64,000 bases of DNA from Roseovarius sp. THAF9 (lineage in GTDB: Bacteria; Pseudomonadota; Alphaproteobacteria; Rhodobacterales; Rhodobacteraceae): the NCBI RefSeq assembly GCF_009363715.1, contig NZ_CP045404.1:2510001-2574000 (forward strand). Reading direction: 5' to 3'. The first letter of the stretch is position 1; the number at the start of each line of letters is the position of its first letter. Both the position numbers and the translations under genes were made by a program. The notes beneath the pieces were generated by a model. It was not told where the DNA came from. It saw only the letters and a list, made by a program, of their open reading frames with translations, and ran no database searches. Of this stretch, positions 1 through 64,000 are shown piece after piece.

Positions 1-1260
1 CAAGATCACGAGTGGAAGGCGCTCACGAACTACGGCGAGGTCGAGGGCGCTTCGCTGCTCGACTGGCCCATCGATCCGCGCGAGATGGACGCCTATTACG
101 ACAAGGCCGAGAAGAAGCTGAACGTCACGCGCACCAACGGCAATCCCGGCTTGCCCGGCAACAACAACTACAAGGTGTTCGAGGCCGGCGCGAAAAAGCT
201 GGGCTACAAGGAAGTCCACACCGGCCGCATGGCGATCAACAGCAGCGACGATCAGGATCGCCCGATGTGCCAGCAGACCGGCTTCTGCTTTCAAGGGTGC
301 AAGTGGGGCGCCAAGTGGTCCTCGGCCTACACCGACATCCCCCAGGGCGAGGCCACCGGCAACCTCGAAGTGCGCGAAAAGGCCCACGTGGCCCGCATCC
401 TGCACAACGAGGCGGGCAAGGTCACCGGCGTCGAGTATTTCGACGAGAACGGCGAACTGCAGATGCAGAAGGCGCGGGTTGTCTGCGTCGCGGGTAACTC
501 GTTCGAATCGCCCCGGATGCTGCTCAATTCGGCCTCCAACATGTTCCCGAACGGTCTTGCCAACAGCTCCGATCAGGTGGGGCGAAACTACATGCGCCAC
601 ATGACGGGTTCGGTTTACGCCGTATTCGACAAGCCGGTGAAGATGTGGCGCGGCACGACCATGGCGGGCATCATTCAGGACGAGTCGAAACACGACCCGA
701 GCCGCGGCTTCGTTGGCGGCTACGAGCTGGAAACCTTGTCGCTCGGCCTGCCCTTCATCGCCGCTTTCCTCGACCCCGGCGCTTGGGGGCGTGAGTTCAC
801 CACGGCACTAGACGAGTATGAGAACATGGCCGGCATGTGGATCGTGGGCGAAGACATGCCCCAGTCGACCAACCGCGTCACGCTGAACGAAGACGTTAAG
901 GACCAGTTCGGCCTGCCCGTGGCGAACGTGCATTTCGATGATCACCCGAACGACATCGCCATGCGCAACCACGCCTACGAGCGCGGGGCGGCGATCTATG
1001 ACGCGGTAGGCGCCACGCGCACCTTTCCGACGCCGCCCTACCCCAGCACTCACAATCTTGGGACCAACCGGATGTCGGAAAATCCCGAGGACGGCGTCTG
1101 CAACAAGTGGGGCCAGACCCACGACATTGCGAACCTGTTCATCTCCGACGGCTCGCAATTCACCACCGGGGCGGCGGAAAACCCCACCCTGACCATCGTC
1201 GCCCTGGCCATCCGCCAGGCCGACCATATCGCCGGCGAGTTGTCCGCCGGCAATATCTGA
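1..1260 (+). CDS. GMC family oxidoreductase, 3' part (partial at left edge)
   Basis: The frame is open from the first base, so the gene starts upstream and its N-terminal FAD-binding domain is outside the window; 419 residues are visible. The C-terminal part is typical of glucose-methanol-choline flavoenzymes: a segment PSTHNLGTNRM carrying the active-site His and, about 35 residues later, ISDGSQFTTGAAENPTLT with the partner Asn and the FAD-contacting stretch. The layout resembles the membrane-associated sugar or gluconate dehydrogenase branch, but the substrate cannot be read from sequence. A GC-rich inverted repeat follows the stop near 1270-1290. The small membrane peptide downstream could be a partner, which is inference only. 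Confidence 0.9.
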   Translation, partial: QDHEWKALTNYGEVEGASLLDWPIDPREMDAYYDKAEKKLNVTRTNGNPGLPGNNNYKVFEAGAKKLGYKEVHTGRMAINSSDDQDRPMCQQTGFCFQGCKWGAKWSSAYTDIPQGEATGNLEVREKAHVARILHNEAGKVTGVEYFDENGELQMQKARVVCVAGNSFESPRMLLNSASNMFPNGLANSSDQVGRNYMRHMTGSVYAVFDKPVKMWRGTTMAGIIQDESKHDPSRGFVGGYELETLSLGLPFIAAFLDPGAWGREFTTALDEYENMAGMWIVGEDMPQSTNRVTLNEDVKDQFGLPVANVHFDDHPNDIAMRNHAYERGAAIYDAVGATRTFPTPPYPSTHNLGTNRMSENPEDGVCNKWGQTHDIANLFISDGSQFTTGAAENPTLTIVALAIRQADHIAGELSAGNI

Positions 1261-1428
1261 CCCGCATCTCCCCGGGTCGGGTTCCCGGGCGGGCCTTGCG
1301 CTCGTCCGGGGCGCGTGTTTCCGCCCAAAAGCGTGCCCGAGGCAGTTTTTCTTGCCGCAGTGTTTCAAACGCACTACTTTCGGTTGCACTTTGCTGCCTT
1401 TGGCGCCCTCTCTTGAAGGAGATGTGAC

Positions 1429-1563
1429 GTGACCGGACTGCACGATCAGGACCACGATGTCCCCACGCCGCCCACCAAGCGGCGCCGCGCCCTGTTCCTT
1501 GCCTTTCTGCTGCTGGCCTCGACGCTGGTCTATGTCGAGTTGATCCTGCGCTACTCGACCTGA
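1429..1563 (+). CDS. Small single-pass membrane protein (44 aa)
   Basis: A GTG start is preceded by the Shine-Dalgarno TGAAGGAG at 1414-1421, seven bases upstream. The peptide has a charged N-terminal stretch ending KRRR followed by about 20 hydrophobic residues (ALFLAFLLLASTLVYVELIL), so it is a bitopic membrane protein with the N-terminus probably inside. I do not recognise a family. It lies 168 bp after the GMC gene and before tRNA-Gly. The good ribosome site and clear membrane segment are the support; its length makes chance possible. Confidence 0.6.
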   Translation: MTGLHDQDHDVPTPPTKRRRALFLAFLLLASTLVYVELILRYST

Positions 1564-1729
1564 CTCCGAGCATCGTGATCCCGCCGCAAAAGCTTTATCA
1601 AAGCCTTTGCCAAATCCTCTCACAAAGGATTTGGCTTGCGTCGGCCCCGATGGGAAAAAAATCTCCTTAGCTTGCGATTTTCCCTTGCAGGGCCGCGCCA
1701 GACTTTATATCTCCGCCTCACCCAAGGAC

Positions 1730-1804
1730 GCGGGCGTAGCTCAGGGGTAGAGCATTACCTTGCCAAGGTAAGGGTCGTGAGTTCGAATCTCATCGCCCGC
1801 TCCA
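1730..1804 (+). tRNA. tRNA-Gly (anticodon GCC)
   Basis: A 75-nt cloverleaf with CCA encoded. The acceptor stem GCGGGCG pairs with CGCCCGC, the D arm contains AGCTCAGGGGTAGAGC, the anticodon loop TTGCCAA reads GCC, and the T arm is GTTCGAATC. An AT-rich block TTTATAT at 1704-1710 may be part of its promoter, but no well-spaced -35 is clear. Confidence 0.97.
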
Positions 1805-1949
1805 ATTTCTCTCCAAGTTGATCGACTGGACCGGTAGAACACCGGTCCAAGTGCCGATTGGCACCACGTTTCCCCCGCCCTCTTTCGCCCCCTTGGCGCG
1901 CTGGCCAACCCCGCCTATAACGGCGCGGCAAACACTCAGGGACGCACCC

Positions 1950-2537
1950 ATGCGCAGCGCCAGCATCACCCGCAAGACCGCGGAAACCGACATTTCCGTC
2001 AAGATTGACCTCGACGGCACCGGAACTTATGACAATCAGACCGGCGTGGGCTTCTTTGACCACATGCTGGACCAGTTGGCCCGCCACGCGCTGATCGACA
2101 TGGAAATCCGCTGCATGGGCGACCTGCATATCGACGACCACCACACGGTCGAGGATGTGGGAATCGCGCTCGGCCAAGCCCTGACGCAAGCCGTGGGCGA
2201 CAAGAAAGGCATCTGCCGCTACGGTGCCTGCCTGCTGCCGATGGATGACGCACTGGTGCGCGCCGCGCTGGACATTTCCGGCCGGCCCTACCTTGTGTGG
2301 AACGTCGACATGCCCACCGCCCAGATCAAGACATTCGACACCGAGTTGGTCCGCGAGTTCTTTCAGGCCTTCAGCACCCATGGCGGGTTGACGCTGCACG
2401 TGGACGCGCTGCACGGGATCAACAGCCACCACATTGCCGAAGCCGCGTTCAAGTCCGTCGCCCGCGCCCTGCGCGACGCGTTGGAAATCGACCCGCGCAA
2501 GGCCGATGCCATCCCCTCGACCAAGGGCACGCTCTGA
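1950..2537 (+). CDS. hisB: Imidazoleglycerol-phosphate dehydratase HisB
   Basis: Removes water from imidazole glycerol phosphate to give imidazole acetol phosphate in histidine synthesis; cytoplasmic, normally a Mn-containing 24-mer. At 195 residues it is a stand-alone dehydratase without a phosphatase domain. The metal-site motifs FFDHML (35-40), DDHHTVED (62-69) and [10 protein letters not shown] (about 159-168) are intact. I chose ATG 1950 because the protein then begins as the family does; the frame is open further upstream but that stretch has no homology-like features. hisH follows after 4 bp, so the two are probably co-transcribed. Confidence 0.97.
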
Positions 2538-2541
2538 TCCC

Positions 2542-3180
2542 ATGACAACTGTTATCGTCGACTACGAGTCCGGCAACCTGCACTCGGCCGAAAAGGCGTT
2601 TCAGCGCATGGCGGCCGAGGTGGGTGCGGACAAGGTCGTCGTGACCTCGGACCCGGAGGCCGTACGCACGGCCACCCGCATCGTGTTACCCGGCGACGGC
2701 GCCTTCCCGGCGTGCCGGAAAGAACTTTACGACCATCGCGGCCTGTTCGAGGCGATGCAGGAGGCCGTCGTAACCAAAGGCCGCCCCTTTATGGGCATAT
2801 GTATCGGAATGCAGATGCTGGCCACGCGCGGGCTAGAATATACCGAGACAGACGGCTTTGACTGGATTGCCGGCACGGTCGGTCCGATCGCGCCCGCGGA
2901 CCCGTTGATGAAAGTGCCGCATATGGGCTGGAACGACCTTGTGATCGACTTTCCCCATCCCGTGCTGGACGGCGTCAGCACCGGCGACCACGCCTATTTC
3001 GTGCATTCCTACCATTTCGAGGTTGTGGATCTCGGCCAGCGCATCGCCCATGTGGATTATGGCGGGCCGGTGACGGCTGTGGTAGGCCGCGACAATCTCG
3101 TCGGCACCCAGTTCCACCCGGAGAAAAGCCAGGCCACCGGCTTGCGCATCATCCGGAATTTCCTGACCTGGGCACCCTAA
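2542..3180 (+). CDS. hisH: Imidazole glycerol phosphate synthase, glutaminase subunit HisH
   Basis: Supplies ammonia from glutamine to HisF in the fifth step of histidine synthesis. This class I glutamine amidotransferase of 212 residues shows the nucleophile elbow GICIGMQ (Cys87) and the His192-Pro-Glu194 pair in FHPEKS that complete the triad. It starts 4 bp after hisB. Its partner hisF lies 3.3 kb downstream, separated by hisA and unrelated small genes, so subunit balance depends on more than one transcript unless the whole strand is read through. Confidence 0.97.
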   Translation: MTTVIVDYESGNLHSAEKAFQRMAAEVGADKVVVTSDPEAVRTATRIVLPGDGAFPACRKELYDHRGLFEAMQEAVVTKGRPFMGICIGMQMLATRGLEYTETDGFDWIAGTVGPIAPADPLMKVPHMGWNDLVIDFPHPVLDGVSTGDHAYFVHSYHFEVVDLGQRIAHVDYGGPVTAVVGRDNLVGTQFHPEKSQATGLRIIRNFLTWAP

Positions 3181-3183
3181 CCC

Positions 3184-3567
3184 TTATTGAATCCGGGTCC
3201 AGTTCTGCGACATGCAGATCGGTCCCATGCAGCCCCGCACCGTCATACGGTCGCCCTGAAGGGTCATGCCGGCAGGGTATTCGCGCTTATGTGCCGGGAT
3301 CCAGGCGCGGCCCTCATACTTGCCGTTGCCGGTGGGCGCGGCATTGCGGATCACCTTATGACCCAGACTCGCGGCCTTGATCTCTTGCCCTTGCGAATTG
3401 AAAGTGCGAGTGATCTCGCCACAAACGGCGTCGCCGCAGTCATAGACGTTCACATGGGCAATGATGCCCTTCTTGTCGGGCTCCGTCTGCCAGGTTCCCG
3501 TCACCGGATCGGCCATCGCCGCCCCGGTCAGTCCCAGAACTAGTGCACAGGATGTCGCCAAACGCAT
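3184..3567 (-). CDS. DUF2147 family secreted protein, copy 1
   Basis: A 127-residue protein with a signal peptide (MRLATSCALVLGLTGAAMA, cleavage before DP). The mature part begins DPVTGTWQTE and has the DUF2147 pattern of paired cysteines (DCGDAVCGEI and a C-terminal GCMGPICMS) and a GKYEGRAW block. The function of the family is not known. I set the start at 3567, giving the signal peptide, with GGGAGG upstream on the minus strand. It lies 3 bp from the hisH stop, convergent with it, and a paralogue is next door at 3667-4059. Confidence 0.85.
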   Translation of the reverse strand: MRLATSCALVLGLTGAAMADPVTGTWQTEPDKKGIIAHVNVYDCGDAVCGEITRTFNSQGQEIKAASLGHKVIRNAAPTGNGKYEGRAWIPAHKREYPAGMTLQGDRMTVRGCMGPICMSQNWTRIQ

Positions 3568-3666
3568 CGGCCGGGCCTCCCTCTTACCTGTTTTCAACAT
3601 ATTACAGGTAAGACGTAGGACCCGGCCAAATCGTTCAATCACGTTTCAGTATCAGCGGAAAAAGGC

Positions 3667-4059
3667 TTATTTTACCTTCGTCCACGTTCCGCCGTCGCGG
3701 CAAATGCCCAAGACACAGCCCGACACTTTCAAAGCGTTGCCGTTCATCTGAAGCCGGGAATTATAGGTCTTGCCACGGTCCGGGCTGTAGACCTTGCCGG
3801 TGTAGCTGCCATTGCCCTTGGGAACGGTCTGCGAAATGATGTTTCGACCCACGTTTTCGCTTTGGATTTCCTGGCCCTGGCCGTTGTACGCTTTCACCAG
3901 CGTGCCGCACAGTTGCGCGCCGCAGGGCTTGACGTGAATCAGCCCGGAATGGCCGTTGTCGTCCTTGGCCGTGCGCCAGTAACCTTCCAGCGGATCCGCG
4001 GCAAAGGCCGCGCCGGCACTCATCAGGGTGGCCACGACGGCCAGTGTCATCGTTCTCAT
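3667..4059 (-). CDS. DUF2147 family secreted protein, copy 2
   Basis: A paralogue of the preceding gene (130 aa). It has a signal peptide ending GAAFAA followed by DPLEGYWRT. The same architecture recurs: KPCGAQLCGTLV, QGQEIQSENVGRNI, GSYTGKVYSP and a final GCVLGICRDG, so the four-cysteine layout is shared. The start at 4059 is supported by GGAGGAGAA six bases or so upstream. The pair probably arose by tandem duplication. The divergent hisA starts 137 bp away, so the spacer should hold promoters for both directions. Role unknown. Confidence 0.88.
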   Translation of the reverse strand: MRTMTLAVVATLMSAGAAFAADPLEGYWRTAKDDNGHSGLIHVKPCGAQLCGTLVKAYNGQGQEIQSENVGRNIISQTVPKGNGSYTGKVYSPDRGKTYNSRLQMNGNALKVSGCVLGICRDGGTWTKVK

Positions 4060-4196
4060 GCGTTTCTCCTCCCGCAGTGATGGCGCGTACTCTGCGACCC
4101 CGACCCGACCGCGATCAAGCCTGACGCCACGTCGCGTTGCAAATGCCGTTCCGTCATGGCACATCGCGGCAAAGCCCTTTGCCCGGATGACCACCC

Positions 4197-4919
4197 ATGA
4201 TCCTCTACCCCGCCATCGACCTCAAGGACGGCCAGGCCGTACGACTCTTCAAGGGCGAAATGGAGAAGGCCACCGTGTTCAACGACGACCCCGCTGCACA
4301 GGCGATGGAGTTCGTCAATGCGGGCTGCGAATGGCTGCATCTCGTCGACCTCAACGGCGCCTTCGCAGGCGAGCCGGTGAACGCCGCCCCGGTCGAGGCG
4401 ATACTGGAACGCACGCAGGTCCCCGCCCAGCTTGGCGGCGGTATCCGCGACATGGCGACGATAGAACGCTGGCTTAGCAAGGGGCTTGCCCGCGTCATCC
4501 TGGGCACCGTGGCGGTCGAAAACCCCACACTGGTACGCGAGGCGGCACAGGCGTTTCCCGGCCAGGTGGCCGTGGGCATCGACGCCCGCAACGGCCGCGT
4601 GGCGACCAAGGGCTGGGCCGAGGAAACCGATGTCATGGTCACCGACCTCGCCCGGTCCTTCGAGGACGCAGGCGTCGCTGCGATCATCTATACCGACATC
4701 AACCGCGACGGTGCCATGCAGGGCCCGAACATCGAGGCGACGGCGGCGCTTGCCAACGCCGTCTCGATTCCTGTCATCGCCTCGGGCGGCGTGTCCTCTC
4801 TCGACGACCTCGTCGCGCTAAGGGATTGCGGCGCCCCCCTCAATGGCGCAATCTCGGGCCGCGCGCTCTACGACGGGGCGCTAGACCTGAAAGAAGCCCT
4901 GCACATCCTCTCCGCCTGA
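4197..4919 (+). CDS. hisA: ProFAR isomerase HisA
   Basis: Catalyses the Amadori isomerisation of ProFAR to PRFAR, the fourth committed step of histidine synthesis. This 240-residue half-barrel repeat (beta/alpha)8 protein has the two catalytic aspartates at Asp8 (YPAIDLKDG) and Asp129 ([10 protein letters not shown]). The phosphate-binding loops GGGIRD and ASGGVSS are both visible. The start ATG lies 137 bp from the divergent DUF2147 gene. No clear ribosome site stands out; the initiator is fixed by homology to the usual N-terminus. Confidence 0.97.
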
Positions 4920-4952
4920 CACGAGGCGCGCGCGAGAGAGCGGGACGGCGGA

Positions 4953-5405
4953 TCAGCCCCCGGCCGCCTTTTGGGTCAACTTGCCGAGCGCACCGGTCAT
5001 CTTCTGGATATACTCCGCGTCGTCGTCGATCCCGTCGAGTTCATCGAACATCTCTTCGGGGTCCTCGTAGGCCAGCCAGACCTGCCCGTTCGCATCCTCG
5101 TAGACAAGAACCTTCATCGGCAGGTACAGCCCCGCCAGCGGATCGTCCTGCATCGCAGGCGTGCCCAGCTTCGGATTGCCGAAGATCAGAACCTGCGACG
5201 GGGCCAGCTCCATACCCGCATCTTGGGCGCCTTGGGCGTGATCCACTCGGGCAAAGACCGTGGCCCCCGCACCGTCCACCGCCGCTTCCAGCGCGTCCAT
5301 CGTGCTGGCCACGTCATCGCTGGCCTGCACCTTCATCAGGTCGTCGTCGGCCAAGGCGGGGCTGGCCAGAAAGGTCAACGCGGCAAATGTTAGAAATCGT
5401 TTCAT
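4953..5405 (-). CDS. DUF302 family secreted protein
   Basis: 150 residues with a signal peptide (MKRFLTFAALTFLASPALA, cleavage before DD). The body matches the DUF302 fold: an N-terminal block asking for a repeated test of a small barrel, AGATVFARVDHAQGAQ, then LIFGNPKLGTPAMQ and PLAGLYLPMKVLVYED. The C-terminus is acidic. The family has no agreed function. The start at 5405 gives the signal peptide and has GGAGAC upstream. It lies on the opposite strand to hisA and hisF. Confidence 0.85.
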   Translation of the reverse strand: MKRFLTFAALTFLASPALADDDLMKVQASDDVASTMDALEAAVDGAGATVFARVDHAQGAQDAGMELAPSQVLIFGNPKLGTPAMQDDPLAGLYLPMKVLVYEDANGQVWLAYEDPEEMFDELDGIDDDAEYIQKMTGALGKLTQKAAGG

Positions 5406-5568
5406 CTCGAATGTCTCCTGCAAGGGGTCCGTCACCCTATAAGCTAAGCCGACCGCGCCACGTGGAAATAGACATTCGCGTGATCGGCCCGATCTTGCCG
5501 TAAGCCCACGCTCACGCACGCAAACACCCGGCAAACCGCCGGGTGCAGGCTCTCTTTGAAAGACAGGC

Positions 5569-6261
5569 TTACTGCCAGGTCGTGTAGCCCAGCTTCAGCG
5601 TCTTGGGCGAACCGCCCGACACCGCGTTCACGCGAAACTGGCTGATCCGTCCCTCATTGGTTTTGGCGCAGATGTAGGACCCCACGGGGATATCCCGCAG
5701 CGACACCCGGTTCGCGCTGAACCGCGCGCCCCGGCAGCCGTCAAAGCCCCGGTTGCGCCGGTTGCCCACGCCAAGCTTCGCACCATTGCGCGGCGCCAGG
5801 TACAGCAGTTCCGCCGTCTCGGCCTGAAACCAGATGTCCACGCCACTGCCGCGCCCCACCGCCCCACGGTCAAGGTCCGCGGTCCAGGTTTGCGGGATAT
5901 CCAGCGGCCCGGTCGAGAAGGTCCGCGCGCCGGAGCCCGAAGCCGAGCCGCTGTTGCACTCGAATTGCCGCCCGCTCACCCGGCAGGTCGCACCGTCCGG
6001 GGCATAGCGCTGGATCGATCCCGCCGGGCCATAGATGCACTGCAACGCGGCACGTCCGCCGATATTGGTGACCCGCGCCTCGGTCAGCGAGTTGACGATC
6101 GGCGTGTTCCACCAGCCTCCGGGAAGGGCGGTGGTCACCTCGCGCCGGATCTGGCTGTGCGGGCAGGTGATGGTCTCGGCCTGCGCCGGCGCGGCTGGAG
6201 CAGCGACGGCGGCTGTCATGGCCAGCGACAGCATGGCAAGGGTGGATTTGAAAGACATCAT
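5569..6261 (-). CDS. Secreted cysteine-containing protein of unknown function
   Basis: 230 residues with a signal peptide rich in Ala (SLAMTAAVAAPAAPAQA, then ETITCPHS). Mature features: TALPGGWWNTPIV, a pair of cysteine-bounded loops (LQCIYGP...TCRVSGRQFEC), a Ser/Gly linker, and a C-terminal domain with FDGCRGARFS and SYICAKTNEGRISQF. The even number of cysteines suggests disulfides in the periplasm. I do not recognise the family. AAAGGA lies seven bases before ATG 6261; a second ATG at 6258 is possible. It sits between hisA and hisF on the other strand. Confidence 0.75.
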   Translation of the reverse strand: MMSFKSTLAMLSLAMTAAVAAPAAPAQAETITCPHSQIRREVTTALPGGWWNTPIVNSLTEARVTNIGGRAALQCIYGPAGSIQRYAPDGATCRVSGRQFECNSGSASGSGARTFSTGPLDIPQTWTADLDRGAVGRGSGVDIWFQAETAELLYLAPRNGAKLGVGNRRNRGFDGCRGARFSANRVSLRDIPVGSYICAKTNEGRISQFRVNAVSGGSPKTLKLGYTTWQ

Positions 6262-6432
6262 GGCTTGGTCCTTTCGGAAGGATTGGATTGAGGCGCAGAG
6301 CCGCGCCGACACCTATCCGTCGCCCATCTCCCCGGCGGGGTTCAAAAATGACAGCCCGACCGCGTAGGCGCCCAAAGCCCCATTGGCACCGCCCGCCGCC
6401 CGCGCTAGAAGGCAGGCGCGAAAGGACGGCCC

Positions 6433-7197
6433 ATGCTCAAGATCCGCATCATTCCCTGCCTCGACGTGGCCGATGGCCGCGTGGTCAAGGGCGTGAACTT
6501 CGTCAACCTGCGTGACGCGGGCGACCCGGTGGATGCGGCCCGCGCCTATGACGCCGCAGGTGCCGACGAGCTGTGTTTTCTCGACATCCATGCCACCCAC
6601 GAAAACCGCGGCGTTATGCTCGATGTGGTCACACGCACCGCCGAGCAGTGCTACATCCCGCTCACCGTGGGTGGTGGCGTCCGTACCGTGGCGGATGTGC
6701 GCGCGCTCTTGCTGGCTGGCGCCGACAAGGTCTCGTTCAACTCCGCCGCCGTGGCCGACCCCGACGTGGTGCGACTTGCCGCCGACCAGTTCGGCAGCCA
6801 GTGCATCGTCGTGGCCATCGACGCCAAGACGGTGAGCCCCGGCAAGTGGGAAATCTTCACCCATGGCGGGCGCAAACCCACCGGCATCGACGCGGTCGAG
6901 TTTGCCAAGCTGGTCGAGGACAAGGGCGCGGGGGAAATCCTGCTGACCTCGATGGACCGCGACGGCACCCGCTCGGGCTTCAACCTGCCCCTCACCCGCG
7001 CCATCGCGGATGCGGTGTCGATCCCCGTCATCGCCTCGGGCGGCGTCGGCACTCTCGATCACCTCGTCGACGGCGTGACCGAGGGCGGCGCCTCCGCCGT
7101 TCTGGCCGCCTCCATCTTCCATTTCGGCGATCACACCATCGCCGAGGCCAAGGCCCACATGGCCGCGGCCGGCATCCCGATGAGGATCGGCGCATGA
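6433..7197 (+). CDS. hisF: Imidazole glycerol phosphate synthase, cyclase subunit HisF
   Basis: Uses ammonia from HisH to convert PRFAR into imidazole glycerol phosphate and AICAR. The 254-residue (beta/alpha)8 barrel has both catalytic aspartates, Asp11 (IIPCLDV) and Asp130 (VVAIDAK), and the phosphate loops GGGVRT and ASGGVGT. AAAGGA precedes the start. Its stop overlaps the hisE start (ATGA), so the two are translationally coupled. Confidence 0.98.
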
Positions 7198-7505
7198 CCC
7201 TCGAAGAGCTGGAAAAAATCGTCGCCACCCGCGCCAGCGCCGCGCCCGAGGACAGCTGGACCGCCAAGCTGCTGGCCAAGGGCCCCGAAAAAGTGGCCGA
7301 GAAGTTCGGCGAAGAGGCCATCGAGGCGCTGATCGAAGCCGTCAAGGGCGATACACAAGGCCTCACCTCCGAGGCCGCCGATGTGCTCTTTCACCTGCTC
7401 GTCATGCTGCACAGCCGCGGCGTGTCAGTCGCCGATGTCATGGCCGAACTGTCCACGCGCCAGTCGCGCTCCGGTCTTGCAGAAAAGGCTTCCCGCTCCG
7501 AATGA
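7194..7505 (+). CDS. hisE: Phosphoribosyl-ATP pyrophosphohydrolase HisE
   Basis: Hydrolyses PR-ATP to PR-AMP in the second step of histidine synthesis. At 103 residues it is a stand-alone HisE, so a separate HisI is expected elsewhere. The all-alpha MazG-like core shows [18 protein letters not shown] and [18 protein letters not shown] with the metal-binding Glu/Asp residues. The start ATG overlaps the hisF stop by 4 bp, and the hisE stop overlaps the start of the next gene in the same way, making a tightly coupled three-gene unit. Confidence 0.97.
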
Positions 7506-7792
7506 TCCGCCATATCGTCTTTTTCACCGCCCGCGATCCCAAGGACCTCGGCGAAATCCGCGCCGGTCTCGAAACGCTGGGCACCATCCCCTACTCGACC
7601 CATTTCGAGGTCGGCGAGAATCTCCATGCCGACACCCTGACCGGGGCCGAGGTCGATTTCGTCGTGTATGTCGAGTTCGAAAACGAAGCGGATCTAGCCG
7701 CCTACAAGGCGCATCCCGTCTACGAGGAAGCCATCCGCCGGGTCCGCCCTTTGCGCGAGATGCGCATCGCGGCAGACGTCATCGCGGGCTGA
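7502..7792 (+). CDS. Dabb family (stress-responsive alpha/beta barrel) protein
   Basis: A 96-residue single-domain ferredoxin-like protein that normally dimerises. Visible family features are the first strand IRHIVFFTA with His4, the helix [11 protein letters not shown], the strand [22 protein letters not shown] and the following helix EAIRRVRP. The biochemical role is not known for most members. It overlaps hisE by ATGA, so it is the last gene of a hisF-hisE-dabb unit. Confidence 0.88.
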
Positions 7793-7814
7793 CCGGCAGG
7801 CCCGACGCAGGTGC

Positions 7815-8288
7815 CTACAGCTTCGATGAAATCACGCCGGTATTGAAGCCGCCCATGCGCAACTCACCGAACAGGCGCTGATATTCGATCTTGGGACAAC
7901 GGTTCATCACCACGTCCACGCCACGCGCCCGCGCCTTCTCGGCGGCTTCCTCGTGCCACACGCCGATCTGCATCCAGATCGTCTGAAGATCAGGAAACCG
8001 CTCCAGAGCCTCATCCACGATGGGCGGCACATGCTCGGACCGGCGAAAGATGTCCACCATGTCCACGCCGCCCTCGATCTCACCCAGCGACCCCAGAACG
8101 GTCGCCCCGAACGCCGTCTGGCCCGCGTGGCCGGGGTTGACCGGCACCACGTCGAACCCTTTCAACTTCAGGTAGCGCGCGACATAGAAACTCGGACGTA
8201 CCTCTTTCATCGACACGCCCACCACCGCGATGCGCTTGGTCCGCTTCAAAATGTCCCGAAGGTCAGAATCTTTGTATGGCTCGTTCAT
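7815..8288 (-). CDS. CoA-binding domain protein (YccU-like)
   Basis: 157 residues forming a Rossmann-type CoA-binding domain. The nucleotide loop reads RIAVVGVSMKEVRPSFYV, and further strands FDVVPVNPGH and IWMQIGVWHEEA are typical of the YccU/CoA_binding_2 family. The precise ligand and role are not established. It is convergent with the Dabb gene (22 bp apart). The terminator of the next minus-strand unit lies just upstream of its start. Confidence 0.88.
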   Translation of the reverse strand: MNEPYKDSDLRDILKRTKRIAVVGVSMKEVRPSFYVARYLKLKGFDVVPVNPGHAGQTAFGATVLGSLGEIEGGVDMVDIFRRSEHVPPIVDEALERFPDLQTIWMQIGVWHEEAAEKARARGVDVVMNRCPKIEYQRLFGELRMGGFNTGVISSKL

Positions 8289-8312
8289 GGTCCCACACTA
8301 GACCGTCGCTTC

Positions 8313-8345
8313 AAAAGAAAAAAGCGCCCGGGCAAACCCGGGCGC
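8313..8345 (-). terminator. Rho-independent terminator of the rlmB unit
   Basis: On the minus strand the stem GCGCCCGGG, loop TTTG, stem CCCGGGCGC (8324-8345) is followed by TTTTTTCTTTT (8323-8313). Transcription coming from rlmB and the zinc-ribbon gene would stop here, 140 bp past the latter. Confidence 0.85.
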
Positions 8346-8482
8346 CAGTCGCGGAACGAGGGACAGTGAAAAGAAGCACCGGAGTTCCAGTTCGGCGCTT
8401 CGTAACTTCCAGATAGGTACTGAATTCCAGATATAAAGAGGTTGTAAATTAGGTGTGAACATTCGGTAAAAATTCGCCGTTC

Positions 8483-8833
8483 TCAGTCGATGATATCTTC
8501 CAGAACGTCCCAGACCTCATCCAGCACACGGCCGAAGATCGGCTTGCGCTTCCGCTTCCCGCGCCGTTTCGGGCGGTCCGGTCCCGCATCGCCCTTCCAG
8601 TCCGGTCGCAGCGCCACGGGACGGCCATCCCGACGCCTATCCACTTTCTTGCCGGGTTGCGCGCCGCGTGGCGCCCCCTTGCGCTCTTGGGCATTGTCGC
8701 GCGACACCGGCATCATCTTCATGTCGTGCAGCGGTGCACCGCAGGCGCCACAGGCCAACTCATGCCGCCCCTCGTCCAGCACCAGCACCGCCCGCGTTCC
8801 GCAGTAACAACATGTCGCGATCTTCCGGCCCAT
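8483..8833 (-). CDS. Zinc-ribbon protein with basic tail
   Basis: 116 residues. The N-terminus has two CxxC pairs (CCYCGTR and CGACGAP) that should bind one zinc ion. The middle is long, basic and low in hydrophobics (KKVDRRRDGRP, RPKRRGKRKRKP), which suggests nucleic acid or ribosome contact. The C-terminus is acidic and helical (DEVWDVLEDIID). I do not recognise a named family. It follows rlmB by 27 bp on the same strand, hinting at an RNA-related job; this is inference from position. Confidence 0.75.
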   Translation of the reverse strand: MGRKIATCCYCGTRAVLVLDEGRHELACGACGAPLHDMKMMPVSRDNAQERKGAPRGAQPGKKVDRRRDGRPVALRPDWKGDAGPDRPKRRGKRKRKPIFGRVLDEVWDVLEDIID

Positions 8834-8860
8834 TCCGCCTCCGTCGGTTACCCCAGTCGG

Positions 8861-9643
8861 TTATCCTCTGGATGCATATAGGGCCACCGCCGCGGCATTT
8901 GAGACATTGAGCGATCCGAACGCCCCCGCATAGGCGATCCGCACCAATTTGTCGCAGGTCTCTCGCGTCTTCTGGCGCAGCCCCGGCCCCTCGGCCCCCA
9001 GCACCAGCGCCACGGGACGGTCCTGCATCCCGACCAGCGCCTCCTTGACGGTCTCACTGGCCTCGCCGTCAAGACCCAGCACCAGGTATCCCATGCCTTG
9101 CAACGCGCTCATCGCATCGGCGAGGTTGCGCACCCGCAAATAGGGCTGGCGCTCCAACGCGCCGCTCGCGGTCTTGGCCAGCGCCCCGGTCTCCGGCGCC
9201 GAATGGTGCCGCGGCGCGATCACCGCCGACGCGCCGAATACCTCGGCCGAGCGCAGGATCGCGCCGACGTTATGCGGGTCCGTCACCCGGTCCAGCAGCA
9301 TCACCCGCGGCGGCCGAACCCCGTCGCCAAGACACACCTCTTCCAGCGCCCCCCAGTCCAGCGGCTTCACTTCCAGCGCCGCACCCTGGTGCACCGATTG
9401 CGGATCCAGCGGCGCGCTGAACTTGCGCGGGTCGGCCATCTCCGGCTGCATGCCCGAGGCCGCAATGGCATCGGCCAGCTTGTCGGCGGCGTTCTTCGTC
9501 AGCACCAGCCGCAGCTTCTCGCGGCGCGGGTTTTCCAGCGCATCGCGCACCGCGTGCAGCCCAAACAACCACACGGTTTCCGCCGCCGACGCCTTCTTGG
9601 CCTGTTCCTTTTCCACGACCCACTTGGGTTTCTTCGTTGCCAT
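8861..9643 (-). CDS. rlmB: 23S rRNA 2'-O-ribose methyltransferase RlmB (SpoU/TrmH family)
   Basis: 260 residues. An N-terminal L30e-like substrate-binding domain (WLFGLHAVRDALEN) is followed by the trefoil-knot SPOUT domain with the three family motifs: RVTDPHNVGAILRSAEVFGA, LVLGAEGPGLR, and GSLNVSNAAAVALY. It transfers a methyl group from SAM to a ribose in 23S rRNA (Gm2251 in E. coli). The start MATKKPK at 9643 is preferred to an upstream in-frame ATG because it begins at the basic N-terminal tail typical of alphaproteobacterial members. Confidence 0.92.
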   Translation of the reverse strand: MATKKPKWVVEKEQAKKASAAETVWLFGLHAVRDALENPRREKLRLVLTKNAADKLADAIAASGMQPEMADPRKFSAPLDPQSVHQGAALEVKPLDWGALEEVCLGDGVRPPRVMLLDRVTDPHNVGAILRSAEVFGASAVIAPRHHSAPETGALAKTASGALERQPYLRVRNLADAMSALQGMGYLVLGLDGEASETVKEALVGMQDRPVALVLGAEGPGLRQKTRETCDKLVRIAYAGAFGSLNVSNAAAVALYASRG

Positions 9644-9710
9644 CCGGGGGCCTCCTTCACAGGCGGCGGACAATGGCCCCGCACAGTCACAATCGCAAGC
9701 GATTTTCCGG

Positions 9711-9739
9711 TTGACGGGGCACCGGCCCGCTTCTAAACA
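9711..9739 (+). promoter_or_regulatory. Sigma-70 promoter of tRNA-Tyr
   Basis: TTGACG (9711-9716) and TAAACA (9734-9739) with an exact 17-bp spacer, 11 bp before the mature tRNA. Confidence 0.65.
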
Positions 9740-9749
9740 CGCGCCTCAG

Positions 9750-9834
9750 TGGGCGACAGGCCGCAAGGTGTGGCAGGGGACTGTAACTCCCTCGCGGAGA
9801 CGCACGCTAGGTTCGATTCCTAGGTCGCCCACCA
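9750..9834 (+). tRNA. tRNA-Tyr (anticodon GTA)
   Basis: An 85-nt class II tRNA with encoded CCA. The acceptor stem TGGGCGA pairs with TCGCCCA, the anticodon loop CTGTAAC reads GTA, a long variable arm (around CGCGGAGACGC) follows, and the T arm is GGTTCGATTCC. Confidence 0.95.
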
Positions 9835-9905
9835 CTTCCCGATCCAAATCCCGCCGACAGAAACACAGCCGCGCAGCGGGGGCGCTACGGCTGTCCGACG
9901 CGCCA

Positions 9906-9973
9906 GATTATTCGCAGAATAATCTATGCCCTTGGCCCACGCTGCAGACCCGTCGATTATTCGCAGAATAATC
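9906..9973. repeat. Pair of identical AT-rich dyads
   Basis: The 19-mer GATTATTCGCAGAATAATC occurs at 9906-9924 and again at 9955-9973, 49 bp apart start to start. Each copy is an inverted repeat with 8-bp arms around GCA. They lie between tRNA-Tyr and the sulfotransferase-like gene, in the 231-bp gene-free stretch 9835-10065, where nothing else is apparent. They could be operators, transcription-stop hairpins or copies of a dispersed palindrome family. Confidence 0.8.
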
Positions 9974-10065
9974 GGCACTGGATTGCATCGGCGGAATATT
10001 GCGCGATTCCACCACATGCGCTACACTACGGGCATAAAAACACAAAACAGGCACCGGGCAGGTCC

Positions 10066-10968
10066 ATGAAATACGTTATCCACTTGGGCGTCCACAGGAC
10101 GGCGTCCATGCTGTTGCAGCAGAACCTTTCGGCCAATCTCGATCAATTGCGCGCCCAGGGCGTGTTCTACGTGAACGCCGAAACCCCCAACCTTCTGCGC
10201 CGCCAGGTGCGCATGATCCGCCGCCGGCACAGGCCCGGTTCGACCCCGAACGAGATCGGCCATTTCGAAGCCACAAACACCGCCATCACTCGGACCGCCA
10301 ACGAGGCCGGCGCCGAAACGGTTCTCATTTCCGACGAGCACCGCCTTGGTCCCTCGATGACCCAAAGCCTGAAGTGGAACGAGGCGCACCCCGGCTTCTA
10401 TCCGCAGGCCGCGACCAACCTGCAACACGCCCAGGCTGGCCTGCCGCTCGCGGACACGCGCCTGCTGCTCTACACCCGCAACGCCGAAAGCTACCTGCTC
10501 AGCCTCTATTCCGACGCGATCCGTCAGAACCAAGTCGCCATGACGCTGGAACAGTTCTGCCGCAGCGTGAACTTCAACTCGATCAACTTTTTTGCGCTGG
10601 AACAAGAGCTCGCGGGGCTGCACCCGAACCTTCAGGTGAAGTCGCGCCAGTTCGAGCGGATCAAGCTCGGGCCAGAGACCTACCTGCGCAGTTTCCTGCG
10701 CGATATCGGGCTCGATCCCGCGCCCTTCACCCTGCATCCCGCGCCACCGCAGCCACAGCTCGATGCGATGCAGGTCGAGGCGCTCTTGCACATCATGTCA
10801 GGCAGCCAGTCGAAACGCGCCGACATGGTCGCCCGGCTGCGCGAGAACGTGCTGCGCGGCGCGCCGAACCCGCTGGCGCCGCTGGTGCTGCCTCAATGGG
10901 TCACAGACTCGATGCGCGTCACCGACGAGGGCCGCGCCTCCGACGCGGGACGCACCCACGCCGCCTGA
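10066..10968 (+). CDS. Sulfotransferase-like P-loop protein
   Basis: 300 residues. The N-terminus YVIHLGVHRTASMLLQQNL resembles the strand-loop-helix of PAPS-dependent sulfotransferases (consensus like HIGxHKTGTTxLQ), but the loop reads HRTASM rather than the usual KTGTT/S. Later segments with RLLLYTRNAESYLLSLYSD match the 3'-phosphate-binding strand R...S seen in that fold. It may therefore be a divergent or inactive sulfotransferase, or a related enzyme acting on surface sugars. The gene stands alone, 92 bp after two AT-rich dyads. Function is inferred from motif only. Confidence 0.6.
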   Translation: MKYVIHLGVHRTASMLLQQNLSANLDQLRAQGVFYVNAETPNLLRRQVRMIRRRHRPGSTPNEIGHFEATNTAITRTANEAGAETVLISDEHRLGPSMTQSLKWNEAHPGFYPQAATNLQHAQAGLPLADTRLLLYTRNAESYLLSLYSDAIRQNQVAMTLEQFCRSVNFNSINFFALEQELAGLHPNLQVKSRQFERIKLGPETYLRSFLRDIGLDPAPFTLHPAPPQPQLDAMQVEALLHIMSGSQSKRADMVARLRENVLRGAPNPLAPLVLPQWVTDSMRVTDEGRASDAGRTHAA

Positions 10969-10986
10969 GGCCGCGAGCACCGGCTC

Positions 10987-11649
10987 TCAGCCCTTGCGCT
11001 TGTCCTTGGGCCGCCAGGTATCCAGCCAGCGCCGGACCCGTCCGCGCCGGTCCTCGATGGCATCGCCCGCCGCGTCGAACCGCGCCTCGACCCCGTCCCA
11101 GACCGGGTCGATCCGCCGCGCCCGGAACCGCCGCCACAGCCGCCAGACGCCGTAGGCGACCAGCCCGAAGACCGCGAGTATCAGGGTATTCAGCCACGGA
11201 AACGGCTTGCCCACCTCCGGACCGGCCACTGGCCATATGCTGACGCCGTTGGGAAAGATCGACAGGAACTCGTTGCGCCACCCGTAATGCTTCAGCGCGG
11301 CCCAGCGCGGCGCTTCAGAGGTCGATTTCAGGTCTGCCGCCTCGGCCTGCAGGTTCGACGTGTCGAACTTGAAATAGGGCGGCCAGCCCCAGCTTGTGTC
11401 CTCGTTGCGATAGACCATGGTGCTGCCATCCGCCCGCACCGTCTGGATGAAGAACACGTCGCGGTTGATTGCCGTGGCGTCATTGCCGGCATCGGGGCTG
11501 GCCCAGAACAGGCTGTTCTCGCCGAAATCGATCCGCTTTTCGTAGGTGTCGGTGACCCGCACGATATCGGTCTGCGGCAGGGTATAGTGAAAGAACGCCG
11601 CCACCAGCACCCAGAACGCCGCCCAGAAAAGCCATTTGAGATACACCAT
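10987..11649 (-). CDS. DUF1523 family membrane protein
   Basis: 220 residues with an N-terminal membrane segment (LKWLFWAAFWVLVAAFFHYTL), a roughly 130-residue extracytoplasmic domain (DIVRVTDTYEKRID, SLFWASPDAGND, WGWPPYFKFD), a second membrane segment near residues 152-170 (WLNTLILAVFGLVAYGVWRLW) and a basic cytoplasmic tail. This is the arrangement of DUF1523, of unknown function and seen mainly in Rhodobacteraceae. It is the last gene of the nine-gene minus-strand array that starts at 18479, 11 bp after the 88-aa membrane protein. Confidence 0.8.
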   Translation of the reverse strand: MVYLKWLFWAAFWVLVAAFFHYTLPQTDIVRVTDTYEKRIDFGENSLFWASPDAGNDATAINRDVFFIQTVRADGSTMVYRNEDTSWGWPPYFKFDTSNLQAEAADLKSTSEAPRWAALKHYGWRNEFLSIFPNGVSIWPVAGPEVGKPFPWLNTLILAVFGLVAYGVWRLWRRFRARRIDPVWDGVEARFDAAGDAIEDRRGRVRRWLDTWRPKDKRKG

Positions 11650-11660
11650 CGCCCGCCCCT

Positions 11661-11927
11661 TCAGTGAAAGTTCGTGAAATAGATGATCGCGGCCACGATG
11701 CTGAAGGGCACCACGTAGACACCAAGGATCAGCTTGCGCCGCAGCGAGCCGTCATACTCTTCCAGCCCCTTCTCGATATAGGCGTCACGGTCGCCGGGCC
11801 GGCCTTCCTCCTCCCACCATTCGCGCAGCTTGGCCTTCCGCACGCTGCGCGAATAAAGCGACAGAACCACGTAAAGGATCGTGCAGACGATGAACCCGAT
11901 GATCAAAAGCCGTGCCAGTGCCGCCAT
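11661..11927 (-). CDS. Small two-pass membrane protein (88 aa)
   Basis: Two hydrophobic helices (residues about 5-24 and 66-84) flank a polar loop with REWWEEEGRPGDRDAYIEKGLEEYDGSLRRK, which is likely cytoplasmic given its charge. I do not recognise a family. It lies 3 bp after the 462-aa gene and 11 bp before DUF1523 on the same strand, so it is almost certainly co-transcribed with them. Confidence 0.75.
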   Translation of the reverse strand: MAALARLLIIGFIVCTILYVVLSLYSRSVRKAKLREWWEEEGRPGDRDAYIEKGLEEYDGSLRRKLILGVYVVPFSIVAAIIYFTNFH

Positions 11928-11930
11928 GTG

Positions 11931-13319
11931 CTATCCCTTTCCCTTCGTGCCCGCCCGGCGAGTCACCGGCCCCCAAGGGCCGACCCGCGCCAAAACCGCC
12001 TCGAGATCCGCCGCCGGTTCCGGCGCTTTCGGCGGCGCGGGCTCTTCCATCGGCGCGTCGTGGCCAAAGAGTGCCGCGCGCGTGCCCAGCTTGTCCACCT
12101 GGTATTCGTTCAGCAGAAAATCGACGACATAGGCGCGCTTGGTGTCCGCCCACGACTCGTAGCGGCGGTAAAACAGGCTCTTGTGGCAGATGAAAAGCTG
12201 CCGCACATCCTTCGGCGCCAGTTCCGCCAGCAGCATGTTCACCAGTTCCGCGTCCTTGTGCGCCGCCGCCCGCAGCGTGTAGAAATACGCCGGGTTGTCC
12301 GAGGCGATCACCGGCCACGGCCCGCCATTCTCGGCCCAGTTCAGCAGCGCGTTCAGCGTGTGGAATTCCTCGGGCAGAAGGTCCGAATGCCGCCGCGCCA
12401 ACCGGCGCATCTCGGCCCTCGTGCGGCCTGCAAGTTCGACGTCCTCACCGGCCAACGCATCGACCAGCATGAAATCCATCTTCTGCCGCAGGATCGCCGC
12501 CGCGTCGATGCCGCGTGCCTTGACGATCGGCTCCACCAGACCGTTGAGATCAAGAAAACTGGCCACCCGGTTGCGGTCAGTCAGGTCGAACACATAGTCG
12601 ATCCGCCCGCCCTCGAACGGGGTCTTGTCCTGCGCACAGATTACGCCGGGCAGTTCAAGGTTTTGAAACAGGTACACCCCGCCAAAGTGACTGGTCCAGT
12701 AATTGCGCTGCTCGAAGCTCATTTCCTTCAGATCGATGGGGTTGCGCAGCACGTCGCCGGTCTGCCCCGCAAGCTCGATCATCTCCGCAATCAGCACGTC
12801 GTCGAACCACGCGTCCTCTTCCGACATGAACCGCTCGACCTTTTCATCCAGCTTTTCCGCCTGCCGCAACGCCCCGTTGGTGGTGTCCGCTTCGATGGTG
12901 ATCCGTCGGATATCGAACAGTCGTTCCGGGCTGGACATGTCATAAACGCTGTTGACCAATTCACCCGCCACCGCATCCCGCGCCGTCAGCGCAAAAAGCG
13001 CCGGCTCGTTTTCCTCGATGAACTGCTTCAGGATACCGCGCGAGGTCGAAAACTGCGCATTCAGAAGCGGCGCGCGCTTCTGCTCCGTGGTCAGCAGGAT
13101 GAACTGCCGGTTCACGCCTGCATGGTTGAGGTAAAGATCATCGCCCAGCTCATGCCCCACCTCCGGCGAATAGCCCGAGATATCGACATAGAAATCTGTC
13201 AGATTGGTGGTCTCGCCCGTAAGATGCTCCAGCGCGCGATTATACCGCTCCACCAGCGCCGGGCTCGTCACATGCACCAGGTTGCCGAACATCAGGCCGG
13301 ATCTGATCAGACGTTCCAT
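11931..13319 (-). CDS. DUF6638-like protein of the AAA+ array
   Basis: 462 residues, soluble, without signal peptide or membrane segment. The N-terminus MERLIRSGLMFGNLVHVTSP is typical of a protein found in Rhodobacteraceae next to this AAA+ ATPase; the DUF6638 label is from memory and not checked. Recognisable blocks include YVDISGYSPEVGHELGDD, FILLTTEQKRAPLLNAQF and a C-terminal domain ending in a Pro/Ala-rich tail. No catalytic motif is obvious. ATG 13319 is chosen because the upstream in-frame extension lies in a repeat. Two dispersed repeats separate it from the 124-aa gene upstream. Confidence 0.75.
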   Translation of the reverse strand: MERLIRSGLMFGNLVHVTSPALVERYNRALEHLTGETTNLTDFYVDISGYSPEVGHELGDDLYLNHAGVNRQFILLTTEQKRAPLLNAQFSTSRGILKQFIEENEPALFALTARDAVAGELVNSVYDMSSPERLFDIRRITIEADTTNGALRQAEKLDEKVERFMSEEDAWFDDVLIAEMIELAGQTGDVLRNPIDLKEMSFEQRNYWTSHFGGVYLFQNLELPGVICAQDKTPFEGGRIDYVFDLTDRNRVASFLDLNGLVEPIVKARGIDAAAILRQKMDFMLVDALAGEDVELAGRTRAEMRRLARRHSDLLPEEFHTLNALLNWAENGGPWPVIASDNPAYFYTLRAAAHKDAELVNMLLAELAPKDVRQLFICHKSLFYRRYESWADTKRAYVVDFLLNEYQVDKLGTRAALFGHDAPMEEPAPPKAPEPAADLEAVLARVGPWGPVTRRAGTKGKG

Positions 13320-13330
13320 GCGCCACCTCC

Positions 13331-13353
13331 GTAGGGTGGGTTTCCATCCCACC
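13331..13353. repeat. GTAGGGTGGG-type inverted repeat, copy A
   Basis: GTAGGGTGGGTTTCCATCCC followed by ACC: arms GGTGGG and CCCACC. This is one of five related copies in the window (others near 49890, 52765, 54170 and 55640). It lies between two genes of the AAA+ array. Confidence 0.75.
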
Positions 13354-13425
13354 ATCCCCGGGCCGCCCCAAGCGCGCTCGCGCCCGGGACCCAATCAGAG
13401 GCCTCTTCACGGCTGCGAGTGTGAG

Positions 13426-13446
13426 GTCCCGGGTCAAGCCCGGGAC
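13426..13446. repeat. GTCCCGG-type inverted repeat, copy 1
   Basis: GTCCCGG and CCGGGAC arms with a GTCAAG-type centre. It is related in sequence to copies at 27393-27415 and 52728-52748, which carry the complementary centre CTTGAT. It lies 80 bp from the GTAGGGTGGG element. Confidence 0.7.
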
Positions 13447-13476
13447 AGGTGCGCCCCTTCACTGACCGCTTACCCA

Positions 13477-13851
13477 TCAAGCCTCCCCTCGCACGATATC
13501 GCGGTTGCGCAATCGCTCCACACGCTGCGCCAAGCCCAGCCACATGAAGACAAGCACCGGACCCCACACCACCACCGCCGAAACCGAGGTTCGCATGTAC
13601 ATCCACGCCACCGCACCCTGTTCGGCAAGCCCGGGTCCGCCCATCAGGCTGCGCTTGTCGAACAGCGCGAACACACCTGCGCTCAGCCCCACCAGCAAAC
13701 CGGCCGACACGATGACCGATACCAGAACCCGGCCGTGCGACCGGGTCTCCCGCGGCGCCAATAGCCACGGCAACAAGGCCGCAAACCCGCCGATGATCAG
13801 CAGCGGCAGGCCCGTGTTCAGCAATGTCACGCTCGTGTCGTTCATCGCCAT
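13477..13851 (-). CDS. Three-pass membrane protein of the AAA+ array (124 aa)
   Basis: Three hydrophobic helices are visible: GLPLLIIGGFAALLPWLLA, VLVSVIVSAGLLVGLSAGVFALF and SAVVVWGPVLVFMWLGLA. The loops are short and the C-terminal tail is basic then acidic. I do not recognise the family. The start may be at 13851 or two codons later (MNDTSV). It begins 15 bp after the AAA+ ATPase stop on the same strand, so it is very likely part of the same transcript. Confidence 0.75.
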   Translation of the reverse strand: MAMNDTSVTLLNTGLPLLIIGGFAALLPWLLAPRETRSHGRVLVSVIVSAGLLVGLSAGVFALFDKRSLMGGPGLAEQGAVAWMYMRTSVSAVVVWGPVLVFMWLGLAQRVERLRNRDIVRGEA

Positions 13852-13866
13852 TCAGCGCGCCTGATC

Positions 13867-15810
13867 TCACGCGCCATCCTCCTTCGCCGCCATGTACCGC
13901 CGCTTCGCCTCCTCCGTCCGGCCAAAGTCGCGCACCATGGTCTCGATTGCCACCTCGTCCGACTTGTCCGCATAGCGGAACTCGGAATCCGCGTAGCGGT
14001 TGATCTCTTGAACAACCATCTCGACCGTAATCGGCTGGCGCAGTTCCTCGATCATCCCCTTTTTCTCGTCATAGGACTTGAACAGGAACAGGTCCGGCTT
14101 CTCCATCCACTCGTCCGGCAATTCGAAATCCATCGCCCGCACCTTTACTGCGTCGGTGATGTTCTTGATCGCACGGCCCGTGAACCGCTCATCCGCCTCC
14201 TGAATGCCCTTCAGGTACGTCCCCAGCTTGGCAATCGTGTCCAGCTTACCGATATCCTTTTCCACACGCTCATAGACCCGGATCAGTCCTTCCTCATGTG
14301 GCCGCGCGTGGCTCTCGAACGATGCCGCAACGGCCTTCTTGATCTCCTGCGCGGCATAGACCTCGTGCTGGCCCAGCGGGATGTCGTGGTTCTTCCCCAT
14401 CAGCAGGTAAAGGATATCAATGTAATCCTCCCGCGTCTGCGGCCCGTCCACCAGGAACCGCGCGCCCGCCCTCTGGCGCAGCGCGTCATCCACGTTCTCG
14501 GGGTAGTTCGAGAACATCCCGAAGGTGCAATTCCCCCGCACCACCGTATTGGCCCCGGCAAAGCTCTCCATCAGCACAGCGGTGATCTCCAGCTGCCCCG
14601 CGCTCGATTGCCGGTCGCCCCGCTTGCCTGCCAGTTGGTCGATATCGTCAATCGTCCCGAACCCGATCACGCCCGGATCGATCACGGTGTTGATGAACGC
14701 CTTGGCGTTCTGCGCCGACTTGCCCTGGTAGCTGTCGATGCTCTCGGTGCTCAGGTTCTGATACCGAAACGGATAGCCCACGTTGTCGCAATAGCCCTTG
14801 ATCAGCCCCGCCATCATCTGGATCAGCGTCGTCTTGCCGGTCCCCGGCTTGCCATCCCCCATGAAGGTAAAGATGAACCCGCCCAGTTCGGCGAAGGGAT
14901 TCAGCCGCCGGTCGAAATCATAGGCCATCAGCATTTTCGACAGCTTCAGCGCCTGGTACTTGGCGATATGGTTGCCCACCACCTCGTGCGGCTGCTTGAA
15001 GGTCATGGTCAGCGTGCTGGACTTGCCCTTTGATGCCGCGTCAAAGCCGCGAATGGTGAAATCATCCGCCTCCACACGCCAGCTTGCGCCGGTAAAGGCG
15101 GCCAGCCGCCCGGCATTCTGGGCGCGCAGCGCGATCTTCTCCATCAACTGCTCCGCAAAGGCGCTGACCGTCGCCACCAGCCGCGCATCGTCTCCGGCAT
15201 GGGCCGCGATATCCTGATCCAGCTCCCACAACGCGCCGTGCAGGGCCAATTGCGAATTGTCGGTCAGAACCTCCTCTACCTCGCCCACCTCGACGCTTAC
15301 CTCCGAGCCATGCGGTGCCAGCAGGAACGCCGTCGCGTTGGCAAAGACATGCCCCACCGCCAACGCCTCGGCAGCCAGAAGCTCGGTGAACTCGGTCTTG
15401 CGGTCCGCGCCCAGCGACCCGGCCAGGTTCGCCCGCCGCAAATCAGCCAGCCCGGTGACCTCGGAAAACTGCTCGCCCACGGCCAGCGCTATCGCAATCG
15501 CGCGGCGCAACCCGTGCAGCACCGTCGCCTGCATCGGGCTCACCAGCGGGTCGTCGCCATCTGCCGCCTCGATCCGCTCCACCAGGTGCACGCCCTCGGG
15601 TCGCGCGGTCGAGCGTGTCACCAGCCCCGGCGTCGTGGTACGAAACCGCCGCCGCGTGCCCAATCCGGCCGACTTTTCCTGCTGCGGCGCCTCCCCCGGC
15701 TTGGCAATGCGCGGCGTGTGGTCGAACCCCGCCAGCATCGCCGCTGCCGCCTCGTAGTGCTTGGCGATATCCTCTTCGCGCAATTCCATCGTATCGGCCG
15801 TCAGGCTCAT
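13867..15810 (-). CDS. AAA+ ATPase with long N-terminal region
   Basis: 647 residues. The first 300 have no motif I recognise and contain an Ala-rich helical stretch. The AAA+ module follows: Walker A GDGKPGTGKTT (about 317-327), Walker B-like VIGFGTIDDIDQL (about 380-392), a sensor-1-like Asn in MFSNYPENVD (about 437) and an arginine-finger candidate RQRAGARF just after. A C-terminal helical domain ends in MAAKEDGA. It lacks protease or nuclease domains, so it more likely remodels or moves a partner. The neighbouring membrane and coiled-coil proteins are candidate partners. GGGAAT-like SD is weak; the start is the first ATG after the upstream spacer. Confidence 0.88.
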   Translation of the reverse strand: MSLTADTMELREEDIAKHYEAAAAMLAGFDHTPRIAKPGEAPQQEKSAGLGTRRRFRTTTPGLVTRSTARPEGVHLVERIEAADGDDPLVSPMQATVLHGLRRAIAIALAVGEQFSEVTGLADLRRANLAGSLGADRKTEFTELLAAEALAVGHVFANATAFLLAPHGSEVSVEVGEVEEVLTDNSQLALHGALWELDQDIAAHAGDDARLVATVSAFAEQLMEKIALRAQNAGRLAAFTGASWRVEADDFTIRGFDAASKGKSSTLTMTFKQPHEVVGNHIAKYQALKLSKMLMAYDFDRRLNPFAELGGFIFTFMGDGKPGTGKTTLIQMMAGLIKGYCDNVGYPFRYQNLSTESIDSYQGKSAQNAKAFINTVIDPGVIGFGTIDDIDQLAGKRGDRQSSAGQLEITAVLMESFAGANTVVRGNCTFGMFSNYPENVDDALRQRAGARFLVDGPQTREDYIDILYLLMGKNHDIPLGQHEVYAAQEIKKAVAASFESHARPHEEGLIRVYERVEKDIGKLDTIAKLGTYLKGIQEADERFTGRAIKNITDAVKVRAMDFELPDEWMEKPDLFLFKSYDEKKGMIEELRQPITVEMVVQEINRYADSEFRYADKSDEVAIETMVRDFGRTEEAKRRYMAAKEDGA

Positions 15811-15878
15811 TTCAATATTCCCAATTTTTCATTGTTCCATAAATACTCCCGCCGGAGGCGTGGCCCGGAACGGGCCAA

Positions 15879-17006
15879 TCAATATCTTAAAACCCGCCCC
15901 CCGGCGCTGACCACGTACTTGGTGACGGACGAAAAACCCGGCGGGTTCCTTTCAGCCAGCACCTGGTAGGGCCGCTCGGGCAGGATGATGCTGCGCTCCA
16001 TCCGCGTCGCCCCGGTCTCGGCCCCCTGCCCTGAAAACGGATCCAGCGCAAAGACCTGCCGCTCCACCGTTCCAAACCAGCCCGCGCGTTCCTCGATCAC
16101 GCGCTCGCTTTCCAGCACCTCGTCGGTCCAGGCCAGCGCCCAGTCCTGCCCGACCGGCGCATCCGCCTGCGCCAACACCTCACGCAGCGGCCCGCTCTGG
16201 CGGGTGAAGGCGTGGCTGTACATCGGGCCCACGTGAAACCGCCGCATCCGCTTGGGGTGTAAATCGTCGAAACTCTCGTCGAACCCCTTGGCGATGGTCA
16301 GCAGCTTCAGACCGCCCAAGCTCTGCGCCATCAGATGTGCCTGCACTTCGGGCCAGCGCCGCTCGTCCTTGCCCAGGGGCGCGCGCCCCGTATCCTCGAC
16401 CTCCATCAGGTAGATCGTCGGCAGGTTCACCTGGCTGTCATAGACCGCCCAGTGCAACAGGTAGCGCCGCCGCTCGTCCAGCCCGCTCACCCACTGGATC
16501 TGCGGATCGTTCTGCGCCCAGAAAAGATGCCCGCGCAGCATTTCCTCGTAATACAGCCGCTGTGACAACGCGAATTGCAGGCGCGTCGGAATCGTTCGCT
16601 CGGAAATGATCTGCTCGACCATCTCGCGCTTCAGCGTTTCGGTATCCGGCATTCCGTCCAGGTGCCGCCGCGCCTGCGCGGCATCATTGGCCATCACCAT
16701 CAGTTCCGAGAACATCGGAAAGCCACTTTCCCGCACATCCATCGCCAAAGAGCCGAAAAACTGCCCGGTGTCGCGCCCGACCAGCAGGTACTTCATGCTC
16801 AGCGCCTTGAACGTATAGGCGATGCCCTGAACATAGGTCGTCAGAATTTCGACCTCCTGCTTGCTCAGGCTGCCTTCGGCCTGCATCACGGCGGCAACCC
16901 GGTTCAGATGCGCCGTAATCCGTTCGAACTTGGCGAAATAACGGCGCGACGCGAAAAGATCCGTCAGCGCCACGCGGTCCGATTTTTGGGCGCCGGTATC
17001 ACTCAT
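15879..17006 (-). CDS. Conserved protein of the AAA+ array (375 aa), unrecognised
   Basis: 375 residues, soluble, with no signal peptide or membrane helix. Helical N-terminal half (YFAKFERITAHLNRVAAVMQ, QEVEILTTYVQGIAYTFKAL), then a mixed domain with HLFWAQNDPQIQWVSGLD and VNLPTIYLMEVED. The C-terminus is beta-rich. I see no known catalytic motif and do not recognise the family. The start ATG (17006) overlaps the previous gene by 8 bp (ATGAGTGA), a sign of translational coupling and a probable stoichiometric partner. Confidence 0.75.
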   Translation of the reverse strand: MSDTGAQKSDRVALTDLFASRRYFAKFERITAHLNRVAAVMQAEGSLSKQEVEILTTYVQGIAYTFKALSMKYLLVGRDTGQFFGSLAMDVRESGFPMFSELMVMANDAAQARRHLDGMPDTETLKREMVEQIISERTIPTRLQFALSQRLYYEEMLRGHLFWAQNDPQIQWVSGLDERRRYLLHWAVYDSQVNLPTIYLMEVEDTGRAPLGKDERRWPEVQAHLMAQSLGGLKLLTIAKGFDESFDDLHPKRMRRFHVGPMYSHAFTRQSGPLREVLAQADAPVGQDWALAWTDEVLESERVIEERAGWFGTVERQVFALDPFSGQGAETGATRMERSIILPERPYQVLAERNPPGFSSVTKYVVSAGGRVLRY

Positions 17007-17235
17007 GTTTTCGCGTTCTGTTGTTGGCAAAGAACTTTGCAAACCATGGAAAAACAACCCAAATCAAAGCTGCCAATGTGGCTGCGTACACCATGAAATC
17101 CCTCCAGTCCGAATAGGACTGCCCACCTCCAATCGACTGATAGAAGAATTTGGTCCCGCAAAGGACCACCAGAACCAAGAACAGAACGAAGCGATAGCGC
17201 AAATCGGAAATGCCCTTGCTGGTCTTGTAAGGCAT
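16999..17235 (-). CDS. Small two-pass membrane protein (78 aa)
   Basis: Two hydrophobic helices (FVLFLVLVVLCGTKFFYQ and FMVYAATLAALIWVVFPWFAKFF) separated by a short SIGGGQSYSDWRD loop, with a basic tail FANNRTRKHE. I use ATG 17235; a TTG just upstream at 17238 is the only alternative. Its first base is shared with the stop of the preceding 54-aa gene (TGATG), and its last 8 bp overlap the 375-aa gene, so three consecutive genes are coupled. Confidence 0.75.
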   Translation of the reverse strand: MPYKTSKGISDLRYRFVLFLVLVVLCGTKFFYQSIGGGQSYSDWRDFMVYAATLAALIWVVFPWFAKFFANNRTRKHE

Positions 17236-17399
17236 CAAGAGCGGCCACCACCGCCGCCCTTGCGGCCCCTGCTGATCAGGATCAGCCCCGCAACTCCGAA
17301 ACCCACACCGACAAGGTTCACCCAGGCCGGCACCGTGAAGACAAAAGACACCACGAGGCAGACGACCGACAGAGCAATGGCAAGCGTTCCCAGCCCCAT
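17235..17399 (-). CDS. Small two-helix membrane protein (54 aa)
   Basis: An ATG at 17399 opens a 54-residue frame that begins MGLGTLAIALSVVCLVVSFV, has a second hydrophobic stretch WVNLVGVGFGVAGLILIS, and ends in a basic Gly-rich tail GRKGGGGGRS. It starts 3 bp after the coiled-coil gene stop and ends in TGATG overlapping the next start. The spacing, two clear membrane helices and position in the array make it a real gene despite its size. No family recognised. Confidence 0.7.
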   Translation of the reverse strand: MGLGTLAIALSVVCLVVSFVFTVPAWVNLVGVGFGVAGLILISRGRKGGGGGRS

Positions 17400-17402
17400 G
17401 CC

Positions 17403-18479
17403 CTAGCCGCCATACGCGTTGGCGTCGTGCTTCTCGATGATCTTCGAGAACCGACGCGCGAACCGCTCGTCGGCCTTGGCCTTGGCCTCCAGCACCTCGC
17501 GCGCAAAGACCATGTGATCCTCGTGCGCCTCCAGCATGTCGGCCATCTTCTGGTTGGTGGCAGCACCAATCCCCGCCATGGCGCTCTGCGCCTCCTGGTC
17601 GGTCTTCACCCCGATCTCGTTGATCCGGTGCGCCACATCCTGCTGCTGCGCGGTCTTCAGCGACTTGGTCAGCGCATCATACAGCACAACCCGCTGCTTC
17701 GTGTCGGTCTGCAACTTGTTGATCAGCACCATCTGCGTCGCCGCCTGGTTCTGAAGGCTGTCGACCCAGGTCTTGCCCTTCTCGATATACCGCTCCAGCG
17801 TCTGGCTTTTCGCCAGCTTGACCTGCTCCTGCTGCACCATCTCGTTATACTTGGCGTTCATCTCCGCCAATTCGCTTTCCAGCTTGGTGCGGGCGGCCGC
17901 GTCGGTTTCGTTGGCGATCTTGTTCTCCAACTCGATGATCTTGGGATCCATCCCCTGGATATCCGCGCGCAGCGTCTCCAGTTCGCCCACCGTCGCCTCG
18001 CGCTCGTCCAGCGTCTCGGTCAGGTTCGTCTCGACCTTCACCTTGTGCTCCTCCAGCGTGCGCAGCTGGCCTTCCAGCAATTGCACGATGATATCGGATT
18101 TCGAGATAAGGTCCTGCAACTTGTCGTCGATGCTGGCAGTGCGGATGCGCTCCTGCCGCATGCTGTCGGCCTTATGACGATTGAAGATACCCACGAAGCT
18201 TTCCCAGCCCGTCTTGTTGCGCATCTCGTCGAAGTCGCGCGAAAAGCCCGCGGTTACGTCGTCCAGCCCCATGATCAGCTCGGCAATGTTGGCGTTCATC
18301 GTCTCGGTATGCGCGTGCACCTCGTCCAGCGTGGCGTTCTCGATATCTAGGCTGGCATCCTCGCCGCCCTTGATCTTGGACCGCGCGGTTTCGATCTTGC
18401 TGGTCAGTTCGGCGATCTTCGCCTGCGCCGATGCGACCTGTTCCTGACTTTCGCGCACCTGCGCATCCAAATTCGCCAT
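17403..18479 (-). CDS. Coiled-coil protein, TelA-like
   Basis: 358 residues, almost entirely helical with long heptad-rich stretches (residues 1-40, 150-230 and 250-300). There is no membrane segment. The layout, with a central region LEGQLRTLEEHKVKVE, then IEKGKTWVDSLQNQA and INKLQTDTKQRVVLYDALT, recalls the toxic-anion-resistance TelA family, but the match is by eye and weak. AAAGGGAA lies upstream of ATG 18479. It is the first gene of the AAA+ array and follows a heat-shock-type promoter at 18519-18546. It is a plausible client or adaptor of the AAA+ protein. Confidence 0.7.
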   Translation of the reverse strand: MANLDAQVRESQEQVASAQAKIAELTSKIETARSKIKGGEDASLDIENATLDEVHAHTETMNANIAELIMGLDDVTAGFSRDFDEMRNKTGWESFVGIFNRHKADSMRQERIRTASIDDKLQDLISKSDIIVQLLEGQLRTLEEHKVKVETNLTETLDEREATVGELETLRADIQGMDPKIIELENKIANETDAAARTKLESELAEMNAKYNEMVQQEQVKLAKSQTLERYIEKGKTWVDSLQNQAATQMVLINKLQTDTKQRVVLYDALTKSLKTAQQQDVAHRINEIGVKTDQEAQSAMAGIGAATNQKMADMLEAHEDHMVFAREVLEAKAKADERFARRFSKIIEKHDANAYGG

Positions 18480-18518
18480 CCCTGTTCCCTTTCGAGCAAG
18501 TTAATGCCTTTAACATCA

Positions 18519-18546
18519 ATATGGGGTCTGCGTCCCGGATTTGAAG
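18519..18546 (-). promoter_or_regulatory. RpoH (sigma-32) type promoter of the AAA+ array
   Basis: On the minus strand CTTCAAA (18546-18540), 13 bp, CCCCATAT (18526-18519), 40 bp before the ATG. The classical sigma-32 pattern is CTTGAAA-N13/14-CCCCATNT, so there is one mismatch in the -35. The -10 block and what follows (CCCATATTGATGTTAA) match the sequence in front of rpoH (44968-44996) almost base for base. Confidence 0.65.
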
Positions 18547-18609
18547 ATGCCCCCGTCGAATATCGTTTTCGCAAAAGCCGCGCCGCGGGGCAAGAAAGAC
18601 ATGCACGCA

Positions 18610-19092
18610 TCAAGGAATCAGCACCTGTTTGCGTTCGAACGTCCCCGCCGCTGTGTCCAGATCATCGTAAAGGATTTCGATCTCGACGCTTTCGACAGAC
18701 CCGGGCGGAAACGTCCGGTAGATGACCGTATCGCTGGTGATGGCGTTGGGTGTCGCGGTTTCCAACTGGCAGGGCGGCATCTCCCAGACCTCCATCGCGC
18801 CGCCGTTCACGCCGACGCGAAACTCGTGCATCCCACAACGCCAGCTCAGCAAATGCGTCAGGTAAAGCCAGTCCTGCCCCTCGTATTCACGCACCGCGAC
18901 CCAATTGCCGCGCGTCGCCTCGACGATGGGCTTGATCTCGGCGGCGGTGGTGAATTTGCCTGTGGGTGTCTGATCCTCGGCTTCGAAAGCGCTCGAAGCC
19001 TGTGCCTCCGCCGATCCCGTCGGAGCCACCTCTTGCCCGCCGGGCTGCCCTCCCAGCGCCACGGCAAGCCCAATGAAAACCCAGTCAATCAT
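18610..19092 (-). CDS. Secreted or membrane-anchored protein of unknown function
   Basis: 160 residues. A short N-terminal hydrophobic stretch (MIDWVFIGLAVALGG) looks like a signal or anchor and is followed by an Ala/Ser/Glu linker. The folded part has VREYEGQDWLYLTHLLSWRC and WEMPPCQLE, with two cysteines that could pair, and a strand-rich C-terminus SVEIEILYDDLD. No family recognised. It lies upstream of the AAA+ array on the same strand but the heat-shock-type promoter sits between them. Confidence 0.65.
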   Translation of the reverse strand: MIDWVFIGLAVALGGQPGGQEVAPTGSAEAQASSAFEAEDQTPTGKFTTAAEIKPIVEATRGNWVAVREYEGQDWLYLTHLLSWRCGMHEFRVGVNGGAMEVWEMPPCQLETATPNAITSDTVIYRTFPPGSVESVEIEILYDDLDTAAGTFERKQVLIP

Positions 19093-19199
19093 CCGAAAAT
19101 ACCTTTCCTTTCAAAAATCTGCGCAACTGCCTCTCGCGCAATCGCACCGCACCGCCTATACTGCGCCGAAAGGGCAGTTCAGGCAGGCGTGACCGGAGT

Positions 19200-20201
19200 A
19201 TGGCCGCGAAAAAGGCGAAAAACCAAGCGTTCAATATCGCGGTGGTCGGCCACGCCGGGCGGCTTCAGTTCGAGGCCGTGCTTTTCGCCGCCTCCCTGCG
19301 CGCCCGCAGTCCCAGGTTTTCCGGCCGCCTTTTCGTGGCCGAACCCCGGCCCGGCCCGCTGTGGAAGAACGACCCGACCATGCGCGGCGACATCCGTGCC
19401 CTGCTGGAAAGCTACGGCGCCGAGATTGTTCCCTTCGAGACGAAGCATTTCGGCCATGCCTATCCCTACGGCAACAAGATCGAATGCCTGACCGCCCTGC
19501 CCAAGGGCGAGCCGTTCGTGTTCTTCGACACCGACACGCTGATCACCGGCGATCTCACCCGCGTGCCATTCGATTTCGATCGCCCCACCGCCTCGCTGAA
19601 ACGCGAAGGCACCTGGCCCGAGATCCAGCTCTACGGCCCCGGCTACACCCAAACTTGGAAATCGCTCTATGACAAGTTCGGCCTCGACTTCGAGTCCTCG
19701 CTCGACACGTCCCTGCCCGACGAGTATTGGCGCCGCTACCTTTATTTCAACGCCGGCTTCTTCTTCTACAAATGTCCGCATGTCTTTGGACAGCGTTTCC
19801 TCGACTACGCGCTGGCGATCCGCGACGACCCGCCCCCCGAACTGGTCTGCCAGTCGCTCGATCCCTGGCTCGACCAGGTGGCGCTGCCGCTCGTCATTCA
19901 TTCCCTCGGCGGCGGTCGCGACACGCTGCCAGACGGCTTGCTCGACGGCGCGGTATCGTGCCATTACCGCCTGCTGCCGCTGCTCTACGCCCGTGAAAAC
20001 GATGATGTCGTCGCCCTTTTGGAAGAGATCAGCGCCCCCAACCCGGTCAAGAAACTGCTCAAGAACTACGACGCCATTAAGTTCATGATCTACCACGGCC
20101 GCGGCCGCAAGGTGCGCGACCTCTTCGATCGCGAGAACCTGCCACGCAAGGAACAGGCAATCCGAAACACCATTCGCCGCAACGGCTTCTGGATGCGCTG
20201 A
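19200..20201 (+). CDS. Glycosyltransferase-like protein (GT-A fold)
   Basis: 333 residues. The start of the protein is a Rossmann-type strand (NIAVVGHAGRLQFEAVL), and a DxD motif occurs in FVFFDTDTLITGDL (around residues 109-119), as in metal-dependent nucleotide-sugar enzymes. Later YFNAGFFFYKC and a conserved LDPWLDQVALPLV fit GT8-like proteins. Donor and acceptor are unknown. The last base of its stop is the first base of the next gene start (TGATG). Confidence 0.65.
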   Translation: MAAKKAKNQAFNIAVVGHAGRLQFEAVLFAASLRARSPRFSGRLFVAEPRPGPLWKNDPTMRGDIRALLESYGAEIVPFETKHFGHAYPYGNKIECLTALPKGEPFVFFDTDTLITGDLTRVPFDFDRPTASLKREGTWPEIQLYGPGYTQTWKSLYDKFGLDFESSLDTSLPDEYWRRYLYFNAGFFFYKCPHVFGQRFLDYALAIRDDPPPELVCQSLDPWLDQVALPLVIHSLGGGRDTLPDGLLDGAVSCHYRLLPLLYARENDDVVALLEEISAPNPVKKLLKNYDAIKFMIYHGRGRKVRDLFDRENLPRKEQAIRNTIRRNGFWMR

Positions 20202-20602
20202 TGCCACTCGGCCACGCCCCCGGTCTTACCCGCATCGCACAAGTCTTCGGCCCGTCCGATGCGATGCTGGTGGTCGCCGCACTCGAGGGCGCAGGCTTCC
20301 GCGTCTTCGTCCCGGGCTTCCACACGCTGTCGAACGCGCAATATCTGTCGGTGGCCCTCGGCGGCGTGCCGGTCATGGTCGAGGCTTCGTGCGCCATCGA
20401 GGCCGCGGCCTTTCTCGATGCGCTCGAGACCGAGCAGGTCGAACTGCTCGACCCCGACACGTTCGACCTCACCCCCGAGGACGACCTGCCGCCCCCCCGC
20501 CCGCGCGGCCTCCTGCGGCGCATCGTCGAAAGCGCTTTCTACCTGCTCACCGGCACCGCGCCCGCGCTCCGGGGGCGTTACGGGCGCAAACCACGGGGCT
20601 AG
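20201..20602 (+). CDS. DUF2007-like putative signal-transducing protein
   Basis: 133 residues. The first 60 match the short DUF2007 fold: a strand-helix-strand unit RIAQVFGPSDAMLVVAALEGAG and then FRVFVPGFHTLSNAQYLSVALGG with VPVMV. A C-terminal extension contains a Pro-rich linker and a helix with a membrane-like stretch SAFYLLTGTAP. It shares one base with the previous gene, so the pair is translationally coupled. Role unknown. Confidence 0.65.
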   Translation: MPLGHAPGLTRIAQVFGPSDAMLVVAALEGAGFRVFVPGFHTLSNAQYLSVALGGVPVMVEASCAIEAAAFLDALETEQVELLDPDTFDLTPEDDLPPPRPRGLLRRIVESAFYLLTGTAPALRGRYGRKPRG

Positions 20603-20791
20603 CCGCGCCCCGGCTTTTTCTTGCCGTAAATACTCAATCCGTCATAGGCCCCGATGTGCGACACCGGCCTGTTTCGCCCCGTCAGCGGCTGTGCCCGCAT
20701 GGGGAGGCCACCCTAGGCCCCGACGCAATACGCTTGTCCTGCGTCCCGCCATCGCTTACCCAAATGACAAACGCCATAAGGGAGGCTTTCC

Positions 20792-22093
20792 ATGTCCGAC
20801 GACGACCGCATCCACCAGTTCGGTTTCGACACGCTGCAAATCCACGCCGGCGCCCGGCCCGACCCCGCCACCGGCGCGCGCCAGACGCCGATCTACCAGT
20901 CCACGGCCTATGTGTTCCGCGACGCCGAACATGCCGCTGCCCTCTTCAACCTTCAGGAAGTGGGCTTCATCTATTCCCGACTGACGAACCCCACCGTGGC
21001 GGTACTTCAGGAACGCGTCGCCACGCTCGAAGGCGGCGCCGGCGCCGTCTGCTGCTCCTCGGGCCACGCCGCCCAGATCATGGCGCTTTTCCCGCTGATG
21101 GGTCCGGGCAAGAACGTGGTTGTCTCCACCCGCCTCTACGGCGGTTCGGTCACGCAATTCAGCCAGACCATCAAGCGCTTCGGCTGGTCGGCCAAGTTCG
21201 TCGACATCGACGACATGGACGCCATCAAGGCCGCCATCGACGATGACACGCGCGCCGTCTTCTGCGAATCGATCGCCAACCCGGGCGGCCACATCGCCGA
21301 CCTGCGCGCGGTGGCAGACGTCGCCGATGCCGCCGGCCTGCCGCTCATCGTCGACAACACGTCCGCCACGCCCTATCTCTGCCGCCCGATCGAACATGGC
21401 GCAACGCTGGTCGTGCATTCCATGACCAAGTTCCTCACCGGCAATGGCACCGTCACCGGCGGCGTCGTGGTGGATTCCGGCACCTTCGACTGGTCCGCCT
21501 CGGACAAGTTCCCGTCGCTCAGCGAACCCGAACCCGCCTATCACGGGCTGAAATTCCACGAGACCTTCGGCCCGCTCGCCTTTACCTTCCACGGCATCGC
21601 CATCGGCCTGCGCGACCTTGGCATGACGCTGAACCCGCAAGCTGCGCATTATACCCTGATGGGGATCGAGACGCTGTCTCTGCGGATGCAGAAACATGTC
21701 GAGAACGCCGAGACCGTCGCCGCCTGGCTGGAAAAGCACGACGCGGTCGAGGCCGTCACCTATGCCGGGCTCAAATCCTCCCCTTACCACAAGCGCGTCA
21801 AGACCGTCTGTCCCAAGGGCGCCGGCGGGCTTTTCACCGTTGCGTTGAAATCGGGCTACGAGGGCTGCGTCAAATTGGTGGATAATCTGGAGCTCTTCAG
21901 CCACGTCGCCAACCTCGGTGACACCCGCTCGCTGATAATCCACTCGGCCTCCACCACCCACCGCCAGCTGACCCCGGAACAGCAGACGGCGGCCGGCGCG
22001 GCGCCCAACGTGGTGCGTATCTCCATCGGCTGCGAGGATGCCGACGACATCATTGCCGATCTGGAACAGGCTCTGGCCAAGGCCAGCGCCTGA
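20792..22093 (+). CDS. metY: O-acetylhomoserine sulfhydrylase / aminocarboxypropyltransferase
   Basis: 433 residues of the Cys/Met metabolism PLP family. Visible are QTPIYQSTAYVF, IYSRLTNPT (phosphate and substrate region), the cofactor loop SSGHAAQI, the PLP-facing Asp in VDNTSATPYL and the Schiff-base lysine in HSMTKFLTGNG. The length and insertions fit MetY, which makes homocysteine from O-acetylhomoserine and sulfide. GGGAGG precedes the start at the expected distance. The 189-bp leader has the short hairpin GACGCA...TGCGTC but I could not match a SAM riboswitch. Confidence 0.9.
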   Translation: MSDDDRIHQFGFDTLQIHAGARPDPATGARQTPIYQSTAYVFRDAEHAAALFNLQEVGFIYSRLTNPTVAVLQERVATLEGGAGAVCCSSGHAAQIMALFPLMGPGKNVVVSTRLYGGSVTQFSQTIKRFGWSAKFVDIDDMDAIKAAIDDDTRAVFCESIANPGGHIADLRAVADVADAAGLPLIVDNTSATPYLCRPIEHGATLVVHSMTKFLTGNGTVTGGVVVDSGTFDWSASDKFPSLSEPEPAYHGLKFHETFGPLAFTFHGIAIGLRDLGMTLNPQAAHYTLMGIETLSLRMQKHVENAETVAAWLEKHDAVEAVTYAGLKSSPYHKRVKTVCPKGAGGLFTVALKSGYEGCVKLVDNLELFSHVANLGDTRSLIIHSASTTHRQLTPEQQTAAGAAPNVVRISIGCEDADDIIADLEQALAKASA

Positions 22094-22223
22094 CCGCCGG
22101 GGGTCTCCGCCGATCGCGGCATTCGTGATCGGTGTTTGCCTTTCCCTCGGCGGGAAGCTGCTGTAGAATTCATCTAAGGCAGGGGGCCTTTCCTGCCGGG
22201 TCCGTGGTGCCAGAGCGTTGTGA

Positions 22224-25200
22224 ATGAAACCGAATTTTGCCCTGACCCTGTCCTTTGAAGGCATCAGCCTTCTGCATCGTGCCTTCCCCGGCTGGCACAT
22301 GGTGGGTGAGGTCAGCCTCGACAACGCGGACCTGACCGGCGCGCTCTCGGACCTCCGCCAGAGGGCGGAAAACCTCGACAGCAATCCGATCCGCTCCAAG
22401 CTGGTCATTCCCAATAACCAGATTCGCTTTCTTCAATTCGACTCGGAAGGGCTGGAAGCAGACGAGATCGCCTCTGCCGTGCACCGCGCGCTCAACGGGG
22501 CCACGCCCTATGCCGTCGACGATCTGGCCTATGACTGGTCGATCTCCGCCGGGCAGGTGCATGTCGCCGCCGTCGCCCGCGAAACCCTCGCCGAGGCCGA
22601 GGCCTTCGCCACCGAACATGGGTTCAACCCGCTCTGTTTCGTCGCCGTCCCCGAGGGCCGCGATTTTGTCGGCGAGCCGTGGTTCGGCGAGACAAAAGCC
22701 GCGCCCTCACTCCTGCCCGAAGGCGGGCGCATCGACCGCGACACCGCCGCGATCCGCGTCATCGGCACCGCCCCCATGCCCGCCGCAGCGGCGGACGCAG
22801 CCCCCGAGGCTGACCTCGAAGGCGCGCCCGAAGCCGGCGCATCGCCCGACCCGGAGGTGCCGCCAACGCCGGAACCCGACCTTCCGCCCCCGCCACGGCC
22901 CGAGGTGCCGCCCGCACCACAGCCCGACCTTCCGCCGCAGCCCGAACCCGAGGTTCCGCCCGTCCCCGGCACGCCCCCCGCGCCGGACCCCGAGATCGAG
23001 CCCGACACCGATCCGGTGCCTGACATCCCGCCCGAACCGACACCGACCCCTGACCCGGACATTCCCCCAAGCCCCACACCCGGGCTTGGCGCCGAGGATT
23101 CTGTCACCCAGGACACCCCCAAGGACACCGACACTGGAACGCAGAGCGAAGATGTCGAGGCTGTCGCGGAAAAGCCCGCGGACCCGCCCGCGCCCGATGC
23201 CGCGCCTGCCGTCGCCTTCAGCTCGATCCGTGCCAGGCGCGACGAGCTGCCCACGGTACCGCGCCGCCTGACGGGTGCGACGCGCGATGCCGCGACCCCG
23301 TCCGCCGAAACACCGCCCCGCGAAGCGCCCCGCGCCGAACCCACGCTTTCGGCAGCACCGCCCCCGAGCGCTGACTCCGCCGCCAAGGTAACCGGCACGC
23401 CTCAGGACGCGCTGCCGGCGGACGCCGCCGCGCGAATCGGCGCAACGCTGCGTCCCTCCGACGAAAACCGCCTCGCCCCGCTGGATGACGACCTGCCGCA
23501 GGACGATGGAGTGGCGGTCGCGCCTGTCCCCGATGACCCTGATGATGGCGCCGACATTCCCTCGCCGCCGGCCTTCATGGCCGACCGCGACGATCCGGCA
23601 CCTCTCGATCTTCCCGATGACACGCCCAATGCGCCGCTCGCGGCACCCGCAGCCGCGAGGTCGAGCCCCTCCGCCGCGCCCTCCGGCCCGCTCTCCTTCT
23701 TCTCCCGTAGAAAGCCCGCCAAGACCGAAAAACGTCAAGCCGCACGCACCGCCCCGCGGCCTACCCCCGAGGCCCAGCGCGAGCATGAACGCCAGCGCAT
23801 GACCATTTTCGGCGCGCGCAAATCCGCCTCCGTCGGGGGTAAGCCGCGCTTTCTGGGCCTGATCCTGACGGCGGTACTGCTGATCTTCCTCGTGGGCGTG
23901 GCTGCTTGGGCCTCGATCTTCCTTGATGACGGCATTTCACGCGTGCTGCGCGGCACCCCCGACGCCGATGAACAGATAGCCGCAACACCCGACGCCGACG
24001 TGCCGCCCGGCGACACCGCCAGCGCGCCCGAGACCGAGGCCGACGAGGACGGTGAAAGCGTTCTCGCCGCCTTGCCCGGCGTCACCTCCGACGGCGCCGA
24101 GCCGCCCAGCGCCGACCAGCAGCCAGAGCCGAACCCGGCCGAACTGAGCGATCAACAGGCCCGCACCCGCTACGCGGTCACCGGCATCTGGCAACGCGCC
24201 CCGGACGCGCCCTCCGATCCCGGCGCTCAAACACTTGACGATTTCTACCTCACCTCGATCGACCCCAAGGTCGTCGAACAGGACGCCGTCGCACTACTCG
24301 CCCCCGAAAGCCTGCGCGGCGACACACGCCCCGACACACCCGCCGATCCGGCCGCCGCCGACACCATGTTCACCATGGACACACGCGGCCTCGTTCAGCC
24401 GACACCCGAAGGCGCGATGAGCCCCGACGGCGTTCTGGTCTATGCCGGTCAGCCCGCGCTCGTCCCGCCCGACCGCCCCGCAGAAACCCTGGCCCAGCCA
24501 GGCGAGGACCCGGCCGAGGCCGCCGCGCGCATCGAAGCGCTTGAACGCATTGCCGCGCTGCGCCCCCGTGTCCGCCCCGGCGACCTTGCCGAAACCAATC
24601 AGCGCGAAACCCTGGGTGGCCGCACCCGGGACGAGCTTGCCTCGCTCCGCCCCCGCCTGCGCCCGCAAAGCGCCCAGGAACTGGCCGAACAGGCCGCGGC
24701 AGCCTCCACTGCCGCCGAAGCAGCTGCGGCGGCCACCTCGGAAGCCGTCTCGCCCGACCCCGATGCGGTAAACGCCGCGGTTCAGGCCGCAGCCGCGGTT
24801 CCGGCCCCCGATCCTTTCGCCGGCGCGACCGCTCAGGCCGTCAAGGTTTCGGTCAAACCCAACGCGCGACCCAGAAACTTCAACCGCATCGTCCAGCGCA
24901 GCCAGCGCCTCACCAAACAGCAAGAAGCCCGAACCGCCTCCGTTGCCGTGCCCCGCAACCAGCGCATTGCTCCCAGCGGTCCGACTCCCACGACCGTCGC
25001 CCGCGCAGCGACCGAAAAGAACGCGCTGCGCATGCGCCAGGTCAATCTCATCGGCGTCTACGGCAGCAATTCGAACCGCCGCGCACTGGTGCGCTTGGCC
25101 AATGGCAGCTACAAGAAGGTCAAGGTCGGCGATCGGCTGAATGGCGGGCGCGTCGCGGCCATCGGCACCAGCGAGCTGCGCTATGTGAAATCCGGGCGCT

Positions 25201-25229
25201 CGGTGACACTTACCATGCCACGCGGCTGA
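22224..25229 (+). CDS. Large bitopic protein: PilM/GspL-like N-terminus, PilP/GspC-like C-terminus
   Basis: 1001 residues. The N-terminal 150 look like a strand-helix domain of an actin-like ATPase (FALTLSFEGISLLHRAF, KLVIPNNQIRFLQF) as in PilM or GspL. A Pro/Asp/Glu-rich linker spans about 200-290, followed by more low-complexity sequence, a single membrane helix near 541-565 (FLGLILTAVLLIFLVGVAAW), then a periplasmic Ala-rich part. The final 65 residues (VNLIGVYGSNSNRRALVRL, VKVGDRLNGGRVAAIG) resemble the PilP/GspC homology region. The SD is weak. The role is inferred to be in a secretion or pilus-type envelope machine, but no such genes flank it. Confidence 0.65.
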   Translation: MKPNFALTLSFEGISLLHRAFPGWHMVGEVSLDNADLTGALSDLRQRAENLDSNPIRSKLVIPNNQIRFLQFDSEGLEADEIASAVHRALNGATPYAVDDLAYDWSISAGQVHVAAVARETLAEAEAFATEHGFNPLCFVAVPEGRDFVGEPWFGETKAAPSLLPEGGRIDRDTAAIRVIGTAPMPAAAADAAPEADLEGAPEAGASPDPEVPPTPEPDLPPPPRPEVPPAPQPDLPPQPEPEVPPVPGTPPAPDPEIEPDTDPVPDIPPEPTPTPDPDIPPSPTPGLGAEDSVTQDTPKDTDTGTQSEDVEAVAEKPADPPAPDAAPAVAFSSIRARRDELPTVPRRLTGATRDAATPSAETPPREAPRAEPTLSAAPPPSADSAAKVTGTPQDALPADAAARIGATLRPSDENRLAPLDDDLPQDDGVAVAPVPDDPDDGADIPSPPAFMADRDDPAPLDLPDDTPNAPLAAPAAARSSPSAAPSGPLSFFSRRKPAKTEKRQAARTAPRPTPEAQREHERQRMTIFGARKSASVGGKPRFLGLILTAVLLIFLVGVAAWASIFLDDGISRVLRGTPDADEQIAATPDADVPPGDTASAPETEADEDGESVLAALPGVTSDGAEPPSADQQPEPNPAELSDQQARTRYAVTGIWQRAPDAPSDPGAQTLDDFYLTSIDPKVVEQDAVALLAPESLRGDTRPDTPADPAAADTMFTMDTRGLVQPTPEGAMSPDGVLVYAGQPALVPPDRPAETLAQPGEDPAEAAARIEALERIAALRPRVRPGDLAETNQRETLGGRTRDELASLRPRLRPQSAQELAEQAAAASTAAEAAAAATSEAVSPDPDAVNAAVQAAAAVPAPDPFAGATAQAVKVSVKPNARPRNFNRIVQRSQRLTKQQEARTASVAVPRNQRIAPSGPTPTTVARAATEKNALRMRQVNLIGVYGSNSNRRALVRLANGSYKKVKVGDRLNGGRVAAIGTSELRYVKSGRSVTLTMPRG

Positions 25230-25425
25230 TCCGACCCCGGCACTGGAAACATCTCTCTCCTGCCAAAAGACGTCGATCGAATGCCTGACGGGCTAACTCG
25301 CTGGGAAAAAGTTGTGCCTCTAAACGAGGTTGATCCGCCAAGCCGTTTGCACAAGCGTTACCCGCACCGCATACTCTGATCGTGGCGGCACGTCGCCCCA
25401 CTTCCGAAAACGTCGCAGGAGTCCC

Positions 25426-27354
25426 ATGGAAGGTTTTTTCTTTCAGGCCACGGTTTTCCTCGCCGCCGCCGTGATCGCGGTGCCGCTCGCTGCCCGGCTG
25501 GGGCTCGGCTCCGTGCTGGGCTATCTTGCCGCCGGTATCGCCATCGGTCATATCCCCGGTCTTCTGGGGGGCCACGACACAGAGGAGTTGCAGCATTTCG
25601 CCGAGTTCGGCGTGGTCATGATGCTCTTCATCATCGGGCTGGAGCTTGAGCCGAAGGCGCTTTGGGACATGCGGCACAAGCTGATCGGGCTGGGTGGGTT
25701 GCAGATCACCCTGACCACGGCGGCGGTGATGCTTGGCTGCATGGCGCTCGGCGTGGTGTGGTCCGTAGCGCTGGCGATCGGCATGGTCTTCGCACTGTCC
25801 TCCACCGCCATCGTCCTGCAAACCCTGTCGGAAAAGGGTCTTATGCAAACAGGCGGCGGGCGATCGACCTTCTCTGTTCTGCTGACACAGGACATCGCCG
25901 TCATCCCGATGCTGGCCTTTCTACCGCTTCTGGCCCTGCCCAAGACCCCGGACATGATCTTGGGCGAAACCCTGCAACGGCTGGCTGACGAAGGTCACGC
26001 CGCCGAAGGCGATCATGGCGGTGCGCCGGTTCAGGTTGCGCAGTCCATGATTGACAGCCTGCCTGCCTGGGGCGTGACCCTTCTGACACTGGGCGCGGTT
26101 GCAGGCATCATCATCTTCGGCGTCTACGCCACCCGCCCGGTGTTCCGCTTCATTCACCACGCCCGCCTGCGCGAAATGTATACCGCGCTTGCGCTGTTGA
26201 TCGTTGTTGGCATCGCTTTCGTGATGAACCTCGTAGGCCTCTCGCCCGCCCTCGGCGCTTTCCTCGCGGGCGTCGTCCTTGCCTCGTCCGAGTTCCGGCA
26301 CGAGTTGGAGAGCGATATCGAACCCTTCAAGGGCCTGCTCCTGGGACTATTCTTCATCACGGTCGGCGCGGGCATCAACTTCTCGCTTCTCTTCGCCTCG
26401 TTCTTCACGATCATGGGGTTGGCCGTCGCCATCATCCTGATCAAGGGCAGCATACTCTATGGTTTGGGCCGCATCTTCGGCCTTACCGGGCGCAACCTCT
26501 GGCTCTTCACGCTGGGCCTCGCCCAAGCGGGCGAATTCGGCTTCGTGCTGATCAGTTTCTCGGGTCAGAACAACGTGATCCCGCCCGAGCTGCGCGAGAC
26601 GCTGCTACTGGTCATCGCCATTTCCATGCTGATCACGCCGCTGCTCTTCATTCTCTACGACTACCTGTCGCCCCGCATGATCGACCCGGCCGAGTCCCAG
26701 GAACCCGACGAGATCGACGCAAAGGGCCCGGTGATCATCGCCGGCATCGGCCGCTTCGGGCAGGTGGTCAACCGCATGATCCGCTCCTCGGGGTTCGACA
26801 CGGTGGTGCTCGACCACGACCTTGCCGCGATCCAGCGGATGCGCCGCTTCGGCATCAAGGGCTTTCTTGGCGATCCCGGCCGGCCTGACCTGCTGCACGC
26901 GGCTGGCCTGGCCGACGCCAAGGTGCTTGTGGCTGCGCTCGACGACGCGGACGCCACCACGCGCCTCGTGGCCTTTGCGCGACGCGAACGGCCCGACCTG
27001 CACATCGTGGCCCGCGCCCGCGACCGCACCCACGTTTTCCGCCTTTACAAGGCCGGCGCAGACGACATCGTGCGGGAACTCTTCGACAGCTCCCTGCGGG
27101 CCGGGCGATATGTGCTGGAAAACATGGGGCTCACGGAGTTCGAGGCGGCAGAGCTGCAAAAGACCTTCTACCACCACGACCGCGACTCTGTCCGTGACCT
27201 CGCCGCCTTGTGGGACCCCAACATTCCCACCATCCAGAACGGCGCCTATATCAAGCGCGCCAAGGAGTTGGAGGCGGAATTGCAGACAATGTTGCTGTCG
27301 CAGCTCGAGGAGAAGGCCGCAGACGACATCTCCGACGACCGCAAGGAAGCGTAG
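25426..27354 (+). CDS. Kef-type monovalent cation/proton antiporter (CPA2)
   Basis: 642 residues. About twelve membrane helices fill the first 400 (starting FFFQATVFLAAAVIAVPLA), with the family signature GLELEPKALWDMR and the ion-site region around VGLSPALGAFLAGVVLASSEF. A cytoplasmic RCK/TrkA-N domain follows from about residue 434, starting GPVIIAGIGRFGQVVNRM with the Rossmann GxGxxG. It should exchange K+ or Na+ for H+ under nucleotide control. GCAGGAG precedes ATG 25426. Transcribed toward carD, with a GTCCCGG-type repeat in the gap. Confidence 0.92.
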   Translation: MEGFFFQATVFLAAAVIAVPLAARLGLGSVLGYLAAGIAIGHIPGLLGGHDTEELQHFAEFGVVMMLFIIGLELEPKALWDMRHKLIGLGGLQITLTTAAVMLGCMALGVVWSVALAIGMVFALSSTAIVLQTLSEKGLMQTGGGRSTFSVLLTQDIAVIPMLAFLPLLALPKTPDMILGETLQRLADEGHAAEGDHGGAPVQVAQSMIDSLPAWGVTLLTLGAVAGIIIFGVYATRPVFRFIHHARLREMYTALALLIVVGIAFVMNLVGLSPALGAFLAGVVLASSEFRHELESDIEPFKGLLLGLFFITVGAGINFSLLFASFFTIMGLAVAIILIKGSILYGLGRIFGLTGRNLWLFTLGLAQAGEFGFVLISFSGQNNVIPPELRETLLLVIAISMLITPLLFILYDYLSPRMIDPAESQEPDEIDAKGPVIIAGIGRFGQVVNRMIRSSGFDTVVLDHDLAAIQRMRRFGIKGFLGDPGRPDLLHAAGLADAKVLVAALDDADATTRLVAFARRERPDLHIVARARDRTHVFRLYKAGADDIVRELFDSSLRAGRYVLENMGLTEFEAAELQKTFYHHDRDSVRDLAALWDPNIPTIQNGAYIKRAKELEAELQTMLLSQLEEKAADDISDDRKEA

Positions 27355-27392
27355 GCTCTAGTTTCAACTGCGCGTCTCGGGTAATCAAGTAC

Positions 27393-27415
27393 GATCCCGG
27401 GCTTGATCCGGGATC
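27393..27415. repeat. GTCCCGG-type inverted repeat, copy 2
   Basis: GATCCCGG and CCGGGATC arms around a GCTTGAT centre, between the antiporter stop and the carD terminator. Confidence 0.7.
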
Positions 27416-27429
27416 TCTTCGAACAACGC

Positions 27430-27467
27430 AAAAAAGAAAAGGCCGCGCACGTTGGCACGGCCTTTCT
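27430..27467 (-). terminator. Rho-independent terminator of carD
   Basis: On the minus strand a stem starting AAAGGCCGTGCC and returning through GCGCGGCCTTTT (about 27467-27438) runs into a T-rich tract (27440-27430), 20 bp beyond the carD stop. Confidence 0.75.
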
Positions 27468-27486
27468 AATCAATTTCCGGTCCGTA

Positions 27487-27996
27487 TCAGGCGGCGCGCG
27501 AGATCAAGACCTCGTCGACTTCCTTGGCCGCCTGCACTTCGTCACCACCGCTGACAGCAGCCACTTCGCGGGTCAGACGCTCCAGCGCCGCCTCGTACAG
27601 CTGGCGCTCGGAATAGCTCTGCTCGCGCTGGTCGTCCGTGCGATGCAGGTCGCGCACCACCTCTGCGATCGCGATCAGGTCGCCCGAGTTGATCTTCTGT
27701 TCGTATTCCTGCGCCCGGCGCGACCACATCGCCTTCTTCACCTTAGCTTTGCCTTTCAGCGTGGTCATCGCCTTCGACACCACATCGGGGCTCGACAGGC
27801 TGCGCATGCCGATCTCGGTCGCCTTGTGGGTCGGAACCCGCAGCGTCATCTTGTCCTTCTCGAACGATATCACGAACAGTTCCAGTTCGATCCCTGCGAT
27901 GTCCTGCTTCTCGATCGACATGATCTGACCAACGCCGTGCGCAGGGTACACAACGTAATCGTCAGGACGAAACTCGGACTTCTTCGATTTGCTCAT
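27487..27996 (-). CDS. carD: CarD family transcriptional regulator
   Basis: 169 residues. The N-terminal CarD/CdnL/TRCF Tudor-like domain (residues about 10-65: VVYPAHGVGQIMSIEK, LFVISFEKDKMTLRVP) binds the RNA polymerase beta subunit. The C-terminal helical DNA-binding domain has WSRRAQEYEQKINSGDL and YSERQLYEAALERL. It stabilises open complexes at many promoters, rRNA promoters among them. A terminator follows, and a 311-bp leader lies upstream. Confidence 0.95.
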   Translation of the reverse strand: MSKSKKSEFRPDDYVVYPAHGVGQIMSIEKQDIAGIELELFVISFEKDKMTLRVPTHKATEIGMRSLSSPDVVSKAMTTLKGKAKVKKAMWSRRAQEYEQKINSGDLIAIAEVVRDLHRTDDQREQSYSERQLYEAALERLTREVAAVSGGDEVQAAKEVDEVLISRAA

Positions 27997-28122
27997 TCAG
28001 GTCTTCCTCACAAGCTTCCCAGTTCAAACTTGGCGGAACATCTCCCGGGGCGGCGGGCCATCAGGGTCTGGCGTCAAGCACAAAGAAATCCACCTCCCAT
28101 GCGTCAGCGCGGGCAGATGGAT

Positions 28123-28153
28123 AATATATGGGCGGTGTCTACATTTGTAACAA
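28123..28153 (-). promoter_or_regulatory. Possible carD promoter
   Basis: On the minus strand TTGTTA (28153-28148) and CATATA or TATATT near 28130-28123, spacing 17 or 19. It is in the longest gene-free stretch (27997-28307) and would leave a leader of about 120 nt before carD. A 14-bp palindrome CGTTTGATCAAACG (28267-28280) near the fdxA stop is the other notable sequence there. Confidence 0.35.
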
Positions 28154-28307
28154 CAGTGTATCACAAAAAACGGGCCACAGAAAGCGCGCTCGACGCACCA
28201 ACCTTATTATACCTGAAACGTCAGGGCGTTACAGCAATCTCTTCAGGCAAAACATAAAGCCCTGATCGTTTGATCAAACGAATCGGTCCACACGTAACCG
28301 GAGGACT

Positions 28308-28646
28308 TCAGCCGCCTTCGCCCGGCGCTTCCGAGAAGTACTTCTCCAGCTTGCCCTCTTCCCCGTCACGCTCGTCCGCCTCCGGCAGCGGATCCTTCTT
28401 CGTCACGATCACGGGCCACATTTCAGAGTATTTGCGGTTGAACTCAACCCACTTCTCCATGTCCGGCTCGGTGTCGGGACGGATCGCGTCGGCCGGGCAT
28501 TCAGGCTCGCACACGCCACAATCGATGCATTCGTCGGGGTGAATCACCAACATGTTCTCACCCTCGTAGAAACAATCCACAGGGCACACCTCAACGCAGT
28601 CGGTGTACTTGCACGCGATGCAACTGTCATTGACGATATAGGTCAT
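28308..28646 (-). CDS. fdxA: 7Fe ferredoxin FdxA
   Basis: 112 residues. The cluster cysteines follow the FdxA pattern: [17 protein letters not shown] for the [3Fe-4S]/[4Fe-4S] pair and [12 protein letters not shown] for the second set. The acidic tail [12 protein letters not shown] is typical. It carries single electrons, partners unknown. It is between carD and the S4 gene, a gene order common in Rhodobacteraceae. Confidence 0.95.
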
Positions 28647-28727
28647 CTTTCGCCCCGGTCCTGATCTGTTCAGCGTGACGTAATCCAGTCCGGCGGATCA
28701 TTCAAGCGCCAGACGTGCAATCGCGGC

Positions 28728-29108
28728 TTACGAACGCGTTTCACGATCCATCTTGCGTCGGTCCTTCTTCGTCGGACGCCCCTTGCCCTCGTATCGCGGG
28801 GTATACGGCTCGTCCAGCCTGTCCCGCGGCTTCGGCGGGTCAAGGTCGTCATAGAGCGCCTGCGCCTCGGGCGCAGGGCCTCTGCGTTCGCCCACTGCAA
28901 GGATGCGGATCACGCGGATGTCGCGCTCTTTCGGAAAGGTCAGAACATCCCCGGGCCGCACCGACGCAGACGCCTTGGACACCCTTTGCGCGTTTACCCG
29001 CATATGACCGCCCGTCACCAATTTCGTGGCCAGGCTGCGGGTCTTGAAAAACCGCGCATGCCAAAGCCACTTGTCCAGCCGGATCTTTGGCTGACCCGGA
29101 TCGCTCAT
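28728..29108 (-). CDS. S4-domain RNA-binding protein (Hsp15-like)
   Basis: 126 residues. The S4 domain fills the first 80: IRLDKWLWHARFFKTRSLAT, VTGGHMRVNAQRVSK and VRPGDVLTF. The C-terminal tail is basic (GRPTKKDRRKMDRETRS). Hsp15 homologues bind stalled 50S subunits carrying nascent chains. It starts 12 bp after the Suv3-like helicase, so the pair is probably an RNA-handling operon. Confidence 0.9.
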   Translation of the reverse strand: MSDPGQPKIRLDKWLWHARFFKTRSLATKLVTGGHMRVNAQRVSKASASVRPGDVLTFPKERDIRVIRILAVGERRGPAPEAQALYDDLDPPKPRDRLDEPYTPRYEGKGRPTKKDRRKMDRETRS

Positions 29109-29120
29109 GCGCCACTCACG

Positions 29121-31955
29121 TCAGGATTTGTCCTTCAGCCCCATCAGGGCCGCTGCGAACGGGTTGTCGGGGTCGATCTTGTCCTTCTTCGCAGGCTTGG
29201 AAGAAAAGCTCTTGGCCCCCTCCTCGCGGCGCGGCTTACCCTTGGGTTTGCCGCCTTTGGGACGGGGCTTGCCGCCCTGTGGCTTGCCGCGGACCGCGCC
29301 TCGGGGTTTCGCCGCGCGCCCGGCCCAGGTGAAGGTGTAGAAGACCTCCATCTCGGTCTCGTCCTTGGCGGCGTCAGGCACCTCGCCCAACGGAACTTCG
29401 GTTTCGGACATCTCGGGGATATCCGCCTCGACCTCCGGGTCTTCGGGCGGCACTTCCGTCACCGGCGCCAGCCCGTCCTCGGGAATCTGCTCGACCGCGT
29501 CCTCCGCGGTGCCCGCCTCCGCCGCGGTACCGGCCTCAGACGGCTCCGGCGCGTCCTCTAGCGCCGCATCCACCGGCTTGACCTTCTCGCGCTCGCCCTG
29601 CTCCGCCTTGTAACCAAGGCCTTGCATCAGGTCGGCGAATTGCTCCAGCGTCATGCCGGTGATCGACAGCATATCTGCGTTGGCTTCAAAGCCACCCCGA
29701 CTGTCCTCGGACCTCAGCATGTCCGCCAACCGTTCCAGCATGTCGATCCGGATCGCCCGTTCACCGGCAGCGCGGTATCCCGACATCGAATGGTATCCGC
29801 CCGGCGCGCTGGTGCCCGCGGGAACCGTCACCAACCCCGGCGGCGGCGCCTCGGGGAATTCCTCCAGACCCATCTTAAGCGACCACAGCACCAGCCGCAA
29901 ACGCGTCGGCGCCGGTTTCAGCAGAAGCGGCATGAAAATCGTGAATTGGCCAAAGCGCACACCGTGCTTGCGCAGTTGTCCGCGCGCCTCCTGATCCAGC
30001 GCCTTGACCTCGTCGGCCACCTCGCCGCGCGGGATGATCCCGAAATTCTCGACCAACTGAAAGCCAAAGCCCCTCGCCAGCCCGGTCAATTCCTCGTCCC
30101 GCTGGATATTCATCAAGGGCTCGAACAATGTCGCCACTTTGCGATCGATGAAATGCTGCAACCGGCGCTGTATCTTTTGCATCACCTCGGGCCCCGCCGT
30201 GTCGTCCACGAACGCCTCGACCTGAGGCTTGAGCGGGTCAGCGCCCGCCACAAGCTTGCCCACGGCGCTTTCGCCCCACATCAGGCCGCCTTGTTCGGTA
30301 AAGTCGATCTCGGTGTCGGGGGCGTTGTAAAACTTGTCCGCCCGCAGGTGGAAATGCGGCGCCAGCGCCTGCAGGCTCGCCTGCGCAACCGCCTTGGCCT
30401 CCTGTCCGCCCGCCGTCTTGTCCTGGCGGAACCGGAAACCTTCCAACCGACCGACGAATTCGCCCTCGACGGTCACTTCACCCTTGTCATTCACTTCGGC
30501 CACGATGGCGTCCTTCTGCTTGAGCCGGCGCATCAGCACGCTGGTGCGCCGGTCCACAAATCTTTGCGTCAGCGCGTCATGCAACGCATCCGACAGGCGG
30601 TCTTCTACAGCGCGGGTCGTTCCGCGCCAATGGTTTTCGTCCCCGACCCAGCCCTTTCGCTGGGCAACATAGGTCCATGTGCGGATATATGCCAAACGCT
30701 TGGAGAGCGTGTCGATATCCCCGTCCGTCCGGTCGATCCGCGCCACGTGCCCGGCCAGCCACTCCTCGCTGACGCGGCCATGTTCGTGCAGGTCACTGAA
30801 TATACGCTCAAGCAGCCCCGCATGTTCCGCGTGGCTAATCCCGCGAAAGTCCGGCACGCGGCATACATCCCACAACAGGCGCACCGATGCGCCATCACTG
30901 GCCCTCGCGGCAATCTCGGCATCTTCGGCCAGCGTGCGCAGCACGACAAGGTCATCCGCCTCACGGGCACGAGCCAGCCAGTCATCTTCGGGCTTTTGCT
31001 CCAGCGACGCGATCAGCGCGTCGACCGAGCCGAATTGCAGCGCCGCGTTGCGCCATTCCAGCTTGCGGATAGGGGTAAAGCGATGATCCATGATCGCCTG
31101 CGCCATGTCGTCCGGCAGCTCTGGCGCCTCGCCCGTCACCCCGAACGTGCCGCTGCTCATGCCCCTCCCCGCGCGCCCGGCGATCTGGCCCAGTTCATTG
31201 GGGGCAAGGTTGCGCATCCGCCGCCCGTCGAACTTCGTCAGGGACGAGAACGCGACGTGGTTGATGTCCAGATTCAGACCCATGCCGATGGCGTCGGTGG
31301 CCACGAGGTAATCCACGTCGCCATTCTGATAAAGATCCACCTGCGCGTTGCGTGTCCGGGGGCTCAGCGCGCCCATCACGACCGCCGCACCGCCCTTTTG
31401 ACGGCGCAGCAGCTCGGCAAAGGCATATACATTTTCAACCGAAAACCCCACGATAGCCGAGCGCGCGGGCATCTTGCTTATCTTTTTCGAACCTGTGTAG
31501 GTCAGTTGGGACATCCGCTCGCGGCCGACGAATTCCGCCCCTGACACCAGCGCCGCAATCGCCCCGCGCATCGTATGCGCGCCCAGAAACTGCGTCTCTT
31601 TCTGCCCCCGCATCCGCAAAAGACGGTCGGTGAACACATGCCCCCGCTCAGGATCGGCGCACAGCTGAATCTCGTCCACCGCGACGAAATCCGCGCCCAT
31701 CCCCTCGGGCATCGCCTCGACCGTGCAGACCCAGTACTGCGTCCGCGGCGGCACGATCCGTTCCTCGCCGGTGATCAGCGCCACCACTGACGGGCCGCGC
31801 ACGGCAACGATCTTGTCATAGACCTCCCGCGCCAACAGGCGCAGCGGCAACCCGATCACGCCGGTGCGATAGCCCAGCATCCGTTCGATCGCGAAATGGG
31901 TTTTCCCGGTATTCGTCGGGCCCAGGACCGCCAGGATCCTCGACTGCTCGCCCAT
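29121..31955 (-). CDS. Suv3-like RNA helicase
   Basis: 944 residues. SF2 motifs are clear: Walker A GPTNTGKTH (12-20), DEIQ box VAVDEIQLC (91-99), LGAHTMRG for motif III, and the C-terminal RecA domain with TDAIGMGLNLDINHV and QIAGRAGRG. This is the Ski2/Suv3 subgroup, which unwinds RNA or RNA/DNA hybrids with a 3'-5' polarity. The long C-terminal part includes a Pro/Glu-rich stretch and ends in a basic Lys/Arg-Gly-rich tail (about the last 70 residues), suited to RNA binding. It is followed by an S4 gene. Confidence 0.9.
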   Translation of the reverse strand: MGEQSRILAVLGPTNTGKTHFAIERMLGYRTGVIGLPLRLLAREVYDKIVAVRGPSVVALITGEERIVPPRTQYWVCTVEAMPEGMGADFVAVDEIQLCADPERGHVFTDRLLRMRGQKETQFLGAHTMRGAIAALVSGAEFVGRERMSQLTYTGSKKISKMPARSAIVGFSVENVYAFAELLRRQKGGAAVVMGALSPRTRNAQVDLYQNGDVDYLVATDAIGMGLNLDINHVAFSSLTKFDGRRMRNLAPNELGQIAGRAGRGMSSGTFGVTGEAPELPDDMAQAIMDHRFTPIRKLEWRNAALQFGSVDALIASLEQKPEDDWLARAREADDLVVLRTLAEDAEIAARASDGASVRLLWDVCRVPDFRGISHAEHAGLLERIFSDLHEHGRVSEEWLAGHVARIDRTDGDIDTLSKRLAYIRTWTYVAQRKGWVGDENHWRGTTRAVEDRLSDALHDALTQRFVDRRTSVLMRRLKQKDAIVAEVNDKGEVTVEGEFVGRLEGFRFRQDKTAGGQEAKAVAQASLQALAPHFHLRADKFYNAPDTEIDFTEQGGLMWGESAVGKLVAGADPLKPQVEAFVDDTAGPEVMQKIQRRLQHFIDRKVATLFEPLMNIQRDEELTGLARGFGFQLVENFGIIPRGEVADEVKALDQEARGQLRKHGVRFGQFTIFMPLLLKPAPTRLRLVLWSLKMGLEEFPEAPPPGLVTVPAGTSAPGGYHSMSGYRAAGERAIRIDMLERLADMLRSEDSRGGFEANADMLSITGMTLEQFADLMQGLGYKAEQGEREKVKPVDAALEDAPEPSEAGTAAEAGTAEDAVEQIPEDGLAPVTEVPPEDPEVEADIPEMSETEVPLGEVPDAAKDETEMEVFYTFTWAGRAAKPRGAVRGKPQGGKPRPKGGKPKGKPRREEGAKSFSSKPAKKDKIDPDNPFAAALMGLKDKS

Positions 31956-31981
31956 GGGCTTTGCCCCTTGTCGTCTCGTGC

Positions 31982-32533
31982 TTACAGGTCCCGGCCGCCG
32001 ATTTCACGTTCCACCATCGGCAAGACCTGTTCCACGTCTTGATGATGCGGATGCAGCGCCAGCACAAGGTCGAATGCCTGCTTGGCCTTCTCGTAATTCT
32101 CAACGTGGTAAAGGATACCGCCAAGGCTCGCGATGGCATTGTAATGTCGCGGGTTCAGCGTCAGCGCACGTTCGATATCGGCCAGCGCGGGCCCGAACTT
32201 CTCGGCGTCGGCATAGGCCATCGCCCGCATGTGGAACCCTTCGGCAAAATCCGGCGCATGATCGGTCAGCGCCGTGAAATGCTCGATTGCCGCCTTGGTG
32301 TCACCCGCCTCCAACGCATCGCGCCCGCGCTTCAACAGCAGGTCCGCCGTGGCAGAGCCCGACCGCGTCCAGGCCAGTTCGATTTCCTTGGCCAAGCGGT
32401 TCGCCTCGCGTGGCTCGGCCTCTTTCAACTGCTCGAAAAGCGGGTCGAGCGCCGAATCCTGCGCCAAGCTGGGTAAGGAAAACATGACTAACGGCAAAAT
32501 TGCCGCGACGATATATTTGGAAAGTCGGTTCAT
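31982..32533 (-). CDS. Periplasmic TPR protein
   Basis: 183 residues. A signal peptide (YIVAAILPLVMFSLPSLAQ) is followed by helical repeats of the TPR type; ALADIERALTLNPRHYNA and AKQAFDLVLALHPHHQDV are the clearest. TPRs bring partners together; none is known here. The start MNRLSKY (32533) is preferred; an in-frame ATG three codons upstream is also possible. It lies upstream of the helicase by 26 bp, same strand. Confidence 0.85.
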   Translation of the reverse strand: MNRLSKYIVAAILPLVMFSLPSLAQDSALDPLFEQLKEAEPREANRLAKEIELAWTRSGSATADLLLKRGRDALEAGDTKAAIEHFTALTDHAPDFAEGFHMRAMAYADAEKFGPALADIERALTLNPRHYNAIASLGGILYHVENYEKAKQAFDLVLALHPHHQDVEQVLPMVEREIGGRDL

Positions 32534-32611
32534 AACGCCCATAACAGACCCAGTTTAGCGCGCATGGCCGGGAATCAAAGCCCCCGGTCTATCAAATCTG
32601 GAGGAACTGAC

Positions 32612-32899
32612 ATGAGCGACGTAACGAAATCCGCGGTCGAGGCCCTGTCCGCCAAGATGAACGGCAGCTTCGACGGCAGCGCAAAGTTCGTGATCGAGAA
32701 CGAGGGCTCCATCGTGATCGACGAATCGGGCGTGCGCGAAGGCAACGACGAAACCGACGTCACCATGACCGCCGACGCCGACACGTTCCAATCCATCCTC
32801 GAAGGCGATCTCGACCCGACCGCCGCTTTCATGTCCGGCAAGCTGGCAGTCGATGGCGACATGGGCACCGCGATGAAACTCGGCTCGGTCCTGTCGTAA
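32612..32899 (+). CDS. SCP2 sterol-binding domain protein
   Basis: 95 residues, the minimal SCP2 fold: FDGSAKFVIENEGSIVIDE, then DVTMTADADTFQSILEGDLDP and AFMSGKLAVDGDM. Such proteins bind lipids or acyl-CoA in a hydrophobic tunnel. The ribosome site CTGGAGGAA lies just upstream of ATG 32612. The next gene starts 3 bp after its stop, so they are co-transcribed. Confidence 0.92.
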   Translation: MSDVTKSAVEALSAKMNGSFDGSAKFVIENEGSIVIDESGVREGNDETDVTMTADADTFQSILEGDLDPTAAFMSGKLAVDGDMGTAMKLGSVLS

Positions 32900-32902
32900 C
32901 CC

Positions 32903-33922
32903 ATGCTGACGGACGCGCCCTTCTTCGACGATATTGCCGACGGCCCCGACGGTGGCCGCGCCTTTTGGTGCGACACTGCCGACGGGGTGCGCATCCGGCT
33001 CGGGCTTTGGCGTCCACAGGACGATACGTGCGAAAGCGCAGGCACGCTCCTGCTCTTTCCCGGTCGCACCGAGTATATCGAGAAATACGGCCGCACCGTC
33101 CGGCAGTTCGCCGCCGCGGGCCTGACCACGCTGGTCGTCGACTGGCGCGGCCAGGGCCTTGCCGACCGTCTGATCGAAGACAAGATGTCGGGCCATGTCC
33201 TGCATTTTGACGACTACCAGCACGACGTCGCCGCCATGGTCGACGCCGCGCGGGAACTCGATCTGCCCAAACCGTGGTTCGTTCTGGGTCATTCCATGGG
33301 CGGCGGCATCGCGCTCAAGTCGGTGATGGACGGTTTGCCCGTGGCGGGCGCGTCCTTTTCCGCGCCGATGTGGGGCATCCGAATCTCCGCCGCCCTGCGC
33401 CCTATTGCCTGGTCGCTGGGATGGAGCAGCCGCAGCGCGGGGTTCGATCACGTCTACGCCCCCGGAACCTCGCCCCAAAGCTACGTGCTGGTCGAACCGT
33501 TCGAAAAGAACCGCCTGACCACCGACGTCGAGAGCTACCAGCACATGATCGCCCAGGTCACCGCGCACCCGGAGCTGACGATCGGTGGCCCGTCCCTGCG
33601 CTGGCTCTACGAATCGCTTCTGGGCACGCGCCAGATGTGGCGCCGCCCGTCGCCCGACCTGCCCTGCCTGTGCCTGCTGGGCTCGGACGAGGATATCGTC
33701 GACGTCTCCCGCGTCCATGACCGCATGTCACGCTGGCCTGGCGGCGGACTGGAAATCGCCGAAGGTGCCCGTCACGAGGTGCTTCAGGAAGCGCCGCAGA
33801 TCCGCGACGCGCTGATCGGCAAACTGATCGACTTTTACGCCCGCGTCAGGGCTCGGCACGCACCGTCTGGCGCTGACGCCCAAGCCCCCGGATCTCCAAC
33901 TCCATCACGTCGCCAGGCTTGA
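32903..33922 (+). CDS. Alpha/beta hydrolase (monoacylglycerol-lipase-like)
   Basis: 339 residues. The nucleophile elbow VLGHSMGGG puts Ser at 131. LLGSDEDIVD carries the likely Asp and EGARHEVLQ the His. The pattern WRGQGLADRL fits serine aquaester hydrolases that act on monoacylglycerol or lysophospholipid. It follows the SCP2 gene by 3 bp, which suggests a lipid substrate. Its 3' end overlaps the convergent FAH gene by 77 bp. Confidence 0.85.
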   Translation: MLTDAPFFDDIADGPDGGRAFWCDTADGVRIRLGLWRPQDDTCESAGTLLLFPGRTEYIEKYGRTVRQFAAAGLTTLVVDWRGQGLADRLIEDKMSGHVLHFDDYQHDVAAMVDAARELDLPKPWFVLGHSMGGGIALKSVMDGLPVAGASFSAPMWGIRISAALRPIAWSLGWSSRSAGFDHVYAPGTSPQSYVLVEPFEKNRLTTDVESYQHMIAQVTAHPELTIGGPSLRWLYESLLGTRQMWRRPSPDLPCLCLLGSDEDIVDVSRVHDRMSRWPGGGLEIAEGARHEVLQEAPQIRDALIGKLIDFYARVRARHAPSGADAQAPGSPTPSRRQA

Positions 33923-34676
33923 GATAACGCTTGGGGTTGCGCCCCATTCCCACACCCGGCGGCGTGCCGGTGGCAATGACATCTCCGGGCTCCAGCCGCA
34001 TCACCTCGCTCAGATGCGCGATGATCTGCGCGACGGTAAAGATCATGGTCGAGGTATTCCCGGTCTGCATCCGCTCACCGCTCACATCCGCCGACATATC
34101 AAGGCTCTGCACGTCGCCCACCGCGTCCGGAGTCACCAGCCACGGCCCGATCGGCCCGAACGTGTCGCAACTCTTGCCCTTGGTCCATTGCCCGCTGCGC
34201 TCGGTCTGAAAATGCCGCTCGGACACATCGTTCACGATCGTATAGCCCGCGACGTAATCCAGCGCCTCGGCCTCGCTTACGTATTTCGCCTCGCGCCCGA
34301 TCACCACACCAAGTTCCACTTCCCAATCCGCATGGGTCGATTCGCGCGGCAGCACCACATCGTCATCCGGCCCCACGATGCTGGAGGTGGCTTTCATGAA
34401 CACAACCGGCTCGGCGGGCGGCTCGATCCCGATCTCGGCGGCATGGTCACTGTAATTCAATCCGATCCCGATCAGCTTGCCAATCCCCGCAACCGGCGGC
34501 CCCAGCCGGGGCGTCCCCTCCACCAGCGGCAGCTTTTCCGGGTCCAGCTTGGGCAACGTCGCCAGTGCAGTACCGGAAATCTCGGCCATCACGCCGCTCA
34601 GGTCCCGCACCCGCCCTTCGGCGTCCAGCATACCGGGCTGTTCCCGTCCCGGTGCCCCGTATCTCACGAACCGCAT
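33846..34676 (-). CDS. Fumarylacetoacetate hydrolase family protein
   Basis: 276 residues. The FAH fold with metal ligands is recognisable: IGIGLNYSDHAAEIG, the Glu-x-Glu in DWEVELGVVIG, YTIVNDVSERHFQ, and the C-terminal GDVIATGTPPGVGMG. Members cleave C-C bonds in 2-oxo acids or oxaloacetate-type substrates; the exact substrate is unknown. It ends inside the 3' end of the alpha/beta hydrolase on the other strand. Confidence 0.9.
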   Translation of the reverse strand: MRFVRYGAPGREQPGMLDAEGRVRDLSGVMAEISGTALATLPKLDPEKLPLVEGTPRLGPPVAGIGKLIGIGLNYSDHAAEIGIEPPAEPVVFMKATSSIVGPDDDVVLPRESTHADWEVELGVVIGREAKYVSEAEALDYVAGYTIVNDVSERHFQTERSGQWTKGKSCDTFGPIGPWLVTPDAVGDVQSLDMSADVSGERMQTGNTSTMIFTVAQIIAHLSEVMRLEPGDVIATGTPPGVGMGRNPKRYLKPGDVMELEIRGLGRQRQTVRAEP

Positions 34677-34778
34677 CTTTGTGCCCCCTGTCTCGTTTCA
34701 CCCGACGATAGCGAGCCTGTCTGTCACGGCAAGCATTCATCCACTGGCCTGCGCGCGCCGGCACGCTAAATCCCCCGC

Positions 34779-35801
34779 ATGGTTCTGGAATTCAAACCTC
34801 AGGGCATCTACTGCCCCGCCGGCGATTTCTTCATCGACCCGTGGCGTCCGGTCGACCGGGCGCTCATCACCCATGGCCACGCCGACCACGCCCGGCCCGG
34901 CCACGCCCGCTATCTGTCGACCGCCGCCGCCGCGCCCGTGATGCGCCACCGTTTGGGCGAGATCACCCTCGACACGGTCGACTACGGCGAAACGCGCCAA
35001 ATCGGCGGCGCGCAGGTGTCCTTTCATCCCGCCGGCCACGTCCCCGGTTCGGCCCAGATCCGGGTCGAGGTGGATGGCGAGGTCTGGGTCGTCTCCGGCG
35101 ACTACAAGACCGAGGCCGACCGCCTGTCCGAGCCGTTCGAGCCGGTGCCATGTCACAGCTTCATCACCGAATGCACCTTCGGCCTGCCGGTCTTCACCTG
35201 GACGCCGGAAGAGGACGCCGCGCGCGAGATCAACGACTGGTGGACCGCCAATGCCGCCGCCGGCACGTTTTCCCTGCTCGGCGCCTATTCGCTCGGCAAA
35301 GCGCAACGCGTCCTGTCGCTGCTCGATCCTTCCATCGGCCCTATCCTGACCCATGGTGCAGTGGAAAACACCAACGCCGTCCTGCGCGATCAGGGTCTCG
35401 CTCTGCCGGACACCCTGCACGTCACGCCCGACCTCAAGGCCAAGGATCACCCCGCAGCCCTCGTGCTCGCGCCGCCCTCGGCCTTGGGCAGCACATGGGC
35501 CCGCCGCTTTCGCCCGGCCTCCACCGGCTTCGCGTCTGGATGGATGCGCCTGCGCGGGGTGCGCCGCCGCCGTGCCGTGGATCGAGGCTTCGTCATGTCC
35601 GATCATGCCGACTGGCCCGGCCTACTCGATGCAATCAAGTCAACAGGCGCGGAAAATATATATGCGACACATGGTTACACCGATATCTTCGCGCGATACC
35701 TGAACGAGGAAGGCTGGAACGCTCAAGTTGTCCCCACAGAATTTACCGGCGAGTCCCTGGACGACGCCGATGACGCCCAGGCCGGAGACTCCGCCGCATG
35801 A
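34779..35801 (+). CDS. Ligase-associated DNA exonuclease, metallo-beta-lactamase fold
   Basis: 340 residues. The zinc motif THGHADHARPGH places the ligands at His32, His34, Asp36 and His37; HPAGHVPGS gives another His, GDYK the Asp and SDHADW the last His. This is the beta-CASP-like exonuclease typically linked to bacterial ATP-dependent ligases. Here it starts a three-gene unit with the signal-peptidase-like gene and the ligase, and its stop overlaps the next start (ATGA). No Lhr-core helicase or MPE phosphoesterase, often linked to these genes, is next to it. Confidence 0.9.
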   Translation: MVLEFKPQGIYCPAGDFFIDPWRPVDRALITHGHADHARPGHARYLSTAAAAPVMRHRLGEITLDTVDYGETRQIGGAQVSFHPAGHVPGSAQIRVEVDGEVWVVSGDYKTEADRLSEPFEPVPCHSFITECTFGLPVFTWTPEEDAAREINDWWTANAAAGTFSLLGAYSLGKAQRVLSLLDPSIGPILTHGAVENTNAVLRDQGLALPDTLHVTPDLKAKDHPAALVLAPPSALGSTWARRFRPASTGFASGWMRLRGVRRRRAVDRGFVMSDHADWPGLLDAIKSTGAENIYATHGYTDIFARYLNEEGWNAQVVPTEFTGESLDDADDAQAGDSAA

Positions 35802-36448
35802 TCCGACTTGCGACACTGCTCATTCTGCTATCCGTCCCCGCCGCGGCCCAGCCCGTCTGCGTCTGCCTGAAATGCCTCACAGGCGCCTATGACAGCTACT
35901 GGGCGCCCGCCGGTTCCATGAAGCCTGCGATTCTGCCTGGCCAGTGCTTCATCACCCGGACCAATTTCACACCCGCGAACCTGCCTACCAGTGTCATTAT
36001 CACGTTCAGTCACCCGATCACCGGCACGCCTTTTTTCAAGCGCATCGCCGCCACCGGCGGCCAGACCGTTCAGATGCGCTCGGGCCATCTCTTCATCGAT
36101 GACATACCCGTCCCCACCGAGGAGTCCGGCCACTTTACCGAACCGAATACGCCACAAGGCTCGGGCGGCGCGGGTCCCCGCTGTTCCAACGCCCCGGTGT
36201 CGGACGGCGCGGAGTGTCTCAAGGACATGCGCACCGAGACGCTGGGCGGTGTGACATACCACATCCTCGACATCGGCCCGGGCCGCCTTGACGACACCCG
36301 GATCTTCACGGTGCCCGCCGGTCACCTCTTCGTGCTCGGTGACAATCGCGACAATTCCATCGACACCCGCGTATCGCAAGCCACAGGCGGCCTCGGCTTC
36401 ATTCCTATCGAAAACGTCACTGGCATTCTCGACGAGGTGCGCCCGTGA
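35798..36448 (+). CDS. Signal peptidase I-like protein in a DNA repair operon
   Basis: 216 residues. The S26 signatures are present: APAGSMKPAILPGQ gives catalytic Ser40, FFKRIAATGGQTV gives general-base Lys81, and GDNRDNSIDTR (181-191) is box E. The N-terminus is a signal peptide-like stretch (TLLILLSVPAAAQ) followed by a cysteine-rich VCVCLKC, and there is no other membrane anchor, so the enzyme may be soluble in the periplasm. It overlaps both neighbours, the exonuclease (ATGA) and the ligase (GTGA). Why it lies in a DNA repair operon is unclear. Confidence 0.8.
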   Translation: MIRLATLLILLSVPAAAQPVCVCLKCLTGAYDSYWAPAGSMKPAILPGQCFITRTNFTPANLPTSVIITFSHPITGTPFFKRIAATGGQTVQMRSGHLFIDDIPVPTEESGHFTEPNTPQGSGGAGPRCSNAPVSDGAECLKDMRTETLGGVTYHILDIGPGRLDDTRIFTVPAGHLFVLGDNRDNSIDTRVSQATGGLGFIPIENVTGILDEVRP

Positions 36449-38040
36449 AACACTTCACAGCCCTTTTCACCACCCTCGACCAGACCACCAAGACCAACAC
36501 CAAGGTCGCCGCGCTGGCCGACTATTTCCGCACCGCACCCGACGACGACAAGCTCTGGACCGTCGCGCTCTTCTCCGGTCGCCGCCCCCGCCGCGCGATC
36601 ACCACCACAAAACTGCGCGAGTGGGCCGCCGAACGCGCCGGCATCCCGCTCTGGCTCTTCGAGGAAAGCTATCCCATCGTCGGCGACCTGTCCGAAACCA
36701 TCGCCCTCGTCCTGCCGCCCCCGGCGGGCGAGCACGACGACGGCCTTTCCACGTGGATCGGCCGCCTCCGCGCCCTCGACCATGAAACCGAGGACGCCCG
36801 CAAAGCCGCCATCCTGGCTGCGTGGGACCAGATGCAGCCCCATGAACGTCTCGTATTCAACAAGCTTCTGACCGGCGGCTTCCGCATCGGCATCTCGCGC
36901 AAGCTGATGACCCGTGCCCTGGCCCAGGCCACCGACCGGGACGAGGCCGAGCTTGCCCACCGCCTGATGGGCGACTGGACCCCCGACAGCACGTCCTGGA
37001 ACGCGCTGATCGAAGCGCATGACGTCAGCGCCGACCTCTCGCGCCCTTATCCGTTCTGTCTTGCCTATGGTCTCGACGACGAAGAACCCGAGACGCTGGG
37101 CGATCCCGCCGACTGGCTGGCCGAATGGAAATGGGACGGCATCCGCGGCCAGCTGATCCTGCGCGGTGGCGAGCACTTCACATGGTCCCGCGGCGAGGAA
37201 CTGATGACCGACCGCTTCCCCGAACTCGCCCGCGCGCGCGACTACCTGCCGCCCGGCACCGTGCTCGACGGCGAAATCCTGGCCTGGCAGGACGATGGCC
37301 CGATGTCCTTCAATGCCCTGCAAAAACGCATCGGCCGCAAGACCGTGCCGAAAAAACTGCTGAAGGACGCCCCCGTCATCCTCTACGCCTACGACCTGCT
37401 GGAGGAAAACGGAACCGACCTGCGCGACATAACCTTCGCCAAGCGTCGCGCCCGGCTTGAGGCCATGTTGCACGACCTTGCACCCGACGCGCCCATTCGC
37501 CAGTCGCCGCTTATCTCCTTCCAATCGTGGGACGATCTGCGCGAGATCCGCGCGAAAGCCCGGGACGCGCGCGCCGAGGGCCTGATGCTCAAGCGCAAGG
37601 ACTCCCCCTACCATTCCGGCCGCAAGAAAGGCGACTGGTGGAAATGGAAACTCGATCCCCTGACCATCGACGCCGTGATGATCTATGCCCAACAGGGCCA
37701 CGGTAGGCGCGCCAACCTTTTTACCGATTTTACCTTCGCCGTGCGCGACGGCAACGACCTCGTGCCGTTCACCAAGGCCTATTCCGGCCTCACCGACACC
37801 GAGTTCCGCAAGATCACCGCCTGGGTCCGCAAGAACACCCTGCAACGCTTCGGGCCGGTGCGGCAGGTGAAGGCCGAGCATGTCTTCGAAATCGCCTTCG
37901 AGGGGATCATGGAATCGACCCGCCACAAATCCGGGGTGTCGCTTCGTTTCCCCCGCATGAAACGCTGGCGCCACGACAAGCCGGTGCAGGAGGCCAACTC
38001 TCTCGAAGACCTTCACGACGTGCTGGCCCAATACGGATAA
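36445..38040 (+). CDS. ATP-dependent DNA ligase
   Basis: 531 residues, GTG start overlapping the upstream stop (GTGA). The nucleotidyl Lys is in EWKWDGIRGQ (about residue 229), with motif III VLDGEILAW, motif IV AEGLMLKRKDSPY and motif V KKGDWWKWK. A helical N-terminal DNA-binding domain precedes the core. Together with the exonuclease it should act in a repair process; the essential replicative ligase would be NAD-dependent and elsewhere. Inverted repeats follow the stop. Confidence 0.93.
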   Translation: MKHFTALFTTLDQTTKTNTKVAALADYFRTAPDDDKLWTVALFSGRRPRRAITTTKLREWAAERAGIPLWLFEESYPIVGDLSETIALVLPPPAGEHDDGLSTWIGRLRALDHETEDARKAAILAAWDQMQPHERLVFNKLLTGGFRIGISRKLMTRALAQATDRDEAELAHRLMGDWTPDSTSWNALIEAHDVSADLSRPYPFCLAYGLDDEEPETLGDPADWLAEWKWDGIRGQLILRGGEHFTWSRGEELMTDRFPELARARDYLPPGTVLDGEILAWQDDGPMSFNALQKRIGRKTVPKKLLKDAPVILYAYDLLEENGTDLRDITFAKRRARLEAMLHDLAPDAPIRQSPLISFQSWDDLREIRAKARDARAEGLMLKRKDSPYHSGRKKGDWWKWKLDPLTIDAVMIYAQQGHGRRANLFTDFTFAVRDGNDLVPFTKAYSGLTDTEFRKITAWVRKNTLQRFGPVRQVKAEHVFEIAFEGIMESTRHKSGVSLRFPRMKRWRHDKPVQEANSLEDLHDVLAQYG

Positions 38041-38096
38041 AGAAAATTCGCACGAATTTTCTCCGCCAAGATTCTTCGTACGAAGAACCTTGGCGG
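38041..38096. terminator. Two inverted repeats between convergent genes
   Basis: AGAAAATTCG / CGAATTTTCT with a CA loop (38041-38062), then CCGCCAAG-A-TTCTTCG / CGAAGAA-C-CTTGGCGG with a TA centre (38063-38096, one mismatch). They fill the gap between the ligase and the M24 gene and probably terminate both. Only the first has T-rich flanks. Confidence 0.65.
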
Positions 38097-38097
38097 C

Positions 38098-39354
38098 TTA
38101 CCGCAACAGATCGCCCTCGAATGGAAACCGCGACAGAAGCTCCACGCCAGTTTCAGTGATCAGCACCTGCTGCTCCAGCTTCACGCCCTCCGTGCCGCCT
38201 TCCGCGCCGATATAGCTTTCGACACACAGCGTCATGCCGGGTTCGATCACCCCGTCATATCCCGCATTCGGAAAATCCCCGTGGTGATACAGGTACGGAT
38301 ACTCCCCCGTCATCCCACAGCCATGCGCCGACAGGTAGTACCGGTTCGCATAATACTGCTCCGGAATGTCCCAGGCCGCATCGGCATAGTCGCGGAACGT
38401 CATGCCCGGTCGCAAGATGCCCATGTTGTGATGCACCTGCTCATGGGCCACCTTGTAAAGCTTCCGCTGGGTGGCGCTCGGCTTACCCGGCCCGGAATGG
38501 AAGGTGCGCGAGAAATCCGAGTAATACCCGTGGCACCCCACCACGTCCGTATCGAGCGCGATCAACTCATTCGGACCGATCACATTGTCGGTCGTCTCCT
38601 GAAACCACGGATTTGTCCGCTCCCCGGCATTCAACAGACGGGTCTCCACGTAGTCCCCGTTCTGCGCGATGACCGACTGGTGCAGCACAGACCACAGCTC
38701 CGCCTCGGTCATCCCCGGCCGGATCGCCTCGCGCAGCTTGCCGACACCGATCTCGGTCGCCCGCAGCGAGGCATTGACGCATTTCATCTCTTCCGCCGAC
38801 TTGATCGCCCGCGCCATCTCCACCGGTTCCTGCGCATCCACGATCCGCAGCCCCGCATCGCGCAACGCAATGGCACTCCCGGCGTTCAATCGCTCGATCC
38901 CCAGCGTCGCCCCCTTGCCCACCAGCGCCGTCACCAAGTCCACCATTTCGGCGGCCCAGGCTGTCTCCCGCTTGGCGATATCCGGCCCCGCCGCCACGAA
39001 ACTCGCCGTGCGCGCCGCACGCACTTCGTCAATCGTTTCCAGCCCATCGGCCAGATGGGCACAGCCCGTAAACTCGAACAGGATCGAGCGGTTTTCGGTC
39101 AACAGCAAGTACCGCGACGGCGCGTTCCGCTGGCTGAACACCTGCATGTTCCGCGCGCCGCTGGCGTAGCGGATATTCACCGGATCGGACAAAAGAACCG
39201 CCGCGATATCCCGCTTGCGCATCTCGGCCCGCACCCGGCCCAGCCGGTAGCCCCGCACCGCCACACGGTCGATCCCCTCATCCTCCGGCGCTCGGTCCAG
39301 CAGAGCCAGCTCCGCAAGGTCCGCGCGTTCCGCGTGCCAGTCCAGTTCCGCCAT
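38098..39354 (-). CDS. M24 family metalloenzyme related to DMSP lyase DddP
   Basis: 418 residues with the pita-bread fold. The metal ligands line up with those of DddP: the pair in IALDTDVVG, the Asp in YYSDFSR, the His in LSAHGCGMTGEYP, and Glu in LCVESYIG and VKLEQQVLIT. The block GDYVETRLLNAGERTNPWF is also DddP-like. The position matching a catalytic Asp proposed in DddP (in LCDEW) is Gly here, so lyase activity is doubtful. I chose ATG 39354 because GAGGAGG precedes it by five bases. A divergent LysR gene probably regulates it. Confidence 0.75.
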   Translation of the reverse strand: MAELDWHAERADLAELALLDRAPEDEGIDRVAVRGYRLGRVRAEMRKRDIAAVLLSDPVNIRYASGARNMQVFSQRNAPSRYLLLTENRSILFEFTGCAHLADGLETIDEVRAARTASFVAAGPDIAKRETAWAAEMVDLVTALVGKGATLGIERLNAGSAIALRDAGLRIVDAQEPVEMARAIKSAEEMKCVNASLRATEIGVGKLREAIRPGMTEAELWSVLHQSVIAQNGDYVETRLLNAGERTNPWFQETTDNVIGPNELIALDTDVVGCHGYYSDFSRTFHSGPGKPSATQRKLYKVAHEQVHHNMGILRPGMTFRDYADAAWDIPEQYYANRYYLSAHGCGMTGEYPYLYHHGDFPNAGYDGVIEPGMTLCVESYIGAEGGTEGVKLEQQVLITETGVELLSRFPFEGDLLR

Positions 39355-39450
39355 GTCATCCTCCTCGGGGTCACGTTTTGTCATTCCATATCCGACCCAG
39401 CGCACCTCGAAAACGCTGGAAATTCTCACGCTCTTGGATAACCTAAAGGA

Positions 39451-40335
39451 ATGAATCAGGACCGCCGAGATCTCCCGCCTCTGGAATCCCTCGTCTTCTT
39501 CAACACGGTGATGAAACGCGGCGGCTTTTCCGCCGCCGCCCCTGAACTCATGGTATCCCAGGCCGCCGTCAGCAAACGCATCCGACAGCTCGAGGACTGG
39601 CTCGGCACGCCGCTTTTTGACCGCGGCGCGCGCCACGCGGTGCCCACCGACACCGCCCGCCGGCTGGAAGAACCCGTGCGCCTCGCGCTCGACTACCTGA
39701 CATCCTCGCTCGACACCGCGCGCGTCACCGACACCGGCACACTCCGGATCGCGGCCAATGGCGCGGTCTCGATGTTCTGGCTCTATCCGCGCCTCCAAGC
39801 CTTCGCTACCAGCTCCGATGCCTGCAATGTCAGCGTGCTGACCGCCGACGATCCCTCGACCCTTACCGCAGACACGCTCGATCTCGCCATCCACTACGGC
39901 GAGGCCCCGCCACCCGGCTGGACCGGCACGCCGCTATTTGACGAGACGATCATTCCAGCCGCCGCACCCGCCATCGCCGCCACCGTCTCCGACCTGCCCG
40001 ACCTGCCCCTGCTGGACTATCCCCGCCTCGCGCCTGACTGGATCAACTGGCGCATCTGGCACGACCGCAAGCCCGGCTCTCCCCTCTCCGCGCGCCCGGT
40101 CGAGACCTGCCGCAGCTACGGCCACAGCATCGGCCGCGCCCTGGCCGGCGATGGCATCGCCCTGGCCAGCCTGCCGATGCTCGACACCCTCGTAAGCAGC
40201 GGCCAGTTGGTCCCGGTTGGCGACGACACCCTGACCACCACCCGCCGCTACTGGCTGAACCGCCGCGTGACCGCGCCGCTCTCGCCCAATGCCCTTCTGC
40301 TGCACCGTGCCCTTGCGGGTCCCGACACCGTCTGA
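39451..40335 (+). CDS. LysR family transcriptional regulator
   Basis: 294 residues. The winged helix at the N-terminus shows LESLVFFNTVMKRGGFSAAA and SQAAVSKRIRQLEDWLG. A periplasmic-binding-type effector domain follows. It is divergent from the DddP-like gene with a 96-bp spacer, the usual layout for a regulator of its neighbour. The SD-like AAAGGA abuts the ATG with no space, so the start may be leaderless or misplaced. Confidence 0.88.
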   Translation: MNQDRRDLPPLESLVFFNTVMKRGGFSAAAPELMVSQAAVSKRIRQLEDWLGTPLFDRGARHAVPTDTARRLEEPVRLALDYLTSSLDTARVTDTGTLRIAANGAVSMFWLYPRLQAFATSSDACNVSVLTADDPSTLTADTLDLAIHYGEAPPPGWTGTPLFDETIIPAAAPAIAATVSDLPDLPLLDYPRLAPDWINWRIWHDRKPGSPLSARPVETCRSYGHSIGRALAGDGIALASLPMLDTLVSSGQLVPVGDDTLTTTRRYWLNRRVTAPLSPNALLLHRALAGPDTV

Positions 40336-40438
40336 GGCGCGCCGTGATCCTCGCCAATCGGCCCCGCGTCCAATCCATCGCTTGAGCCTGCCCGCCCGGC
40401 CCCCTATGTCTTGCCCAACGCGACAACAGGAGACCCGC

Positions 40439-42259
40439 ATGTTCCAGCTTCCCAAACCCGCCTTCGACGTAAACGCCGGCTCCGGCTCCGACAATCTGGG
40501 CGACCTGCCGGAGTGGAACCTCGACGACCTCTACACCGGACAGGACGCTCCCGAACTCAAGCGCGATCTCGACTGGCTGGAACAGGCCTGCGCCGACTTC
40601 GCCGCCGACTACGAAGGCAAGCTGGCCGATCTCCACGCCGCGGGCCTCCTCGAATGCATCCAGCGGAACGAAAAGATCTCGTCCATTGCGGGCCGCATCA
40701 TGTCCTTCGCCGGCCTGCGCTATTACCAACTGACCACCGATGGCGAGCGGGCCAAGTTCCTGTCCGACTGCCAGGAGAAGATCACCAACTACACCACCCC
40801 GCTGGTCTTCTTCACCCTCGAACTCAATCGGCTCGACGCGGACACGCTCAAAGCGATGTATGCGGAAAACGCCGATCTCGCCCGCTACGCCCCCGTCATC
40901 CGCCGCATCCAGGCGATGAAGCCCTACCAGCTTTCCGACGAGCTGGAAAAATTCCTGCACGACCTCGGTGTCGTGGGCGACGCGTGGGAACGCCTTTTTG
41001 ATGAGACCATCGCGGGCCTCACCTTCGACGTGGATGGCGAGGAGCTCGGGATCGAGAGCACCCTCAACCTGCTCACCGAACAGGACCGCGACAAACGCGA
41101 ATCCGCCGCCCGCGAACTTGCCCGCACCTTCCAGGCCAACATCCGCACCTTCGCCCGCGTCCACAACACGACGGCCAAGGAGAAAGAAGTCATCGACCGC
41201 TGGCGCGGCATGCCCACCGCCCAGACCTCGCGTCACCTCAGTAACGATGTCGAGCCCGAGGTGGTCGAGGCCCTGCGCGACGCCGTAGTCGACGCCTACC
41301 CCAAGCTCAGCCACCGCTACTACGAATTGAAACGCAAATGGCTCGGCCTCGACCGGATGCAGGTCTGGGACCGCAACGCCCCCCTGCCGATGGAGGCGCC
41401 GCGCAAGATCGACTGGCCGACCGCCCGCGGCATGGTGATGGACGCCTATTCCGATTTCGACCCGCGCATGGGCGACTTGGCGGAACCCTTCTTCGACAAG
41501 GGCTGGATCGACGCCGCCGTCAAACCCGGCAAGGCCCCCGGCGCCTTCGCCCACCCTACCGTCACAGACGTGCACCCCTACGTCATGCTGAACTACCTCG
41601 GCAAACCGCGCGACGTGATGACCCTCGCGCACGAGCTGGGCCACGGCGTGCACCAGGTCCTGGCCGCCGAACAGGGCGAGCTTCTGTCATCCACCCCTCT
41701 CACGCTTGCAGAAACGGCCTCGGTCTTCGGCGAGATGCTGACCTTCCGCAAACTGCTGGATGCCGCCAAGGACAACGCCGAACGCAAAGTCCTGCTCGCC
41801 GGCAAGGTCGAGGACATGATCAACACCGTAGTCCGCCAGATCGCCTTCTACGATTTCGAGTGCAAGCTGCACGACGCCCGCCGCGGCGGCGAGCTGACCT
41901 CGGAAGACATCGGCGCCCTCTGGATGTCCGTGCAGGGCGAAAGCCTTGGCCCCGCCTTCGATTTCATGGAGGGCTACGAGACCTTCTGGGCCTATATCCC
42001 CCACTTCGTCCACTCGCCGTTCTACGTCTACGCCTACGCGTTCGGTGACGGGCTGGTGAACGCGCTCTATGCCGTCTACGAGGAAAACCCCGACGGCTTC
42101 CAGGACAAGTATTTCGACATGCTCAAGGCGGGCGGCTCGATGCACCACAAGGAACTTCTGGCGCCCTTCGGCCTCGACGCTTCGGACCCGGCCTTCTGGG
42201 ACAAGGGCCTGTCGATGATCTCCGGCTTCATCGACCAGCTGGAGGCGATGGAGGACTAG
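40439..42259 (+). CDS. pepF: Oligoendopeptidase F family (M3 metallopeptidase)
   Basis: 606 residues. The catalytic motif LAHELGHGVHQ (about 395-405) provides the HExxH zinc ligands, with the third ligand Glu in TPLTLAETASVFGE downstream. The N-terminal domain is helical (PEWNLDDLYTG). It degrades short peptides in the cytoplasm. The real start is the ATG 40439 with CAGGAG six bases upstream; a longer in-frame extension overlaps the LysR gene and is unlikely. The next small gene begins within 60 bp. Confidence 0.93.
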   Translation: MFQLPKPAFDVNAGSGSDNLGDLPEWNLDDLYTGQDAPELKRDLDWLEQACADFAADYEGKLADLHAAGLLECIQRNEKISSIAGRIMSFAGLRYYQLTTDGERAKFLSDCQEKITNYTTPLVFFTLELNRLDADTLKAMYAENADLARYAPVIRRIQAMKPYQLSDELEKFLHDLGVVGDAWERLFDETIAGLTFDVDGEELGIESTLNLLTEQDRDKRESAARELARTFQANIRTFARVHNTTAKEKEVIDRWRGMPTAQTSRHLSNDVEPEVVEALRDAVVDAYPKLSHRYYELKRKWLGLDRMQVWDRNAPLPMEAPRKIDWPTARGMVMDAYSDFDPRMGDLAEPFFDKGWIDAAVKPGKAPGAFAHPTVTDVHPYVMLNYLGKPRDVMTLAHELGHGVHQVLAAEQGELLSSTPLTLAETASVFGEMLTFRKLLDAAKDNAERKVLLAGKVEDMINTVVRQIAFYDFECKLHDARRGGELTSEDIGALWMSVQGESLGPAFDFMEGYETFWAYIPHFVHSPFYVYAYAFGDGLVNALYAVYEENPDGFQDKYFDMLKAGGSMHHKELLAPFGLDASDPAFWDKGLSMISGFIDQLEAMED

Positions 42260-42316
42260 ACCCTGCCCCGCACACGCGGCCCCCACAGCCTGCGCAACCG
42301 GCTCAGACGCGCCCTC

Positions 42317-42502
42317 GTGCGCATCCGGTCGCGCGTGCCCCCGGGGCTGCGGCTGGTACTGGGCATCCTGCTCATCATCGGCGGGATCTTCGGCTTCCTC
42401 CCGGTGCTGGGCTTCTGGATGATCCCCCTCGGCGTCGCCGTGGCCGCGCTTGACGTCACCCCCCTCTGGCGCCGCCTCACCGGCCGCCCGCCAAGGCGCT
42501 GA
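42317..42502 (+). CDS. Small membrane protein (61 aa)
   Basis: GTG start. The peptide starts basic (MRIRSRVPPG) and has a long hydrophobic region (LRLVLGILLIIGGIFGFLPV, LGFWMIPLGVAVAALDV) consistent with two short helices, then a basic tail. A CTG 54 bp upstream would extend it. This type of peptide is common downstream of enzymes in Rhodobacteraceae, but I know no function. Confidence 0.6.
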   Translation: MRIRSRVPPGLRLVLGILLIIGGIFGFLPVLGFWMIPLGVAVAALDVTPLWRRLTGRPPRR

Positions 42503-42513
42503 GACCGCCACTT

Positions 42514-42590
42514 CTTCTGGCCAAAAATATCCCGGGGGGAGCGGCGAAACCATGTTTCGCCGTGGGGGGCAGAGCCCCCCGCAAAACCCG
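42514..42590. other. Hairpin-rich intergenic element
   Basis: TTCTTCTGGCCAAAAATATCCCGGGGGG is followed by the hairpins CGGCGAAAC/GTTTCGCCG and GGGGGGC/GCCCCCC. The GGCCAAAAATA(C/T) core recurs loosely at 15843-15860 and 20618-20637. It lies between convergent genes and may terminate both. Confidence 0.5.
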
Positions 42591-42591
42591 C

Positions 42592-42861
42592 CTACTTGAG
42601 CTGACTGTCTTTCGAGCCGCGACGGTTGATCCCGCCCCGCGCCTGCTGCGCACCGTCGCGTTCCTGCTGGCAATCAATGCACAGTTTCACGCCCGGCAAC
42701 GCCTCGCGCCGCGCCTGCGGAATCTCCTCCTCGCATTCGGCACAATGCGTCAGGCTCTCGCCCACGGGGCGTTTCGCGGCCTTCATCCGCGCCAACTCGT
42801 CCTCGATCGAGGCTTCGATCTGTTCACTCACCGCGCCGTCGCGCGCCCATCCGCCGGCCAT
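42592..42861 (-). CDS. DksA/TraR-type zinc-finger protein
   Basis: 89 residues. The C4 zinc finger is HCAECEEEIPQARREALP...CIDCQQERD. The N-terminal helix resembles the shorter TraR form, which lacks the long coiled coil of DksA. Such proteins bind the secondary channel of RNA polymerase. ATG 42861 is preceded by AGGAGG nine bases upstream. Confidence 0.85.
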   Translation of the reverse strand: MAGGWARDGAVSEQIEASIEDELARMKAAKRPVGESLTHCAECEEEIPQARREALPGVKLCIDCQQERDGAQQARGGINRRGSKDSQLK

Positions 42862-42909
42862 GGCAGTCATCCTCCTGAATGGCAAATATAGGATGCCGCA
42901 GGCTCCGTG

Positions 42910-43935
42910 TCACGGCTGTGCCTCCAGCACCATGTAATCTTCGAACGCATCCCTCCCCAGCGAGGCCTGCTCCAGCATCCCGTTCAGCACCGAAATCGCC
43001 GAAGGCGAGGTGATCGCCACCGCGTGGTCCAGGCCCTCGCCATCCGCCAGCGCGGTAAAGTCGATCACCTTCACCGGCAGGCCCGCCACCGCCTCCGGCC
43101 CGTCGATCACGCCCAGCCGCTTCTTGCGCCCTGTGATCAGGCTGGCAAGGCTCAGCGCCCGGTCCTGCTGCGTCACAAAAATCAGGAACGGCTGAGGCAA
43201 CTCCCCGATCGCCTCGGCCTGCCTGCGAAAGATATCCGGGTCGATATCCGGCGACATCAGCACCACGCCGCTGATCCGGTCCAGCAGACGCCGATCCCCC
43301 TTCAGCGCCGCCTGCCGCATCACCTCCATCACAAGATGCGCGCCCATGGAATGCGCCAGCAATGTCACCCGGTCCCCCGGCCGGCCGGTCAGCCGGGCCA
43401 GCAGGTCTTCCAAATCGTCCCGGGCGTAAAGCACGCTGTCGCGGTCATAGACATACCCCCGCGGGTCCCCCGCCGAGGCCCAGGCGAACAGAACCGACGG
43501 CTCGGCCACCTCGAAATCCTCGCGCATCTGCGCCAGCCGGTACAAACCATCGGAAAGCGTCACGTTGTAGCCATGCACGAAAACCTGGGTTTCCCGCCCC
43601 GGGCGCGCTGCCTTCACATCCCCGATAAAGGCCGCGCCGGACGGGTAGACATCCGTCGCCGCCACCACGAAATCCTTCGCCGCATCCGGCGGGCCCTCGG
43701 GCCATTCCACGTGACCCGGCCGGTGCGTCGGCGGGATCGAGATATCGGCCCGGAAATAGCGCATCTGGCCCGTGCGTTTCGCGCCAAAGGTCCAACCGGT
43801 ATGGTCCAGCGCCTTCTGCGTCGCCACATAAAGCGTCTGCAGATGCGCCTCGGGCACCGTCGGTGCGTATTCCGCGGCAGGGCGCGGCGCACAGGCGGCC
43901 AGCACGGTCACACAAAGTATCGACAGGCTGCGCAA
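42910..43935 (-). CDS. DUF900 alpha/beta hydrolase, lipoprotein
   Basis: 341 residues. A lipobox (CVTVLAAC) follows a short signal peptide. The hydrolase core shows TQVFVHGYNVTLSDGLYRLAQ, the nucleophile elbow LLAHSMGAHL and a late LDHAVAIT with the His. DUF900 members are esterase-like and substrate unknown. The start codon is TTG with AAAGGG seven bases upstream. rpoH lies beyond the terminator at 43976-44002. Confidence 0.85.
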   Translation of the reverse strand: MRSLSILCVTVLAACAPRPAAEYAPTVPEAHLQTLYVATQKALDHTGWTFGAKRTGQMRYFRADISIPPTHRPGHVEWPEGPPDAAKDFVVAATDVYPSGAAFIGDVKAARPGRETQVFVHGYNVTLSDGLYRLAQMREDFEVAEPSVLFAWASAGDPRGYVYDRDSVLYARDDLEDLLARLTGRPGDRVTLLAHSMGAHLVMEVMRQAALKGDRRLLDRISGVVLMSPDIDPDIFRRQAEAIGELPQPFLIFVTQQDRALSLASLITGRKKRLGVIDGPEAVAGLPVKVIDFTALADGEGLDHAVAITSPSAISVLNGMLEQASLGRDAFEDYMVLEAQP

Positions 43936-43975
43936 CGGACGTCCCTTTCCGATTCCGACTCACCGGAAACAATAA

Positions 43976-44002
43976 GGCCCCCTCCGCCATGCGGAAGGGG
44001 CC
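43976..44002 (-). terminator. Rho-independent terminator of rpoH
   Basis: On the minus strand GGCCCCTTCCGC, loop, CGGAGGGGGCC, then TTATTGTTT. It lies 33 bp past the rpoH stop. Confidence 0.8.
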
Positions 44003-44034
44003 AATTTTCGTGACCGCACCGATGTGTCGCGATA

Positions 44035-44931
44035 TCAGGCCGTCGCCATCATCCCCTTCTCGGCGGCCAGGCTGCGCATGCGCTTCTGCAGCTTCTCGAA
44101 CGCCCGCACCTCGATCTGCCGGATCCGTTCGCGGCTGACATCGTACTGCCCGCTCAGATCCTCCAGCGTCACGGCCTTTTCGTTCAGCCGCCGTTGCGTC
44201 AGGATATCCTTCTCGCGATCGTTCAGCACGTCCATCGCCTCGGCCAGCAGTTCGCGCCGCGCTTCCAGCTCGTCGCGCTTCTCATAGTCACCGGCCTGGT
44301 CGGCATCCTCGTCCTCCAGCCAGTCCTGCCACTGCATCGTGCCTTCGCCCTCGGTGCCGACCGTGGCGTTCAGCGACGCGTCGCCCCCGGACATCCGGCG
44401 GTTCATGCTGATCACCTCGTCCTCGGTCACGCCCAGGTCGGTCGCGATCTGCTTCACCTTGTCGGGATGCAGGTCTCCGTCCTCCAGCGCCCCGATGCGA
44501 GCCTTGGCCTTGCGCAGATTGAAGAACAACTTCTTCTGCCCGCTGGTCGTACCCAGCTTGACCATCGACCAGCTGCGCAGGATGTACTCCTGAATACTGG
44601 CCCGGATCCACCACATCGCATAGGTGGCCAGGCGAAAACCCTTCTCGGGATCAAAACGTTTGACCGCCTGCATCAGGCCCACGTTGGCTTCCGAGATGAC
44701 CTCGGCCTGCGGCAACCCATAGCCGCGATAGCCCATGGCGATCTTCGCCGCCAGACGCAGGTGGCTGGTGACCATCTGGTGCGCGGCGTCGGTGTCCTGT
44801 TCCTCGACCCAGCGCTTGGCCAGCATGTATTCCTGTTCCGGCTCCAACAGCGGAAATTTCCGGATTTCCTGCAAATACCGGTTCAGCCCGGCTTCGGGCG
44901 ATGGCGCAGGAAGATTTGCGTAATTGCTCAA
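44035..44931 (-). CDS. rpoH: RNA polymerase heat-shock sigma factor RpoH
   Basis: 298 residues. Regions 2-4 of sigma-70 type are recognisable, with the RpoH box QKKLFFNLRKAKARIG. Region 2.4 has FRLATYAMWWIRASIQEYILR and region 4.2 SRERIRQIEVRAFEKL. The start codon is TTG with GGAGG nine bases upstream; the resulting N-terminus MSNYANLPAPSPEAGLNRYL is the expected one. It is preceded by a heat-shock-type promoter and followed by a hairpin terminator, so it is a monocistronic, self-regulated gene. Confidence 0.95.
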   Translation of the reverse strand: MSNYANLPAPSPEAGLNRYLQEIRKFPLLEPEQEYMLAKRWVEEQDTDAAHQMVTSHLRLAAKIAMGYRGYGLPQAEVISEANVGLMQAVKRFDPEKGFRLATYAMWWIRASIQEYILRSWSMVKLGTTSGQKKLFFNLRKAKARIGALEDGDLHPDKVKQIATDLGVTEDEVISMNRRMSGGDASLNATVGTEGEGTMQWQDWLEDEDADQAGDYEKRDELEARRELLAEAMDVLNDREKDILTQRRLNEKAVTLEDLSGQYDVSRERIRQIEVRAFEKLQKRMRSLAAEKGMMATA

Positions 44932-44967
44932 CCCTGTGACCCTCCAATGTTTATTGTCTTAACATCC

Positions 44968-44996
44968 ATATGGGCAGCCATCAGCCTGGATTCAAG
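44968..44996 (-). promoter_or_regulatory. RpoH-type promoter in front of rpoH
   Basis: On the minus strand CTTGAA (44996-44991), 16 bp, CCCATAT (44974-44968), 37 bp before the TTG. The extended motif CCCATATNGATGTTAA is shared with the AAA+ array promoter. Autoregulation is inferred. Confidence 0.6.
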
Positions 44997-45098
44997 ACAG
45001 GTGAACCGAATGGTTTAATTATTTATGAATCAAACCGGGCCGGTTTTCCAGTGATGTGACGTTTGCTCACGCACACGTGCTGTGCTGTCATATTAACG

Positions 45099-46142
45099 TT
45101 AAGCCGGCGCGCCCAGTTCCTGCAGCAGGTTGGCCATGTCCTCCGGCAGCGCCGCCTCGAAGCGCAGCATCTCCCCCGTACCCGGATGCTCGAACCCCAG
45201 CAGCGCCGCATGCAACGCCTGCCGTGGGAAATGTTGCGCGGCGTCCAGCGCGCCCGGCGACAGCGCCCGCGCGTTCAACTTGCGCCGCCCGCCATAAACC
45301 GGATCACCGATCAGGCCATGCCCCGCATGGGCCATGTGCACCCGGATCTGGTGCGTCCGCCCCGTCTCCAGCCAGCATTCGATCAGCGCCACCTGCGGCG
45401 GAGCACCGAACGGTGTCACAACGCGCGCCCGCGTCACCGCGTGCCGCCCGCCCTCGAACAACACCGCCTGCCGCTGCCGGTCCGTCTTGTGCCGCGCCAA
45501 CTGCGTCGTCAGTTTCAGGATGTTTCCCGCCTCGAAACTGGCGCCACGTATGCCCCGCAACCGCGGATCGGCGGCATCCGGCATCCCGTTCACCACCGCC
45601 AGATACTTGCGCTCGACGCTATGCGCCTCGAACTGCGCGGCCAGACCGTGATGCGCACTGTCCGACTTCGCGACCACCAGCAGGCCGCTCGTCTCCTTGT
45701 CGATCCGGTGCACGATGCCGGGCCGTTTCTCGCCACCCACCCCCGACAACGTACCGCCGAAATGGTGCAACAGCGCGTTCACCAGCGTTCCGTCCGGGCT
45801 GCCCGGCGCGGGATGCACCACCATCCCAGCAGGCTTGTTGATCACGATCAGGTCGTCATCCTCGAACACCACGTCCAGCGCGATCTCCTGCGCCACCACA
45901 TCCACCTCAACCGCCGTAGGCACGCTGATCTCGACGATGTCACCTTCGACCACCTTCGCCTTGGGGTCGTTGACCACCGCGCCGCCCAAGCACACCGCGC
46001 CCTCGGCGATCAGCCTTGCCAGCCGCGTACGCGACAGCGACGCGGCCTCTGGCACATCGCGCGCCAACGCCTTATCAAGGCGCGGCGGCGGATCGGCCCC
46101 GATCCGCACGGTGACACTGGTTCGCAAGGGGGCTGCGCCCAT
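45099..46142 (-). CDS. rluD: 23S rRNA pseudouridine synthase, RluA/RluD family
   Basis: 347 residues. The S4 domain at the N-terminus (SLSRTRLARLIAEGAVCLGG) is followed by the catalytic domain with HRIDKETSGLLVVAKS (Asp as nucleophile), GRTHQIRVHMAHAGHGLIGD and VYGG. It isomerises uridines in 23S rRNA helix 69. The ATG at 46142 has GAGGAG eight bases upstream. The CATG at 46140-46143 gives start codons on both strands. Confidence 0.92.
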   Translation of the reverse strand: MGAAPLRTSVTVRIGADPPPRLDKALARDVPEAASLSRTRLARLIAEGAVCLGGAVVNDPKAKVVEGDIVEISVPTAVEVDVVAQEIALDVVFEDDDLIVINKPAGMVVHPAPGSPDGTLVNALLHHFGGTLSGVGGEKRPGIVHRIDKETSGLLVVAKSDSAHHGLAAQFEAHSVERKYLAVVNGMPDAADPRLRGIRGASFEAGNILKLTTQLARHKTDRQRQAVLFEGGRHAVTRARVVTPFGAPPQVALIECWLETGRTHQIRVHMAHAGHGLIGDPVYGGRRKLNARALSPGALDAAQHFPRQALHAALLGFEHPGTGEMLRFEAALPEDMANLLQELGAPA

Positions 46143-46461
46143 GAACGACACTCCTCAGCCGCCGTCGCTGGACCCCGGGATGGTGCGCTACCTGCGCACC
46201 CTCGTGACCGTCCTGACGGGCGTAATGATTCTCGGGTTTCTAGTGATCGTCGCGCTCTTTGTCACCAAGTTCTCCGGCGCGACTCAGGTGGCCCTGCCAG
46301 AAGTGATCACCCTGCCCGACGGCACGACACCCACTGCCTTCACACGCGCCAATGGCTGGTACGCCGTTGTGACCGAAGCCGACACGATCCTGATCTTCGA
46401 CGAAGCGACCGGCGAGTTGCGCCAGACCATCGAGGTCAAGACAGACGAACCGTCCGAATAA
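46141..46461 (+). CDS. DUF6476-like small membrane protein
   Basis: 106 residues with one membrane helix (TLVTVLTGVMILGFLVIVALFV, about 20-41) and a short beta-rich extracytoplasmic domain (ALPEVITLPDGTTPTAF, YAVVTEADTILIFDE). This matches a Rhodobacteraceae family I recall as DUF6476, label not checked. AAGGGGG precedes the ATG by eight bases. Its start codon is the complement of the rluD start (shared CATG). Confidence 0.8.
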   Translation: MNDTPQPPSLDPGMVRYLRTLVTVLTGVMILGFLVIVALFVTKFSGATQVALPEVITLPDGTTPTAFTRANGWYAVVTEADTILIFDEATGELRQTIEVKTDEPSE

Positions 46462-46483
46462 GACATCTGAATAAAATGGAGAA

Positions 46484-46560
46484 TGGTACCACCTCCCCGG
46501 CTCGAACGGGGGACCTCCTGATCCACAATCAGGCGCTCTAACCAACTGAGCTAAGGCGGC
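46484..46560 (-). tRNA. tRNA-His (anticodon GTG), alphaproteobacterial type
   Basis: A 77-nt cloverleaf with CCA encoded. The acceptor GCCGCCT pairs with AGGTGGT, the anticodon loop TTGTGGA reads GTG, and the T arm is GTTCGAGCC. The discriminator is A73 and the base before G1 is T, so the encoded G-1 of most tRNA-His is missing, as known for alphaproteobacteria. Confidence 0.95.
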
Positions 46561-46570
46561 ACGCGGCATG

Positions 46571-46599
46571 GATTTAACTTTCCCGGTCCGCGATTGCAA
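46571..46599 (-). promoter_or_regulatory. Promoter of tRNA-His
   Basis: TTGCAA (46599-46594) and TAAATC (46576-46571) on the minus strand with a 17-bp spacer, 10 bp before the tRNA. Confidence 0.55.
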
Positions 46600-46687
46600 G
46601 CCTCTTCGACACGATCTCGCCCATTCCAACCGGCTTGCCTTCGCGCGGCCAAGGCGCTAGGCCATTCCAATTATCCAGGAGGCGGCC

Positions 46688-46873
46688 GTGGGCATCAACG
46701 ACGAACGCGACATCGAGGCGAATCTGCAAATCGGTCCCACCGACCAGGGTATGGTCCGCCTGTTCATCATGGCAGGCCCCACGGAAATCCCTATGGATTT
46801 CGACCCCGATGAGGCCCGCGAAATCGCCGAGGAAATCCTCGCCGCTGCCAAGGCCGCCGAAGCGAAACGCTAG
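46688..46873 (+). CDS. DUF6324-like small protein (61 aa)
   Basis: GTG start with AGGAGG upstream (46677-46683). The sequence has LQIGPTDQGMVRLFIMAG, TEIPMDFDPDEAREIAEE and an Ala/Lys helix at the end, a compact beta-helix unit. I recall it as DUF6324, unverified. It is followed by a triple palindrome. Confidence 0.75.
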   Translation: MGINDERDIEANLQIGPTDQGMVRLFIMAGPTEIPMDFDPDEAREIAEEILAAAKAAEAKR

Positions 46874-46883
46874 CCCCGCGCAC

Positions 46884-46952
46884 CCAAAATTTACGCAAAT
46901 TTTGGAATAGAAAATACACATTTTCTATTCCGTTTTCTTTGCAAGAAAACGG
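46884..46952. repeat. Triple AT-rich palindrome, copy 1
   Basis: Three inverted repeats in a row: CCAAAATTT/AAATTTTGG (46884-46905), GGAATAGAAAAT/ATTTTCTATTCC (46904-46931), and CCGTTTTCTT/AAGAAAACGG (46930-46952). Each shares a base or two with the next. The same triplet, more perfect, occurs at 59447-59513. It fills the gap between convergent genes. Confidence 0.85.
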
Positions 46953-46957
46953 CCCCC

Positions 46958-47407
46958 TCAAAGCCCCGGATCGCGCGCGCCCTGCAAACGCAACGCCGCC
47001 TGCCGCGCAAAGCGTCGCGTCAGCGCCGTGCGCCGCGCGCCGGGCAGCTTGTGCTCCGGCGCCATCCGAATGATCTGCGCGTCATACGCATCCGCGATGA
47101 TCAGTCCCGTGCCCTCGGGCAACAGGTCGGTCGGAAACGCCTCGTCGACGGCCCAGAAATACCGGTCGCACCATTCAAGATAGCCATCCCACTTGAGATC
47201 CGAAGTGAAATCCGCCCGGCTCGACTTGCACTCCACCACCCAGATCTCGCCCTTGGGTCCCAGCGCCATGACGTCCACGCGCTTGCCCTTCTCCGGCGAG
47301 AATTCCTCGACCGTTGCGAAATCATAGCCCAGCAAATGCCGGCACACGCCCCGCGCCAAAAGCTGGCCGGGCTGCATCGCAATTATGTCGCTGAAATGGT
47401 CCTGCAT
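46958..47407 (-). CDS. mmcB: MmcB family DNA repair protein
   Basis: 149 residues. The PD-(D/E)xK-like core reads KGKRVDVMALGPKGEIWVVE with CKSSRADF (Asp, Glu-x-Lys) and WDGYLEWCDRYFWAV. MmcB was described in Caulobacter as an SOS-induced repair factor, proposed to be a nuclease. The gene has a LexA box 14 bp upstream of its ATG, which agrees with the known regulation. Confidence 0.9.
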   Translation of the reverse strand: MQDHFSDIIAMQPGQLLARGVCRHLLGYDFATVEEFSPEKGKRVDVMALGPKGEIWVVECKSSRADFTSDLKWDGYLEWCDRYFWAVDEAFPTDLLPEGTGLIIADAYDAQIIRMAPEHKLPGARRTALTRRFARQAALRLQGARDPGL

Positions 47408-47420
47408 GACGCCAATTTAT

Positions 47421-47435
47421 GAACAATACGTGAAC
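47421..47435 (-). promoter_or_regulatory. LexA (SOS) box of mmcB
   Basis: GAAC-AATACGT-GAAC is an exact direct repeat GAAC-N7-GAAC (GTTC-N7-GTTC on the coding strand), the alphaproteobacterial LexA box, just upstream of mmcB. Confidence 0.8.
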
Positions 47436-47564
47436 ATTGGCAAGCCCCTGCATGGGAATTGCTGATCACACAGCCTTGTCTTGCGTGATTAATTAACCAT
47501 TTCATAGTGATGTTCCCGGGGTCTGGCACGGTCGCGCCCCTCTTTCGCTGTAAAAAGGTCCGCC

Positions 47565-48860
47565 ATGCCCGATCCGAAAACAGACTCCTCCCGCACACGC
47601 GGCGCCCGCTATGCCCGCGATCTCGAAGGCCATATCGACTGGCTGGAAACCTTCTCGGGCACGGCCTTGGGCGTTCTGGCCGTGGCTTCGGGCATCTACA
47701 CCTATCTCGGCGTCTCGTCCCTGCTGGACGACACCGGCGCCATGTCCACCTTCGCGGCGCTGGCCTATTCCGTCGCCGTCTCGGTCGGCATCTTCGTCTT
47801 CTGGTCCTACCTCCTGCGGCTCTTTCCCGCCGTCACCTCCGCCCGCGCCCGCGTCGGCCTCTTGGGCGCGATGGGCCTCGGCTCGGTCGCTATCATCGCC
47901 ATGTCCAGCTGGCTCAACGCCGCCGCCCTGGCCGGCTCGGCGGCGGTCGAACAACATCTGGCCGAGACCGTGCAGGACTATCAGCAAAGCCTGGAGCGTG
48001 CCCATGAAATCGCCCTCACCGGCCAGGCCCTGGGCCGCGACGTCGCCCGCGTGCGCCAATCCTTCGAGGATCTCAGCGAACAGGAAGCCACCGGCAATCT
48101 CTCGGGCCTTGCGGGCCGCGGCGCCGTCTTCCGCGTGCTGCGCCAGAAATCCGCCGAACTCGCCGCGCTCGAACAACAGATCGCCGACCAGACACCACTC
48201 GTCGACACCGCCTTCGCCGAGGGCAACACCATCCTCAGCCGGATGCGCTCCCTTACCGTCGAACCGGGGCCGGTCGAGGCCCGCTCTGTCGAATTCTCCG
48301 AATCCGCCGTGCGCCTCCAAGGTCTTATCACCCAGATGCGCCAGCTGACCGTCGCGCCCCTTGTGGAACGTGCCGCACAGGATCTCTCGGCCTCCGTCGT
48401 CCTGCCCGAGCTCGACAGCCGCACCGAGGCCGGGCGCGGCGACCAGGCCGCCACCATCACCTCCGTTCTCGAAGTCCTCGGCCAGCGCGCCGCCACGCTG
48501 GAAAACGCCGCACAGGAGGTGGCCGCGCTCGAGCCCGCGGCAGAAGTCACCTACACGCCCATATCGTCGGCTGACGCGGTCATCCTCTATGCCCGCAACT
48601 TCGTGCCCTCCTGGGCCGGGGCCATCGCCATCGACCTGCTTCCCGCCGTGCTGGTCCTGATCCTGTCGATCACCCACGGCATGATCCGTTCGATGCGCGA
48701 CGGCACCGATATCGAGGACTCCATGACCGTGGCCGAACTGCGCGCCGCCATCGCCGTGGCGCACGAGATCGAGGATACCCCCGCCCCGCGCAAACCCTCC
48801 GCGGACGACACGCCCGAGGACCGCAACAAGGTCAAGCGCATCACCGGAACCACGCCATGA
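47565..48860 (+). CDS. Four-pass membrane protein with coiled-coil periplasmic domain
   Basis: 431 residues. Three membrane helices lie in the first 140 residues (LGVLAVASGIYTYLGVSS, SVAVSVGIFVFWSYLLRL, VGLLGAMGLGSVAIIAM) and a fourth near 350-375 (AGAIAIDLLPAVLVLILSI). Between them, about 200 residues form heptad-rich helices (VEQHLAETVQDYQQSLERAH) probably outside the membrane. A cytoplasmic acidic tail follows. I do not recognise the family. The stop overlaps the start of the ClpP-fold gene (ATGA), so the two are coupled. Confidence 0.75.
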   Translation: MPDPKTDSSRTRGARYARDLEGHIDWLETFSGTALGVLAVASGIYTYLGVSSLLDDTGAMSTFAALAYSVAVSVGIFVFWSYLLRLFPAVTSARARVGLLGAMGLGSVAIIAMSSWLNAAALAGSAAVEQHLAETVQDYQQSLERAHEIALTGQALGRDVARVRQSFEDLSEQEATGNLSGLAGRGAVFRVLRQKSAELAALEQQIADQTPLVDTAFAEGNTILSRMRSLTVEPGPVEARSVEFSESAVRLQGLITQMRQLTVAPLVERAAQDLSASVVLPELDSRTEAGRGDQAATITSVLEVLGQRAATLENAAQEVAALEPAAEVTYTPISSADAVILYARNFVPSWAGAIAIDLLPAVLVLILSITHGMIRSMRDGTDIEDSMTVAELRAAIAVAHEIEDTPAPRKPSADDTPEDRNKVKRITGTTP

Positions 48861-49651
48861 GCGACGACGACACCGGGAAAGGCGCGACCGAAAAGCCGAA
48901 ATCCAAACACGGCCCCCCCGTGGCCCGCATCCTCACCGGCGCGCTGATCTTCCAGATTGGCATCGGCGCCATGCTGGTGCTGGGCGATGTAAGCGCCTCT
49001 GGGTTCCGCCTGCCGGGCATGGCCCCCGACGCCCCCCGGCTGACCGAACCCGTGCGCCCCGGCGACCAGCGCCGCCTCTTCCGCCCCGACCGTGACCGCC
49101 CCGCCACGCGGCCCGCCCGCGACCCGGGCGAGCTGCCCGAACGGCTGGTGCTCACACAGGAAGACGGCACCACCTACCGCCTCGAGGGCGGCATCGCCGA
49201 GGGCGACGCCGATCGCATCATCAAGCGGCTCGAAGAAAGCACGCCCCCCCCCGAGACGCTCATTCTGCAATCTCCCGGCGGCACCGTGACCGAGGCGCTG
49301 GCCCTGGGCCGCCACTTCCGCGACACCGGCTTGACGACACGGATGCTTGCGGGCGAATACTGCTTCTCCGCCTGCCCCTACATGCTGGCCGGCGGGGCCG
49401 CCCGCGACATAGACGACGCGGCGCAAGTCGGCGTCCACCAGCACTATTTCGGCGAAAGCACGATCCTGCCCGCCTCCTTCGCGGTCGAGGATATCCAGGC
49501 CGGCCAGGGCGAGGTCATGCTCTACCTCGACCAGATGGGCATCGACCCGATGGTCATGACCCATGCGCTCGCCACCCCGCCCGACGAAATCTACGTCCTG
49601 CTGCCCGAGCAGCTGCGCGCGTACGGATTTATTTCGGATGCTTCGGAATAG
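48857..49651 (+). CDS. Membrane-anchored ClpP-fold protein (COG3904-like)
   Basis: 264 residues. An N-terminal membrane helix (ILTGALIFQIGIGAMLVLG) follows a charged lead, then a Pro/Arg-rich linker. The folded part from about residue 95 resembles ClpP/crotonase: TLILQSPGGTVTEALALG, AGEYCFSACPYMLAGG with a Ser at the nucleophile place, and VGVHQHYFGES with a His. If active it would be a periplasmic serine protease. The translation is coupled to the gene before it. Confidence 0.75.
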   Translation: MSDDDTGKGATEKPKSKHGPPVARILTGALIFQIGIGAMLVLGDVSASGFRLPGMAPDAPRLTEPVRPGDQRRLFRPDRDRPATRPARDPGELPERLVLTQEDGTTYRLEGGIAEGDADRIIKRLEESTPPPETLILQSPGGTVTEALALGRHFRDTGLTTRMLAGEYCFSACPYMLAGGAARDIDDAAQVGVHQHYFGESTILPASFAVEDIQAGQGEVMLYLDQMGIDPMVMTHALATPPDEIYVLLPEQLRAYGFISDASE

Positions 49652-49978
49652 CCCCTTGCCGCACCGCCCCCGACGTCTTACCTCAGAAGAGTGACGGGTG
49701 CTGCCCTTCTCGTGAACGGTTGCATTCCGGTGGCCTTAAGCAATTCCGAGGGAGCTGGCTCTGTCCGGGCCCTGGTCCGGTTAACCGGCGCCCACCTGTA
49801 TATACAGGTCCTCGGGAATGAGAGAACCAAACGGTTGCGTGCGGGCCCGTCACACCTTTCGCCGCTACATCATGACGCGATTGCGTAGGGTGGGTGACAA
49901 CCCACGCACCGCACCGTCTGCGCGGCTCCCGACGCAAACCGCCACGCATATCTCACCGTTCCAAAGCGGAAACTCTTT
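49652..49978. other. Gene-free stretch with two palindromes and a repeat
   Basis: No convincing gene. It contains CCGGTTAACCGG (49777-49788) and ACCTGTATATACAGGT (49794-49809), both perfect palindromes five bases apart, then the GTAGGGTGGG copy B (49882-49908). Confidence 0.6.
49882..49908. repeat. GTAGGGTGGG-type inverted repeat, copy B
   Basis: TGCGTAGGGTGGGTGACAAC followed by CCACGCA; arms GTGGGT and ACCCAC. Confidence 0.75.
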
Positions 49979-50314
49979 TCAGCGCTTGCTCCAGAACGGA
50001 CGCGCGCCCTGATCCGCGCGCACCGGGATCGTCGCGTGATCCTGCCGCATCACGTGCTGGCGCAGCCCGCCCCCGGGGCCGTCATCGTCATCATCGTCCT
50101 TCATCCGCATCACCGCGATGCCGAACTGGACGCCCGCAAAGACGATCCCGTTGGACACCCACAGCAGCAGAACCGCCAACCAGCCCTTGTCCGAATGGCT
50201 GACCAGATGCCACAGGTTCGCGATATCGAACCACAGCAACATCCCCACGAACACCGCCGCAAGGCCAAAGCCGATGGCGACGTTCACGATATACATGCGG
50301 ATGAGCTTGGGCAT
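49979..50314 (-). CDS. Small membrane protein with acidic loop (111 aa)
   Basis: Two membrane helices ([18 protein letters not shown] and WLAVLLLWVSNGIVFAGVQFG), then a run of six Asp (MKDDDDDDGPGG) and a soluble basic tail. The start at 50314 has AAGGAG eight bases upstream; earlier in-frame ATGs are less likely. Family unknown. Confidence 0.75.
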   Translation of the reverse strand: MPKLIRMYIVNVAIGFGLAAVFVGMLLWFDIANLWHLVSHSDKGWLAVLLLWVSNGIVFAGVQFGIAVMRMKDDDDDDGPGGGLRQHVMRQDHATIPVRADQGARPFWSKR

Positions 50315-50533
50315 TGGAAGACTCCTTTGCGCTTCACGCTTAATACTAGCACATTGGCCCCCATCCTCAAGGAAAAGCCCCGGCATTACCGGCTGATCGT
50401 TGCCATTCCGCCGCGACATCTCGTCCGTCACATTCGCCCGAACGCGTCAGCGGCGCACCTTAACCCGACATCCCCTCTGGCCTTCCGCACACCCCTGCGC
50501 TATCTGGCGGGCCTGTAAACCCAGAGGCGCCAG

Positions 50534-51685
50534 ATGTCCGAAACCCAAGCCTTCGAAAAACCCGGCCCCGTCGAGGCCGAGCTGCGCTCCGCGATCTCGT
50601 CCACTGAGGAAATCATCGCCGAGGCGCGTGCCGGCCGCATGTTCATCCTTGTCGACCACGAGGACCGCGAGAACGAGGGCGACCTGGTGATACCCGCCGA
50701 ATTCGCCACGGCCGAAGTCATCAACTTCATGGCCACCCACGGCAAGGGCCTCATCTGCCTGCCCATGACGGCCCAAAGGATTGACCGCCTTGGCCTGCCC
50801 ATGATGGCCGTGAACAACTCGTCGCGGCACGAAACCGCCTTCACCGTCAGCATCGAGGCCCGCGAGGGCGTCAGCACCGGCATCTCGGCGGCCGACCGCG
50901 CGCTGACCATATCGACCGCGATCAACGAACAGAACACCCAGGCCCATATCGCCACGCCGGGCCATGTCTTTCCGCTGCGCGCCCGCAACGGTGGCGTCCT
51001 CGTACGCGCCGGCCATACCGAGGCCGCCGTGGACATCTCTCGCCTCGCCGGCCTCAACCCCTCCGGCGTGATCTGCGAGATCATGAAGGACGACGGCACC
51101 ATGGCCCGCCTGCCCGACCTTGTGGAGTTCGCCAAGACCCACGGCATGAAGATCGGCACCATCTCCGACCTCATCGCCTATCGCCACAAGCACGACAACC
51201 TCGTGCGCGAGGTCCGGCGCGAAACCATCACGTCCTCGCACGGCGGAGAATGGGACATGCGCATCTTCGCCGACCAGATCACCGATACCGAGCATGTCGT
51301 ACTGTCCAAGGGCGACATCACCGATGGCAAACCGGTGCTTGCCCGCACCCACGCGCTCAACGCGCTCGAGGACGTGCTGGGCATCGGGCTCGAGGCCAGC
51401 CCCGCCGGCCCGACCGGCAAGCTGCCCCGTGCCATGAACATCATCGCCCGCGAAGGCCGCGGCGCCGTCTTCCTCTTCCGCCAGCCCCGGCCCAGCCTCG
51501 CCTCGGAAATGGAAGAGGACGACACGCCGCGCACCATCAAACAGACGGGCCTTGGCGCTCAGATCATGTCCACGATGGGCCTGCACGAACTGATCCTCGT
51601 CACCGACAGCCCGAATACCCGTTACCTCGGGCTCGACGCCTACGGCATCAGCATCGTCGGCACGCACCGCCTCAGCGAAGGATAA
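50534..51685 (+). CDS. ribB: 3,4-dihydroxy-2-butanone 4-phosphate synthase with degenerate GTP cyclohydrolase II domain
   Basis: 383 residues. The N-terminal RibB domain is complete: VDHEDRENEGDLVIPAEF and ARNGGVLVRAGHTEAAVDIS. The C-terminal part is homologous to RibA but where a zinc-binding CxxCH-type loop belongs (RVHSEC...RCDCG) it reads LARTHALNALEDVLG, with no cysteine. So only the RibB activity is expected, and the C-terminal part is probably a non-catalytic or regulatory module of the kind named RibX. ribH follows after 4 bp. Confidence 0.9.
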   Translation: MSETQAFEKPGPVEAELRSAISSTEEIIAEARAGRMFILVDHEDRENEGDLVIPAEFATAEVINFMATHGKGLICLPMTAQRIDRLGLPMMAVNNSSRHETAFTVSIEAREGVSTGISAADRALTISTAINEQNTQAHIATPGHVFPLRARNGGVLVRAGHTEAAVDISRLAGLNPSGVICEIMKDDGTMARLPDLVEFAKTHGMKIGTISDLIAYRHKHDNLVREVRRETITSSHGGEWDMRIFADQITDTEHVVLSKGDITDGKPVLARTHALNALEDVLGIGLEASPAGPTGKLPRAMNIIAREGRGAVFLFRQPRPSLASEMEEDDTPRTIKQTGLGAQIMSTMGLHELILVTDSPNTRYLGLDAYGISIVGTHRLSEG

Positions 51686-51689
51686 CGCC

Positions 51690-52232
51690 ATGGCCGGAAC
51701 CGAATACACCCTGCCCCGCGCCACGTTCGACAAGCCCGTGAAACTGCTGATCGTCGTGGCCCCCTTCTACCGCGACATCGCCGACATGATGATCGACGGG
51801 GCAAAGGCCGAGATCGAAGCCTCCGGCGCTACTTACGACCTCATCGAAGTGCCCGGCGCGCTTGAAATCCCCACCTCCATCGGCATCGCCGAGCGCCTGT
51901 CGAACTTCGACGGCTACGTGGCGCTAGGCTGCGTCATCCGCGGCGCCACCACCCATTACGAGACTGTGTGCAACGATTCCAGCCGCGGCATCACCCTGCT
52001 GGGCCTTCAGGGCCTGTGCATCGGCAATGGCATCCTCACGGTCGAAAACCGCGATCAGGCCGTGGAACGCGCCGACCCCGACCAGATGAACAAGGGCGCA
52101 GGCGCCGCCGCCGCCGCCCTGCACCTCATTGCGCTCACCCGCAAATGGGGCACCCGCAAGGGCGTCGGCTTCATGCCCGACGCCGAGGAATACAAGCTCG
52201 CAGGCGAGCTCAAGGACAACCCCACCGCATGA
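51690..52232 (+). CDS. ribH: 6,7-dimethyl-8-ribityllumazine synthase RibH
   Basis: 180 residues. Condenses the RibB product with the pyrimidine dione intermediate. The signatures IEVPGALEIPTSIG, ALGCVIRGATTHYETVC and ILTVENRDQAVER are all present. It has a slightly longer C-terminal tail (EYKLAGELKDNPTA). The stop overlaps the nusB start (ATGA). Confidence 0.96.
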   Translation: MAGTEYTLPRATFDKPVKLLIVVAPFYRDIADMMIDGAKAEIEASGATYDLIEVPGALEIPTSIGIAERLSNFDGYVALGCVIRGATTHYETVCNDSSRGITLLGLQGLCIGNGILTVENRDQAVERADPDQMNKGAGAAAAALHLIALTRKWGTRKGVGFMPDAEEYKLAGELKDNPTA

Positions 52233-52702
52233 CCGAACTATCCGGCAACCAGAAACGCAAGATGCGCTCCGCCGCGCGGCTCTACGCAGTGCAGGCGCTC
52301 TTTCAGATGGAACATTCCAGCCAGTCCTATGAGACGATCATCCGCGAATTCCTCGATTTCCGCTTTGGACAGGAATACGAGGAAGGCATCGAGATGGCCG
52401 ACGGCGATATCGACCTCTTTCGCCAACTGGTCGAGCAGGCCGTGAACTGGCAATCCAAGATCGACCAGATGACCGACCGCGCACTGGTGGCGAAATGGCC
52501 CATCGCGCGCATCGACCCCACCCTGCGCGCGGTGTTCCGCGCCGCCGGGGCGGAGTTCCTCGAAGGTGAGGCACCGGTCAAGGTCGTCATCAACGAATTC
52601 GTCGACGTCGCCCGCAGCTTCTATCCCGAGGGCAAGGAAGGCAGCTTCGTCAACGCCGTGCTCGATCACATGGCCCGCGAGGCCAAACCCGAAGCGTTCT
52701 GA
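52229..52702 (+). CDS. nusB: Transcription antitermination factor NusB
   Basis: 157 residues, all-alpha NusB fold. The N-terminal RSAARLYAVQALFQMEHS and C-terminal EAPVKVVINEFVDVARSF and GSFVNAVLDHMA are typical. It binds boxA RNA with NusE/S10. The start overlaps the ribH stop; the ribH-nusB order is widespread. Confidence 0.95.
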   Translation: MTELSGNQKRKMRSAARLYAVQALFQMEHSSQSYETIIREFLDFRFGQEYEEGIEMADGDIDLFRQLVEQAVNWQSKIDQMTDRALVAKWPIARIDPTLRAVFRAAGAEFLEGEAPVKVVINEFVDVARSFYPEGKEGSFVNAVLDHMAREAKPEAF

Positions 52703-52727
52703 CCGGGCCCACGCCAATCCACCCGCC

Positions 52728-52748
52728 GTCCCGGACTTGATCCGGGAC
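52728..52748. repeat. GTCCCGG-type inverted repeat, copy 3
   Basis: GTCCCGGACTTGATCCGGGA then C. It is 26 bp after nusB and 12 bp before the next repeat. Confidence 0.7.
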
Positions 52749-52760
52749 CTCGAACGCCGA

Positions 52761-52784
52761 CGTAGGGTGGGGTTTCACCCCACC
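52761..52784. repeat. GTAGGGTGGG-type inverted repeat, copy C
   Basis: CGTAGGGTGGGGTTTCACCC then CACC, with GGTGGGG/CCCCACC arms. Between nusB and the MFS gene, which converge. Confidence 0.75.
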
Positions 52785-52796
52785 TCGGCGCGCACC

Positions 52797-54053
52797 TCAA
52801 TTGTCCTTGTCGTCGTCCTCACCCTGCTCGGCCGACCACGCGCCCGCCGCTTCGACCACGAAGGCCGTTGAGGCCGGCAGCACGCCAAGGTAACTCTCGG
52901 TCTCCTCCACCGGCGTCGCCGCCCGTTTCGTCATTCGGTAAGCGGCATAGACCGCAATCGCCGCAAACGACGACGCCAGCACCAGCCAGAAAGCCGAGGG
53001 TCCCATAAGGCCCATCACCCAACCCGCTGCCAGCGGGCCCACGATCGCCCCGATCCCGAAGGTCAGCACCAGCCCGCCTGACGCCGAGGCCATGTCCTCC
53101 ACCGGCAAATGGTCGTTGGTATAGGCCAGCAGCAATGCGTAAAGCGGCGTCGTCACCCCCCCGGTCAGGAACGCCGCCGCCATCAACGGCCAGTACGTGC
53201 CCCCCATGACCCAGCCCAGCAAGCAGAACCCAGCCCCCAGCGCCGCGGCGCCGAAGATCACCTTGCGCCGGTCGATCCTGTCCGACAGCCAGCCAATGGG
53301 ATATTGCAGCACCAGCGCGCCGCCGAACAGCATCGCGATGAACAGCGCGATCTCGCCCTTGCCCATCCCGATTTGCGCGCCATAGACCGCACCCATCCCC
53401 GACTGCGTGGCGTAGAGGCTCCCCAGCAGGAAAATCCCCACCGTGCCCAGTGGCGAGCCCGTGAACAACTCACGCAACGGCATCGCGCGGGTGACTTCCG
53501 CCGCCGGCACCGGCGTGACGGACAAGAGGATCGGCGCAAAGGACACCGACACCAGGATCGACGCCCCGATGAACAGCGACGCACCCGCCGTCTCGCCCAG
53601 GTTCAGCAGGCCCTGCGCCCCGATGATACCCAACGTCTGCGCAATCATGTAGGCCGACAGGATCTTGCCGCGCGTTTCGTTCGTGGCCGCGTTGTTCAGC
53701 CAGCTTTCCGCGGTGACATAAATCCCCGACATGGCAAACCCGATCAGGATGCGCAGCAGCGTCCACGCCCACGGCTCCGCTAGCAGCGGAAAGGCGATCA
53801 GCCCCGCCGACATGAAGCTGCCCAGTGCCGCGAACACCCGCACATGCCCGACCCGGCGGATCAGGCGCGGCGCATACCGCGCGCCCAGCAGGTACCCCAC
53901 GAAATAGCCCGAGGTCACAACCGCCAACTCGGCCGAGGAAAACCCCTCGATATCGCCGCGCAAGCCGATCAGCGTGAAATGCATGCCGTTGCCCAGCATG
54001 ATCAGCACGATACCGATCAGCAGCGCCCAGATCCCCGCAAAAGCCTGAAACAT
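52797..54053 (-). CDS. MFS transporter (YcaD-like)
   Basis: 418 residues, about twelve helices. The first half has LGARYAPRLIRRVGHVRVFA between helices 2 and 3 and the second half YPIGWLSDRIDRRKVIFGA, the two MFS loop signatures. The C-terminus is soluble and acidic. The substrate is unknown. Confidence 0.9.
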   Translation of the reverse strand: MFQAFAGIWALLIGIVLIMLGNGMHFTLIGLRGDIEGFSSAELAVVTSGYFVGYLLGARYAPRLIRRVGHVRVFAALGSFMSAGLIAFPLLAEPWAWTLLRILIGFAMSGIYVTAESWLNNAATNETRGKILSAYMIAQTLGIIGAQGLLNLGETAGASLFIGASILVSVSFAPILLSVTPVPAAEVTRAMPLRELFTGSPLGTVGIFLLGSLYATQSGMGAVYGAQIGMGKGEIALFIAMLFGGALVLQYPIGWLSDRIDRRKVIFGAAALGAGFCLLGWVMGGTYWPLMAAAFLTGGVTTPLYALLLAYTNDHLPVEDMASASGGLVLTFGIGAIVGPLAAGWVMGLMGPSAFWLVLASSFAAIAVYAAYRMTKRAATPVEETESYLGVLPASTAFVVEAAGAWSAEQGEDDDKDN

Positions 54054-54160
54054 CGCGTATCCTTTCGATACGGCAGCCCCTGTGCCCTGCCGCCACTCCT
54101 GTCAGCTTCACCGATCGCCGTCGTCCCACCGACGCAGCGTTGGCTTCGGCCCGCGACACC

Positions 54161-54186
54161 GCGTAGGGTGAGTGAAAACCCACGCG
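54161..54186. repeat. GTAGGGTGGG-type inverted repeat, copy D
   Basis: GCGTAGGGTGAGTGAAAACC then CACGCG. It separates the MFS gene from DUF3422; one arm has GTGAGTG in place of GTGGGTG. Confidence 0.7.
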
Positions 54187-54190
54187 GCTC

Positions 54191-55471
54191 CTAATCCAAC
54201 TTCTCGCGCACCCGCTTGATCATCCACCACACCGCCGCCACCACCGGCAGCGCCACGATCGCCGTCAGCATTTCCTTAGACAGCTCCGTCGGCTCGGTCA
54301 GCGGGTACAGCAGATACCCCGCCAGCGACACCGCGTAGTAACTGATCGCCACCACCGACAGCCCCTCGACCGTGCGCTGCAGGCGCAACTGCAAGTCCGC
54401 CCGCCTGTTCATGCTCTCCAGCAAATCCTGGTTCTGCGCGCTGCGCTCCACGTCCACCCGCGTCCGCAAGAGCTCGCCCGCGCGCATCGCCCGATCCGAC
54501 ATCGCGTCCAGCCTGTCCTTGGTGGACCGGACCGTGCGCATCGCCGGATCATAGCGCCGCATCATGAACTCGCCAAAGGTCTGCCGCCCGTTGAACCGCT
54601 CCTCGCGCAGCACGGTGATGCGCTGCTTCACGATCTGCTCATAGGCCGACGTCGCGCCAAAGCGATAGGACGACCGCGCCACCATCCCCTCCAGCTTGGC
54701 CGAGATCTCCAGCAGATCGTCCAGCGTGTCCTCCGCGGCCACCGACCCGCCCGGCATGTTGCTGATCAGATGGGTCAGCCGCTCTTCCAGCGCGCCCATG
54801 TCGGGCCGCATCTCGCCCACCCGGGCAAAGCCCAGCATCGACATGGTCTTGTAGGTCTCGATCTCGAACAGGCGCTGCACCACGCGCCCCATGCGCCGCG
54901 TGCCAATATCCGCCGACGCATTGACCATGAACCGCAGATGCCCCGCCGGATCGATCCGGAAATCCCCCGCGATGATCGCACTGTCATCCAGCACCCGCGC
55001 CACGGCCACACTATCGGCCACGAACCAGTCGTGGATGTTCTGGCGCACCGTATCGTCATCCTTCTGCGTTTCGATCCGTACCATGGCCGAGGTCATCCGG
55101 TGCCCCGGGGCCTCGCTCAGCCAATCCGACGGTAAGACCTCGAAATCCGCCGGATCGAAGGGGCGGTCGCTGACCCCGTCACGGAACGCGGTATATGTGA
55201 CGAACTCGGTATGCCGCTCCCATTTCAAATGGTGCTTGCCGATATCACCCGAATAATGCGAGGCACCCGGCTTGGGATGCGCCGCGCCATAGCGGTCCAG
55301 CAGCGCCGTCAGATGCGCCAGGTCATCACCCCTGTCCCGCGCGGCCGCCCCCTCGACCCGCTTGATCGCCAGAAACACGCCGGTCGCCGGCGCGCTCAGA
55401 TTGGGAAAGGGCCGCGCGTGCAGCTCGTTGGACAGCTCGAATCGCAGCGGATGATCTTCAATGGGCGGCAT
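54191..55471 (-). CDS. DUF3422 family membrane protein
   Basis: 426 residues. The N-terminal part shows the family opening LRFELSNELHARPFPNL and HYSGDIGKHHLKWERHTEF. Then comes a helical region and, at the C-terminus, two membrane helices (VVAISYYAVSLAGYLLYPL and MLTAIVALPVVAAVWWMI) with a basic tail. The family function is unknown; a role in the inner membrane is inferred. Confidence 0.88.
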   Translation of the reverse strand: MPPIEDHPLRFELSNELHARPFPNLSAPATGVFLAIKRVEGAAARDRGDDLAHLTALLDRYGAAHPKPGASHYSGDIGKHHLKWERHTEFVTYTAFRDGVSDRPFDPADFEVLPSDWLSEAPGHRMTSAMVRIETQKDDDTVRQNIHDWFVADSVAVARVLDDSAIIAGDFRIDPAGHLRFMVNASADIGTRRMGRVVQRLFEIETYKTMSMLGFARVGEMRPDMGALEERLTHLISNMPGGSVAAEDTLDDLLEISAKLEGMVARSSYRFGATSAYEQIVKQRITVLREERFNGRQTFGEFMMRRYDPAMRTVRSTKDRLDAMSDRAMRAGELLRTRVDVERSAQNQDLLESMNRRADLQLRLQRTVEGLSVVAISYYAVSLAGYLLYPLTEPTELSKEMLTAIVALPVVAAVWWMIKRVREKLD

Positions 55472-55631
55472 GGCTCTCGCGTCCTGAGGTTTCCCGGCAC
55501 CCTAGCGATACGATCCAGGGATGAAAATAGATTGAAACGCACTTTCAATGACTTACTGGAATGCAACCGTATACTGGCGCAAATTTAGCCGGTTTCGGTC
55601 CTGAACGCACGATCCTGCATCCAAGCGCATT

Positions 55632-55656
55632 GTAGGGTGGGTGAAAACCCACGCGC
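55632..55656. repeat. GTAGGGTGGG-type inverted repeat, copy E
   Basis: GTAGGGTGGGTGAAAACCCA then CGCGCC, arms GTGGGT and ACCCAC. It lies in the gap between DUF3422 and pntB (55472-55764), which holds no gene. Confidence 0.75.
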
Positions 55657-55714
55657 CTCAAACCCACCGCGACAATACTACCATTCGTTCCGGACCTCTG
55701 CCTCAGCTCCAACG

Positions 55715-55739
55715 AAAAAGGCCCACCAACCGGCGGGCC
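55715..55739 (-). terminator. Rho-independent terminator of pntAB
   Basis: On the minus strand GGCCCGCC, loop GGTT, GGTGGGCC, then TTTTT (55719-55715), about 26 bp after the pntB stop. Confidence 0.8.
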
Positions 55740-55764
55740 CTCTCCAATTGCGTCCGAGCAAAAA

Positions 55765-57249
55765 CTACCCAATCTTCGACAACAACGCGCTCACGCTGTC
55801 CTTGGCGTCGCCATAGAACATCCGCGTGTTGTCCTTGAAGAACAGCGGGTTCTCAATGCCGGAATACCCCGTGCCCTGCCCGCGCTTGGACACGAAGACG
55901 TTCTTGGCCTTCCAGACCTCCAGCACCGGCATGCCCGCAATGGGGCTGTTGGGATCGTCCTGCGCGGCGGGGTTCACGATGTCGTTCGAGCCGATCACGA
56001 TCACCACGTCGGTATCGGGGAAATCGTCGTTGATCTCCTCCATCTCCAGCACGATGTCATACGGCACCTTGGCCTCGGCCAGCAGCACGTTCATGTGCCC
56101 CGGCAGACGCCCCGCCACGGGGTGAATGGCGAACCGCACTTCCTTGCCTTGCGCCCGCAGCTTGTTGGTCAGCTCGCTGACCGCCTGCTGCGCCTGCGCC
56201 ACTGCCATGCCATAGCCCGGCACGATGATCACGCTGTCGGCTTCGTTCAGGGCATTGGCCACGCCGTCGGCGTCGATCGGCACCTGTTCGCCCTCGACTT
56301 CCGCCGCCGGACCACCCGCGCCGCCAAAGCCGCCCAGGATCACGCTGACAAAGGACCGGTTCATGGCTTTGCACATGATGTAGCTCAGGATCGCACCCGA
56401 GGACCCAACAAGCGCACCCACAACGATCAAGAGGTCATTGCCCAGGCTGAAGCCGATGGCCGCCGCCGCCCAGCCGGAATAGCTGTTCAGCATCGAGACC
56501 ACCACGGGCATGTCAGCGCCGCCGATCCCCATGATCAGGTGATAGCCGATGAAGAGCGCGAGCAGCGTCAGAACGACCAGCGTCCAGCTGCCCGACCCGC
56601 TCAGGTACATGATCGCCAGCACCAGCGACAAGGCTGCCGCCGCCGCGTTCAGGATATGCCCGCCCGGCAGCTTGGTGGCGGCCGAGTCGACCTTGCCCGC
56701 CAGCTTGCCATAGGCAATCACCGACCCGGTGAAGGTCACCGCCCCGATCCAGATGCCCAGCACCAGCTCGACCTTCAGGATCGACACTTCCACTGCCGTC
56801 TTCTTGGCGACGATCGCGGCGAACCCGGTGAACTGCTTGGCGAAGGCCACGCCTTCCGCCGTCACTTCCTCGGGCCGCGGGAAGGGCAGGCCCGCATCGG
56901 CGAACTGCGCCGCGACACGGCCCAGCTCGATATCCGCGTTGAAGCCCACGAAGACTGCGGCCAGACCGACGAGCGAGTGCATGATCGCCACCAGCTCGGG
57001 CATCTGCGTCATCTGCACCTTGGTGGCCAGCTGATAGCCCACCACGGCGCCGCCCGCGATCATGATCAGCGACACCAGCCACAAGCCCGCACCCGGACCG
57101 ATCAGCGTCGCCAGAACGGCAATCGCCATACCGGCGATGCCGTACCAAACCGCACGTTTCGCACTTTCCTGCCCCGACAGACCGCCCAGGCTGAGGATGA
57201 AGAGAACTGCCGCGACCGCATAGGCCGCAATGGTAAATCCGAAATCCAT
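55765..57249 (-). CDS. pntB: NAD(P) transhydrogenase subunit beta PntB
   Basis: 494 residues. The first 290 or so form eight or nine membrane helices of domain II ([38 protein letters not shown]). The C-terminal domain III binds NADP(H): [20 protein letters not shown] and [20 protein letters not shown]. With PntA it uses the proton gradient to make NADPH from NADH. It starts 14 bp after pntA and ends at a clear terminator. Confidence 0.97.
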
Positions 57250-57263
57250 CGTCTCTTACCCCC

Positions 57264-58838
57264 TTACGATTTCTGGAACATGGCGAGCATGCGCCGTGTC
57301 ACCAGGAAGCCGCCGAAAATGTTGATCGCCGCCATGAAAATGCCAAGACCTGCCAGCAGCGTGATGAGGTAGGAGGTCGAGCCGATCTGCATCAGCGCGC
57401 CCAGGATGATGATCGACGAAATCGCGTTCGTCACGGCCATAAGCGGCGTGTGCAGGCTGTGCGCCACGCCCCAGATCACCTGGAACCCGATAAAGACCGA
57501 CAGCACGAAGACGATGAAGTGCTGCATGAAGCTCGCCGGCGCCACGGTGCCGACCAGCAGCACCAGGAACGCCCCGACACCCAGCAAGCCCACCTGGTTC
57601 ATCGTCTGCTTCTTGAAGGCCGCCACTTCCTGCGCCTTCTTCTCTTCGGGCGTCAGTTCCTTGGGCTTTTCCTTTTTCGGGGCCGCCGCAATGGCTGAAA
57701 CCTTGGGCGGTGGCGGCGGATAGGTGATCTCGCCACCGTGGGTGACCGTCGCGCCCCGGATCACGTCGTCTTCCATGTTGTGATCGACCTTGCCGTCCTT
57801 CTCGGGCGTCAGGTCGGTCATCATGTGACGGATGTTGGTGGCGTAAAGCGTCGAGGACTGCGTCGCCATCCGGCTGGGGAAGTCCGTGTAACCGACGATG
57901 GTCACGCCGTTGTCGGTAACGATCTTCTCGTCCTTCTGGGTCAGTTCGCAGTTGCCACCGCGCTCGGCGGCCAGGTCCACGATGACCGAGCCGTTCTTCA
58001 TCATCTCGACCATGTCCTTGGTCCACAGAACCGGCGCGGGCCGGTTCGGGATCAGGGCCGTGGTGATGACGATGTCGATATCCGGCGCCATCTCGCGGAA
58101 CTTTTCCAGCTGCTTTTCCTGGAACTCGGGGCTGGACGGCGCGGCATACCCGCCGGTCGACGAGCCATCCTGCTGTTCTTCCTCGAAATCGAGGAACACG
58201 AACTCGGCACCCATCGATTCGATCTGCTCGGCCACTTCGGGCCGAACGTCGAACGCATAGGTGATCGCGCCCAGGCTGGTCGAAGTGCCGATCGCGGCAA
58301 GCCCCGCCACACCGGCGCCGACCACCAGCACCTTGGCCGGGTTCACCTTGCCCGCCGCGGTCACCTGGCCGGTGAAGAAGCGGCCAAAGTTGTTGCCCGC
58401 CTCGATCACCGCGCGATAGCCGGCGATATTGGCCATGGACGACAGCGCATCCATCTTCTGCGCCCGGGAAATCCGCGGCACCGATTCCATCGCGATGACG
58501 GTCGCGCCCTTCTCGGCGGCGATCTTCATCTGCTCTTCGTTCCCGCCGGGATTGAAGAAGGAAATAAGGGTCTGGCCCTTGGTCAGGCGCTTGACCTCGG
58601 TATCCGTTGGGACGCGCACCTTGGCGATGATGTCACAGGCTTTCCACAAGGCTGCGGGCGACTTGATGATCTCGACACCGGCCTCCTTGTAATCCGCATC
58701 CGTGAACCCCGCGCGCTCTCCCGCGCCGGTCTCGATGGCGCATTCATGGCCCAGTTTCTGAAGTTGCAGGGCCGAGTCGGGCGTCATCGCGACGCGCGCC
58801 TCACCCTCCATCACCTCTTTTGGTGTTCCGATCTTCAA
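57264..58838 (-). CDS. pntA: NAD(P) transhydrogenase subunit alpha PntA
   Basis: 524 residues. Domain I resembles alanine dehydrogenase (MKIGTPKEVMEGEARVAM, VLVVGAGVAGLAAIGTSTSL with the NAD loop). A Pro/Lys-rich linker precedes the C-terminal membrane helices (FMQHFIVFVLSVFIGFQVIW). The subunit is undivided, like that of E. coli, rather than split into alpha1/alpha2 as in some relatives. The start follows the conserved N-terminus. Confidence 0.97.
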   Translation of the reverse strand: MKIGTPKEVMEGEARVAMTPDSALQLQKLGHECAIETGAGERAGFTDADYKEAGVEIIKSPAALWKACDIIAKVRVPTDTEVKRLTKGQTLISFFNPGGNEEQMKIAAEKGATVIAMESVPRISRAQKMDALSSMANIAGYRAVIEAGNNFGRFFTGQVTAAGKVNPAKVLVVGAGVAGLAAIGTSTSLGAITYAFDVRPEVAEQIESMGAEFVFLDFEEEQQDGSSTGGYAAPSSPEFQEKQLEKFREMAPDIDIVITTALIPNRPAPVLWTKDMVEMMKNGSVIVDLAAERGGNCELTQKDEKIVTDNGVTIVGYTDFPSRMATQSSTLYATNIRHMMTDLTPEKDGKVDHNMEDDVIRGATVTHGGEITYPPPPPKVSAIAAAPKKEKPKELTPEEKKAQEVAAFKKQTMNQVGLLGVGAFLVLLVGTVAPASFMQHFIVFVLSVFIGFQVIWGVAHSLHTPLMAVTNAISSIIILGALMQIGSTSYLITLLAGLGIFMAAINIFGGFLVTRRMLAMFQKS

Positions 58839-58971
58839 CTTTCACTCCCCCCGTTTTCTGACGGTCACATGTGGCGGCCCATCGGCCCTGTCGCTTTTCG
58901 CACCCTAAAGGTCGGGCACGCCTTATCACACAAAATTTATCACCTTGGAATGTAGCGATTGTCGCAGGGTG

Positions 58972-59424
58972 TCAAACCCAACGTCGGGTCTTATGACAGT
59001 ATTGCGCGAAATTCATTCGAAACTTTCGTCGCAACCGGTCCTCCTCGGGCAGGATGAAGCGCCGCTCAATCACCCAGACGAAAATCGGCACCAGCGGCAG
59101 GCTCAGCACCGCGTCCCAGCGTAGGATCAGCCCGGCCAGGATCAGCGCGTCGCCCAGGTAAATCGGGTTGCGGCTGCGCTTGTAGATGCCCGACGTGACC
59201 AACCGCTCCGCCTCAAGATGCGGGATCGGCGTGGTCCTGTGGCGCCTGAGCTCCATCAGCGCCAGCGCCATCAGCACCAGCCCCGCGCCCACCAGCAACC
59301 CGCCCGCGAAATCCGCCCAGACCCCGCCAAAGTTCAGCCCCGCCGGGTAGTGCGCCGCCTGCCCCCAGGCCAGCGCCGCCGCCCCGGCCAGCCACATTGG
59401 CGGTATGTCGATCCACTTCAGCAC
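58972..59424 (-). CDS. Isoprenylcysteine/phospholipid methyltransferase-like membrane protein
   Basis: 150 residues. Four or so hydrophobic stretches surround the family signature RLVTSGIYKRSRNPIYLGD and a later EEDRLRRKFRMNFAQYCHKTRRWV. The fold belongs to the PEMT/ICMT superfamily, SAM-dependent methyltransferases of lipids or prenyl-cysteines. The GTG at 59424 is chosen for its SD (GAAGGAG, six bases upstream); an in-frame extension runs through a palindrome and is unlikely. Confidence 0.8.
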   Translation of the reverse strand: MLKWIDIPPMWLAGAAALAWGQAAHYPAGLNFGGVWADFAGGLLVGAGLVLMALALMELRRHRTTPIPHLEAERLVTSGIYKRSRNPIYLGDALILAGLILRWDAVLSLPLVPIFVWVIERRFILPEEDRLRRKFRMNFAQYCHKTRRWV

Positions 59425-59446
59425 ACCGGTCTCCTTCGGGGCGGGC

Positions 59447-59513
59447 CCAAAATTTGCGCAAATTTTGGTATGGAAAATGCGCATTTTCCATTCCGTTTTC
59501 TGCGCAGAAAACG
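59447..59513. repeat. Triple AT-rich palindrome, copy 2
   Basis: Three perfect palindromes with TGCGCA cores: a 22-mer with arms CCAAAATTTGC (59447-59468), GGAAAATGCGCATTTTCC (59472-59489), and CGTTTTCTGCGCAGAAAACG (59494-59513). The order and sequence match copy 1 at 46884-46952. It lies in the 130-bp spacer between divergent genes. Confidence 0.85.
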
Positions 59514-59554
59514 CCCCCTTGGCAAGCCTTGTGCCCTGCGGCACTGTGGATCGC

Positions 59555-60310
59555 ATGACACTGACAGGAAAACACGCCCTAGTCACCGGCGGCGGCACCG
59601 GTATCGGTCTCGCCATCGCCCGCGCCCTGCAAGACAATGGCGCAGAGGTCACCATCACCGGCCGCCGCGCCGATGTTCTGGACGAGGCCGCCGGCGCCCA
59701 CGGCCTTCACGCCCAGGTCATGGACGTGCGCGACGAGGCCAGCGTCGTCGAAGGCATCGCCGCCTCAGTCACCGCACGCGGGCCGATCCAGATCTGCGTG
59801 CCCAATGCCGGCATCGCCGAGGGCCGCAACCTGTCCAAGACCGACACCGATTTCTGGCACCGCACCATGGCCACCAACCTCGATGGCGCGTTCTGGACCA
59901 TCCGCAGCGCGCTGGCGTCGATGAAGACCACCGATTGGGGCCGCGTGGTGGCGATCTCTTCCATCGCGGGTATCAGGGGCCTCAAGGGCGCCGCCGCCTA
60001 CTCCGCCTCCAAGCACGGGCTCATTGGCCTCATTCGCGCGCTCAGCGAGGATTACATGGGCAGCGCCTTCACCTTCAACGCGGTCTGCCCCGGCTATGTC
60101 GATACCGATATCGTCACCCGCAACGTCGACGCCATCAGCGCCCGCGCCGGGGTGGATGCGGACACCGCCCGGTCCATGATGGTCGACGCCAACCGCCACA
60201 AGCGCCTGATTGATCCCTTCGAGGTCGCCGCCGCCGTCACCTGGCTCTGCGACCCGGGATCACAAAGCGTCAACGGCCAGACCATCGAGATCGCCGGCGG
60301 CCAGGTCTGA
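59555..60310 (+). CDS. SDR family NAD(P)-dependent oxidoreductase
   Basis: 251 residues. Cofactor loop TGGGTGIGLAIA, NAG-type motif PNAGIAE, the Ser of AISSIAG and the catalytic YSASKHG give a full classical SDR. C-terminal IEIAGGQV is common. Substrate unknown. The stop overlaps the next start (TGATG). Confidence 0.92.
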   Translation: MTLTGKHALVTGGGTGIGLAIARALQDNGAEVTITGRRADVLDEAAGAHGLHAQVMDVRDEASVVEGIAASVTARGPIQICVPNAGIAEGRNLSKTDTDFWHRTMATNLDGAFWTIRSALASMKTTDWGRVVAISSIAGIRGLKGAAAYSASKHGLIGLIRALSEDYMGSAFTFNAVCPGYVDTDIVTRNVDAISARAGVDADTARSMMVDANRHKRLIDPFEVAAAVTWLCDPGSQSVNGQTIEIAGGQV

Positions 60311-60666
60311 TGCTGTCCCGCGACGCGTTCATGGAATTTTGCGCGTCGCTCCCCGCCACCACCCATGTTGTTCAATGGGGCAACGCCGATGTCTGGAAAG
60401 TCGGCGGCAAGGTCTTCGCCATCGCCGGATGGAACGACGGGCGCGACGCCTACACGTTCAAGGCCTCGGACATCGCCTATGAGGTCCTTCAGGATCAGCC
60501 CGGCATCCGCCCTGCCCCCTACTTGGCCTCGCGCGGGATGAAGTGGTTGCAAGTCCACGATGATCCGGGCCTCTCCGACGACAGCCTGAGGGATCATTTC
60601 AAAGCGTCTTACGACATGGTTGTGGCAGGCCTCACCAAGAAGAAACGCACCGAACTCGGCCTCTGA
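60310..60666 (+). CDS. MmcQ/YjbR family protein
   Basis: 118 residues. The YjbR/CyaY-like fold is seen in FMEFCASLPATTHVVQWGN, DVWKVGGKVFAIAGWND and SYDMVVAGLTKKKRTELG. The family is thought to bind DNA but evidence is thin. It is coupled to the SDR by a shared base. Confidence 0.88.
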   Translation: MLSRDAFMEFCASLPATTHVVQWGNADVWKVGGKVFAIAGWNDGRDAYTFKASDIAYEVLQDQPGIRPAPYLASRGMKWLQVHDDPGLSDDSLRDHFKASYDMVVAGLTKKKRTELGL

Positions 60667-60843
60667 GGCCCTCGGCACACGCCCGCAAATCGCCTCAATT
60701 TACCTCGAATTCGCCTAAAACCCCCCGCTTTCCAGCCACGGGCGCAATGTATCCGATTTGGAAACAACCGGGGCGATCCAGCAGTCATCGCTTCGTTCGG
60801 CCAGCCGGCAAAGACCGGCGGTCCCTGAGGAAGGAGCAGAGCG

Positions 60844-63018
60844 ATGCCGACTTACACGGTGCGCGTATACGATACGGATCCACTCGGCATTCTGTCGGGC
60901 ACGATCGGCGGTTTCGGAACCTGGTCGGGTGAAGAACCCCCGACCGGCACGGCCACGATCACCGACAACGAGGCAGGGATCGAAGGCCAGACGCTCGACA
61001 GCGACGCCGCGGGTGGCGAATCCGCGACCGCGAACATCACGGTCGGCGGCAACACCTCCGCCGGCGCCCCGGTCTACGCCGAGGAAAGCTGGACCGTCCG
61101 CGACACCGTCACGGGCGAGGTCTTCAACGTCATCACACTGCGCGTCGATGCCGGAGGGGCGACAGGCTACTACACAGTCTCCGAAGTCCCTCTTGTCGCC
61201 GGTCGCAGTTACGAAACGCTGGACTACAGCACTGATCCGGACGTAAACGCCGGTGATCCCGCCTTCAATATCGACGACTACCAGGAACCCGGCCTCGAGG
61301 TCGACGGCACCGCCGGAAACGACACGATCGACGCGGGCTACACCGACGCCGATGGCGACAGCGTCGGTGACGGCGCCGACACGGTTCAGGCCGGTTCAGG
61401 CAATGACAGCATCGAAAGCGGGGCGGGCGACGACGTCGTCTTTGGCGATGTGGGCTCCGACACGATCATCGGCGGCGACGGCAACGACTATCTCAAGGGC
61501 AGCGAGCAGGATACTGGCGGCACCGGGATCGGCGGTACCAACACCGCCGGAAACACCTTTACCGTCATCAATCTCGGCACCTTCGCCGACGTGGACCCGA
61601 CCGAAACCAACGGCGTCTCGGAAAACGGGGCCGACCTCGAAGGCACCTATGGCGGCCTCGGCTCGGAGCTCTACAACAACTTCCAGACGGCGGTGACATC
61701 CGACACCAACGGCGACAACACGCTGGCCGACAATGACAACGGCGCCACGCCGGAAAACATCACCATCGACGGCGTCACCTACCAGCTCGACAGCACGCAT
61801 GTCTTCGACGCGACCGTGACCTTCGCCGATGGCTCCTCCGGCACCTTCACCGCCGTGGTCTCGCAGACCACGACGGGCGAAACCTTCCTGATGCCGGAAT
61901 TCACCAACAACGCCGACAACGCGTTGCTGACTTCCCAACCCATCGTTTCGATCTCTCTGGACCTTCTGACCAACGACGATACCGGGCTGGTCGCCAACCG
62001 GATCGACGCCGACTACCAGGTTCCCGCAGCCAGTTCCGACACCTCCGCCGACAGCATCGAGGGCGGCGCGGGCGACGACACGCTGGTGGGCGATCTGGGC
62101 AACGACACGCTGATCGGCGGCACCGGCGCGGATGTCTTCTATGGCGGTCTCGGCGATGACGAGATGTATCTGGCCGAGGGCGACAGCGCCTTTGGCGGCG
62201 ACGGCGACGACCTCTTCGTGCTGGGCGACCTGGGCGAGGCCGGCTCCAGCACCATCACCATCACCGGCGGCGAAGGCAACGAGACGAACGGCGACACGCT
62301 GCAACTGACGCCCGATGTCACCTTCGACGACATCACCTTCACCAACACCGATGACGGCGCGGGCGGGCTTTCGGGCAATTTCACGCTGGCCGACGGCACC
62401 TCGGTCAGCTTCTCGGAAATCGAGAACATCATCTGTTTCACCCCCGGCACCCGCATTTTGACGCCCCAAGGCGAACGCGCCATCGAGACACTGCGCCCCG
62501 GCGACCTCGTCATCACCCGCGACAACGGCCCCCAGCCCATTCGCTGGCTGGGCCACCGCACGGTCGAAGGGCGCGGCAAGTTCGCCCCCATCGCCGTCAA
62601 CTCCACCGTGATGGAGGGCGCGCGCCGCCCTCTGCTGGTCTCGCCGCAGCACCGGCTGCTCTTCAGCGGCTACCGCACCCAGCTTCTTTTTGGTGAAAGC
62701 GAAGTCCTGGTAGCGGCCAAGCACCTTGTCGACGGTCATGATGTGCGCATCACCGAACGGCATCTCGTCACCTACTTCCACATGATGCTCGACCAGCACG
62801 AAATCGTCTATGCCGAGGGCGCCGCCACCGAAAGCTTCCTTGCCGCAGATGTGGGCGTCGGTGCGCTCTCGGATGCCTCGCGCGAGGACATGTTCCGCGC
62901 CTTCCCGCACCTGCGCGGCGATCTCTCGGCCTATGGCGACACCGCCCGGCTTTGCCTGCGCGCACACGAGGCGCGCCTTGTGGTTGAGCCACGTGCCGCA
63001 CTTGCAATGGTCGCGTGA
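60844..63018 (+). CDS. RTX-type calcium-binding protein with C-terminal Hint domain
   Basis: 724 residues, acidic. Calcium-binding nonapeptide repeats occur twice, around 185-220 (GSGNDSIESGAGDDVVFGDV) and around 400-440 (GAGDDTLVGDLGNDTLIGGT). A Hint (hedgehog/intein) domain from about residue 530 starts at CFTPGTRILTPQGERAIETL and continues with PLLVSPQHRLLFSG. Hint domains can cleave a peptide bond with the Cys as nucleophile; in this family that is unproven. It is probably secreted by a type I system, as no signal peptide is present. AGGAAGGAG precedes the ATG. Confidence 0.9.
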   Translation: MPTYTVRVYDTDPLGILSGTIGGFGTWSGEEPPTGTATITDNEAGIEGQTLDSDAAGGESATANITVGGNTSAGAPVYAEESWTVRDTVTGEVFNVITLRVDAGGATGYYTVSEVPLVAGRSYETLDYSTDPDVNAGDPAFNIDDYQEPGLEVDGTAGNDTIDAGYTDADGDSVGDGADTVQAGSGNDSIESGAGDDVVFGDVGSDTIIGGDGNDYLKGSEQDTGGTGIGGTNTAGNTFTVINLGTFADVDPTETNGVSENGADLEGTYGGLGSELYNNFQTAVTSDTNGDNTLADNDNGATPENITIDGVTYQLDSTHVFDATVTFADGSSGTFTAVVSQTTTGETFLMPEFTNNADNALLTSQPIVSISLDLLTNDDTGLVANRIDADYQVPAASSDTSADSIEGGAGDDTLVGDLGNDTLIGGTGADVFYGGLGDDEMYLAEGDSAFGGDGDDLFVLGDLGEAGSSTITITGGEGNETNGDTLQLTPDVTFDDITFTNTDDGAGGLSGNFTLADGTSVSFSEIENIICFTPGTRILTPQGERAIETLRPGDLVITRDNGPQPIRWLGHRTVEGRGKFAPIAVNSTVMEGARRPLLVSPQHRLLFSGYRTQLLFGESEVLVAAKHLVDGHDVRITERHLVTYFHMMLDQHEIVYAEGAATESFLAADVGVGALSDASREDMFRAFPHLRGDLSAYGDTARLCLRAHEARLVVEPRAALAMVA

Positions 63019-63232
63019 TAACACATTAAATTTTAGGGAAAATTCTTAGTCTCGCCACATTCCCCCCGAATTCCGACCAAGCCCGATTCCTAATGTCGAT
63101 CCCAACGTCGGCCAACAAACGAACCGACATAGACAAAACGGATCGAGCAGTATTCATGGTGACCAGGGTCAATAAGTGCCCCGGCCTGGGGCCATCGCGC
63201 GACACATTGCGTGCGCGGCCGTGGTGCGCGCC

Positions 63233-64000
63233 ATGAGCACCTACACCGTCACCATCGCCAACTGGAACGACGCGGCCTTCTGGGCTGCGATCTCTGAAAC
63301 CGCGGGCGGCCACACGCTCGATTTCTCCGCCCTGCCCGCAAACTACGCCGTCGACATCGACAAGGCGACAGGCCGGATCATCCTCACCGACGGCACTACG
63401 ACCTTCACCGTGGGCGAGGCGGGCTTTGGCGGAGTCTCCGACGCCAGCCTGGGCGGCACCACGCTGCTGGACTATTTCGAAACGCTGACCTTCGGCGACG
63501 GCGACCATACCGTCACCGGCGACGCCAGTTTCGAGACCATCACCTCGGGCAGCGGCACGGACAGCATCGACGGCGGCGGCGGGGACGACAGCATCGACGC
63601 AGGCGGCGGCGACGATACCGTCGATGGCGGACAGGGCAATGATCTGATCCAGGGTGGTGACGGCAACGATCTCCTGTTCGACAGCGGCACCGGCGGCGCG
63701 AATACCGAGACCATCCATGGCGGAAGCGGCAACGACACCATCGACGGCGGAGAGCGCAGCGACACCGTCTATGGCGGCGACGGCGACGACCTGATCCTCG
63801 ATTCTGGCGGCGCCGCCTCGGACGACACGCTCTATGGCGAGGCCGGTAACGACACGATCTACGGCGGCACCCGCGAGGACCTGATCGACGGTGGCGCGGA
63901 CGACGACCACATCTTCGGCGGCGACGGCAGCGACACCATCCTGGGCGGCACGGGCAATGACCGCATTTCGGCCGATGACTTCACGCCCACCGGCCCCAAC
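63233..64000 (+). CDS. RTX-type calcium-binding protein (cut at right edge)
   Basis: 256 residues are visible and the frame is open to the end. The start MSTYTVTIANWND is like the start of the preceding gene (MPTYTV). From about residue 100 come many nonapeptide repeats: GGGGDDSIDAGGGDDTVDGG, GGQGNDLIQGGDGNDLL and GGDGSDTILGGTGNDRI. No signal peptide, consistent with type I export. The SD is weak. It may carry a Hint domain further on, as its neighbour does. Confidence 0.85.
   Translation, partial: MSTYTVTIANWNDAAFWAAISETAGGHTLDFSALPANYAVDIDKATGRIILTDGTTTFTVGEAGFGGVSDASLGGTTLLDYFETLTFGDGDHTVTGDASFETITSGSGTDSIDGGGGDDSIDAGGGDDTVDGGQGNDLIQGGDGNDLLFDSGTGGANTETIHGGSGNDTIDGGERSDTVYGGDGDDLILDSGGAASDDTLYGEAGNDTIYGGTREDLIDGGADDDHIFGGDGSDTILGGTGNDRISADDFTPTGPN

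What the first reader, a model, noticed from the sequence alone, without database searches (positions are those of the whole stretch)
10987..18546. Candidate undescribed AAA+/coiled-coil/membrane system
Nine minus-strand genes in a tight array: TelA-like coiled-coil protein, 54-aa and 78-aa membrane proteins, a 375-aa unrecognised protein, an AAA+ ATPase, a 124-aa membrane protein, a 462-aa unrecognised protein, an 88-aa membrane protein and DUF1523. The first four genes are linked by 3-bp spacing, TGATG and an 8-bp overlap. There is no nuclease, protease or known toxin. The layout suggests a membrane-associated remodelling machine rather than a classical defence island. The TelA resemblance and the idea of a common complex are inference.
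Basis: partly seen in the sequence, partly recalled or inferred. Interest (0 to 1): 0.78.

Follow-up and report, generated by a model that had tools for sequence, protein, structure and literature searches.

The report
Unnamed four-gene AAA+ cluster
A block of four unnamed genes, built around an ATP-driven protein-remodelling enzyme, has kept its order from marine Roseobacters to rhizobia and Vibrio, and in many Roseobacters it carries the same control site as the heat-shock regulator gene, which suggests a stress machine that has not yet been described.

Summary
The nine-gene minus-strand array is real, but it is not nine equal parts. Four genes form the core: coiled-coil CC358, U375, an AAA+ ATPase and DUF6638. 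They keep order and strand in 54 of 56 loci and 74 of 80 named loci. The same four occur in Vibrio parahaemolyticus at 26-40% identity. M88 and DUF1523 follow in 48 and 50 of the 56. The other three genes (54, 78 and 124 aa) lie in two variable slots. The TelA resemblance is inconclusive. U375 gives a confident model (pLDDT 90.6) with no PDB fold match at E<=0.001. A dyad operator, ATGTWA-N7-TWACAT, lies upstream of CC358 (65 of 118 loci within one mismatch; shuffles 0.2) and almost never upstream of the internal genes. The same operator precedes rpoH (27 of 30) and DUF2852 (29 of 30). Best reading: one transcription unit for a membrane-associated AAA+ remodelling complex, controlled together with the heat-shock sigma factor. 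The joint unit is well supported; the remodelling mechanism and client are inference.

The parts
17403..18479 (-). CC358, coiled-coil core protein (358 aa), no membrane segment
   Evidence: 39% identical to the Vibrio homologue; first gene of the core in 54 of 56 and 74 of 80 loci; TelA test inconclusive
18498..18517 (-). operator GATGTTAAAGGCATTAACTT (one mismatch to GATGTWA-N7-TWACAT), 18 bp upstream of the CC358 start
   Evidence: 65 of 118 CC358 upstream regions within one mismatch of ATGTWA-N7-TWACAT, shuffles 0.2
17235..17399 (-). M54, two-TM protein, occupant of variable slot 1
   Evidence: relatives in 2 of 80 named loci and in L076
16999..17235 (-). M78, two-TM protein, occupant of variable slot 1
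   Evidence: no relative among the 36 slot-1 proteins compared
15879..17006 (-). U375, core protein of unknown family, mixed alpha/beta
   Evidence: no Pfam family; 27% identical Vibrio homologue; model pLDDT 90.6, pTM 0.89; no PDB fold at E<=0.001
13867..15810 (-). AAA+ ATPase, core (647 aa); Walker A GKPGTGKT at residues 320-327; GTIDDID at 385-391
   Evidence: Pfam AAA 46.2 bits, cut-off 21.2; alignments A1 and A11; motif positions
13477..13851 (-). M124, three predicted TM segments, occupant of variable slot 2
   Evidence: in a group of 16 among 69 slot-2 proteins
11931..13319 (-). DUF6638 (PF20343), core (462 aa)
   Evidence: 743.2 bits; model pLDDT 85.8; Vibrio homologue 201.6 bits to PF20343
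11661..11927 (-). M88, two-TM protein, usual follower of DUF6638
   Evidence: found in 48 of 56 loci and 69 of 80; TM
10987..11649 (-). DUF1523 (PF07509), two TM segments, usual last gene
   Evidence: 233.5 bits; found in 50 of 56 loci and 75 of 80

Best explanation
The array is one inherited unit whose core is four soluble proteins. The AAA+ ATPase is proposed to work as a ring that remodels the coiled-coil protein CC358 and/or a client presented by U375 and DUF6638. M88 and DUF1523, and perhaps the exchangeable small membrane proteins, would tie the complex to the inner membrane. In just over half of the loci examined the unit stands behind one dyad operator that also precedes rpoH and a DUF2852 membrane-protein gene, so there it belongs to a small stress regulon. 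Shown here: genes, conserved order, co-occurrence, operator sharing. Inferred: joint transcription, complex formation, remodelling, membrane attachment, induction by heat or envelope stress, which proteins are client and adaptor.
For: Core order and strand: 54 of 56, 74 of 80, Vibrio. Co-occurrence: CC358 found in 5 of 289 class genomes, the same five that carry DUF6638 above cut-off. Distances of the four core proteins correlate, r 0.895-0.944 over 114 loci (shared ancestry not controlled). Operator within one mismatch: CC358 65 of 118, shuffles 0.2; internal genes U375 0 of 132, AAA 0 of 132, DUF6638 1 of 132, M88 0 of 117, DUF1523 0 of 125; rpoH 27 of 30, shuffles 0.02; DUF2852 29 of 30, shuffles 0.06. 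In 61 genomes, 16 of 20 distinct exact sites lie upstream of CC358 (6), rpoH (5) or DUF2852 (5), against 2 for the backward pattern. AAA motifs.
Against: No expression, interaction or phenotype data. Operator not universal: 53 of 118 CC358 regions have two or more mismatches; in the 61-genome sample an exact site precedes CC358 in only 6 of the 29 genomes that carry DUF6638, and the own genome has no exact site. It is not visible in the last 60 bases before CC358 of L097, L098, L095, L092 and the Halomonas locus L136. The window's possible sigma-32 site has CTTCAAA, whereas the TTG of the -35 element matters for RpoH promoters in R. sphaeroides (PMC3441632, passages). GTIDDID has DD where DE is usual in Walker B (recalled), so ATP hydrolysis is not certain. 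One MAG locus (L113) has the AAA+ gene alone. The cluster is patchy: DUF6638 in 90 of 198 family genomes.
Confidence: 0.5

Rival explanations
1. A conflict or anti-phage module: a conserved AAA+/coiled-coil/sensor core that controls exchangeable membrane or nuclease effectors in slots 1 and 2.
For: Slots hold unrelated occupants: 29 groups among 69 slot-2 proteins and 24 among 36 slot-1 proteins, hand-picked. Slot 2 sometimes carries Mrr-like, DUF559 or other nuclease-like genes. Patchy presence (90 of 198). The two Halomonas copies nest among Rhodobacteraceae-type rows in the 42-row AAA tree, support 98/99 for the enclosing fork. Weak TRIP13 hit of the AAA (PADLOC, E 4.8e-5).
Against: U375 and DUF6638 have no PADLOC hit at E<=1, CC358 only weak ones. 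No relative in phage records or viral contigs. The core is slow-evolving (CC358 mean identity 79% in 64 loci). Operator shared with rpoH and DUF2852. Some slots are only a few bases wide.
Confidence: 0.2
2. A divergent Ter/TelA-type module: CC358 is a remote TelA that forms a sub-membrane structure, and the AAA+ assembles or takes it apart.
For: hhalign of CC358 against a diverse TelA set: P 7e-4, probability 26.5%, CC358 residues 86-245, reversed controls 0.7-0.9%. TelA is described as forming sub-membrane structures in the Ter system (PMC7824862, passage).
Against: No Pfam TelA hit at E<=1; narrow TelA set gave probability 0.7%; global-mode alignment 4.8%; coiled coils align easily; no TerB/C/D/F hit among the ten proteins scanned. 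A true TelA gene coexists elsewhere in the genome.
Confidence: 0.15
3. Neighbours without a joint function: recombination at a shared site keeps unrelated genes together.
For: Flanks vary: the commonest flanking family is at 37 of 116 loci; slots accept unrelated genes.
Against: Same four genes, same order, from Roseobacters to Vibrio at 26-40% identity; joint presence and absence.
Confidence: 0.05

Closest known systems
Classic AAA ATPases (Pfam PF00004; nearest solved chain 5ubv, ATPase domain of i-AAA protease)
   Same: Walker A and a C-terminal AAA module
   Different: About 300 residues of unrecognised N-terminal region; DD in the Walker B position; no protease family hit; fixed partners CC358, U375 and DUF6638
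TelA (PF05816) and the Ter stress/phage-resistance systems
   Same: Cytosolic coiled-coil protein, membrane-protein neighbours, stress setting; weak colinear profile match
   Different: No TelA hit at E<=1; no Ter partners found; fixed AAA+ partner
RpoH-type stress regulons of Alphaproteobacteria (R. sphaeroides RpoHI/RpoHII, PMC3441632, passages seen)
   Same: Shares the operator with rpoH
   Different: The dyad operator is not the sigma-32 promoter element; its regulator is unknown
DUF6638 (PF20343) and DUF1523 (PF07509)
   Same: Both are members by curated cut-off
   Different: Families of unknown function; 0 papers name DUF6638 in the library, 4 name DUF1523 (listing only)

Membership tests
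AAA ATPase (PF00004) | Profile match over the curated cut-off and a Walker A P-loop | tested here: met
   46.2 bits against 21.2; GKPGTGKT 320-327, invariant in A1 and A11 apart from the K after the first G
AAA ATPase (PF00004) | Walker B acidic pair DE (recalled) | tested here: inconclusive
   DD (GTIDDID 385-391), both D invariant in 14 and 11 aligned sequences
AAA ATPase (PF00004) | Hexamer and ATP hydrolysis | not testable with these tools
   no assay; the AAA+ structure was not predicted
TelA (PF05816) | CC358 over the family's cut-off | tested here: not met
   no TelA match at E<=1; cluster-bearing genomes such as G000, G022, G154, G252, G544 and G525 ring for TelA only at other places
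TelA (PF05816) | Significant profile-profile match to TelA | tested here: inconclusive
   probability 26.5%, P 7e-4 with a diverse set, controls 0.7-0.9%; 0.7% with a narrow set
DUF6638 (PF20343) | Profile match over cut-off across the full model | tested here: met
   743.2 bits, profile 1-439 of 439
DUF1523 (PF07509) | Profile match over cut-off | tested here: met
   233.5 bits against 23
Known anti-phage defence systems (PADLOC-DB 2.0.0) | Core proteins match system-specific profiles | tested here: not met
   only weak AAA or coiled-coil hits: TRIP13 4.8e-5, LmuB 4.9e-4
Ter system | TerB, TerC, TerD or TerF-type partners nearby | tested here: not met
   no such family among the ten proteins scanned, the nine genes and one upstream neighbour

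The most novel reading that the evidence does not exclude
A previously unnamed, horizontally transferable four-protein AAA+ machine that spans at least two classes of Proteobacteria. In Roseobacters a still unidentified regulator controls it together with the heat-shock sigma factor. It drives exchangeable small membrane proteins that are swapped in and out of two fixed slots, so that one conserved motor serves many membrane effectors.
Probability: 0.3. Interest if true: 0.88.

Novelty: categorically new. Interest (0 to 1): 0.72.

Why it matters
A multi-gene machine with a fixed order and no name is unusual in well-sampled bacteria (my judgement). This one has a four-gene core from Roseobacters to Vibrio, a confidently predicted protein with no solved fold match (U375), and a defined operator that links it to rpoH. 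That makes an open question testable: which regulator acts on the heat-shock sigma gene in Rhodobacteraceae, and what does this AAA+ unit do in that response? The class 'categorically new' rests on absence of a match in the libraries and papers searched here, not on a demonstrated function.

Tried and rejected
Rejected: nine-member system (M54, M78, M124 are slot occupants). CC358 as an ordinary TelA (weak signal only). Core carried by known phages (no match). Conserved flanks as part of the system, although related loci do share contexts. Bestrophin-like hit of DUF6638 (E 6.8e-4, below the curated cut-off): treated as chance, since DUF6638 has no membrane segment. Window site 5387-5406 as an operator: it overlaps the start of a DUF302 gene's coding sequence, treated as chance. 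LysR gene with a nearby site (L242) as the regulator: a lead only. Sigma-32 promoter upstream of CC358: 43 of 118 loci with three or fewer mismatches against 6.0 in shuffles, but the window copy lacks TTG; left as tentative.

In one search the DUF6638 distances came out as not-a-number, so no DUF6638 figure from that call is used; DUF1523 correlated less there (r 0.55-0.64) than the core proteins with each other (0.82). One search ended with a script error after its distance table. Shuffles for the operator were mononucleotide shuffles, and related loci are not independent.
Full report
What is there. The window holds nine minus-strand ORFs at 10987-18479. Pfam knows three of the nine above its cut-offs: AAA, DUF6638 and DUF1523. 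NCBIfam adds nothing over a cut-off; PADLOC and PHROGs give weak or general AAA hits.

Which genes belong together. The two misses are L041, a short contig with DUF6638, M88 and DUF1523 but no AAA+ in the 3.2 kb before them, and L076, a decayed remnant. The six others are L113 (AAA+ alone, a MAG), L138 (323 N in the locus; CC358 not found) and L121, L127, L135 and L157, where the locus runs into a contig end. The two sets overlap in genomes, so they are not independent. A named Vibrio parahaemolyticus record has the four in the same order at 39% (CC358), 27% (U375), 39.6% (AAA+) and 26% (DUF6638) identity, followed by mfd. S. meliloti has U375, AAA+ and DUF6638 homologues behind a 362-aa gene in the CC358 place (not aligned), with a DUF559 endonuclease gene and a transposase gene in the second slot. 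CC358 occurs in 5 of 289 class genomes, the same five with DUF6638 over its cut-off (a sixth genome has a DUF6638 match below cut-off). The AAA+ gene is in 26 of 398 phylum genomes with either query, DUF6638 in 90 of 198 family genomes.

The variable slots. Between CC358 and U375 the distance runs from 7 to 916 bases, between AAA+ and DUF6638 from 3 to 2389. From the ORFs I hand-picked the likely genes, leaving out short ones and many without hydrophobic segments. The 36 slot-1 proteins so chosen (34 from relatives, 2 from the window) fall into 24 unrelated groups and the 69 slot-2 proteins into 29. Of the 34 slot-1 proteins from relatives, 32 have two or more hydrophobic segments, but the choice leaned that way. 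Slot 2 also carries Mrr-like, DUF559, DUF2188 and other families, one member each. Of the window's slot genes, M124 belongs to the largest slot-2 group (16 members); M54 and M78 are singletons in that comparison.

Mobility. No flanking gene is universal: the commonest upstream family occurs at 37 of 116 loci, the commonest downstream at 23. The window's near flank is shared only with L124; some farther window genes recur at L056 and a few others. Against full mobility, contexts are shared within lineages: chains of shared flank genes link 105 of 116 loci upstream, and loci sharing both flanks form 33 groups, the largest of 30. The two Halomonas copies sit inside a fork with Leisingera and another Rhodobacteraceae bacterium in a 42-row AAA tree (support 98/99), which points to transfer of the whole cluster.

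Regulation. Upstream of CC358 lies ATGTWA-N7-TWACAT: exact in 49 of 118 and within one mismatch in 65 of 118 loci; mononucleotide shuffles give 0.2 within one mismatch. Upstream of U375, AAA, DUF6638, M88 and DUF1523 it is within one mismatch in 0 of 132, 0 of 132, 1 of 132, 0 of 117 and 0 of 125. With one mismatch the own genome has five distinct places (seven rows): the cluster, rpoH (window 44947-44966, 15 bp before the start), a DUF2852 gene, a LysR gene and a chance site in coding sequence. In 61 family genomes an exact search gave 21 rows in 18 genomes, 20 distinct places: 6 upstream of CC358, 5 upstream of rpoH, 5 upstream of DUF2852, 1 by a DUF4389 gene, 3 others; the backward control gave 2. 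Those 6 are of 29 genomes in the sample that carry DUF6638, so exact copies are a minority there. Counted from the gene side, rpoH has it within one mismatch in 27 of 30 loci (30 of 59 genomes with a match were fetched) and DUF2852 in 29 of 30 (30 of 54). Related sequences are not independent draws, but the three genes are unrelated. The regulator is unknown. This is the strongest new fact and the best support for one transcription unit. It is lineage-bound: it is not seen in the last 60 bases before CC358 of L097, L098, L095, L092 and the Halomonas locus L136.

TelA. CC358 is not a TelA by Pfam, and the genome has a true TelA elsewhere. A diverse TelA set gives a weak colinear profile match (probability 26.5%, P 7e-4; global mode 4.8%; reversed controls 0.7-0.9%), a narrow set none. 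I leave this open.

Structures. U375: mean pLDDT 90.6, pTM 0.89, long N-terminal helices followed by a mixed alpha/beta part; Foldseek against the PDB gave 0 matches at E<=0.001, best 0.15. DUF6638: pLDDT 85.8, pTM 0.81, low confidence from 421 on; its fold search could not be run. Profiles of CC358, U375 and DUF6638 have no solved relative by sequence better than E 0.13; the AAA+ profile finds one i-AAA ATPase domain (E 4.9e-5).

How it may work. The AAA+ has an intact P-loop and a GTIDDID stretch whose acidic pair is invariant. AAA+ enzymes usually remodel or disassemble protein complexes (general knowledge). With a coiled-coil partner, two partners of unknown function and membrane proteins beside them, the simplest reading is a membrane-linked remodelling complex made when rpoH control is active. 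Complex, client and location are inference. The variable membrane proteins may be effectors or passengers; a conflict module is the main rival.

Literature. DUF6638: 0 papers. DUF1523: 4 papers, listing only. DUF2852 or DUF4389: 3 papers, listing only. Five further searches listed no title on this cluster, and one on rpoH repression listed one paper on a small RNA. Of PMC7824862 and PMC3441632 I saw passages only. Only the open PMC library was searched.

Noticed in passing
window 44947-44966 and rpoH 44035-44931 (-): rpoH carries the same dyad operator 15 bp before its start, and 27 of 30 fetched rpoH loci (own included) have it within one mismatch: a possible unknown repressor or activator of the heat-shock sigma factor in this family.
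   Followed up: partly
L241:3013-3528 (own genome, outside the window): A DUF2852 membrane-protein gene has the operator within one mismatch in 29 of 30 fetched loci (own included); many show CTTG-type promoter-like bases just after it.
   Followed up: partly
L244 around 1500-1851: An exact operator lies just upstream of a DUF4389 membrane-protein gene in one genome.
   Followed up: no
L242:2137-3030 (-): A LysR-type regulator gene has a palindromic near-copy of the operator at its start; candidate for the regulator, untested.
   Followed up: no
L113 10001-11896: A MAG contig with the AAA+ gene (78% identical) but none of the partner genes within the 21.9 kb held.
   Followed up: partly
L076 about 8978-10287: A decayed cluster: only an M54 relative, a 72-aa DUF6638 fragment, M88 and DUF1523 were found.
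   Followed up: no
L097, L118, L295 second slot: DUF559 endonuclease-like genes sit in the AAA-DUF6638 slot in L097 and S. meliloti, and one of the 69 slot-2 proteins is a DUF559 (by its sequence probably the one in the Tabrizicola locus L118).
   Followed up: partly
window 9751-9834 (+): A tRNA-Tyr gene lies about 1.2 kb beyond the DUF1523 end of the array.
   Followed up: no
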